In this document: one piece after another, positions 1 through 34,182 of the stretch
Layout of the letters: each line of letters begins with the position of its first letter
Position numbering within the stretch: the stretch's first letter is position 1
NCBI GenBank assembly: GCA_020630975.1
Contig: JAHDID010000014.1
Location: 1 to 34,182, forward strand
Direction of reading: 5' to 3'
Source of the DNA: Verrucomicrobiota bacterium
GTDB taxonomy: Bacteria; Verrucomicrobiota; Verrucomicrobiia; Verrucomicrobiales; DEV007
DNA: 34,182 nucleotides
Made by a program: the position numbers and the translations under genes
Notes under the pieces: model-generated
What the model saw: the letters and a program-made list of their open reading frames with translations, nothing else
Databases searched by the model: none
Told to the model about the DNA's origin: nothing

Positions 1-289
1 CAGGCTGTTGAAACCCCAATCAAAAATCGTCCTGAATATTTTAAAGATCAATGCTGCTAGCCATCTTAGAGCCCTTAAGCAAACACGCATTAGTTGCACA
101 TTTGAGCAGTCCGACTGTTTCGTCGGGGTGTGAGTATAATGGGTAATTTTATGAAGTCAATCATCTTTTATTCAGAAAAGTGGATTTATTTTATGTTTTC
201 AAATTTCCATGTTTAGCGGGCAATTTTAGACTGCCCTTCCTGCGCTTGTTAACTTGTTGATTTCTAGCACCTAACCCTTCTCTTAGCGT
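1..289. other. AT-rich leader with possible promoter
   Basis: This noncoding stretch precedes the primase-like gene. A perfect TATAAT hexamer lies at 135-140, but no good -35 box sits 16-18 bases upstream, so the promoter call is weak. A short inverted repeat (GGGCA ... TGCCC) lies around 220-238. A 25-codon open frame at 139-216 exists but has no supporting feature. No Shine-Dalgarno sequence is visible before the ATG at 290. The base composition is clearly more AT-rich than the genes that follow. Confidence 0.35.
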
Positions 290-1471
290 ATGAGCAGTCA
301 CTATGAGATCATCGGAGAGGAGTGGCGCCTCCGAGCCCATGAAATGGCCGAATGGGCCTGGCAGCGCCTAGTGAACCGCAAGGATGTGTGGGGCCAATAC
401 ACTTCTCCAAAGTCGAACTCGAAGAAGAGCTACTCTGCCCTGACCCTGCCGCAGAAGAAGATGCGGGGCAAAGACATGGTGTCTCTCGAGAAGCTGGAGA
501 GGCATTTCGGAAGCCTAAAGCGACACCACCTGATAGGACTACATAGCCAGAGCGCAGAGCAGACCTGCAAGTGGTGCGCCATCGATATCGATCTACACGA
601 CTGCGACGATCGGCTGCGCGATGATGTGGCGATGCGCAACTATGCCGCCGCCACCGGCTGGTGGGAGGTGCTGCAGGCACTGGGCTACGATCCACTGCTA
701 ATCGACTCGAATGGCCGCGGTGGGTATCACTTACTGGTGCTTTTTGCCGATCCTGCACCGATGGCAGATGTGCATGCGTTTGCCCAAGAGCTCGTGTCTG
801 ACTGGTCGATGCGCAATCTCGATGCTGCCCCTGAGACATTTCCCAAAAGCAATCGAGTGGAGCCGGACAAGCTGGGCGCATGGCTGCGACTGCCTGGCCT
901 GCACCACACGCACGATCACTACAGCTCTGTGTGGTGTGGGGATGAGTGGCTAGATGATCCATGGCTAGCCGGGGATGCTGCTATCGAGGCGATGCTAGCC
1001 ACCACTCCCGGCCCGCCTCCACCAGCCACATCCTCAGCCCCCACCCGATCGCAGCCCAAAGCGGCAAAGAAGAGCGCGGCCCAAAAGAAGAACCGTAGCG
1101 TCTGCATCGATCTAGATGGTGTCCTATCTCGCTACGACAAATGGCAAGGCATCGAGCACTTTGGCGAGCCTATACCCGGCGCTGTCGATTTCACCCATCA
1201 GATGGCCGAAGAGTATCGAGTGATCATATTCTCTGCCCGCACACACGGTGAACCCGGGCGAGATGTGGCAGAGGCCGCTCGCCTCGTGGGTGCCTGGCTG
1301 GATCGCCACGGCTTTGCCTACGATGAGATCTACACTGGGGTGGGCAAGCCATTCGCCTCTGCCTACGTCGACGATAGAGGGGTATCCTGCTGCCCTCAGG
1401 AGGATGGTCAGGCAGCATTCGACCTAGCAGCTGAGCGAGTCCGAAAACTGGCCGCCCCACGTCGGTATTGA
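290..1471 (+). CDS. Archaeo-eukaryotic primase-like domain fused to HAD phosphatase domain
   Basis: The 393-residue protein has two domains. Residues about 15-235 resemble the archaeo-eukaryotic primase/polymerase superfamily, in the group related to TOTE conflict-system primases. Visible features are a metal-binding DID motif at 99-101 (AIDIDLHD), an SNGRGGYHLLVLF block at 140-152 with the conserved His147, and a later LGAWLRLPGLHHT block. A Pro/Ala/Lys-rich linker spans about 240-268. Residues 270-393 look like a HAD-superfamily phosphatase: DLDGV with D274/D276, FSAR with S315, GKP with K353 and acidic D361-D362. Expected roles are nucleotide polymerisation or priming and phosphate removal, but the substrates are unknown. 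The ATG at 290 has no ribosome binding site. No helicase, nuclease or integrase is visible beside it; the left flank is cut by the window. Confidence 0.7.
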   Translation: MSSHYEIIGEEWRLRAHEMAEWAWQRLVNRKDVWGQYTSPKSNSKKSYSALTLPQKKMRGKDMVSLEKLERHFGSLKRHHLIGLHSQSAEQTCKWCAIDIDLHDCDDRLRDDVAMRNYAAATGWWEVLQALGYDPLLIDSNGRGGYHLLVLFADPAPMADVHAFAQELVSDWSMRNLDAAPETFPKSNRVEPDKLGAWLRLPGLHHTHDHYSSVWCGDEWLDDPWLAGDAAIEAMLATTPGPPPPATSSAPTRSQPKAAKKSAAQKKNRSVCIDLDGVLSRYDKWQGIEHFGEPIPGAVDFTHQMAEEYRVIIFSARTHGEPGRDVAEAARLVGAWLDRHGFAYDEIYTGVGKPFASAYVDDRGVSCCPQEDGQAAFDLAAERVRKLAAPRRY

Positions 1472-1505
1472 TGCCCCCGTCTCAAAATGCTAATCTACGG
1501 AGACT

Positions 1506-2312
1506 TTGAAGACGCTACCGTTTTACCAAGTCGATGCCTTTACCTCTGAAGTCTTTCGGGGAAATCCTGCAGCTGTCGTCCCTCTAGACTCATGGCTGCC
1601 CGATCATCAGCTGCAATCCATCGCAGAGGAAAACAATCTCTCAGAGACGGCCTACATCTGTGCTGAGGGCAGCGGATACCGCTTACGCTGGTTCACACCG
1701 GTGTTCGAGGTCGATCTCTGCGGTCATGCCACCCTGGCTACGGCACATGTGCTATTTGAGCATCTCGGCTACGATCAGCCGGCCATCACCTTTCATTCGG
1801 CTCTGGGCGACCTGATTGTGGTGCGTACACCCACAGGCTATCAGATGGATTTTCCCATCGATCAGTTGCGCCCCTTCGAGATACCTCTGGGGCTAAGCGA
1901 CGCGCTATATGGCGCAAACATCACCCACCTCTACGCTGGCAGGCACGACTGGCTGGCGATCGTCGCCAGCCAAGACGAGGTCCAGCATCTCAAGCCCGAC
2001 ATGGACTGGATCGAGCGCCAGGATACCAGAGGTATCATCGTGTCTGCAGAGGCCGACGGCGAGCTCGAGGCGGACTTTGTCTCGCGATGCTTTTTCCCAA
2101 AGGCCGGCATTCCAGAGGATCCTGTGACGGGATCGGCCCACACCACTATGATGGCACACTGGGCTCCAGCCCTAGAGAAAAAACAACTAAAAGCCCGCCA
2201 ACTCTCGGCACGCAGTGGCGATCTTTCCTTAGAGCTAGCAGAAGATCGAGTTTTGATCAGCGGTAGTGCCGTGACCTATGCGAAAGGTGAAATTTATATA
2301 CCTAAAGCGTGA
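1506..2312 (+). CDS. PhzF family isomerase/epimerase-like protein
   Basis: A 268-residue protein of the PhzF/DapF-fold family, full length for the family. It opens with FYQVDAFTSEVFRGNPAAVV, carries the catalytic glutamate in NNLSETAY (E47), DLCGHATLATAHVL in the first half and DPVTGSAHTTM in the second, which form the two-domain active site. Family members act on small substrates such as trans-2,3-dihydro-3-hydroxyanthranilate, but most genomic copies have unknown substrates, and no phenazine genes are nearby. The start is TTG at 1506, just after GGAGA at 1499-1503, unusually close spacing. It lies 34 bases after the primase-HAD gene and may be co-transcribed with it. A dispersed repeat begins immediately after the stop. 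Confidence 0.88.
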   Translation: MKTLPFYQVDAFTSEVFRGNPAAVVPLDSWLPDHQLQSIAEENNLSETAYICAEGSGYRLRWFTPVFEVDLCGHATLATAHVLFEHLGYDQPAITFHSALGDLIVVRTPTGYQMDFPIDQLRPFEIPLGLSDALYGANITHLYAGRHDWLAIVASQDEVQHLKPDMDWIERQDTRGIIVSAEADGELEADFVSRCFFPKAGIPEDPVTGSAHTTMMAHWAPALEKKQLKARQLSARSGDLSLELAEDRVLISGSAVTYAKGEIYIPKA

Positions 2313-2313
2313 G

Positions 2314-2349
2314 ATTCAATAGGGTACAATTTTGACTCAACAGGGTACA
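2314..2349 (+). repeat. Tandem 13-bp motif, 21-bp period (copy 1)
   Basis: Two copies of a 13-base motif, TCAATAGGGTACA, lie at 2316-2328 and 2337-2349 (the second with one change, TCAACAGGGTACA). They start 21 bases apart, about two helical turns. The same arrangement recurs at 15588-15621 (opposite strand) and 26882-26915. This copy begins right after the phzF stop codon and lacks the companion 23-base element seen at the other two loci. Confidence 0.85.
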
Positions 2350-2452
2350 GTCGGTATAGGAGCGTGAAGCGCCCACAGTCTCGACAGAAACATGCCATTT
2401 ATCAGCGAGTGAAGGGTTTGCGATCGCCGCTTGGCCTAGGAACACTTCTGTC

Positions 2453-2531
2453 GACCCTCCGGGTCTTAGGATCCCTTGGTTGGTCTTCCGGTGGTTTTAC
2501 CACCGGCTATTATCTGTCGTGCCTCCGGCAC
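2453..2531. repeat. Array of three short-loop hairpins
   Basis: Three perfect hairpins follow one another: GACCC-TCC-GGGTC (2453-2465), CCGGTGG-TTTTA-CCACCGG (2488-2506) and GTGCC-TCC-GGCAC (2519-2531). The first and third share the loop TCC. The array lies in the 252-base gap between phzF and the convergent membrane-protein gene. It resembles REP-like hairpin arrays of some bacterial genomes, but no associated transposase is present. An open frame at 2364-2582 across this array is treated as spurious. Confidence 0.7.
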
Positions 2532-2564
2532 TATCACCAACGACAACATGAAGCAAAAAACACG

Positions 2565-2867
2565 TTATCCAGAAGGAGATAACGGCGTCTTTTTCTGAGA
2601 TTGAGCCCGAATGACACCCAGAACCCCGCATATCAAGATAACTATTAAGGGATACATGATCCGGCAAACTTTGTCTGCTTGATCAGACCCAAAATCATGG
2701 AGTTTTTCGATAGCCACAACGCCGGCAGGATCTGCACCCTTTGCTTCCTCAACTAGCATATGCCAGCTGTAGACAGCATGCATGGCACTATCCACAACGT
2801 AGTAGCCAATCCATACGCTAGCCCCAATGATCAGAAGCGAGGGAAGAAGACTCGACAGTTTAGACAT
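2565..2867 (-). CDS. Small two-helix membrane protein
   Basis: A 100-residue protein of unknown function. It has an N-terminal hydrophobic segment (SLLPSLLIIGASVWIGYYVV), a polar central loop of about 45 residues, and a second hydrophobic segment (IMYPLIVILICGVLGVI) followed by a basic tail. The ATG at 2867 is two bases after the gpgS stop (TAGTGATG), so translation is probably coupled to gpgS; a GTG one codon earlier is possible. A hairpin (GTTATC ... GATAAC, 2564-2583) overlaps the stop codon and could help end the transcript. Its position as last gene of the operon suggests a link to the GpgS pathway, but nothing in the sequence shows a role. Confidence 0.65.
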   Translation of the reverse strand: MSKLSSLLPSLLIIGASVWIGYYVVDSAMHAVYSWHMLVEEAKGADPAGVVAIEKLHDFGSDQADKVCRIMYPLIVILICGVLGVIRAQSQKKTPLSPSG

Positions 2868-2869
2868 CA

Positions 2870-3865
2870 CTATCTAGAGAATTTCTTTAGGTACTCATCG
2901 ATGGTATTCATCGGTGGTCTTTCTTCTTCGATGATCTCTTTTAGCACTTGCTCGTAGCGCTGGCCTTCGGCCTGGAATTGACGGAAGACATTCGACATGT
3001 CTGGCATGCGATCGACCATATCAAGGCTTTCGAGTCGATTGATGAAACTCTGCAGTATGCCGAATGCCATCTTGCCGAGATCGCGGGTCGATTGATTGCG
3101 ATGGACTCGGCTCTCGAGATCGGTCTGGGCAAAGGCCTCTAAACCGCGCTTTTGGTAGACATCGATCAGGTGCGAGGTCTCGACTCCGTAGCCGATCGGA
3201 AATGGGATCTCCTCGAGCACCTCGCGGCGCACAGCGTACTCGCCGGAGAGCGGCTGCACCATGGCGGTCAGCTCAGGGAAAAAGAGCGAAAAAAGTGGGC
3301 GCACCAAGATCTCGGTGACTCGCCCGCCACCTGATGGGCGGATACCCTCTGAGAAGGCCAGAGGGCGGTCGTAGAAAGCTTTCACATAATGAACCTCGGG
3401 GCGATAGATGAGCGGCGCGACGAGTCCAGTGACGAAGCGTGGGTGTATGTTTTTGATATCGGCATCGACGTAGCAGATGATATCGCCCGTCAGCTGATAA
3501 ATGGCTTTCCACAAATTCTCTCCCTTGCCAGGTTTGAAGCCCTGGCTGGGCAGGATATCGGCGGAGAGATAGGTATCGGCTCCATAGCTGCCAGCGATTT
3601 CGAGAGTCTTGTCCTTCGAGCCCGAGTCAATCACCGCGATCTCGTCTACTAGCGGATAGCGATCCATCAGTTCGCTTTTAAAGATGATGATCTCTTTGCC
3701 GATGGTTTTCTCTTCGTTCAGCGTCGGGATACAGAGCGATATCTTTAGGCCGGCTTTTTCTTTGGCCTCGATCAACTGCTGCAAGTCCCAAAACTCACCG
3801 TGATGGTAGGTATTGGTATCGAGCCATTTCTCGATGACTTGGGATGTGGCTTCGCTATCGATCAT
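2870..3865 (-). CDS. gpgS: Glucosyl-3-phosphoglycerate synthase
   Basis: A 331-residue glycosyltransferase of the GT81 type with a GT-A fold. It is expected to transfer glucose from an NDP-glucose donor to 3-phosphoglycerate, the first step to the compatible solute glucosylglycerate or to derived polysaccharides. Supporting motifs are CIPTLNEEKTIG (45-56), VIDSGSKD (78-85), PGKGENLWKA (112-121), the metal-binding DAD of YVDADIKN (134-136) and QPLSGEYAVRR, all typical of GpgS. The length is close to the family norm. The start ATG overlaps the stop of the upstream hydrolase (ATGA, 3862-3865), and a membrane-protein gene follows after two bases, giving a coupled three-gene operon. No GpgP-type phosphatase gene lies next to it. 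Confidence 0.88.
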   Translation of the reverse strand: MIDSEATSQVIEKWLDTNTYHHGEFWDLQQLIEAKEKAGLKISLCIPTLNEEKTIGKEIIIFKSELMDRYPLVDEIAVIDSGSKDKTLEIAGSYGADTYLSADILPSQGFKPGKGENLWKAIYQLTGDIICYVDADIKNIHPRFVTGLVAPLIYRPEVHYVKAFYDRPLAFSEGIRPSGGGRVTEILVRPLFSLFFPELTAMVQPLSGEYAVRREVLEEIPFPIGYGVETSHLIDVYQKRGLEAFAQTDLESRVHRNQSTRDLGKMAFGILQSFINRLESLDMVDRMPDMSNVFRQFQAEGQRYEQVLKEIIEEERPPMNTIDEYLKKFSR

Positions 3866-5013
3866 GCGTGTATAGATTCGTCGATGTGTTGGAGAGTCGC
3901 CGCGATCTGGGCGACTCCGGTAAAGATAGGATCGATGAGGATCGACTCGATCGGTGAACTGCGATGCTCACCCGTGGTAAGCCCCAAGGTGAGCGATGGG
4001 ATACCACGATCGAGCAGAGCTGACAGCTCCGAGGTACTCGGAGCGATGCGTGGCTGAACCTCCAGCGAGTCCATCACATCGCGAGCAGCCTTCACATAGG
4101 GGTGCTTGAAATCAATCGCCCCTGGGTAGCGGCGCGCCACGATCTCCATCTCCGCCTTGCACGCCTCTTGGGCTTGAGTCTCCTCGATGATCTCTAGCAT
4201 CTCCTGGTAGATGCGCTCGACTATCTCCTCGCTTTCGCTACGCACCTCGAAACGCAGCGTGCCTCTAGTGGGCGATACGTTGTACCCCGAGCCCGCCTTG
4301 ACCGATCCTAGCAGGATAGAGGTGTGAGGCTTGTCGGGGCGATCGATGCGCATGATCGATTCGATGATTTTATTGAGCGGCCCGATCACTCCGGCGCCGC
4401 CAGCGTACCAGAGTTTTTCACCTCCAGACTCTTGAGTCACCGTCACTTTGCCGCGGATCATACCTAGGCTGGAGTAGCTGAGCCGGCCTAGATCGATGCC
4501 CTCTAGGCAGAGACCGGCGTCGATACCGAGTTTGGTATTATCGAGGAAAAATCGCATCCCCCCCAGATCACCTTTGCCGAGGCTCTTGGTCGTGCCGAGT
4601 AGCACGAGATTCGCATCCAGCTCGATGCCTAGCTCCTCGAGGATCAGTGGCAAACTCGCTAGCACCGCTACTCCCAGACTATTGTCCGCTACCCCACGAC
4701 CCGACAGCGATGCAGCCGAGACCCCTATGGTGTGATCGTCTGCTTTGTCCCAGATCTTATCGATATGAGCAGCCACTAGGATGTTTTTGTCTGATTTACC
4801 ATTTAGGATGGCCGCTCCATTGCCCGCCTCATCGATGGAGATGCTATTCAGACCAGCCTCGATAAAGCGATCGGTCAGGTACTTCACCAGCTCCTCTTCC
4901 TCTCCCGTGGGTGACGCGATTTCGCTAGCCATCACCACATTAGCCAACAGTATCTCCTTTAGCCGCTTCAATTCGTCTCGGTATCCGGGCGCTCGTTTGG
5001 CAAAGTCAGTCAT
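3862..5013 (-). CDS. M20/M42-like metallohydrolase lacking the Glu-Glu motif
   Basis: A 383-residue protein with the plan of M20/M42 peptidases: HID (83-85), GRGVADNSLG with D110, CLEG with E171, a central dimerisation-like region (about 185-300) and a C-terminal TTGEH with H350. These match four metal ligands and the HxD aspartate. At the position of the usual catalytic/metal Glu-Glu pair (GTTxEExG), however, the sequence reads GTTKSLGKG (140-148), so general base and fifth ligand appear missing. It may be a pseudoenzyme, or a hydrolase with altered chemistry. It is the first gene of the operon with gpgS, overlapping it by four bases, and is transcribed away from the gspF operon. The ATG at 5013 has no clear ribosome binding site. 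Confidence 0.75.
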   Translation of the reverse strand: MTDFAKRAPGYRDELKRLKEILLANVVMASEIASPTGEEEELVKYLTDRFIEAGLNSISIDEAGNGAAILNGKSDKNILVAAHIDKIWDKADDHTIGVSAASLSGRGVADNSLGVAVLASLPLILEELGIELDANLVLLGTTKSLGKGDLGGMRFFLDNTKLGIDAGLCLEGIDLGRLSYSSLGMIRGKVTVTQESGGEKLWYAGGAGVIGPLNKIIESIMRIDRPDKPHTSILLGSVKAGSGYNVSPTRGTLRFEVRSESEEIVERIYQEMLEIIEETQAQEACKAEMEIVARRYPGAIDFKHPYVKAARDVMDSLEVQPRIAPSTSELSALLDRGIPSLTLGLTTGEHRSSPIESILIDPIFTGVAQIAATLQHIDESIHA

Positions 5014-5260
5014 ACAGCGGCGTCAGAGTAGCCGCGATTCGAGGAAAAGGAAGCGGTGTTGATCGATAAGAGAGGAAATGATAAATGTAGGGGCTATTCC
5101 GAGTTTATTATCAACTAGTTATTCACACAACGAGACTTTCCTTTCAAAGGTTTTGTCCCCTACCATTCGATGAAGTAGCCCTAACAGATGAAAATACGAA
5201 GCGCAGATCCACCCAACTTTCCGCGCGACCATTCGCTGGCTTTGGGTTTAAACTAGCGCC
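5014..5260. other. Divergent intergenic region
   Basis: This 247-base region separates the divergent hydrolase-gpgS operon and the gsp operon and must carry promoters for both. The centre (about 5085-5160) is AT-rich. A TAAACT hexamer at 5249-5254 ends six bases before the GTG of gspF; if it is a -10 box, the gspF transcript would be leaderless, but no good -35 box is visible. No RNA gene or repeat is recognised. Confidence 0.35.
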
Positions 5261-6496
5261 GTGCCAGCCTTCGCCTACACCGCCGTCGATGCATCGGGGA
5301 AAAAAGTCTCCGGGACTCTGGAGTGCCGCAATAAAGCGGAGGCTTATCGATCCCTGGAAGCTCAGTCGCTGACTCCAGTCACTGTAAAGGCCCAGGAGGA
5401 TGCGGCTGCCAAATCGAGCAAAAAAACCAAAAGCAAAGGCCCGCTAGAGCCTGTCGCGCTGCCACGCACGGCCATGATCACTCTCACTGAAGAGCTGGCC
5501 GATCTACTCGACGCTGGGCTGCAGCTGGAGCAGGCGCTAAAGGTGCTGCACGATCGGCAGCAGCACAAAGGCATCAAAACCGTAGCAGGCATTCTGCGAG
5601 AGGAAATCCGCGAGGGCACACGATTTTCCCAAGCGCTAAAAAAAGCCTCCCCATCCTTTGACGAGCTGTATCGAAATCTGGTAGCCGCAGGCGAGGCCAG
5701 CGGCGCACTGCCGGACATCCTCAGCCGCCTAGCGATAAATCTGAAGCAACTGCACAACCTACAGAAACGCACTGTCTCGGCGATGATCTACCCGACTGTA
5801 GTGATGATCTTTTGTGTGATCTTGCTCATCGTCTTCAGCACCGTGCTCATGCCCATGCTGACAAAGATGATGCAGAAGACTGGTCAAGACCTGCCGCTAG
5901 TCACCGAGCTGTTGATCGCCTTCACCAACTTCATCAATGCGTGGTGGTGGCTCATCCTATCGGTAGTGGCTGTCACAGGGCTACTCTTCAAAGCCTTTAT
6001 CGCTACCAAGCCCGGAAGACTCTGGTGGGATCGGGTAAAACTACGCCTGCCTGCCTTTGGCCCAGTCATCTCAGGGCGATTTTTCGCGCAGTTCTCCCAC
6101 TCCATGGCCAATCTGGTCAACAATGGCGTGCCGCTACTCAATGCGCTAAACCTGCTAAAGCGTGGCACCCCAAACCGCCACATACGCCACCAATTCGACG
6201 CTGTAGTCAGCGACGTCGGCGAGGGCAATAGCCTCTATCGTACGCTGGAGCGGCGCACCGACTTCCCACCCGCCCTGATCGACCGCATCGCTATCGGTGA
6301 GCAGTCTGGCGAGCTGGGCAAAGCCTTCACCAAAGCCGCTCACAAATATGATGATGAGCTGGACATCCACATTTCGCGACTGACGAGCGTACTGCCGATG
6401 GTAATGTTGATCTTCGTAGCTATCATCGTAGGTGTGGTGGCCTACGCCGTCATCAATACCGTCCTCGGCTCGATCACGGGTATCGGCGGGCGGTAG
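5261..6496 (+). CDS. gspF: Type II secretion inner-membrane platform protein GspF
   Basis: A 411-residue polytopic protein, normal length for GspF/PilC. It starts with PAFAYTAVDASGKKVSG, the usual N-terminal motif, and has two repeated T2SSF cytoplasmic helical domains (about 70-190 and 275-395). The first repeat has ELADLLDAGLQLEQALKVL and the second has FSHSMANLVNNGVPLLNAL. Membrane segments are near 170-195, 225-245 and 375-405. It anchors the secretion ATPase and pseudopilus assembly in the inner membrane. GTG start at 5261. It heads a run of gspG-H-I-J-K; the ATPase GspE, secretin GspD and GspL/M are not in this window and must lie elsewhere if the system works. Confidence 0.92.
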   Translation: MPAFAYTAVDASGKKVSGTLECRNKAEAYRSLEAQSLTPVTVKAQEDAAAKSSKKTKSKGPLEPVALPRTAMITLTEELADLLDAGLQLEQALKVLHDRQQHKGIKTVAGILREEIREGTRFSQALKKASPSFDELYRNLVAAGEASGALPDILSRLAINLKQLHNLQKRTVSAMIYPTVVMIFCVILLIVFSTVLMPMLTKMMQKTGQDLPLVTELLIAFTNFINAWWWLILSVVAVTGLLFKAFIATKPGRLWWDRVKLRLPAFGPVISGRFFAQFSHSMANLVNNGVPLLNALNLLKRGTPNRHIRHQFDAVVSDVGEGNSLYRTLERRTDFPPALIDRIAIGEQSGELGKAFTKAAHKYDDELDIHISRLTSVLPMVMLIFVAIIVGVVAYAVINTVLGSITGIGGR

Positions 6497-6527
6497 AGTT
6501 GGGTTACTCTCTTTTATCAATTAGGAA

Positions 6528-6956
6528 ATGAAAAATCACAGCAAGCGCAGCAACCGTCGCAAAGGCTTCACTCTGGTAGAGATCGTCATCGTGATCACCA
6601 TCATCGTGATCTTGGGCGGCTCCGCCATCTACATGCTGACCGGCATGATCGACGACGCCAAAGTGCAGCGAGTCGATGGCGATCTAAATGTGCTCGACCT
6701 AGCTCTCAAGAGCTACGAGCGGAACAATCATGGCAAACCACCTACCCAGGAGCAAGGCCTCGATGCCCTAGTCAACCGCCCCACCAGTGGCGCGGTGCCA
6801 AAGCGCTGGCGCAACTACCTAGAAGAGGAGGTGCTCGACCCCTGGGGAAATCCCTACCAGTACCGCATACCATCGACCAAAAGCAAAAAGCGCTACGATA
6901 TCTGGTCGCTAGGCGAGGATGGTGTAGAGAGCGAGGACGATATTGGCAACTGGTAG
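6528..6956 (+). CDS. gspG: Type II secretion major pseudopilin GspG
   Basis: A 142-residue prepilin. The basic leader (13 residues) ends in RKG, followed by FTLVEIVIVITIIVIL with the conserved glutamate at +5 of the mature protein. The C-terminal half has the GspG signature: a PTQEQGLDALV segment, WGNPYQYRIP, and an acidic calcium-loop ending SLGEDGVESEDDIGNW. It forms the main pseudopilus shaft after cleavage and methylation by prepilin peptidase, which is not seen here. An AGGA lies just before the ATG, one of few Shine-Dalgarno-like sites in the window. The gene ends 14 bases inside gspH. Confidence 0.94.
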   Translation: MKNHSKRSNRRKGFTLVEIVIVITIIVILGGSAIYMLTGMIDDAKVQRVDGDLNVLDLALKSYERNNHGKPPTQEQGLDALVNRPTSGAVPKRWRNYLEEEVLDPWGNPYQYRIPSTKSKKRYDIWSLGEDGVESEDDIGNW

Positions 6957-7611
6957 AGGACAGCTCCACAGCTGCTACGACAGCGACAGGCGATCCGGCG
7001 GTTTTACCCTCGTCGAGATCGTCATCGTGCTGTCGATCCTAGCCATCCTCACTGCCGTATCTATCCCCTCGGTCGACGGCATCCTAAAAGAGCGCCAGGC
7101 TCGCGAGCCGGTATCTGAGCTGCTCACCCTGGCCAGAGAGGTGCGCGGCCGCGCTATGCGCGAGCAGCGGCCCTACCAGATCGTCTTCGACTCCGATGGA
7201 TTCCAAGCCGCTCGTTACTTTAATCCCTACGGTGGTAGGGAGGAATTCGACAAGCTGCGAGACCTACTGCGCACACAGCAAGAGCAGCTAGACATCATCG
7301 AAGCATCGCGCCGACGCAACATGTCCACTGGCGAAGATACTCCACCCGGCCCCAGACTAGTCGGTGCCATGGCGGGCCTGACCTATGCGGCCAGCTACGA
7401 GATATCCGATCGCGTCGACTACCGGCTGCGCTCTTGGCGGGATACCGATTGGGTCGATATGGAGGGCGGTGCATTTAAAAGATGGGTGTTTCAGCCGAGC
7501 GGCATGTGCGACCCCATGCGTGTGCAGTTTCAGTCCGATCACGCTTTTTTCGAAGTGGAGTTCCACCCCCTGACCGCAGACATCAAAGACGAAACCTCAT
7601 GGGTAGAGTGA
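6943..7611 (+). CDS. gspH: Type II secretion minor pseudopilin GspH-like
   Basis: A 222-residue pseudopilin-like protein. The prepilin site is SGG/FTLVEIVIVLSILAILTAVSIPSV, cleavage expected after residue 20, with Glu at +5. The C-terminal domain begins with LLTLAREVRGRAMREQRPYQIVF, the usual GspH/FimT pattern, followed by a longer, variable region including Arg-rich and acidic stretches. The leader of 20 residues is longer than in the neighbouring pseudopilins. The gene overlaps both gspG (14 bases) and gspI (13 bases), consistent with tight translational coupling. The H assignment rests on order and on the GspH/FimT-like domain. Confidence 0.8.
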   Translation: MATGRGQLHSCYDSDRRSGGFTLVEIVIVLSILAILTAVSIPSVDGILKERQAREPVSELLTLAREVRGRAMREQRPYQIVFDSDGFQAARYFNPYGGREEFDKLRDLLRTQQEQLDIIEASRRRNMSTGEDTPPGPRLVGAMAGLTYAASYEISDRVDYRLRSWRDTDWVDMEGGAFKRWVFQPSGMCDPMRVQFQSDHAFFEVEFHPLTADIKDETSWVE

Positions 7612-8009
7612 CCGCCAGACATAGCGCTAATCAGCGAGGCTACGCGTTGCTCGACATCGCGCTAGCACTGACGATCTTTGCCTTCGCCGTCACCGGTATG
7701 ATCGTGCTCATGCAAAAGATCTCCGAGACCTCGGGCGCCTACGCCCGCGACCGGCTCATCCAGCAGGCGATGGACTCCTTTATCAAAGAGACCAAGCTCA
7801 AGCCGGTGCGCGACATGACTAGCGAATACTACGACGAGACGCTCGACATCACGCTAAAAGCCGAAGTGAACACCGTAGATCTCGCCAACGCCGATGGCGA
7901 TAGCCTAGAAGATCTTTATCTACTAAAAGTAACTGCGGAATTCGAGGATGCTGGCGGCACGCAGATCGAGGAGGCCGAACTCTACGTCTACCAACCCGAG
8001 AGAAAATGA
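7599..8009 (+). CDS. gspI: Type II secretion minor pseudopilin GspI-like
   Basis: A 136-residue pseudopilin-like protein. The ATG at 7599 lies inside the end of gspH; a longer open frame upstream is only a shadow of gspH. The prepilin motif is RG/YALLDIALALTIFAFAVTGMIV, with cleavage expected after G14. The residue at +5 is aspartate (D19) rather than the usual glutamate. The remaining sequence is short and matches GspI in length and gene position. Its stop overlaps the gspJ start by four bases. GspI normally forms the pseudopilus tip with GspJ and GspK. Confidence 0.78.
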   Translation: MGRVTARHSANQRGYALLDIALALTIFAFAVTGMIVLMQKISETSGAYARDRLIQQAMDSFIKETKLKPVRDMTSEYYDETLDITLKAEVNTVDLANADGDSLEDLYLLKVTAEFEDAGGTQIEEAELYVYQPERK

Positions 8010-9043
8010 AGCCTCGCTCCGCCAGACAGCACCACGCACGCAGCGGCTTCACTCTAGCCGAGATCGTCATCGCCATGACGATACTCGCTCTCATCTCGGG
8101 CTCAGTCATGGCCATGCTGCTGCAGGCTGGCGATACCGCTGCCGACATCCGCGATACCGATAAAAAAGACGAAGAGATCTCGCGCTTTATCGAGCTACTC
8201 GGCCACACGATCGAGGCACTACCCTCCGATGCGACCATGGAGATGACGATCGGTAGCGAGAGCGCATCTGGCTACCCCGAGCTAAAGATCTCCGATGCCG
8301 TCGGCGCATTCATCTTTGGCGAAGATGTCGGCTCCGCAGGAGAGCTAGTCATAGGCCTACAACCACAGGACGATAGCGATGGCAGCAGCGACTCCACCGA
8401 GCCGCTCTACCAGCTAGCCATCTCGCGCGATAGTTTTTCCCCAGAAGATACTGATGGCGATGGCATGGTCTTTGGTGCAGGTGCCGACGACTTCCTCACA
8501 CCCGATACCGAGGGCCGCTACTGGCTACCACTGGTCAGCGACATCATCTCTGCAGGCTGGCGCTACTGGGATGAAGAAAATCAAGAATGGCTCACCGAGT
8601 GGGAGGAGGAAAATCTCCCCCCTCTGATGGAACTGAGCATCGAAGATAGCCACCGCCCCGGAGCGGTCAGAGCCGTCTTCGAGCTGCCCGATCATGTCGT
8701 ATCTGGCGAGGGAGGCCGAGACGATACCGCAGAAAGCAGCCCCGCGCCTGAAGCCAGCACCGTATCACAGCCCTCTCAATCGACTCGCCCCAGCCTGACA
8801 TCGAGCGGCAGTCGACCACAGGCTCGACCTGAAGGAGGTAAAGGCAAAGGCGGCTTTGGCGGCAAAGGCAAAGGCTTCGGAGGCAAGGGTAAAGGCGGCT
8901 TTGGCAAAGGCAAAGGTGGTAAGGGCGGCGGCGATGGCAAAGGCGGAAAAGGAGGTGGCAAAGGTGGAGCCGGCGGCGGTAAGGGCGGCGCGCGAGGCGG
9001 GGCCGCTCCTAGCAACTCAGGCACCCCTCCAGCAGCACCATGA
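8006..9043 (+). CDS. gspJ: Type II secretion minor pseudopilin GspJ-like with Gly/Lys-rich tail
   Basis: A 345-residue pseudopilin-like protein. The prepilin site is SG/FTLAEIVIAMTILALISGSVMAML, with Glu at +5 and cleavage after G14. Residues about 35-235 are acidic and form the expected periplasmic domain, including WRYWDEENQEWLTEWEEENLPPLMELSIE. Residues 236-275 are Ser/Thr/Pro-rich, and about 277-335 consist almost wholly of glycine and lysine in short repeats (GGKGKG, GGFGGKGKG and the like), an unusual extension making the protein longer than typical GspJ. The tail is expected to be disordered and strongly cationic. The gene overlaps gspI and gspK by four bases each. Confidence 0.82.
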   Translation: MKPRSARQHHARSGFTLAEIVIAMTILALISGSVMAMLLQAGDTAADIRDTDKKDEEISRFIELLGHTIEALPSDATMEMTIGSESASGYPELKISDAVGAFIFGEDVGSAGELVIGLQPQDDSDGSSDSTEPLYQLAISRDSFSPEDTDGDGMVFGAGADDFLTPDTEGRYWLPLVSDIISAGWRYWDEENQEWLTEWEEENLPPLMELSIEDSHRPGAVRAVFELPDHVVSGEGGRDDTAESSPAPEASTVSQPSQSTRPSLTSSGSRPQARPEGGKGKGGFGGKGKGFGGKGKGGFGKGKGGKGGGDGKGGKGGGKGGAGGGKGGARGGAAPSNSGTPPAAP

Positions 9044-9969
9044 GATCTCCCCACTACAGATGGAAAAACCAGCGCGGCATGGCTCTCATGCTCGTCATCG
9101 GCGTGGTATCGCTACTGGTCGCGATCGTCATCGGCCTGCGAGTCGCCTCAGAGGCATCGTGGGATGAGAGCACCCTCAGCCGCATGCGTTTTCAGGCCAA
9201 GATGCTCGCTGAGTCCGGTGCCAATCTCGCGCTCCACCCAGACATCCAGCCCGGCGACCCCATCCTAGTACAAGATTTCGGCGATGGCCGCGGCTTCCGA
9301 GTACGCATCCGCACCGAGGGCGGCCGTATCCCTGTATCAGCCCTCAGCACGACGGCCATGATCGAGACGACTAGCGAGCTTTTCACCCGCTGGGGATTAG
9401 ACGCTACCCAGGCCGCTATCGCAGCCGAATCACTCGCCGACTGGGTAGATGGCGATAGCGAAGCCCGCTCGAATGGTGCCGAGCAGGCCTACTACGCGGG
9501 GCTCGATCACCCAGAGTACCCGACCAATGAGCCGCTCGTCTCTCTAGAGACCATGCTACTGGTCCGCGGCATGGATGCCGTGGCTCGTATCCAGCCACTC
9601 TGGCGTGACTACTTCACCCTATATGGCAGTGGCACCATCGATCTCAACTCCGCTCCAGCCGATCTGATCGAAGCCGTGCTCGATGTCGACCCCGACAATG
9701 CCATGAACTTCATCTCTGCCCGTGCTGGTGGCGATGGCCTGCTCGACACCGACGACGACGAGCCCATCACCGATACCAACGAAGCCCAGCAACTCCTCGG
9801 TTTGACCAGTGATGCCTGGAATGAAAAAAGCAGCATCATCACGCTGATCGGCGACATCCGCCGCATCGAGAGCACTGGAATCGTCGGCGATCACCAGGTG
9901 ACAGTAGTCCTACTCACCGAAGTGAATGACGATGAACTGACGCCCCCAGTAGCCCGATACACCGAGTAA
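9040..9969 (+). CDS. gspK: Type II secretion minor pseudopilin GspK-like
   Basis: A 309-residue protein, last of the gsp run. The N-terminus has RG/MALMLVIGVVSLLVAIVIGLRVA, the GspK-type prepilin site lacking Glu at +5, as is usual for this family. GspK traits are the length, the helical insert domain with SLADWVDGDSEARSNGAEQAYYAG, and DLNSAPADLIEAVL typical of the helix-hairpin-helix-like part. Calcium-type Asp-rich stretches such as LLDTDDDEP occur near 240. It would cap the pseudopilus. It overlaps gspJ by four bases and ends 13 bases before the DUF1428 gene. Confidence 0.88.
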   Translation: MRSPHYRWKNQRGMALMLVIGVVSLLVAIVIGLRVASEASWDESTLSRMRFQAKMLAESGANLALHPDIQPGDPILVQDFGDGRGFRVRIRTEGGRIPVSALSTTAMIETTSELFTRWGLDATQAAIAAESLADWVDGDSEARSNGAEQAYYAGLDHPEYPTNEPLVSLETMLLVRGMDAVARIQPLWRDYFTLYGSGTIDLNSAPADLIEAVLDVDPDNAMNFISARAGGDGLLDTDDDEPITDTNEAQQLLGLTSDAWNEKSSIITLIGDIRRIESTGIVGDHQVTVVLLTEVNDDELTPPVARYTE

Positions 9970-9982
9970 AACTGTCTCATAC

Positions 9983-10336
9983 ATGAGTGAATATTTTGAC
10001 TACACCATCCAACCGATCCCTCTCGACAAGCTCAAGGAGTATCACCAACTCGCCGGCGACATCGCCCAAGTCTACCGAGATCACGGCGCCACCGACTACC
10101 GCGAATTCATCCTCGACGATCCCCGCACCGTAGGTCTCCCCTTCCCCAAGATGCTCCAAACCAGAGAAGACGAGACCGTAGTCATAGCCATGGCCACCTT
10201 CCCCTCCCGAGAGGCCAGAGACGCCGCCCACAAGCTCATCGAGGCCGACCCCAGAGCCGCAGAGATCATGGACCCAGACCACCCCTACCTCGATTATCCC
10301 AGAATTGCGTTTGGCGGATTCAAAGAATTGCGCTAA
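9983..10336 (+). CDS. DUF1428 family protein
   Basis: A 117-residue protein matching the DUF1428 pattern by eye: PIPLDKLKEYHQLAGDIAQVYRDHGATDYREFI near the start, a GxPFPKMLQTREDETVVIAMATF core, SREARDAAHKLI, and MDPDHPYLDYPRIAFGGFKEL at the end. The family adopts a dimeric ferredoxin-like alpha-beta fold and has no settled function. It follows gspK after 13 bases and could share its transcript, though no functional link to secretion is evident. No Shine-Dalgarno site precedes the ATG. Confidence 0.82.
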   Translation: MSEYFDYTIQPIPLDKLKEYHQLAGDIAQVYRDHGATDYREFILDDPRTVGLPFPKMLQTREDETVVIAMATFPSREARDAAHKLIEADPRAAEIMDPDHPYLDYPRIAFGGFKELR

Positions 10337-10357
10337 GTCTCGGGAGAAAGAGGCAGT

Positions 10358-12178
10358 TTGAAAATTTTCTCCACAGAACCCAAAAATCACTCCGGCACAA
10401 AACAAAAACAACAGTGTGCCACTCGAATTTTCACCCTTCTGTTTTGCCTTAACGCTTTTGGCTTTGCCACTCTTTTCGGACAAACACAATCCTTTACAGA
10501 TTTTGGGCGCGCCTCAGGCGGGACAGATTTCGAGTATTCTATTTCGCCAGTTTCATTCTCTCCGATCGGCGATTCGACCGGTCTGTTCGTTACATCTACT
10601 GATGCAACCTTTCCACAAATCGGGATGGGCGGGAATGCGGTCAGTGCAGCTTTCACTTCCTCACCCGTAACAACATCCGGAAGATACGCTGTAAGCCTCG
10701 AAGGAAACTTTACACTCGCTTTCCTAGGAACTGCTTCATCAGCAAGCTCTATCAACCTCCCAACTACAGCAGAAGAAGTTCGTAATCTTAATTCTCTATC
10801 CTCACCTGTTATCATCGAGCTAACCGCAGGAGAATACCTTCTATTAGGCTACGATATATTAAATGCACCTGGCGATCTCGACGCGGCAGATCTCTGGACA
10901 GGTTCTAGCCTTACATTGGTGTATCAACCGGTCGCACAAACTATCACCCAAGTCGATCTAGCGGCGCAGCAGCAGCTAACCAGCCACGCTCTACCCATGA
11001 ATTTGCTACTCGGGCAGGTGGCGGGCAATTTGCACAGCTTGAGCGGACGTAGCCTCAACAAACGCCTACACCGACTTCGCTCGCGCTCCATTCAAAGCAG
11101 AGAGTCCCAAGCCTCATTTTTCGCAGGTCGTCAGGCACGAATCGAAAGTAGCACTTCAATTAGCTTGAATAGCTATTCAGGCGAAACCACCGTCCCTCAA
11201 AATTCTTCTTTGGCAGCCCAAGTGGAATGGCCAAACCTTCTTCCCACCACCACTCTTACGGCCAATGAAATCGTGGCTCCCGATGTCGTGGCTCAGGGAA
11301 ACTCTTGGCAAGCTTTTGCCTCGGCTGACTTTGGCCACTATGATCTCGATCAGCTCAACAGTCATCCAGAGTTGGAGAGCAACACCTATGCCTCCACCTT
11401 GGGGATAGAGCTCTCCATCGATCAGGCATGGACCGCAGGCCTGGGCTGGTCACATGTGTGGAATGATAACACCATGGGTAACCAATTGGGCAGTGTGGAC
11501 ATCGAAGGTGATGCCATCATGGCTTACGCCTCATACTTTAAAGATAACTTCTGGGGAGACCTCTTATACAGCTACGGAGCCTACGGGGCAGATATCGACA
11601 GAAACACGACCCTAGGCACATCCGTCCACGCCGATCCCGACATCGACTCACATCAGACCAGCTTAAACTTAGGCTACAACATTCCTACCGCCAGACGCCT
11701 GACTCATGGCCCCACCTTCCGCACCGATTACAGCTGGGGGCATATCGATGGATACACAGAAACAGGTGACATCCGCGCCAACACCACATTTCAGGAGCAA
11801 CAATACGAGTCTCTCATCACAGCCCTAGGATGGCAGGTCAATTGGGAAACTGAGCTTAGCTTTGCTACAGCAAGACCAAATATCCGCCTAGGATACGGCC
11901 GCGAAAACCTCGCCCAGAGTTCAAACACCAACGGCACTCTTCAGCAGAGCCCAGTCACCTTTGTGAATAGTGCTACTGGTGCTATCACAGGCAGAGGAGC
12001 AGCGGTTAGCAATCAGATCAGCCATAATCATTCACCAGAAGGCTGGATGGAATTGGGCGCTGGGATTAACTTTGAGATCAATCAAAAGCTAAATCTATAT
12101 CTAGATTACCAAGGCAGACTCTTCCAACAAGACAGCCAGCTGCACATGGGCTCAATCAAGGCTGGCTGGAGTTGGTAA
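10358..12178 (+). CDS. Autotransporter outer-membrane beta-barrel protein
   Basis: A 606-residue protein with a long N-terminal export signal (hydrophobic stretch IFTLLFCLNAFGFATLFG, probable cleavage near residue 41). The passenger region (about 45-310) is Ser/Thr-rich and shows no recognised enzymatic motif; an Arg-rich stretch, RLHRLRSRSIQSRESQ, lies near 235-250. Residues about 310-606 look like an autotransporter beta-barrel: alternating amphipathic strands, Gly/aromatic-rich repeats such as GLGWSHVWNDN and ELGAGINFEINQKLNLYLDY, and a terminal aromatic (GWSW). TTG is the likely start, with GGGAGAAAGAGG upstream. The passenger may stay attached as an adhesin or be released; its role is unknown. 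The start of the gene is less GC-rich than the neighbouring genes. Confidence 0.82.
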   Translation: MKIFSTEPKNHSGTKQKQQCATRIFTLLFCLNAFGFATLFGQTQSFTDFGRASGGTDFEYSISPVSFSPIGDSTGLFVTSTDATFPQIGMGGNAVSAAFTSSPVTTSGRYAVSLEGNFTLAFLGTASSASSINLPTTAEEVRNLNSLSSPVIIELTAGEYLLLGYDILNAPGDLDAADLWTGSSLTLVYQPVAQTITQVDLAAQQQLTSHALPMNLLLGQVAGNLHSLSGRSLNKRLHRLRSRSIQSRESQASFFAGRQARIESSTSISLNSYSGETTVPQNSSLAAQVEWPNLLPTTTLTANEIVAPDVVAQGNSWQAFASADFGHYDLDQLNSHPELESNTYASTLGIELSIDQAWTAGLGWSHVWNDNTMGNQLGSVDIEGDAIMAYASYFKDNFWGDLLYSYGAYGADIDRNTTLGTSVHADPDIDSHQTSLNLGYNIPTARRLTHGPTFRTDYSWGHIDGYTETGDIRANTTFQEQQYESLITALGWQVNWETELSFATARPNIRLGYGRENLAQSSNTNGTLQQSPVTFVNSATGAITGRGAAVSNQISHNHSPEGWMELGAGINFEINQKLNLYLDYQGRLFQQDSQLHMGSIKAGWSW

Positions 12179-12202
12179 CCTCTCGATTCCCACCACTTCG
12201 AT

Positions 12203-12886
12203 ATGGAGAAATTCTCAATCGATATCGTCACCATCTTCCCGCAGATCGCAGCGGCTCCGCTCAGCGAGAGCATCATAGGCCGGGCTCAACAGAGTGGGCA
12301 GGTGGAGATACGCTGCCACGATCTGCGCGAGTTCACCACGGACAAACATCGCCAGGTAGACGACGAACCCTATGGCGGTGGCCCAGGGATGGTGATGAAG
12401 CCTGAGCCATTCTTCGCCGCTGTCGAGGCACTGCGCACCGAACATAGCCGCGTGCTGATGATGACCCCAGGGGGCACGCCTTTTTCTCAGCCACTCGCTG
12501 AGGAGTTTTCTGAGCAGCAGCACCTGATCATACTCTGTGGCCACTACGAGGGCGTCGATCACCGCGTGACAGAGGCGCTGGTCGATCAGGAGATCTCGAT
12601 CGGCGACTATGTGCTGACCAATGGCACCATAGCCGCCACCATCGTAGTCGATGCTGTGGTGCGGCTGCTACCAGGCGTGCTGGGCGACGACACCTCGTCT
12701 ATCGAAGAATCCTTCGGCGGCGAGCAGGGCCTGCTCGAAGCCCCTCAATACACTCGCCCACCAGAGTATAAAGGCATGCCTGTCCCCGATGTCTTGCTGT
12801 CCGGCCATCACAAAAAGATCGCCGAATGGAGGCGCGAGCAGTCGATCGAGCGCACCAAAGCCACCCGCCCCGATCTGCTGGACTAG
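12203..12886 (+). CDS. trmD: tRNA (guanosine(37)-N1)-methyltransferase
   Basis: A 227-residue SPOUT-class methyltransferase that methylates G37 of tRNAs with a G at position 36, preventing frameshifts. Motifs include FSIDIVTIFPQ at the start, DDEPYGGGPGMVMKPEPFF, LCGHYEGVDHRV, and the trefoil-knot segment SIGDYVLTNGTIAATIVVD followed by LPGVLG, ending in the usual tRNA-binding tail. Length is normal. Its usual partners rpsP, rimM and rplS are not adjacent; here it stands 24 bases after an autotransporter gene. No Shine-Dalgarno sequence precedes the ATG. Confidence 0.95.
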   Translation: MEKFSIDIVTIFPQIAAAPLSESIIGRAQQSGQVEIRCHDLREFTTDKHRQVDDEPYGGGPGMVMKPEPFFAAVEALRTEHSRVLMMTPGGTPFSQPLAEEFSEQQHLIILCGHYEGVDHRVTEALVDQEISIGDYVLTNGTIAATIVVDAVVRLLPGVLGDDTSSIEESFGGEQGLLEAPQYTRPPEYKGMPVPDVLLSGHHKKIAEWRREQSIERTKATRPDLLD

Positions 12887-12923
12887 CCGCTAGCGGATCT
12901 TGTCTGAGACCAAGACCCTGTAT

Positions 12924-13012
12924 GTAGGGTCAACTTGTAGTTGACCGGCTTCCCACTTTATCGAGCTAGACCTTGCGGCTCAGCCTGTCGGTCAGCTAAA
13001 GGCTGACCCTAC
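12924..13012. repeat. Inverted repeat of two hairpins after trmD
   Basis: Two hairpins, GGTCAACT-TGT-AGTTGACC (12928-12946) and GGTCAGC-TAAAG-GCTGACC (12990-13008), are themselves arms of a larger imperfect inverted repeat with GTAGGGTC at the left outer edge and GACCCTAC at the right. The gap between trmD and the convergent NmrA-like gene is otherwise unremarkable. It may act as a bidirectional terminator or be a non-autonomous repeat; there is no T-run. Confidence 0.65.
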
Positions 13013-13070
13013 GTGGTAGCGAATCAGGATCGCGATAGAAAGAAAAGCCTCGTCTAGACACGTAGCTACT

Positions 13071-14009
13071 TCACTCCCCAAACACAAAACTCCGATCCGC
13101 CAGCAGCTGCTCGGGCGTCTGATAGACAAAGTCGGGATAGAGCTCAGAGGCATGCAAGGTCCCTGGAAAATCGATATTCGTCACCAGACCGGAGACGTAG
13201 CAAATGTAGTTGATCTGGCCACGCTCACGATCCGTCTCAACTCCTGCCTTACCAGTGATCTCATCCGATCCATGGATCATATCATGCTCGATCGATTCTG
13301 TGGACACATGCTTCACCGGAAAATCATGATTCGGCCAATGCCCGCGCAGGATCTCCAGCATCTCGTGCTGATTCAGCACATTCTCATAGAGCTGCACAGC
13401 ATATCCTGCTGTGCGCGGATCGATGATGGCCTTCGCAGCGACTTTGCCGATATCGTCGACGTGATGAGTCGCGACATTCAGATCCCTATCGCCAAAGGTC
13501 GTAACCTGATGAAAGAAGCGCAGATTGGGCAGACAATAGTCCACATTTAGCCCTGGGTAGATCAGTGTCTTTTCCATACCCGCCTCCTCGATACGCTTGT
13601 GCATGGCTTTCTTCGCATCGAAAAACTGCGATGTCCCAGCCGGTATACCGAGTGTGTGGGCGCCAAATTCATTGGGCACAAAGCGCCGCACCCCAGCGAT
13701 ACGCGCCGCCTCGAGATAGAGCGGATCGATCTGCATAAGACTCTCGTAAGTGGATCGCAGCGAGAGCGCCACCGTATCGCAGCCCTCGAATAGCTGCACC
13801 AGACTCTCTTGGTCGGTCGGGTCGGGACAGAATGCCAGTTCGCACCCTACCGCCTCCAACGCATCAAGCTGAGCAGCATTCCTCCCCGTGCGACCTCGCG
13901 ACACCGCCACTACCTGAGCCCCCTCTGCGGCTAGATTGAGCGCTAGCGGATGTCCAAACTGACCAGTAGCGCCGACCAGTGCGACTTTGGGAGAAGCATG
14001 AGTTTCCAT
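13071..14009 (-). CDS. NmrA-like NAD(P)-dependent oxidoreductase
   Basis: A 312-residue atypical short-chain dehydrogenase of the NmrA/isoflavone-reductase-like group. The N-terminus has the Rossmann motif GATGQFGHPLA (14-24) and a VSRGRT segment after beta-2, suggesting NADP binding. RFVPNEFG and FFDAKKAMHKRIEEAG, with the lysine position used by reductases of this group, lie in the middle. The substrate is unknown. It is transcribed divergently from the selenoprotein candidate, with only 58 bases between the start codons, so regulation may be shared. Confidence 0.78.
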   Translation of the reverse strand: METHASPKVALVGATGQFGHPLALNLAAEGAQVVAVSRGRTGRNAAQLDALEAVGCELAFCPDPTDQESLVQLFEGCDTVALSLRSTYESLMQIDPLYLEAARIAGVRRFVPNEFGAHTLGIPAGTSQFFDAKKAMHKRIEEAGMEKTLIYPGLNVDYCLPNLRFFHQVTTFGDRDLNVATHHVDDIGKVAAKAIIDPRTAGYAVQLYENVLNQHEMLEILRGHWPNHDFPVKHVSTESIEHDMIHGSDEITGKAGVETDRERGQINYICYVSGLVTNIDFPGTLHASELYPDFVYQTPEQLLADRSFVFGE

Positions 14010-14067
14010 CTCATATTCCTACCACACTTCGGTAAGGAAAGAGAAGCCGCTCTCGTCCATATCTCTC

Positions 14068-15012
14068 ATGATAGGGAAAGCATGCTTCGTGGCAGCAGCA
14101 CTAGCTATAGCCACACTACCCGCCAGAGCAAAGAATCCACCAGAGATCGGCCAGGTAAAATGGGGCAGAGATATCGATGCCGCCATGAAGACCTCCGCCA
14201 CCTCTGGCAAGCCGGTCTTCTTACTCTTTCAAGAAGTGCCCGGATGAGCGGGCTGCCAGCAGTTCGGTCGAACTGTTTTGAGTCATCCGCAGATGGTCGA
14301 GGCGATCGAGGACCTGTTCGAGCCAGTCGTCATCTACAACAATCAACCCGGCAAAGACGCCCAAGATCTGAAACGCTTCCGTGAACCGGCATGGAACTAC
14401 CAGGTCATCCGCTTCATCGATGCCGAAGGCCGAGACATCATCCCCCGCCGAGACAAAGTCTGGACTACCGAAGGCCTAGCCGCTCGGATGATAAAGGCCC
14501 TCGAATCTCAGCGAAGAGCTGTCCCCCTCTATCTAAAGGCTCTAGCCGGTACATCCGCAGCTACTGAGCCAGGCCGAGCGGCTTTTGCTATGTTTTGCTT
14601 TTGGACAGGCGAGCACCGGCTCGGCAGCCTCGATGGAGTCATCGCCACCGAGGCTGGCTGGCTCGATGGTCACGAAGTGACTCTGGTAGACTACGACCGA
14701 GCGGCTATCTCCTTTGCCGATCTGGTGAAAGCGGCTGCCAGCTACGACTGCGCCCGAAAGATCTTCACCCAGAGCGACTCCGATCTAGCCATCGCCAAAG
14801 CCTCTCGCCTGGCCACCGGCTCGCTCGACGCCAGCTACCGACCCGCAGCAGCCAAAGACCAAAAACGCCAAATCCTAGGCTCCGCCTGGCAGCGCCTAGG
14901 ACTCAGCCCCACACAGGCTACCAAGGTAAATGCCCACGCCCGCACCGATCCAGAAAAAGCAGCCGCTTGGCTCAGCCCACGGCAACTCGCCCAACTGTAC
15001 AAACAGAAGTAG
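14068..15012 (+). CDS. Exported thioredoxin-like selenoprotein with MsrA-like domain (in-frame UGA)
   Basis: Read from ATG 14068 through the TGA at 14245-14247 as selenocysteine, this encodes 314 residues. Residues 1-21 form a signal peptide (FVAAALAIATLPARA). Then follow DAAMKTSATSGKPVFLLFQ, typical of thioredoxin-fold proteins, and VPG-U-A-G-C, with Sec60 and Cys63 in a UxxC redox motif. The frame continues with LSHPQMVEAIEDLFEPVVIYNN, so both sides of the TGA belong to one domain. From about residue 160 an MsrA-like region appears: FCFWTGE with C177, SLDGVIATEAGWLDGHEV and DRAAISFADLV. The VPGU block resembles the VPGUxxT thioredoxin-like (seleno)protein family. Routine gene calling would start at TTG 14278 and lose the signal peptide and active site. 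Probable role: extracytoplasmic thiol or methionine-sulfoxide redox repair (inference). No selA/B/C/D genes lie in this window. Confidence 0.82.
14258..14277 (+). promoter_or_regulatory. SECIS-like hairpin after the in-frame UGA
   Basis: Directly downstream of the UGA (14245-14247) a perfect six-pair stem, CAGTTC (14260-14265) with GAACTG (14270-14275), closes a GGTC loop (14266-14269). It extends by a G-T and an A-T pair to 14258-14277. Eighteen bases separate the UGA from the loop, and both first loop bases are G. These fit the known traits of bacterial SECIS elements: a hairpin within the coding region soon after the UGA with G in the apical loop. Recognition by SelB is inferred. Confidence 0.72.
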
Positions 15013-15018
15013 CGACCT

Positions 15019-15552
15019 CTACCCACCCCACTTCTCCACCAGCTCCCGACGCTGAGCGATAGGAAACTTTGGCAACTGCTCGCACAGCGAAAAATGCGGC
15101 GGCTGCTGAGGCGACAGCACGCCCAGGATCTCAGCCATCTGTTTTTCAAAATGGACCACTGCCTTGAGATTGATGTCCGTCTTATCGAGGTAGTCCAGCC
15201 CACGGGTCAGCAGGTCGTCCAGCTCAGGTATCGGCGTAGCCGGCTCCGCTGCCAGCTCGATCAGCTTCACAAAATAGGAGGCACCCAGCGTCTGCCGGTA
15301 GCTGCGCCGCAGCCCCATGCGAGTATCGAGCACGGCGATCTCATTGAGCCTGTGTAGATCGCTACGAGTCGACTCATAGACCTCGATCTCGCAGCGGTAG
15401 AAAAGATCGATCTTGCCCGCAAAAGGACTTTTCGGCCGCCTAGCCCCCTTCGCCACCGTCTTCACGATTCCCTCATCAGCCGTACACCACTGCACGATCA
15501 GCCCCGTCTCTGTGAGCGGGATGCGACCGATGATGGTTCCGATAGTTTTCAA
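15019..15552 (-). CDS. recO: DNA repair protein RecO, short form
   Basis: A 177-residue protein from a TTG start at 15552. The beginning, TIGRIPLTETGLIVQWCTADEGIVKTVAKGARRPKSPFAG, matches the RecO N-terminal OB-fold, followed by the helical part. RecO helps load RecA onto SSB-coated DNA. An open frame continues upstream to 15843, but it crosses the dispersed tandem repeat and the divergent gene's promoter, so the longer form is rejected. The protein is shorter than typical RecO (about 240 residues) and shows no zinc-binding cysteine cluster. It converges with the selenoprotein gene, with six bases between stops. Confidence 0.75.
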   Translation of the reverse strand: MKTIGTIIGRIPLTETGLIVQWCTADEGIVKTVAKGARRPKSPFAGKIDLFYRCEIEVYESTRSDLHRLNEIAVLDTRMGLRRSYRQTLGASYFVKLIELAAEPATPIPELDDLLTRGLDYLDKTDINLKAVVHFEKQMAEILGVLSPQQPPHFSLCEQLPKFPIAQRRELVEKWGG

Positions 15553-15587
15553 AAAGCAGTAGGTAGGTACTTGGGATAAAACAGGAT

Positions 15588-15681
15588 TGTACCCTATTGA
15601 ATGAAAATTGTACCCTATTGAATTGGCTCTTTTCCACCCAGATTTGGGTGAAAAAAATGTGGCGTCGAGCGCCAACGAGTG
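15588..15681 (-). repeat. Composite repeat: tandem 13-bp motif plus 23-bp element (copy 2)
   Basis: On the minus strand, two TCAATAGGGTACA motifs (15621-15609 and 15600-15588) repeat at a 21-base period. A 23-base element, GTGGCG ... ACGAGTG on the plus strand, follows at 15659-15681. Between them lies a hairpin CACCCA-GATT-TGGGTG (15635-15650). Motif and element have the same relative order at 26845-26915. The copy sits in the leader region between divergent recO and the secreted-protein gene. The rest of that gap (15682-15821) shows a GCTCG-TTTATA-CGAGC hairpin at 15717-15732 and no gene. Confidence 0.75.
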
Positions 15682-15821
15682 TCGTTTCGCCTCCTTGAGC
15701 ACACAGCCCCAGAGCCGCTCGTTTATACGAGCCGCACCCCTCCCAAGGCACGGCTCAAATTTTTCTCGAAAAAATCTCCTACTTCCTGTAACCCTACCGG
15801 GCAAATCCCGAATAATTGGGT

Positions 15822-17309
15822 ATGAACCGGTTTTCTTTGTCACCTCTCTTCGCTGCTATCTGCTGCTGCCTATGCTGCAGTACCACGGTGGCAGACGATC
15901 TGGCCCCTTTGAGTGATGAATTCGACAGCGCTGCCTCGCTCACGAACTGGCAGCGACTGAATACCACCGAAGGCTGGGCAGCCGACAAGCTGGAGACACA
16001 CGATGTCGACACCAGTGTAGCTGGAAAGATGCGCATCATGCCCTACACCACTTCGTGGTACCGCGATCTCACAGGGCCGCTCGTGTACAAAGAAGTGACT
16101 GGCGACTTCGTGGTGACTACCGAACTCGATGTGCAGCGCCGAGGCGGAGCGGCTGGCCGCCCAGTGCCCCAGTTTTCCCTAGGCGGTATCATGATCCGTA
16201 CGGCTCGCTCGATCACAGCAGCGGCTCCCGTGCCTGCAGCCGCACCTAGCACGGTGCTCCCCTGGCCACCCAGCGGCTACACCACCGAGTGGACTCCTGG
16301 CACGGAGAACTACATCTTTCTCGCCTTCGGCAATGCTATCGGCAACACACCCGCTAATCAGTGGAGCTACGAAGTGAAAACCACGATCGATAGCAACTCC
16401 ACTCTCTACTACAACTCACTAGGAGTACCCGCAGATGAGGGCCGCGTCACTCTACAGGCCGTGCGCAGGGGAAATGTCTTTGTGCTGCTACGCAAGCATG
16501 GCCCCAGCGGGGATTGGATCGTAGAGAACCGCTACACCCGCCCTGACATGCCTCAGACCCTACAGGTCGGCATCACCACCTATACCGACTGGAATAATAT
16601 CCAGGCCAACAGCATGTTTGGCGGCAATAGCGATTTCCAAGGTCAGTATCACCACAACCGCAATGTAATGACCGCCGCCAATGGCTTTTCGGTGAATCCC
16701 GATCTAGTCGTCGATGCCGAGTACTTCCGCTTCCAGCGCCCCGACAGCTCCATCACCGAGACGACCCTAAATGCCCTCGCCCTGACCTCCGCAGGAGCTG
16801 GCACACGCTTCCTATCCGATACCGCTCTAGCCAGCGTACTCGGCGATGCCCAGGCCGTGCTCGGCCCCAGCTACACCACCCCGCTCGCTACCTATCTGCA
16901 AAACAGCGGCCTCAGCGGATCCGATGCTACAACCAGCGCCGATCCCGATGGCGATGGCATGACCAATATCACTGAGTGGGCCAATGGCACCGATCCCTCC
17001 ACCGGCACCAATGCCCAGCACATCCGCCACATCTTTGTCGAAGAAGGCGGCGTCACCTATCTCGCCCTGGCCTACGCCCGCCTCACCGGTGGCACCGAGA
17101 GCACAAACCAATACCAGCTAGGCGATCTCACCTACCACCTAGAAGGCTCCACCGATCTCGAGACCTGGGACCTGCAGCCAGTCGCCATCACCGCTCCCAG
17201 CAGCCTGCCTGCGCTCACCACTCCCGGCTACGAGTGGGGCTGCGTGCGCCTACCGGCCCCAGTGGATCTAGCAGATCGCGGGTATTTGCGATTTTGGGTG
17301 GAGGGTTGA
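15822..17309 (+). CDS. Secreted lectin/laminin-G-like protein with calcium-type repeat
   Basis: A 495-residue exported protein of unknown function. The start is taken as ATG 15822 (a TTG lies two codons earlier). The signal region is FAAICCCLCCSTTVADD, unusually rich in cysteine. Residues about 27-310 begin LSDEFDSAASLTNWQRLNTTEGW and include VTGDFVVTTELDVQRRG and LGGIMIRTA, a pattern of concanavalin-like beta-sandwich domains (DUF1349-like). Near residue 373 a DPDGDGMTNITEWANGTDP segment resembles a thrombospondin-3/EF-hand-type calcium loop. The C-terminal part (about 400-495) is beta-rich and ends in LRFWVEG. It probably binds extracellular polysaccharide (inference); no glycosidase catalytic motif is evident. 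Confidence 0.72.
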   Translation: MNRFSLSPLFAAICCCLCCSTTVADDLAPLSDEFDSAASLTNWQRLNTTEGWAADKLETHDVDTSVAGKMRIMPYTTSWYRDLTGPLVYKEVTGDFVVTTELDVQRRGGAAGRPVPQFSLGGIMIRTARSITAAAPVPAAAPSTVLPWPPSGYTTEWTPGTENYIFLAFGNAIGNTPANQWSYEVKTTIDSNSTLYYNSLGVPADEGRVTLQAVRRGNVFVLLRKHGPSGDWIVENRYTRPDMPQTLQVGITTYTDWNNIQANSMFGGNSDFQGQYHHNRNVMTAANGFSVNPDLVVDAEYFRFQRPDSSITETTLNALALTSAGAGTRFLSDTALASVLGDAQAVLGPSYTTPLATYLQNSGLSGSDATTSADPDGDGMTNITEWANGTDPSTGTNAQHIRHIFVEEGGVTYLALAYARLTGGTESTNQYQLGDLTYHLEGSTDLETWDLQPVAITAPSSLPALTTPGYEWGCVRLPAPVDLADRGYLRFWVEG

Positions 17310-17323
17310 TTGCACCCGGGAAC

Positions 17324-17385
17324 GCCGACGTCCTCGTCGGCATTCATTGCAACTACCCACTCACCTCTAAGCCGACGAGGCTTAG
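17324..17385. repeat. Palindromic repeat and hairpin between convergent genes
   Basis: GCCGACG-TCCT-CGTCGGC (17324-17341) is the core of the repeat family also found at 20371-20396, 20427-20452 and 20958-20983. A second hairpin, CTAAGCC-GACGA-GGCTTAG (17367-17385), follows. Both lie between the stops of two convergent genes and could act as a bidirectional terminator, although no T-run is present. Confidence 0.7.
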
Positions 17386-17396
17386 GACTATCAGGT

Positions 17397-17711
17397 CTAT
17401 CCAAATAAGCCCCAACTCAGAATACCAATAGGGTAGAGCAATACGATCCCTATCAGGCCAAGCCATGTACTTAATCGCTTACGCTTGCGCAATGCAAAAA
17501 TCGAAATCGGCACACCGGTAATCAAAGATATCCATGCAATACCAAAAGTAATTAAGGCAACTTCAAATGTGCTCAGCATCCACCATGTCCGCGATTCGCC
17601 CTCGTAAAATGGTCGTTCAAAAAGAGGCAGGGTTATTACCAAGACAAAAGCAAACCCAAAAATGTATAACACACATTTCTCTAGAAACGAAAACCCACGA
17701 ATCTTCATCAT
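17397..17711 (-). CDS. Small membrane protein, unknown function
   Basis: A 104-residue protein with three hydrophobic segments: VLYIFGFAFVLVITLPLF, LSTFEVALITFGIAWISLIT and WLGLIGIVLLYPIGILSWGL, separated by an acidic/aromatic loop and a basic KRKR loop. The basic N-terminus and loop suggest an inside N-terminus. Its DNA is more AT-rich than the neighbouring genes, which hints at an accessory origin. No family is recognised. The first two codons are both ATG, so the start could be 17711 or 17708. Confidence 0.55.
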   Translation of the reverse strand: MMKIRGFSFLEKCVLYIFGFAFVLVITLPLFERPFYEGESRTWWMLSTFEVALITFGIAWISLITGVPISIFALRKRKRLSTWLGLIGIVLLYPIGILSWGLFG

Positions 17712-17755
17712 TTAAGATTACAACGATGCAGCGACCTAAAAAGATCCTAAAAGCC

Positions 17756-18469
17756 CTACCGCTGAAACCCCTTCCGCCACAGCAGCGCCCCCAGAAAGAT
17801 CAAAACCGCCCCGGGTAACATCAACACCGGCGGGATAGGATACATTGAGGCATCGCGATGGGCGGCGATGTAGGCGTAGAGCCCACTCTGAGACGAGATG
17901 ATACTTTGGCTGACTAACCAGCGACTCCAGATCGGGATCCAGCCCAGAAGAAACAGCACAACGCCGACGATAAACAACTGCCCACCGAAGAACTGAAAAA
18001 AGCGCCAGGGTCTGGTCTGTCCATCTGGCGCATTCAGCGCCCACGAGTGCTGGCAATCACCACAGTACATCGTAGTGCCGAGGCAGACTAAGGGTGCCTG
18101 AAAGAAAATCATCGTGAAACAAGCCCAACGCTGCGGCTGAGTATCTGCCATAATGTTGGTGGACTGGCATTGAGGGCAGCGATCTTCCGCCGCAACCTCT
18201 TCGCTCCCTGCGGCACGCTCTTCATCCTCGGCAGGCAGACTAGAAAGGTTCGAGCTGCTATCCGCATCGCCCCCTGACAGAACCTCCTGCGCAGCTTGCC
18301 AATCCTGATCGGCCACCATCAGGCGGACGCCGCCAAAGGCATCGGACAGCACCCATTCATTCTGAACGATGTATTCATCGAAGAGGTGGGACTCTATCCC
18401 ATGGGCACCGAGGTGCAGGCGAGCGAGGTGAGCCTGCTCTGGGGTTTGAAACTTTCCGGCGACCTGCAT
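17756..18469 (-). CDS. DUF2007 membrane protein with zinc-ribbon-like segment
   Basis: A 237-residue protein. Residues 1-70 look like DUF2007: AGKFQTPEQAHLARLHLGAHGIESHLFDE followed by GGVRLMVADQDWQAAQEVL, the usual length and pattern of this putative signal-transducing domain. An acidic linker follows, then CPQCQST (about 98-104) and CGDCQHS (about 136-142), a CxxC pair of pairs likely to bind zinc. Hydrophobic segments lie between the two pairs and near 160-180, with another at the C-terminus (LPGAVLIFLGALLW). The function is unknown; a membrane-bound regulatory role is only a guess from the domain. It follows the adjacent minus-strand NUDIX gene by 89 bases. Confidence 0.7.
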   Translation of the reverse strand: MQVAGKFQTPEQAHLARLHLGAHGIESHLFDEYIVQNEWVLSDAFGGVRLMVADQDWQAAQEVLSGGDADSSSNLSSLPAEDEERAAGSEEVAAEDRCPQCQSTNIMADTQPQRWACFTMIFFQAPLVCLGTTMYCGDCQHSWALNAPDGQTRPWRFFQFFGGQLFIVGVVLFLLGWIPIWSRWLVSQSIISSQSGLYAYIAAHRDASMYPIPPVLMLPGAVLIFLGALLWRKGFQR

Positions 18470-18558
18470 GGACTTAGACCTTCAGGTTATACCTGAATCC
18501 ATCGGCAGAGAAAAGCTTTACGGAATGGAATTGGCAAATTCTGCTATGGCGAAGAGGC

Positions 18559-19110
18559 TTAGTACCAGAGCCGCCCACCACTATCGCCCGACAGCTGACG
18601 AGATAGATAGAGCGCTGCAAAAATTTTAAAGTCGACCATCTTGCCCTCGGCTTGGCGATCGGCGCACCAGGTCGGTATATCGCCGAGATCTACGAGGTGT
18701 ACACGGATGTCTTCGCTAGCAGTGCCCCCACCCTCGGTCATCTTGGTCAGCTCGGTGGCTTGAAAGATCGTATTTGTCTCCGTAGTGAGTCCTGCAGAGG
18801 AGGGCCCCTCAGTCAGGCGTACCCAGCTCTTGGCCTCGTAGCCGGTCTCCTCCTTTAGCTCGCGGCGAGCCGCAGTCTCGAGCGGCTCATCCTCCTGCAG
18901 CGGGATATCGCCTGCTAGGCCTGCAGGCAGCTCGATCACATTTTTGGCCACAGGCGGGCGGTATTGCTCGGTCAGCACCACCCGTCGATCATCCGTGATG
19001 GCCAGGATAGCGACACAGCCTTTGGCGTTGGGCCGCACCACGTACTCCCAGCCTTTGTCCGTCTCTCGGTATTCCAGATACCTGCCCGTATGGTGGATGG
19101 TGTCGCTCAT
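18559..19110 (-). CDS. NUDIX hydrolase, ADP-ribose pyrophosphatase-like
   Basis: A 183-residue protein with a NUDIX box: glycine of AGD, then PLETAARRELKEETGYEA, giving the REL-EE-G core that binds magnesium. The upstream TEQYRPPVAKNVIELPAGL segment is typical of ADP-sugar pyrophosphatases, and SSAGLTTETNTIFQA fits the substrate loop. Spacing from the glycine to the first glutamate is slightly longer than the textbook box. The ATG at 19110 is preferred over an upstream start at 19146, because the extra residues look non-conserved. A TATCCT hexamer ends six bases before this ATG with TTGGTT 18 bases upstream of it, so the transcript may be almost leaderless (inference). Confidence 0.85.
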   Translation of the reverse strand: MSDTIHHTGRYLEYRETDKGWEYVVRPNAKGCVAILAITDDRRVVLTEQYRPPVAKNVIELPAGLAGDIPLQEDEPLETAARRELKEETGYEAKSWVRLTEGPSSAGLTTETNTIFQATELTKMTEGGGTASEDIRVHLVDLGDIPTWCADRQAEGKMVDFKIFAALYLSRQLSGDSGGRLWY

Positions 19111-19255
19111 GCCGCTAGGATACGACTGACAGGCCGAAAAAACCAATCCTCAAGTTTGCGACCGACTCTCACGAAGTTTTTAGATAAATATTAGGATTTC
19201 CCCTTGAATTTCGCTAATTTTTTTCTGATGATGCGACTCAGGGTTTACCAAACGC

Positions 19256-19684
19256 ATGAAACGACTATTTCTGGCCATCACCATCATCGCTTCCTTCCTA
19301 GCGACCGACATCGTCTACTCTTACGATGAGCCGCTCTTCTGTCGTTCTTACCGCAAGAAGAAGCCTTTCGCACTGAAGTTCCCTAACCTAGCGGTGTGCC
19401 TCAATGCGGCTCAGCCTTATGGCGAAGTGGTCGGAACCATCGAGTGGTGCCGCAAGAGCTACACACGGGTCGGCGTAGATGAATGTGGTCGCACTATCCA
19501 GTGGCGCGCTACCGACATCACTTACCGCTACGTGCTCTGCAACGGAGCCTATGGCGAGTGTTTCACCAAAACTCAGGTCGATGGACCGATCGAGTATGTC
19601 GAGGCAGTCCCCACTCCAGCTGCATGCACACCTGCCAAAGGTGTGACCACTGCTCCTGCTAAGGGGATCTCGATCTTTAAGTAA
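19256..19684 (+). CDS. Secreted cysteine-rich small protein
   Basis: A 142-residue protein of unknown function. The N-terminus is a good signal peptide (MKRLFLAITIIASFLATDIVYS). The mature part has seven cysteines (in FCR, VCL, EWCR, DECG, LCNG, GECF and AACT), suggesting disulfide bonds, and a low-complexity tail rich in Pro, Thr, Ala and Lys (AKGVTTAPAKG). No motif of a known family was recognised. The upstream 145 bases are AT-rich and likely hold its promoter. A short hairpin CTGGT-CGTA-ACCAG lies just after the stop (about 19686-19699). Confidence 0.65.
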   Translation: MKRLFLAITIIASFLATDIVYSYDEPLFCRSYRKKKPFALKFPNLAVCLNAAQPYGEVVGTIEWCRKSYTRVGVDECGRTIQWRATDITYRYVLCNGAYGECFTKTQVDGPIEYVEAVPTPAACTPAKGVTTAPAKGISIFK

Positions 19685-19762
19685 GCTGGTCGTAACCAGC
19701 CGAACCTCATACACAACCCGATTGCCCATCTGTGAATTGGGCAGTTGCGATTTGCTCCGATC

Positions 19763-19781
19763 GGACGATGATGTCTCGTCC
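19763..19781 (+). promoter_or_regulatory. Hairpin just upstream of DUF6580 start
   Basis: GGACGA (19763-19768) pairs with TCGTCC (19776-19781) around a TGATGTC loop, ending eight bases before the ATG at 19790. In the mRNA it would occupy the ribosome-binding region, so it could affect initiation. There is no conserved riboswitch fold that I recognise. Confidence 0.35.
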
Positions 19782-19789
19782 GTCAGATC

Positions 19790-20365
19790 ATGTCCCGTTT
19801 TTATCCTTCACTCATCTGGGCGCTTGTCATCCTAGCCATCATCTATCGTGTGGTAGCGTCCCAATACCCTGCTTTGAGCAACACATCGCCCACCATGGCC
19901 CTGTGCTTCGGTGGAGGCTTCCTGCTCCTGGGCAAATCTAAAGGTCTCTGGTGGATACCAGCCCTACTCGTGCTAGCCAGCGATATCCTGATCGGTATGC
20001 TCAATGGCGGTGGTGGCATCGGCGGCTACACAATGATGACGATTACCATCTTCTGCGCAGCAGCATGGCTCGGACAGCGCGCATCGAGCTGGACCGGCCG
20101 CATATGGCCCGCCATGTGGTGCGGCGTGCTGATCTCCAGCCTGTTTTTCTATCTAGCAGCCAACACCTATGCCTGGGCAGTCTTTCCCGGCTACGCCAAA
20201 AGCCTGACAGGCTGGTGGCAGAGCCAAACCACAGGTCTGCCTGGTTTCCCGCCATCATGGCTCTTCCTACGCAATGCCATCATCGGCGATACCATCTGGT
20301 GCGTCATAGCTGGGCTAGCGTTTTTCTGGAAGCCCGCCGACGTGCGTGAGACGGCTACAGCGTAA
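19790..20365 (+). CDS. DUF6580-like membrane protein
   Basis: A 191-residue integral membrane protein with about five hydrophobic segments. The SPTMALCFGGGFLLLGKSKGLWWIPALLVLASDILIGML stretch matches the DUF6580 pattern: gain of Gly-rich helix, then a conserved LxxSD. The C-terminal half has LRNAIIGDTIWCVIAGLAFF. The family resembles small substrate-binding membrane subunits of ECF-type transporters, but no energising ATPase is nearby, so the substrate is unknown. A palindromic repeat begins six bases after the stop. Confidence 0.7.
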   Translation: MSRFYPSLIWALVILAIIYRVVASQYPALSNTSPTMALCFGGGFLLLGKSKGLWWIPALLVLASDILIGMLNGGGGIGGYTMMTITIFCAAAWLGQRASSWTGRIWPAMWCGVLISSLFFYLAANTYAWAVFPGYAKSLTGWWQSQTTGLPGFPPSWLFLRNAIIGDTIWCVIAGLAFFWKPADVRETATA

Positions 20366-20370
20366 CTCTC

Positions 20371-20452
20371 CTGGGATCGCCGACGTCCTCGTCGGCTCGC
20401 AGGTTTTGGAAGCTTTTTGGGAAAATGCCGACGAGGACGTCGGCGATCCCAG
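20371..20452. repeat. 26-bp perfect inverted repeat
   Basis: The 26 bases at 20371-20396 (starting CTGGGATCGCCGACG) are the exact reverse complement of 20427-20452, separated by 30 bases. Each arm also folds alone as GCCGACG-TCCT-CGTCGGC or its complement. A third copy, in the orientation of the right arm, lies at 20958-20983, and a shorter core copy at 17324-17341. Confidence 0.85.
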
Positions 20453-20469
20453 AAAGGCCACTTTTCACT

Positions 20470-20904
20470 CTACAGAAAATAGAGGCAAACATGTAGGTTA
20501 TAAGCTTTGGCACAAGCTTTCACTACCATTGCACTAAGCAATGGACCAAGCAGGACTAGCGCCATCGGCAAGCTATTCAGTGGAGCAGCAACAACACCAC
20601 GCCTAATCTTAACGGCCATCACCGCCAACCCAGTCACGCTATAAATAAGAAAGCTTATCCGCACTACTTCCACACTTCCCTGTCCTGCGAGACAGAGACA
20701 CCCTGTAATAGAAAGATAAAAGACCACGCAAAATAAGACCGAGAGTAAAAACAACACTTTAGACGGATCACCCGTGAATTTTCTGCGAAAACCAACCAAG
20801 AACAGAAACACCAAATACAACTTCGAATCTAAAATCCAAACCCCACAAAAACCAAGGGCAGCAAGAGCTAACACCTCTAGCAGCAGTTGTTTGCGAGCAT
20901 TCAT
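20470..20904 (-). CDS. Membrane protein flanked by repeat copies
   Basis: A 144-residue protein with four probable transmembrane segments: LLLEVLALAALGFCGVWIL, VLFLLSVLFCVVFYLSITGCLC, ISFLIYSVTGLAVMAVKI and SLPMALVLLGPLLSAMVV. No family is recognised. Codon use and base composition are more AT-rich than surrounding conserved genes. It lies exactly between direct copies of the 26-bp repeat (20427-20452 and 20958-20983), which may indicate an inserted cassette. It is distinct from the downstream lpxA, which is on the same strand. Confidence 0.55.
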   Translation of the reverse strand: MNARKQLLLEVLALAALGFCGVWILDSKLYLVFLFLVGFRRKFTGDPSKVLFLLSVLFCVVFYLSITGCLCLAGQGSVEVVRISFLIYSVTGLAVMAVKIRRGVVAAPLNSLPMALVLLGPLLSAMVVKACAKAYNLHVCLYFL

Positions 20905-20957
20905 CTGCCTTTACCTACCCTTATGTAGGAATTTTAGCAAATTCCCCGCAAAAGAAT

Positions 20958-20983
20958 GCCGACGAGGACGTCGGCGATCCCAG
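20958..20983. repeat. 26-bp palindromic repeat, third full copy
   Basis: This copy is identical to 20427-20452, beginning GCCGACGAGGACGTCGGC and ending GATCCCAG. It sits between the start of the 144-residue membrane protein gene and the end of lpxA. Its internal hairpin could also terminate lpxA transcripts coming from the right. Confidence 0.8.
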
Positions 20984-20995
20984 GTAACCCCAAAA

Positions 20996-21769
20996 TCAGT
21001 GTATCCCCCGCTCAGAGCCACGAACGAAGTCGGCAATCAACGCTGTCTCATCGGTCGCGCCGGGCATATCCTCGATCGCATGAATCGCCTCGGTGGCGTT
21101 TAGCTTCTGCCGATAAAGGATCTTGAAAGCGTTTTTAATGCTCTCGACCTGGCCCTCGGAATAACCACGACGCCGCAGGCCGATGGAGTTGTGCGAGCGG
21201 ACGCGAGCCGGATTGCCATCGATGACCATGAATGGCGGCACATCCTGAACGATCTTGGTACAGCCACCGGTGATGACATGATCGCCAACCTGACAAAACT
21301 GGTGAATCCCTGTGAGACCGCCGAGTACCACATGATCGCCAATGATCACATGACCAGCCAGTTGGCAGGAATTGGAAAAGATCACATGATCACCAATCCG
21401 GCAATCGTGGCCGATGTGGCTGTAGGCAAGGAAGTTGCCATGACTGCCGAGTATCGTCGCATCGCCGGGCGATGTGGCACGGTTCACCGTGGTGAACTCG
21501 CGGAAGGTATTACCATCGCCCACGCGCAGGTAGGTAGGCTCAGCCTCGTATTTGAGATCCTGTGTCTGCTGACCAATCGAGGCATAAGCAAAGAAAGTAT
21601 TATCCCGCCCGATCTCGGTAGAGCCGTGGATGGTCACGTGATTCTGCAGTGTACAACCGTCGCCCAGCTGCACCCCCGCGTAGATCACGCAGTACGGGCC
21701 GATCTTGACGTTCTCGCCTAGCTCAGCCTCTGCATCGACGACAGCCGTCGGATGGATCTCGGTTCCCAT
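20996..21769 (-). CDS. lpxA: UDP-N-acetylglucosamine acyltransferase LpxA
   Basis: A 257-residue left-handed beta-helix protein catalysing the first step of lipid A synthesis, 3-O-acylation of UDP-GlcNAc. It starts GTEIHPTAVVDAEAELGENVKIGPY and shows hexapeptide repeats through about residue 190. The catalytic histidine is in YSHIGHDCRIG, and GGLTGIHQFCQVG and GCTKIVQDVPPFM are typical of LpxA. The helical C-terminal part is RRRGYSEGQVESIKNAFKILYR. ATG 21769 is chosen since residues before it do not fit the family. It follows the lpxC-fabZ fusion after 37 bases, the normal order for the pathway. Confidence 0.95.
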   Translation of the reverse strand: MGTEIHPTAVVDAEAELGENVKIGPYCVIYAGVQLGDGCTLQNHVTIHGSTEIGRDNTFFAYASIGQQTQDLKYEAEPTYLRVGDGNTFREFTTVNRATSPGDATILGSHGNFLAYSHIGHDCRIGDHVIFSNSCQLAGHVIIGDHVVLGGLTGIHQFCQVGDHVITGGCTKIVQDVPPFMVIDGNPARVRSHNSIGLRRRGYSEGQVESIKNAFKILYRQKLNATEAIHAIEDMPGATDETALIADFVRGSERGIH

Positions 21770-21806
21770 GGTATCGGGAGGATGGTGCGGCCACCTGGCC
21801 CTAACA

Positions 21807-23120
21807 TCAAGTATCGATGACAGCAAACTTCAGCTCGGCCTCGGCCGTGACCTCGCCATTCACCAGACAGCGGCAGTTCGCTGAAGCGATGCTGCGACGA
21901 ATCTTGGTGAGCTCGGTCTCGATGAAGAGCGTGTCTCCCGGCACCACAGGCTTGCGGAATTTTACCTTATCAGCACTCATGAAGTAGCCGACCTTGCCCT
22001 GGTGCTGCGGCATACGCAGCAGGATGATGCTGCCGACCTGAGCCATCGCCTCGATCTGCAGGACACCCGGCATCACTGGATGGCCTGGGAAATGCCCCTG
22101 AAAGTAAGGCTCATTGATGGTGACTTGCTTCACCCCTGTGCAGCCCATATCGCCTTCAAATCCGACGATACGGTCTACCATGAGGAAAGGATAGCGGTGC
22201 GGCAGGATCTTCTGCACCTCGACAGTATCGAGCACGCTCTCACCGTGTGGAATGTGCACTGGTGGCACCATGGATCGCGTGTTCTGCAGCTGCTTATCGA
22301 TCAGCTCAGCCATCTTAGTATTCGGACCATGACCAGGCTTAACAGCGATGATGTGGCCATTGATGCGCTTACCGCAGAGCATCAGATCGCCGATGATATC
22401 GAGGATCTTGTGGCGGACAAACTCATCGTCATAGCGCATCTCCTCCTTACTCATCACAGAGTCGCCTTTCACCACCACGGCGTTTTCCAGGCTACCACCT
22501 TTGATCAGACCTTTCTCGAGAAGCGGCTCGACATCCTCGTAGAAGACGAATGTCCGCGCTGGAGCGATCTCTTTCTCATAGGTCTCTGGAGTGATATCCA
22601 TCGACAGATGCTGAGTGAATCTACCGTCTGGCCCCACCTGCGTGCAGGACACCTTCAGCCCCTTGCCTGGGACGATGGTGATCAGCGAGCCATTGCCAGC
22701 ATCCATGTGTAGAGGCTCGCGCACCTCGAAGACCGAGCGATACTCCTCTTGCTCCTCGATACCGGCCTGCTTGATACACTCGACGAATGGCAGCGACGAG
22801 CCATCACCGATCGGCGGCTCATTGGCATCCATCTCGATCAGAGCGTTGTCGACACCCATGCCGACGAGAGCAGAGATCACGTGCTCCACAGTGTGGACCT
22901 TTACCGAGCCCTCTGCCAGTGTGGTGGCGCGCTCTACGGTCTGCACCTTCGACACGTGCGCATCGATAAAGGGCTGATCATCGAGATCTACCCTGCGAAA
23001 GCGGATACCGTGCCCTGCCGGAGCGGGCTTCATAGTGAGAGTCACCTGCTCGCCGGTATGCAGGGAGGTACCCGTGAGCGAGGATGAAGAGGCGAGTGTT
23101 TTCTGTCTAGCCGTCGACAT
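21807..23120 (-). CDS. lpxC-fabZ: Bifunctional LpxC deacetylase / FabZ dehydratase
   Basis: A 437-residue fusion. Residues about 1-285 are the zinc deacetylase LpxC (committed step of lipid A synthesis): VHTVEHVISALVGMGVDNA with the zinc-binding H80, the EPPIGDGSSLPFV block, and RHKILDIIGDLMLCG with zinc ligands His and Asp. Residues about 300-437 are the beta-hydroxyacyl-ACP dehydratase FabZ: ILPHRYPFLMVDRI, GHFPGHPVMPGVLQIEAMAQ with catalytic His and Glu. This fusion is known from Bacteroidota and related diderms, and supports a Verrucomicrobia/FCB-PVC-type origin. It lies upstream of lpxA. The leader contains AT-rich sequence (TAAATATTTTATCC) near the ATG and no Shine-Dalgarno site. Confidence 0.94.
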   Translation of the reverse strand: MSTARQKTLASSSSLTGTSLHTGEQVTLTMKPAPAGHGIRFRRVDLDDQPFIDAHVSKVQTVERATTLAEGSVKVHTVEHVISALVGMGVDNALIEMDANEPPIGDGSSLPFVECIKQAGIEEQEEYRSVFEVREPLHMDAGNGSLITIVPGKGLKVSCTQVGPDGRFTQHLSMDITPETYEKEIAPARTFVFYEDVEPLLEKGLIKGGSLENAVVVKGDSVMSKEEMRYDDEFVRHKILDIIGDLMLCGKRINGHIIAVKPGHGPNTKMAELIDKQLQNTRSMVPPVHIPHGESVLDTVEVQKILPHRYPFLMVDRIVGFEGDMGCTGVKQVTINEPYFQGHFPGHPVMPGVLQIEAMAQVGSIILLRMPQHQGKVGYFMSADKVKFRKPVVPGDTLFIETELTKIRRSIASANCRCLVNGEVTAEAELKFAVIDT

Positions 23121-23281
23121 AGTGGTGGATAAAATATTTAAAAAATTAGTTAAGCCCCCATTCCTAGCGCATCCGTGAGGATAGTCCAGCGCAGAATAAC
23201 GCAGAGTGAAGATCCAGCCGTTTAGGCGAAAGGTGTACGAAAGGACTGTACTCGAGCAAGTCTAGGTAGGAGGGCTTGGCT

Positions 23282-23460
23282 AGATGGAAGAGCTGATTTA
23301 TGATTCCCGATTAGTGAGTTTTGATTTTTGAAGTGCCCATCCAGACGCCACGAGTATCCGCAACGCTTACAACCACCATTCAGCGACGCCCCTAAAACAA
23401 TCAAAATTCAAAAATCCCACTCGTCATTCTCTATTCAACTCTACCCAAGCCAAAGCCCTA
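23282..23460. repeat. MITE-like repeat, copy A, in the 23121-23520 gap
   Basis: The stretch starting GGAAGAGCTGATTTATGATT and ending CCTACC-like sequence recurs at 26693-26830 with few changes. Copy A carries about 32 extra bases in its middle (about 23345-23376). The left half (GATTTTTGAA) and right half (TTCAAAAATC) are partly inverted, so the element could fold on itself. The 400-base gap between lpxC-fabZ and the RluA gene otherwise holds the AT-rich lpxC promoter region (23121-23165) and nothing else I recognise. Confidence 0.7.
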
Positions 23461-23520
23461 AGCAGCAGAAAGAACGATTTTAGACTCCTAACACACACTT
23501 CCCACCCTCTACCCTTTTTC

Positions 23521-24291
23521 ATCATCGACCTGCGTCTCTACCAGCCAGATTTCGACATCGTCGACGAGAGCGACGATTGGATTGTAGTCGACAAGCCTGC
23601 TCACCTCATGGTGCACCCGAGCAAGCCGGGCAATCCTCCGACTCTGCTAGACGGTCTGCAGCAGCTACTGGTCTATGATCTAGCTACCGGCGGGCAGCTT
23701 TCCATCCTGACTCGGCTCGATCGCGAGACCAGTGGACTCGTGCTGGTGGCGAAACACAAAGCCGCTGCCACTCGGCTGGGCAAGGCGATGGCTGAGCGAC
23801 AGTTTCAGAAAACCTATCTAGCGATCGTGCATGGCTGGCCGACGCAGGAGAGCTTCGTGATCGATGCACCGATCCTGCGCAAAGGCGAGGTCGAGCCCTC
23901 GGAGATCCATGTGCGCCAGCTAGTGCACCCCGATGGGCGCCCGAGTCGCACCGAGTGCCGCGTGACTGGGCTCTATGGCAGCGAGCAGAGGCCCTACAGC
24001 CTGATCGAGTGCCGCCTCATCACCGGTAGGATGCACCAGATCCGCGTGCATCTGGAGTCAATAGGCCACCCGATCGTGGGGGACAAGATCTACGGGCACG
24101 ATGGCAGCCCCTACCTACAGCTCGTAGCCGGAGGCTGGTCTGAGCAGCTAAAAGACCTACTGAGACTCGATCGTCATGCCCTACACGCGACTCGGCTCGC
24201 ATGGGACGACCACGAGTGGCACGCGCCGCTCCCCGAGGTCTTACGGGAGTTTTTAAAAAAGGAAGGTGAAATAACTGCCCCTCTGCACTAG
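23521..24291 (+). CDS. RluA-family RNA pseudouridine synthase without a canonical start
   Basis: The protein matches RluA-type pseudouridine synthases: VVDKPAHLMVHPSK near the start, LTRLDRETSGLVLVAK with the catalytic aspartate, LIECRLITGRMHQIRVHLESIGHPIVGDKIYG in the C-terminal part. It modifies rRNA or tRNA; the target is not evident. The VVDKPAHL motif lies before the first ATG (23608), so the true start is upstream. Yet the frame has no ATG, GTG or TTG from at least 23401 to 23608. Likely starts are ATC at 23521 or 23524, or CTG at 23530; the coordinates given assume ATC at 23521. A decayed start codon is also possible. A tail of about 100 bases separates it from tig. Confidence 0.75.
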   Translation: MIDLRLYQPDFDIVDESDDWIVVDKPAHLMVHPSKPGNPPTLLDGLQQLLVYDLATGGQLSILTRLDRETSGLVLVAKHKAAATRLGKAMAERQFQKTYLAIVHGWPTQESFVIDAPILRKGEVEPSEIHVRQLVHPDGRPSRTECRVTGLYGSEQRPYSLIECRLITGRMHQIRVHLESIGHPIVGDKIYGHDGSPYLQLVAGGWSEQLKDLLRLDRHALHATRLAWDDHEWHAPLPEVLREFLKKEGEITAPLH

Positions 24292-24350
24292 ATTCCCGCC
24301 CTTTTCCTGATGCGAGCCTCGCTGTAGGGCGAAAGAATTGTCATTTTTCC

Positions 24351-24364
24351 AACGTTTAAACGTT
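24351..24364. promoter_or_regulatory. 14-bp perfect palindrome upstream of tig
   Basis: AACGTTTAAACGTT is a perfect palindrome, 30 bases before the tig ATG. It follows TTGTCA (24338-24343), a fair -35 box, and overlaps the expected -10 area. It could be an operator for a dimeric regulator or part of the promoter. No known consensus is identified. Confidence 0.4.
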
Positions 24365-24393
24365 TTAAATCCAACCAGAATCCGATTCTAACC

Positions 24394-25764
24394 ATGAATG
24401 TAGCTGTCGAGAAGTTGCCCGATTGCCGAGCCAAACTATCCGCCGAAGTCCCTGCTGATACCGTAGCCTCCACACGAGAAGGAGTTTTGTCAGCATTCAT
24501 GCAGCAGGCGGATCTGCCAGGCTTCCGCAAAGGCAAGACGCCAAAGAATGTAATCGAAAAGAAATTCAAAGACCGCATCGAGGAGGAGCTGCGCGAGCGT
24601 CTGTCCCGCGATGTGATCTACAGCGCCTACGAGAATGAGGACCTACAGATCCTCGGCATCGACAAAGTCGAGCGCGAAGAATTCGAGAGCGACGGCACTT
24701 TCTCCTACATCACCGAGGTGGTCTGCCGCCCAGATGTGGAGCTGACTGAGAAAGACTACAAAGGCATCGACGTAGATGTGGTCAAGCAGACCGTGACCGA
24801 TGAGATGATCCAGGAGTTCTACGGCCGCGTGCAGCGCAACTTCGCCGAGTACGAGGACACCGATGAGGCGCTCCAGCACAATGACAAAGCCATGATCACC
24901 TACAGCGCCAAGACAGCAGAGGGCAACCCTCTGACTGACGAGCTCGAGGAAAACATGGCTCCACTGGCAGAGCGCGATGAGGAATTCGAGCTGATGATCC
25001 CTGAAGAGGGCGCCCAAGGCTACGAGATGATCCCCGGCCTAGCAGATGCTATCGTCGGCCTGAAAGCTGGCGATACCAAAGATGTGGAAGTCTCCTTTGG
25101 CGACACTTACTTCATCCCTGCTCTCGTGGGCAAAGAAGCCGTCTACTCCGTGAAAGTGGAGAGCGTGCAGAAAGCCGTGCTCCCAGAGATGAACGACGAG
25201 CTCGCCCAGAAAGCTGGCGCCGAGTCTCTCGACGACATCACTGAGCAATACACCATGGATCTCGAGCGCCAGCTCGAGCAAAATCGCATCGCCCAGATCG
25301 ACAATCAGATCCTCGAGCACCTCAACAAGGATCACGAGTTCGACCTGCCTCAGCAGCAAGTCTTCGCCGAGACCCAGCAGCAGGTAAACCAGATGATGAC
25401 CAATGCCTACCAGCAGGGGATGAACCCTGACGAGATCGAAGGCAACGAGGACAACATCGTCGACAACGCGACCAAGCGTGCCACTGCCAACCTGCGCACT
25501 CGCTACCTACTGGACGAGATCGCCAAGATGGAGAACATCGACGTCAGCGATCAAGAGCTCGCCAATGCGGTAGCCTACAAGGCGCAGCAAGAAGGCAAAT
25601 CTTTCAAGAAACTCGTCTCCGAGATGAAGAGAGCCCAGGGCTTCGATGCGCTGCGTGGTGACATCCTGATCAGCAAGACGATTGATTTCCTCAGGGAGAA
25701 TGCTAACATTTCCGAAACATCGGCCGAAGATGCAGAATCTGAGGCTGATAGCGATGAGGAGTAG
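24394..25764 (+). CDS. tig: Trigger factor
   Basis: A 456-residue ribosome-associated chaperone and peptidyl-prolyl isomerase, normal length. The ribosome-binding signature is PGFRKGKTPKNVIEKKF (about 47-63). The FKBP-like domain is around 160-250 and the C-terminal chaperone arms follow, with characteristic Gln/Asn/Glu-rich helices (QQVNQMMTNAYQQGMNPDE). The tail is acidic (SAEDAESEADSDEE). It precedes clpP, the common tig-clpP order. The FKBP region is less typical than the rest. No Shine-Dalgarno sequence lies before the ATG. Confidence 0.94.
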   Translation: MNVAVEKLPDCRAKLSAEVPADTVASTREGVLSAFMQQADLPGFRKGKTPKNVIEKKFKDRIEEELRERLSRDVIYSAYENEDLQILGIDKVEREEFESDGTFSYITEVVCRPDVELTEKDYKGIDVDVVKQTVTDEMIQEFYGRVQRNFAEYEDTDEALQHNDKAMITYSAKTAEGNPLTDELEENMAPLAERDEEFELMIPEEGAQGYEMIPGLADAIVGLKAGDTKDVEVSFGDTYFIPALVGKEAVYSVKVESVQKAVLPEMNDELAQKAGAESLDDITEQYTMDLERQLEQNRIAQIDNQILEHLNKDHEFDLPQQQVFAETQQQVNQMMTNAYQQGMNPDEIEGNEDNIVDNATKRATANLRTRYLLDEIAKMENIDVSDQELANAVAYKAQQEGKSFKKLVSEMKRAQGFDALRGDILISKTIDFLRENANISETSAEDAESEADSDEE

Positions 25765-25815
25765 GACTCTCACATGAGTCTGGCGCTCCACAGAGCGCCA
25801 CAGCTACTCTGTAGC
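25765..25815 (+). other. Three hairpins between tig and clpP
   Basis: Right after the tig stop are GACTC-TCACAT-GAGTC (25765-25780), GGCGCTC-CACA-GAGCGCC (25782-25799) and GCTAC-TCT-GTAGC (25803-25815). None is followed by a T-run, so they are unlikely to be simple terminators. They could stabilise or process a tig-clpP transcript, or give partial termination. The rest of the 139-base gap is C-rich without clear signals. Confidence 0.55.
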
Positions 25816-25903
25816 GAAACAACCTGCCCTGCCAACCTGCCTTTCCCTACTAGCGAGGGACCCAACAACGACAACCGACCTATCCACAACCCAACTCTCA
25901 ATC

Positions 25904-26569
25904 ATGTTTGAAGAAGTAAAAGAAGAGTTCACTCCCATCCTGCCTCCACACATCAGTCACCACCTGAATGCGCCGACTCCTGGCAATGTCTCCATCGTCG
26001 AGAAAGAGGGCAACGAGAGAACTCAGTTCGACATCTATTCTCGCCTGCTAAAAGACCGCATCGTCTTCATCAACGACCAGGTCAGCGACCAGCTTTCCCA
26101 GTATGTGATCGCACAGCTACTTTACCTGCAGATGCAGGATCCTAATAAAGACATCAATGTCTACATCAACAGCCCAGGTGGCTCCGTGACCGCTGGTCTC
26201 GCCATGTACGACACCATGCAGTTCGTCACCTGCGATGTGAACACTTTCTGCATGGGCATGGCTGCCAGTATGGGCGCCGTGCTGCTGACTGCAGGCACCA
26301 AAGGCAAGCGCTACGCTCTGCCAAACTCACACATCATGATCCACCAGGTCTCCGGTGGCGCGCAGGGTACTGCCATGGATGTGGAAAAGACTTTCGAGTT
26401 CATGATGTCTCTGAATGATCGCCTCTACGGCATCATGGCTGGTCACATCGGCAAAACTCCAGAGCAGATCAAAGCCGACTCCGAGCGCGACAAGTACATG
26501 TCCGCTCAAGAGGCTGCCGACTACGGCCTGATCGACAAGGTGCTGGAAAGCAACTCCCAGGAAGCCTAG
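25904..26569 (+). CDS. clpP: ATP-dependent Clp protease proteolytic subunit
   Basis: A 221-residue serine protease forming the tetradecameric ClpP chamber. The catalytic triad is visible: S122 in MGMAASMGAV, H147 in LPNSHIMIHQ and D196 in SERDKYMSAQEAADYGLID. SPGGSVTAGLAMYDTM is also typical. An N-terminal extension of about 25 residues before the conserved core is present, so the mature enzyme may be processed. It follows tig, but clpX does not follow; a strong terminator ends the unit. Confidence 0.95.
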   Translation: MFEEVKEEFTPILPPHISHHLNAPTPGNVSIVEKEGNERTQFDIYSRLLKDRIVFINDQVSDQLSQYVIAQLLYLQMQDPNKDINVYINSPGGSVTAGLAMYDTMQFVTCDVNTFCMGMAASMGAVLLTAGTKGKRYALPNSHIMIHQVSGGAQGTAMDVEKTFEFMMSLNDRLYGIMAGHIGKTPEQIKADSERDKYMSAQEAADYGLIDKVLESNSQEA

Positions 26570-26613
26570 AAAGTCAGCTCTCGAGCAACCATCTAATCTT
26601 TTTTGAAAAGGCG

Positions 26614-26643
26614 AAACCGGCAGCGCAAGCTGCCGGTTTTTTT
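26614..26643 (+). terminator. Rho-independent terminator after clpP
   Basis: AAACCGGCAGC (26614-26624), a GCAA loop and GCTGCCGGTTT (26629-26639) form an 11-pair stem that runs into a T stretch ending at 26643. It is the clearest intrinsic terminator in the window and ends the tig-clpP unit. Confidence 0.9.
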
Positions 26644-26692
26644 GCGTCTCGTCCAAATAGTGGAGCCCAGAGACAGAACCGCAGCCTCAAGC

Positions 26693-26830
26693 AGAGGGAA
26701 GAGCTGATTTACGATTCCTGATTAGTGAGTTTTGATTTTTGAAGCGCCCATCCATTCAGCTCCAAAACCAATCAAAATTCAAAATTCCCACTCATCATTC
26801 TCTATTCAGCCCTACCCAAGCCAGAGCCCT
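26693..26830. repeat. MITE-like repeat, copy B
   Basis: This is the shorter copy of the element at 23282-23460, sharing GAGCTGATTTACGATTCCTG at the left and the CTCATCATTCTCTATTCAGC segment at the right with only scattered differences, and lacking about 32 internal bases. It lies in the 363-base gap between clpP and tilS, which also holds the clpP terminator and the composite repeat at 26845-26915. No gene is supported in that gap. Confidence 0.7.
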
Positions 26831-26844
26831 CGCCCGAAGAAACT

Positions 26845-26915
26845 CCACTCATTGGCGTTCGCCGCCACTTTTGGGCCAAATTCAATAGGGTACAGTTTCG
26901 ACTCAATAGGGTACA
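26845..26915 (+). repeat. Composite repeat: 23-bp element plus tandem 13-bp motif (copy 3)
   Basis: The 23-base element is present in reverse complement at 26846-26868 (CACTCATTGGCG ... CGCCAC), followed by two exact TCAATAGGGTACA motifs at 26882-26894 and 26903-26915 with a 21-base period. The order is the mirror image of 15588-15681, so both copies have the same internal arrangement. It lies between the converging ends of clpP and tilS. Confidence 0.78.
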
Positions 26916-26932
26916 GCGCCAATTCCCCCGAC

Positions 26933-27898
26933 CTACTCGACAAACAGCACTCCCGCCCGCCTACGCACATGCCGTCCGCCAGAGAGGTTGGTCTTGGCGG
27001 GTTTGTCCTGACTCTGCACGATCTCGCAGATGGCTTTGATTTCTCTGTGCTGGATATCGCAGACGCAGTGCATCCGCAGCCAGAAGTGCAGGACGTGCTG
27101 CAACTCGCTGGGCAGCAGCTGCCTGAGTTCGGCCACGGGCAGGGCTAGCTGCTGATCGATATTAGCTTTCACCCATACTTCGGCTCGACTATGGGCATCG
27201 GCACTCTCCTCCTGCGCCAGCTCCGCGAGCCGCAGCACAGCAGGAGAGACATCCCTACCAAAGATATCCTGCGCCAGTGGCAGCAGCTCGAGACGCATGC
27301 GATTGCGCACAGCTATGCTCTCTCCATTGGTCGAGTCCTCTCGGTACTCCACGCCGTGCTCTTGCTGATACTCTATCAGCTCAGCTCTAGTCACCGATAG
27401 AAAGGGGCGATAGATCTCCAATCCCTCGCGACGTGACACAGCCGCTATGCCTCCCAGCCCCTTCAGCGCTGTACCGCGGAATAGATTCATCAGCACCGTC
27501 TCTACCTGATCATCGGCATGATGCGCTAGGATCACCCGCGAGCAGCCACGCGCCTCAGCCACTTTTGCAAAAAAGCGGTAGCGCACCCCGCGAGCCGCCG
27601 TCTCGATCGACTGCTTTTCGCTAGCCGCGATAGCTGCCACATCGTAGCGCTCGCACACACACTCGAGGCCCTCGGCTTGGGCGATTCTTTCCACCAACTC
27701 TTGATCACCATCCGATTCCTCGCCGCGCAGCCCATGGTTCACATGGCAGACGATCAACTGCTGCCGATAGCCCTGCTCCAGCAGCCAGTGCAGCAGCACC
27801 ATCGAGTCGCGCCCGCCCGACACACCTACCAGGTAAGCGGTATCCGCATCGGGTAGACCGAGGTGGTGATCATCATTGCTGCTTAGTTGCTTGAACAT
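26933..27898 (-). CDS. tilS: tRNA(Ile)-lysidine synthase
   Basis: A 321-residue enzyme that makes lysidine at C34 of tRNA-Ile(CAU) so that it reads AUA. The PP-loop ATP-binding motif SGGRDS is at 27-32, and CHVNHGLRGEESDGDQE, LAHHADDQVETVLMNLFRGTALKGLGG and YREDSTN are typical of TilS. Length is that of the shorter TilS class, with a reduced C-terminal region. The gene starts 29 bases from the divergent ABM-domain gene, so the promoters must overlap. No Shine-Dalgarno site is seen. Confidence 0.93.
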   Translation of the reverse strand: MFKQLSSNDDHHLGLPDADTAYLVGVSGGRDSMVLLHWLLEQGYRQQLIVCHVNHGLRGEESDGDQELVERIAQAEGLECVCERYDVAAIAASEKQSIETAARGVRYRFFAKVAEARGCSRVILAHHADDQVETVLMNLFRGTALKGLGGIAAVSRREGLEIYRPFLSVTRAELIEYQQEHGVEYREDSTNGESIAVRNRMRLELLPLAQDIFGRDVSPAVLRLAELAQEESADAHSRAEVWVKANIDQQLALPVAELRQLLPSELQHVLHFWLRMHCVCDIQHREIKAICEIVQSQDKPAKTNLSGGRHVRRRAGVLFVE

Positions 27899-27927
27899 GG
27901 GGTAGTTGCGGTGTTGGTTCCGACCAT

Positions 27928-28224
27928 ATGTTTGCCGTCGTCGTCACGCTAGAAGCGAATCCAGGAAAAGCCGAGGAACTCATGGCCGCCCTCGAAGATA
28001 ATGCCATCCACACCCGCCAGGAAAGCGAATGCCTGAAGTGGGAGTGGTCTCGCCACATCTCCGAGCCGAACCAATTCGCCATCTACGAGCTCTACACCAC
28101 ACCCGAAGCCTTCGCTGCCCACAAAGCCAGCGATCACTTCGCTCATTGGAAAGAGGTCTCCACACCTCTAATTGCTTCGAAAAACGCCGGCCAGTATGAC
28201 GTGGTCGGTCCAGATGAGCGGTAG
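27928..28224 (+). CDS. Antibiotic biosynthesis monooxygenase (ABM) domain protein
   Basis: A 98-residue single-domain protein of the dimeric alpha-beta-barrel ABM family: FAVVVTLEANPGKAEELMAALEDNA at the start, ECLKWEWSRHISEPNQFAIYELYTTPEAFAAHKASDHF in the middle. Such proteins act on quinols or other aromatics without metal or cofactor, or on haem in some branches. The specific substrate is unknown. It is divergent from tilS with very short spacing. Confidence 0.85.
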   Translation: MFAVVVTLEANPGKAEELMAALEDNAIHTRQESECLKWEWSRHISEPNQFAIYELYTTPEAFAAHKASDHFAHWKEVSTPLIASKNAGQYDVVGPDER

Positions 28225-28243
28225 AAGCCTGGCGGGTTGAGTG

Positions 28244-28492
28244 ATGAAAAAGTGGTGCCTATTCATCACAGGAATCATCATCATTTTGTCGGCACTCTTA
28301 TATCCGGTTTGGGATATATACAAAAATCGCTACATAACAGACTACGGGTATTGTTTATTCTTAGAAGATGAATGGAAGCATCCCTTCGCCGGATATTATG
28401 AGTTTATCAGCTCTTTGAATTCTATTTTTGGTGGAGATGTAACAACAATTTTTCATTTAACAAATCAAGTTATCCCAAACATCAATCCGTAG
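28244..28492 (+). CDS. Small single-pass membrane protein, AT-rich
   Basis: An 82-residue protein of unknown function, starting at ATG 28244 (GTG one codon earlier is possible). One hydrophobic segment (LFITGIIIILSALLYPVW) is followed by an aromatic, polar extracytoplasmic part (IYKNRYITDYGYCLFLEDEW) and a Leu/Ile/Asn-rich tail. The coding DNA is much more AT-rich than the neighbouring ABM gene, suggesting acquisition or weak selection. It starts 19 bases after the ABM gene. A GGCGGCT-GTCT-AGCCGCC hairpin follows the stop directly. Confidence 0.5.
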   Translation: MKKWCLFITGIIIILSALLYPVWDIYKNRYITDYGYCLFLEDEWKHPFAGYYEFISSLNSIFGGDVTTIFHLTNQVIPNINP

Positions 28493-28800
28493 AGGCGGCT
28501 GTCTAGCCGCCCGACTCCCCGCCGCTTGAGCCCCTAGCTAAATCACGCGATCCCAGCCCCTGCCTCCTGCGAAACCATCATCACAGAAACCTCCGTCCCA
28601 TCATATTAAATCGGCACACTCTTCACTACCTAAGTAAAAAGAATGTGGCGGCGAGTGTAAACGAGTGGCCGCAAAGCATCTAGCCAACTCCCAAAGCCTA
28701 GGCACAAAGCATTGAGCCTTCCCTACACAGCAGCGCGGCTCAGCCAGCCGGGCGGCGAGACGCCGCCCCTCCTTGTTTTTACTACACCGCTGTCCGCGAT
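28493..28800. other. Noncoding gap with two GC-rich hairpins
   Basis: This 308-base gap lies between the small membrane-protein gene and the converging end of the NuoE-NuoF gene. It starts with GGCGGCT-GTCT-AGCCGCC (28494-28511) and ends with GGGCGGCG-AGA-CGCCGCCC (28750-28768), the latter followed by CTCCTTGTTTTT, which could terminate plus-strand transcripts. A copy of the 23-base element (GTGGCGGCGAG ... ACGAGTG) lies at 28645-28667 without the 13-base motif. No gene or known RNA is seen. Confidence 0.6.
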
Positions 28801-30480
28801 CTAGCTTTTCTTCGCCTCCAGATGCCCTTGCACCTGATCGGGAAAATAGCGCAGCAACGACTCCGTCACATGCGGAGCAGCCATACCGAGACCACAGGCA
28901 CTGGTGGATTTCATCGTCGAGCCGATATCCTCGATCTCTGCTAGCCAATCATCGTAGCCGAGATCTGGGCTGCTGCCATTGAGCCGCTCGGTCATACGCT
29001 GAGTACCGATACGGCACGGGAAACACTTGCCGCAGCTCTCGTGGGCAAAGAAAGCCATCGCATCATGCGCAGCAGCTACCATATCGCGACTATCATCGAA
29101 TACCATGATACCACCGGCTCCGAGGAAGGAGCCTTTGCTGCGGATGCAGGGCTCGTCGAGCGTCACATCGAGATCATCCCCAGCTAGGAAACCACCGGAT
29201 AGCCCTGCCATGGTCACCGCCTGGATGGTGCGGCCTTCCTTTGGACCACCGGCCCACTCATAGAGCAGAGTCGACAGCGGCATGCCGATGGGCACCTCGT
29301 AGTTGCCAGGTCTCTGGATATCGCCCGATAGACTGATCAGCTTGGTGCCAGCGTGTTCGCCCGCACCGAGATTGCGATACCACTCGGCACCATTTTCTAC
29401 GATGTGCGGCACCGAGGCAAGGGTCTCGACATTGTTGACCACAGTCGGCTTATCATTGTAGCCATGGGTCACTGGGAAAGGCGGCTTGTTGCGTGGGAAG
29501 GGGTGCTTACCCTCCAAACTATTTAGCAACGAGCCCTCCTCTCCACAGATGTAGGCACCAGCTCCACGGCGCACATAGAGATGGAAAGTGAAATCGGTGC
29601 CAAAGATATTCTCTCCGATCAAGCCGCTAGCGCGAGCATCCTCGATCGCTTCCTCGAGGATCTTTTCGGTCTCGGGGTACTCATAGCGCAGGTAGATAAA
29701 GCCCTGTGGCGCGCCAGTCGCGTAGGCGGCCAGCGTCATGCCCTCGATCACCGCAAATGGGTCGTGATCCATGGTCGCACGATCTTTGAAACAGCCCGGC
29801 TCGCCTTCGTCGGCATTGCACACGATGGTCTTGGGATCGCCTGGTGCATCGGCCACAGCTTTCCACTTCACTCCGGTGGGGAATCCAGCTCCGCCTCGAC
29901 CGGCTAGCTTACTATCGCTGATCAGCTCGATCAGCTCGGCGGGCGTCATCTCTTTTACTGCCTTTTCGAGGCCGGTGTAGCCACCCGTGCGGCGATAGCC
30001 TGCGATAGTCGCACGACCTTCCTCGCGGATTTTGCCAAACACACACTCCTCGATACCGCCCGGATTGGGAGCTGGCATCGGAGTCGCGCGATGGACGAGA
30101 GAGTCTTTATCCAGACCGACCATGGCCTTGTCGCCGATCAGCACGGGCACCATATCATCGCAGCGACCTGCGCAGGGCATTTCGGTAGCGCCGTCGGCCT
30201 TGAGCGATTCATACAGCTCCTTGCCACCATTCAGGCAGCAGACATTGCCGGTGCAGACGCGCGGTGCTGACTGGCCTGGAGCCTCGCGGGAAAAGTGGTG
30301 GTAGAAAGTCACCGTACCCCACAGCTCGGCTTTGGGGATCTTCAGCGCATCCGACACGGCCAGGATGGCATCCTCAGTCAGGTAGCCATCTCGATTGTGA
30401 AAGGCGTGCAGCATCGGCAGGAGCGGTGCTGGCTGGTCTTTCCACTGGTCGACGATCTGCTGGTCAGTTTGTATCGGCAT
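28801..30480 (-). CDS. NuoE-NuoF fusion NADH dehydrogenase subunit
   Basis: A 559-residue fusion. Residues 1-135 are NuoE-like with a [2Fe-2S] site at C76, C81, C103 and C107. Residues about 145-559 are NuoF-like: AGRGGAGFPTG (194-203) of the FMN/NADH-binding part, CNADEGEPGCFKDR (221-234), YICGEEGSLLNSLEG (310-324), and a [4Fe-4S] site at C483, C486, C489 and C529. It would accept electrons from NADH or pass them to NAD. No other complex I, hydrogenase or formate dehydrogenase subunit is beside it, so the partner is unknown; the fusion recalls diaphorase modules of NAD-linked formate dehydrogenases and hydrogenases. The start at ATG 30480 is preferred over an upstream one at 30582. Confidence 0.9.
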   Translation of the reverse strand: MPIQTDQQIVDQWKDQPAPLLPMLHAFHNRDGYLTEDAILAVSDALKIPKAELWGTVTFYHHFSREAPGQSAPRVCTGNVCCLNGGKELYESLKADGATEMPCAGRCDDMVPVLIGDKAMVGLDKDSLVHRATPMPAPNPGGIEECVFGKIREEGRATIAGYRRTGGYTGLEKAVKEMTPAELIELISDSKLAGRGGAGFPTGVKWKAVADAPGDPKTIVCNADEGEPGCFKDRATMDHDPFAVIEGMTLAAYATGAPQGFIYLRYEYPETEKILEEAIEDARASGLIGENIFGTDFTFHLYVRRGAGAYICGEEGSLLNSLEGKHPFPRNKPPFPVTHGYNDKPTVVNNVETLASVPHIVENGAEWYRNLGAGEHAGTKLISLSGDIQRPGNYEVPIGMPLSTLLYEWAGGPKEGRTIQAVTMAGLSGGFLAGDDLDVTLDEPCIRSKGSFLGAGGIMVFDDSRDMVAAAHDAMAFFAHESCGKCFPCRIGTQRMTERLNGSSPDLGYDDWLAEIEDIGSTMKSTSACGLGMAAPHVTESLLRYFPDQVQGHLEAKKS

Positions 30481-30578
30481 GGGGGAAGTGTCCCTTTTGC
30501 GAGGGAAATGGTCAAGATGGGATATGTGGGAAAAGCCTAGGTTACTCTTTAGAGTCTGGCAGGCGTAATCACACCGAT

Positions 30579-31406
30579 TCAAGCGCCGGGCGGTGGCGAC
30601 AGCTGTTGGGGCACGACAGCGGCCACAGGGATATCTTCCTCTTCATCGGGTATCACGGCTAGCGGCACCACAGGGACCTCTTCTTCCGGCTCAGCGACCA
30701 CTGGCACCACAGCTGCAGCCATAACCGGGGCAGGAGTCACTGCGGGAGCTGCCACAGGAGGTGGTGTGAGATTGGCAATCGAGGGCGCAGCGAGCGGTGC
30801 CGCAGGCGCTATGGTAACAGGTGCTGGAGTCGCAGCAGGAGCCGCTAGGCCTGGCACTTTGAGCCCCGCGATAGCCGACTGGGTCTGAGCGGGCTGCGGT
30901 TCGGGTTCTGGCTCAGGTTGCGGCTCGGGCTCAGGGGCCACTGCCACCGCTGCCGTCAATTCTGGCTCTGCTTCAGGCTCCGCAGCCACCTGTGGTGACG
31001 GTTCTGCGTTTAGATGACTTCCTAAAGCCTTGGACAGTTCTTCGTCGGCAAGTTCAGGGTTCAGCCGAGTCGCGGCTTGGTAAAATCGAGCAGCAGTCTC
31101 GGTATCCTCCAGCTGCAGGCAAAACCGGCATTTCTCCAAGCAAGCTTCAGCATTGGTCGGGTCCTGAGCAATCACACCATCGATCACCTCGATCGCACTC
31201 GCCGGATCCAGCAGCGCATAGGTCCGAGCTGCTACGATAAGTCCCGCCGGCTCTTCGGGAAAAACCTCCGATCCCTCATTCACCACCTGATAAGCCGCAT
31301 CGCTCTGCTCATCGCCCATCAGCGCAGCCACCAACGCCTCGCGACACGCCCAATTCGCAGGGTCCGACTCCAGAGTTTGCTGCAGAAAATTGATCACCAC
31401 CGACAT
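30579..31406 (-). CDS. TPR protein with Pro/Ala/Glu-rich tail
   Basis: A 275-residue protein. Residues 1-125 hold TPR-like helical repeats (FLQQTLESDPANWACREALVAAL, AYQVVNEGSEVFPEEPAGLIVAA, AIEVIDGVIAQDPTNAEACLEK, AARFYQAATRLNPELADEEL). The rest is low-complexity: PEPEPQPEPEPEPQPAQ near 165-180, then long Pro/Ala/Val stretches, and an acidic IPDEEEDIPVA near the end. The tail is expected to be disordered. Its job is unknown; TPRs usually mediate protein contacts. It lies on the same strand as the NuoE-NuoF gene with 98 bases between, and 55 bases after the HExxH gene; a shared transcript is possible. Confidence 0.72.
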   Translation of the reverse strand: MSVVINFLQQTLESDPANWACREALVAALMGDEQSDAAYQVVNEGSEVFPEEPAGLIVAARTYALLDPASAIEVIDGVIAQDPTNAEACLEKCRFCLQLEDTETAARFYQAATRLNPELADEELSKALGSHLNAEPSPQVAAEPEAEPELTAAVAVAPEPEPQPEPEPEPQPAQTQSAIAGLKVPGLAAPAATPAPVTIAPAAPLAAPSIANLTPPPVAAPAVTPAPVMAAAVVPVVAEPEEEVPVVPLAVIPDEEEDIPVAAVVPQQLSPPPGA

Positions 31407-31461
31407 AACCTGACAAAACTATAAAATTTCGCCCTCGGATTCAAGCCAGCAATTCACTAGA

Positions 31462-32829
31462 TCAACCCACCCGAAACACCGTCTCCTGTATCTTGAGGAT
31501 CTCCAGTAGCTTTCCCTCGTGATTGGTTTCTCCCGGAGCGATCTCGCGTTGCTTCAGTTGAAAGGTTGTTGGGCTCAGCTTTTCGACATCCAGCTCTAGC
31601 TGCTTTTTCGATAGACCTAGATCAGCCGCTGTGGCATCGACGTCGTAGTAGAGGAATTCGAAGAGATCATAGAGCTTTTGCAGTAGCAAGAGGCGGTTTA
31701 GGCTGGCTTCATCGGTATGACTACCACCAGATTCATCATCCTCAAAGACCACACGTAGTGGTGGATAGTCTGCGGTTAGATGACTTAGCCACTTGGGTTG
31801 GGTTGTGGCTTTGAGGAGAGCGGTGGCAAAGTAGTCTGGAGCCTGTTGGCGTTTTTCGAAGGCGCGCACCAGATTTTCGATCTGCCAATCGATCGCCTCG
31901 CGAAAGACATCATACTGATCGGCGGCTCGCTCCTTGATGTCTTGCAGGCTTTCTAGCTCCAGTTGCACGGCGATATCTGCGTGATCGCGAAAGCGCTCGG
32001 CGAAGTCGAAATAGAGCCGGCGTAGGGTGGGCACATCGATATCGGTGCCATCCGACTCTTTCTTCCACAGGGCGCACTCCAGTAGGATCTGAGCCGTGGC
32101 CACATGTGGTGAGGAGAAAGATAGCGCTAGATCGCCCAGGAGCACTGCGGCATGCAGCCCCACCTCGCGACCGAATAGGGTCTGCATGATCGATGGCCAC
32201 ACGTGGTAGACAAAGTTCGCATTGGTGATCGGTTCGTTGGGTAGCTCTGGGTGCTCACCCTGTGCCAGTAGCTCCAGACTGCGTGAGATACCTTCGCCGA
32301 TTGCTCGCCCGCCGATGGGGTAGCCCTTTATGCGATCGTCGTCGAGGATGCGGATGTAGATCGGTATGTAGGTCAGGCCACCATCGCCGTGATAGTCGGT
32401 TTCGTAGAGGAAGAGGGGCAGATCGCCATGCACCGCCGATAGCTTTTGCACCTCCTCCGGTCGTTGCAGACCGGTGTAGGGATAGAGCTGGTCCCAGTAG
32501 AGAATCTCTCGCCAGTGGCCATCGATGTCTTTCCACCGCTCTTGCAGTCGATCACTAGCATCAGCAGGACGCTGCCGATGGATAGGCTCGACGAGAGGCA
32601 CCTGCACCGGCTCACCGAGTTGCCCCAGCTTGGAGAGATGTGCGGCTAGCTGCAGAAAGGCCTGCAAACGCTCAGCCCCCTGGATCGTGGTGACATTCTG
32701 TATGTGATGAGCGTACTCGTGCAGATAGGTCGCATAGTCATCGCGACTCTGGCAGTGGATACTGTATTCAAAAGGGTTGTACGAGCCCTTGATTCCATCT
32801 GTCAGGTTGTAGCGCTCTGCCGGGCTCAT
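31462..32829 (-). CDS. HExxH zinc metallopeptidase-like protein
   Basis: A 455-residue protein of no recognised family. The key feature is YLHEYAHHIQ, an HExxH zinc motif at H37-H41, near the N-terminus; the glutamate of AIGEGISRSLEL (about 181-192) is a possible third ligand. The rest is mostly helical with long amphipathic stretches (ADQYDVFREAIDWQIENLVRAFEKRQQ). No signal peptide or membrane segment is present, so it should act in the cytoplasm. It follows the TIR gene after 26 bases, after a TPR gene, and is followed by another TPR protein gene. In this setting it is a candidate effector or processing protease of a defence-type system (inference). Confidence 0.7.
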   Translation of the reverse strand: MSPAERYNLTDGIKGSYNPFEYSIHCQSRDDYATYLHEYAHHIQNVTTIQGAERLQAFLQLAAHLSKLGQLGEPVQVPLVEPIHRQRPADASDRLQERWKDIDGHWREILYWDQLYPYTGLQRPEEVQKLSAVHGDLPLFLYETDYHGDGGLTYIPIYIRILDDDRIKGYPIGGRAIGEGISRSLELLAQGEHPELPNEPITNANFVYHVWPSIMQTLFGREVGLHAAVLLGDLALSFSSPHVATAQILLECALWKKESDGTDIDVPTLRRLYFDFAERFRDHADIAVQLELESLQDIKERAADQYDVFREAIDWQIENLVRAFEKRQQAPDYFATALLKATTQPKWLSHLTADYPPLRVVFEDDESGGSHTDEASLNRLLLLQKLYDLFEFLYYDVDATAADLGLSKKQLELDVEKLSPTTFQLKQREIAPGETNHEGKLLEILKIQETVFRVG

Positions 32830-32855
32830 ACAGGATAGTAAAGATCATGCATTGC

Positions 32856-33644
32856 TCACACCGCACAGCGGTTCGACACCCAGGCTTTCTCTAGCTCGGG
32901 AGTCGGCAGTTGCTCCTCATTCAGATCTCGGATGCGCCTTAGCTCGGCGCAGATGGTGTATTTCGCGTATTCCAGCGCCTCGTCTTTCACTTGTTGAGGT
33001 TTATCACTACCAAGTACCTCCACCAGTCGATCTTTGGCTTTGCGGATATTTTCGATGATCACTTCTAGGATATCGCTATCGATGACTTGAGTGATCTTTG
33101 CTGCCGCACTCTCCATGCTTTGGCGAGTGAAGCCTTTTTCGACAGGTTGATAGTAGGCTGGAGCACGATCTGCATTGGGATCGTTTTCCTTGATCAGCTC
33201 CGACAGGTTCTCCACCTCATCGATCAACTCGCCACCCCGGTTCCCCGTGATTCCCCAGATCAACCGCCGAACACCCTCGTCGGTGATGCCCCCGCGCATA
33301 TCCACCCAGTTTCGCTGGGCGAGGAAAGGCGGCAGCTCGGGCTCCGCTGGAGCGCCGGGTAGCAGCACCGGTATCACAGTCTTGCCTTCCCTCACCGAGT
33401 GCTGCAGCAGCACCCTCACCTCCTCTGCCTGCCATGGCCCAGGACCTGCGGCTCCATAGGCGGCGATGGCGGTGCGCGACTGCTCCATACCCTCGGCGAT
33501 GCGGTCTTGAAAGAGCTGGCCTGGAGCGATCTCGTCTTCGTCGAGCCAGGCCTGCAAGTCGTTCTTTTGTAGCGCCGTTTTGAGCTGGCGAATAAGCACT
33601 TTGTCTTCGGTGTTATGCGATAGAAATGTGTCGAATGCGGGCAT
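32856..33644 (-). CDS. TIR-domain protein
   Basis: A 262-residue protein. Residues 1-140 form a TIR domain: AFDTFLSHNTEDK (3-15), AWLDEDEIAPGQLFQDRI (32-49), and GPWQAEEVRVLLQHS where E75 sits four residues after W71, the spacing of the catalytic glutamate of NAD-cleaving TIR domains. KTVIPVLLPG follows. Residues about 140-262 are helical and unassigned. Many prokaryotic TIR proteins degrade NAD or make cyclic ADP-ribose-type signals during phage defence. It lies 21 bases after the TPR gene and 26 bases before the HExxH gene, so all three are probably co-transcribed. Confidence 0.85.
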   Translation of the reverse strand: MPAFDTFLSHNTEDKVLIRQLKTALQKNDLQAWLDEDEIAPGQLFQDRIAEGMEQSRTAIAAYGAAGPGPWQAEEVRVLLQHSVREGKTVIPVLLPGAPAEPELPPFLAQRNWVDMRGGITDEGVRRLIWGITGNRGGELIDEVENLSELIKENDPNADRAPAYYQPVEKGFTRQSMESAAAKITQVIDSDILEVIIENIRKAKDRLVEVLGSDKPQQVKDEALEYAKYTICAELRRIRDLNEEQLPTPELEKAWVSNRCAV

Positions 33645-33665
33645 AGGTTGCGCTGGTTGGTCGGG

Positions 33666-34182
33666 TTAAGATGATTGAGTTTCGGCTTCGTTGAGTTGTT
33701 CACGGATTGAAGTGAGTGTAGCTAAGATTTCATCACCACCGTGATTCTTTAGTTTAGCTTCGCAGGCCTTCTGAGCATCGGGTGGTGCTTGCTCGAGAAG
33801 CTGCACGATATTGACTAGCACCTGTATGGCATGTCTTTGATCATTGGATCGCTCAAATCGATCCAGTGCGCTTAGAAATTGATCACACGACTCTAGCCAC
33901 TGTTTTTGTAATTTAGCTAAAATGCCAAGCTGATGATAGGTACTCGCAGCTCCGTGCTCGTTGCTTTGCTTTTCTTTGATCGCCAGAGACTTCAGATACC
34001 AATTCTCGGCGGCTTCGAAATCTCGCTGCTCTTGGGCAATGATTCCCAGCTGATGATAGGTGATCGCAGCTCCGTGTTCGTTGCCTTGCTTTTCTTTGAT
34101 CGCCAGAGACTTCAGATACCAATTCTCGGCGGCTTCGAAATCTCGCTGCTCTTGGGTGACGGTTCCCAGCTGATGATAGGTG
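33666..34182 (-). CDS. TPR-repeat protein, C-terminal part (cut by window edge)
   Basis: The C-terminal 172 residues of a longer protein; the N-terminus lies beyond the right edge. Two near-identical 40-residue TPR units are visible (TYHQLGIIAQEQRDFEAAEN, WYLKSLAIKEKQGNEHGAAI and the like) plus a third start. A divergent helical end follows: LQKQWLESCDQFLSALDRFERSNDQRHAIQVLVNIVQLLEQ. Units of this kind are common in STAND-type and CHAT/caspase-linked sensor proteins, so the missing N-terminus may hold an NTPase or effector domain (inference). It stands directly upstream of the TIR gene. Confidence 0.8.
   Translation of the reverse strand, partial: TYHQLGTVTQEQRDFEAAENWYLKSLAIKEKQGNEHGAAITYHQLGIIAQEQRDFEAAENWYLKSLAIKEKQSNEHGAASTYHQLGILAKLQKQWLESCDQFLSALDRFERSNDQRHAIQVLVNIVQLLEQAPPDAQKACEAKLKNHGGDEILATLTSIREQLNEAETQSS
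33928..34182. repeat. 120-bp tandem repeats in the TPR gene
   Basis: The sequence starting AGCTGATGATAGG at 33928 recurs at 34048 and 34168, a period of 120 bases or 40 codons. The stretch from TTGCTTTTCTTTGATCGCCA to CTCGCTGCTCTTGGG is almost identical between the units at the DNA level. Such identity suggests recent duplication or gene conversion, and copy number may vary between strains. Confidence 0.9.

Follow-up and report, generated by a model that had tools for sequence, protein, structure and literature searches.

A UGA-interrupted gene of a Verrucomicrobiota bacterium predicted to encode an exported selenoprotein with a thioredoxin-like and an MsrA-like domain

On the forward strand of a 34,182-nucleotide stretch of DNA from a Verrucomicrobiota bacterium (contig JAHDID010000014.1; the whole stretch analysed is called the window hereafter), a reading frame starting at ATG 14068 runs into an in-frame TGA codon and stays open behind it. 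The locus raises the question whether this UGA ends a broken gene or is read as selenocysteine (Sec), to which family the complete product belongs, and which reaction it might perform.

Reading frame and gene product

The original prediction had described a frame giving, from ATG 14068, a signal peptide, a stretch ending in VPG, a UGA codon and a continuation. This frame was confirmed with all its elements, the signal peptide being judged by eye. ATG 14068 is followed by VPG, TGA, Ala-Gly-Cys63 and an open frame up to TAG 15010-15012, and the TGA at 14245-14247 is the sole in-frame stop between ATG and TAG. Translation through the UGA of frame 14068-15012 (+ strand) gives 314 residues with Sec at position 60. 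The N-terminus has the appearance of a probable signal peptide, and an in-frame start upstream of residue 60 is present in 86/86 of the sequence rows compared. The features concerned are the following:

14068..15012, + strand: predicted selenoprotein gene of 314 residues with Sec60, stop codon TAG included (translation; NF041383 at 365.2 bits, residues 26-310)
14068..14130, + strand: probable signal peptide, residues 1-21 (translation judged by eye)
14245..14247, + strand: UGA codon predicted to be read as selenocysteine 60 (of the 86 rows, 83 of them distinct, 74 have Cys and 12 UGA)
14254..14256, + strand: codon of Cys63, the Sec60 partner in UxxC (Cys in 86/86 rows)

The readthrough frame is no chance extension, since a single curated family model spans both sides of the TGA (residues 26-310) and since relatives have one uninterrupted frame with Cys at the place of the TGA (in 4 of the 6 genomes that exceed the cut-off of that model, and in 70 of 80 named loci). 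A mechanical list of open reading frames contains only a 244-aa piece starting at TTG 14278. Reading through the UGA restores a gene which such calling would cut, with loss of both the export signal and the active site. The expectation that automatic callers would report the downstream piece alone held for this list, but a pipeline using NF041383 could recognise the gene and need not miss it.

Membership in a catalogued family

The family model is NF041383 (NCBIfam; VPGUxxT family thioredoxin-like (seleno)protein, type 2), which matched residues 26-310 with 365.2 bits against a cut-off of 275 and was covered completely (profile positions 1-287 of 287). That a VPGU-type family exists had been stated in the original prediction. 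The VPGU motif appears as VPG-UGA in the window protein, and VPG or IPG followed by Cys or Sec was found in 86/86 rows. The position given as T in the label VPGUxxT is occupied by Cys in all 86 of them and is therefore not what defines type 2. The type 1 model NF041382 did not reach its cut-off (136.3 vs 350 bits) and matched the thioredoxin half only.

Full-length match over the cut-off, VPGU motif and exchange of Sec and Cys at the same place are all shared by the window protein and NF041383, and no feature was found that separates the two. The gene is a fresh member of a catalogued family and not the founder of a new one. The announcement of a new selenoprotein hence stands for the member and not for the family, which was already recorded as NF041383 and, in two reviews, as OS_HP5. 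In the parts of these reviews that were accessible, NF041383 is listed in 2026 as hypothetical protein OS_HP5 with the motif VPGU (PMC13188914), and OS_HP5 is listed in 2022 with neither domain nor motif (PMC9312934). Within the same parts, the treatment of OS_HP5 makes no mention of the MsrA-like half presented below (PMC13188914, PMC9312934). No description of that half was found in the literature on the family name and on MsrA or thioredoxin-domain selenoproteins, a body of work in which subscription papers were mostly beyond reach. The hypothetical protein of the reviews gains here a domain make-up and a testable reaction.

Selenocysteine machinery and Sec/Cys exchange at residue 60

The genome of the window (7.14 Mb in 158 contigs, 95.77% complete, 0.51% contaminated) was searched for selA, selB, selC and selD, whose absence the original prediction had regarded as fatal to it. 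All four are present: selA scored 522.4 bits (cut-off 267.9), selB 272.6 bits, or 296.5 with in-frame neighbours (cut-off 242.25), selD 301.1 bits (cut-off 125) and tRNA-Sec, with anticodon tca, 58.6 bits (cut-off 47).

Among 288 genomes of the phylum, six including that of the window contain the family over the cut-off; the codon is TGA in two of these (the window's genome and G240) and encodes Cys in the other four. A scan of genome contigs yielded 418 relatives, the best 80 of which were kept as named loci; 70 of them have Cys at residue 60 and 10 have UGA, a proportion that is no census of UGA use, as one of the two search patterns demands Cys. The nearest named relatives of the window protein, within these best 80 of 418, belong to the Verrucomicrobiales. 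One of the loci with UGA, L115, comes from Roseibacillus persicicus, which is in culture. In all 86 rows residue 60 is either Cys or UGA and residue 63 is Cys, which speaks for the predicted Sec60 and its pairing with Cys63; decoding of the UGA as Sec is further supported by the SECIS-like hairpin described below. Three of the rows are duplicates, leaving 83 distinct members (11 UGA, 72 Cys). On a quick maximum-likelihood tree of these 83, a minimum of 6 changes is needed to explain the UGA label, and well-supported branches enforce 3 of these; for shuffled labels the average is 10.6. This indicates that Sec and Cys were exchanged more than once at residue 60, while the label still clusters.

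TGA acts as a normal stop elsewhere in the window, where it ends 9 of the 20 frames checked. A reading of TGA as Trp throughout was rejected, given these 9/20 frames, the TGG codons contained in 18/20, and the presence of Cys rather than Trp at the site in relatives.

A SECIS-like hairpin behind the UGA codon

Folding and comparison of members revealed the following element downstream of the UGA codon:

14258..14277, + strand: SECIS-like hairpin, stem 14258-14265 paired with 14270-14277, loop GGUC at 14266-14269

The loop begins 18 nt after the UGA and is carried by an 8-bp stem. E. coli fdhF, used as control, shows the identical loop GGUC at the identical offset of 18, where the uninterrupted stem measures 4 bp. 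A loop GGTC or AGGT with a stem of at least 5 bp follows the codon in 11/11 distinct UGA members and in 1/72 distinct Cys members, by a rule set post hoc after the UGA members had been examined, and one which fdhF with its 4 bp would itself fail. With a broader rule (at least 5 bp of stem and a loop that contains GG or GT and lies at offset 15-27) the counts are 11/11 and 23/72 (p 1.8e-5). Within the window, a GGTC/AGGT hairpin occurs after 3 of the 1075 TGA trinucleotides of both strands, UGA 14245 included. When compared with the window stem, that of L053 differs in three pairs, two of them altered on both sides and the third on a single side, and that of L103 differs in one pair, altered on both sides; the 8 pairs are kept in each case. 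The mean folding energy of the 42 nt past the codon separates the groups weakly (-13.1 kcal/mol for UGA vs -10.7 kcal/mol for Cys members). For the window's 46 nt a folding z of -1.97 was obtained, with 5 of 200 shuffles equal or better.

Judged from gene content and alignment, UGA 14245 is almost certainly decoded as selenocysteine by SelA, SelB, SelD and tRNA-Sec together with the downstream hairpin. That the gene is instead broken, its UGA being a plain stop, an error of sequencing or the decayed codon of a Cys, would fit the TGC or TGT found at the site in most relatives, but is very unlikely in view of the ten other named loci with UGA at the same codon, the hairpin with the fdhF loop at fdhF spacing (a type so rare behind TGA in the window), the complete Sec machinery and the otherwise intact frame.

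The family contains two types of hairpin, with GGTC at offset 18 (window, L053, L103) and AGGT at 25. The latter was seen in the UGA members L095, L098, L105, L110, L119 and L123. It also follows a TGT codon in L091 (match 2219-3115), the single one of the 72 Cys members with an AGGT hairpin (9-bp stem, offset 25), which is perhaps the remains of the SECIS of a lost Sec codon.

Thioredoxin-like first half

The window sequence and 58 of the 80 loci were aligned (alignment A2, 59 members); the 22 omitted are near-copies, sequences cut by contig ends or sequences of odd length, the UGA member L103 among them. An AlphaFold model built from the 59 sequences reached a mean pLDDT of 94.9 and a pTM of 0.89. 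The two halves of the protein were assigned as follows:

14152..14520, + strand: thioredoxin-like domain of DsbD-gamma/DsbH type, about residues 29-151 (PF13899; fold matches)
14563..15009, + strand: MsrA-like domain with helical tail, residues 166-314 (PF01625; C. oremlandii MsrA at Z 16.5; hhalign 98%)

PF13899 scored 32.6 bits on the window protein (gathering score 27). In VIA-align, the first half of the predicted model matched 3f9u (Z 14.4), DsbH (2ju5, Z 13.7) and DsbD-gamma (2fwf, Z 12.7). Searches against the sequences of solved structures likewise returned DsbD-type thioredoxins for the first half, although more weakly than MsrA chains for the second. The fold of residues 29-151 is thus shared with the C-terminal (gamma) domain of DsbD, with DsbH and with Thioredoxin_7 (Z 12.7 to 14.4), from which the window protein differs by a UxxC motif with Sec in place of CxxC and by the fused MsrA-like half.

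MsrA-like second half

PF01625, the MsrA model of Pfam, scored 23.6 bits on the window protein, 0.1 below the gathering score of 23.7, and 22.6 bits at the window gene in the genome search (25.9 with in-frame neighbours); at E values up to 0.01 it was found in 57 of the 59 members of A2. MsrA chains were matched by this half in the sequence searches of solved structures, and comparison of the family's C-terminal profile with the Sec-containing MsrA of the same genome gave an hhalign probability of 98%. With the predicted model as query, the top five Foldseek hits were all entries of Clostridium oremlandii MsrA (CoMsrA; best E 3.8e-6). Residues 166-314 aligned with 7c13, 4lwl and 4u66 at a VIA-align Z of 16.5 (144 to 146 residues aligned, rmsd 2.1 to 2.8), and MsrAs of other organisms reached at most Z 13.9 among Foldseek's top 1000 chains, the only ones rescored. 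Among known MsrA structures, CoMsrA is singled out by its helical tail, on which its activity depends (PMC4333827). In the model, residues 166-314 adopt the MsrA fold together with the helical tail known from the Clostridium selenoprotein, and the second domain appears to derive from MsrA, with a build closest to the one-Cys selenoprotein MsrA of C. oremlandii. The original prediction had not noticed this MsrA-like character.

Selenoprotein MsrA is a known family. An msrA homologue in the window's own genome (L019, also L134; G000:C12:30613-31068, minus strand) has TGA at the Cys of the CFW motif, followed at offset 20 by a GTT loop on a 7-bp stem, and possesses a long C-terminal part; when read through it gave 129.7 bits with PF01625. 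It is probably a second selenoprotein gene of this genome.

PilB of Neisseria, a thioredoxin-like - MsrA - MsrB fusion, is likewise exported and has its thioredoxin-like domain in front of the MsrA domain; the likeness is one of make-up. PilB is not known to contain Sec and carries the extra MsrB domain. Its MsrA domain was among the fold matches (3bqh, VIA-align Z 13.7).

Active-site residues kept and lost

The active site of CoMsrA consists of the GCFWG motif, Tyr47, Glu55, Gln89, Tyr90, His137 and Tyr140 (PMC4333827). Two of its residues have conserved counterparts at these codons:

14596..14598, + strand: Cys177, at the place of the MsrA catalytic Cys/Sec (59/59 members of A2; 86/86 rows in pairwise alignment; aligned with CoMsrA position 16)
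14674..14676, + strand: Glu203, aligned with CoMsrA Glu55 (58/59 members, Asp in one)

Next to Cys177, Phe178 is found in 55/59 members (Tyr in the other 4) and Trp179 in 58/59. The window protein thus aligns with CoMsrA (PDB 4lwj, 4u66) in the catalytic Cys/Sec, Phe-Trp and Glu, in addition to the shared fold and helical tail (Z 16.5 on the predicted model). In contrast to CoMsrA, it carries Cys at the catalytic position, its Sec being located in the fused thioredoxin domain, and the sequence around Cys177 is FCFWTG instead of GCFWG. The 13-residue stretch bearing Tyr47 is absent from the window protein in both the alignment and the predicted fold. His137 and Tyr140 are probably replaced as well, the YHQKY motif that holds them falling on D264-Q265-K266 in one of two hhalign alignments, from which the other differs; the two runs also disagree in the stretch that would place Tyr257 on CoMsrA Tyr90. 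With Cys, Phe-Trp and Glu kept but FCFWTG in place of GCFWG and the Tyr47 stretch gone, the domain is called MsrA-like and was not filed as MsrA. The missing Tyr47 stretch and the probable replacement of His137 and Tyr140 make ordinary MsrA activity doubtful.

Positions 60 (Cys or Sec), 63 and 177 are invariant in 59/59 members. Exactly three Cys are present in 12/59 members, and these must be the residues at 60, 63 and 177, given that the three are invariant. Cys228 is shared by 45/59 members, including the window protein, a distribution that rules it out as a universal resolving Cys; in the window protein itself it is a possible one. One relative (L126, 244 residues) retains Cys60, Cys63 and Cys177 and is devoid of the part around residues 203-257. 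Either the complete domain is thereby suggested not to be strictly required, or this copy has been damaged or misassembled.

Gene neighbourhoods

The window gene lies between a divergent NmrA-like gene upstream and a convergent RecO-like gene downstream. Clustering joined none of 12 window neighbours to the genes around the 80 loci, no functional hint was obtained nearby, and there was no Msr gene among the window neighbours examined. Within 5 kb of the 80 loci, an Msr gene was identified in five. A full msrA starts 8 nt past the stop codon in L053 and 3 nt past it in L126; msrB starts 111 nt past the stop codon in L068; in L069 both msrB (248 nt) and msrA are located upstream, on the opposite strand; and L106 has msrB 1.8 kb upstream. 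An MsrB-like motif at L101 was not confirmed by Pfam. In the other 75 loci no Msr gene was detected nearby by a motif scan, which can miss some. In the 0.76 Mb of loci, 3 msrA genes were seen against about 0.2 expected, a rough yardstick taken from the window's own genome (2 full msrA genes in 7.1 Mb). These neighbours connect the family with the repair of methionine sulfoxide, but do not discriminate between a cis and a trans mode of action.

Proposed reaction and competing functions

A catalytic Cys and an acid without a conserved resolving Cys are what one-Cys MsrAs have. In CoMsrA, Sec is the only such residue, no other Cys is present, and reduction is achieved by glutaredoxin and not by thioredoxin (PMC4333827). 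The fused Sec60/Cys63 domain would be a natural resolving partner for such a site. The reading that we lean towards, by a modest balance, is that of an exported two-domain selenoprotein in which the thioredoxin fold with Sec60-x-x-Cys63 recycles the MsrA-derived one-Cys domain. As to the mechanism, it is about an even matter whether the protein works as an exported reductase whose Sec60/Cys63 pair recycles the one-Cys MsrA-like domain within one chain. In that cycle, Cys177 would be oxidised to a sulfenic acid as it reduces an extracytoplasmic substrate, an oxidised sulfur compound that is probably a methionine sulfoxide or a sulfoxide related to it. Sec60 would resolve this sulfenic acid, a role assigned to it because the family has no conserved resolving Cys in the MsrA-like half. 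A donor in the membrane, of the DsbD/CcdA kind, would then reduce the resulting Sec60-Cys63 bond. Such a cycle parallels the Clostridium system in which glutaredoxin serves a one-Cys selenoprotein MsrA, here perhaps inside one exported chain. More tentatively, the whole NF041383 family could function as a self-contained exported sulfoxide reductase whose pocket has been reshaped to take some substrate different from the ordinary methionine sulfoxide of peptides.

The main competitor to recycling in cis is action in trans, whereby Sec60/Cys63 reduces a separate exported MsrA or MsrB and the MsrA-like half is a non-catalytic dock or scaffold. The msr genes adjoining or lying near L053, L126, L068, L069 and L106 would agree with such a role, as would the loss of substrate-pocket residues. 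It is nevertheless rather unlikely, since Cys177 in 59/59, Trp179 in 58/59 and Glu203 in 58/59 members are more than a mere dock would need, and the 75/80 loci without a nearby Msr gene in the motif scan (which can miss some) count against it as well. A DsbD-gamma/DsbH-like exported oxidoreductase for thiols and disulfides in general, with an MsrA-like half that binds oxidised clients or another ligand and takes no part in methionine repair, is suggested by the closeness of the thioredoxin half to DsbD-gamma, DsbH and AGR-type folds and by the remodelled MsrA pocket, but is improbable when set against the invariant Cys177 with its Phe-Trp and Glu and the Msr neighbours in 5/80 loci. Recycling of the MsrA-like domain by the fused Sec60/Cys63 domain is retained here as the preferred reading.

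Other features of the window

Four further features were recorded during the analysis of the window:

290-1471, + strand: 393-residue protein matching PF22548 (38.8 bits), the archaeo-eukaryotic primase domain of TOTE conflict systems
2488-2532, + strand: Acido-Lenti-1 RNA, an Rfam sRNA family (43.3 bits, gathering score 37)
5261-9969 and 10358-12178, + strand: type II secretion genes (T2SSF, N-methylation motif protein, T2SSK), then an autotransporter beta-domain protein
21807-23120, - strand: LpxC-FabA-like fusion protein (PF03331, 317.2 bits; PF07977, 115.3 bits)
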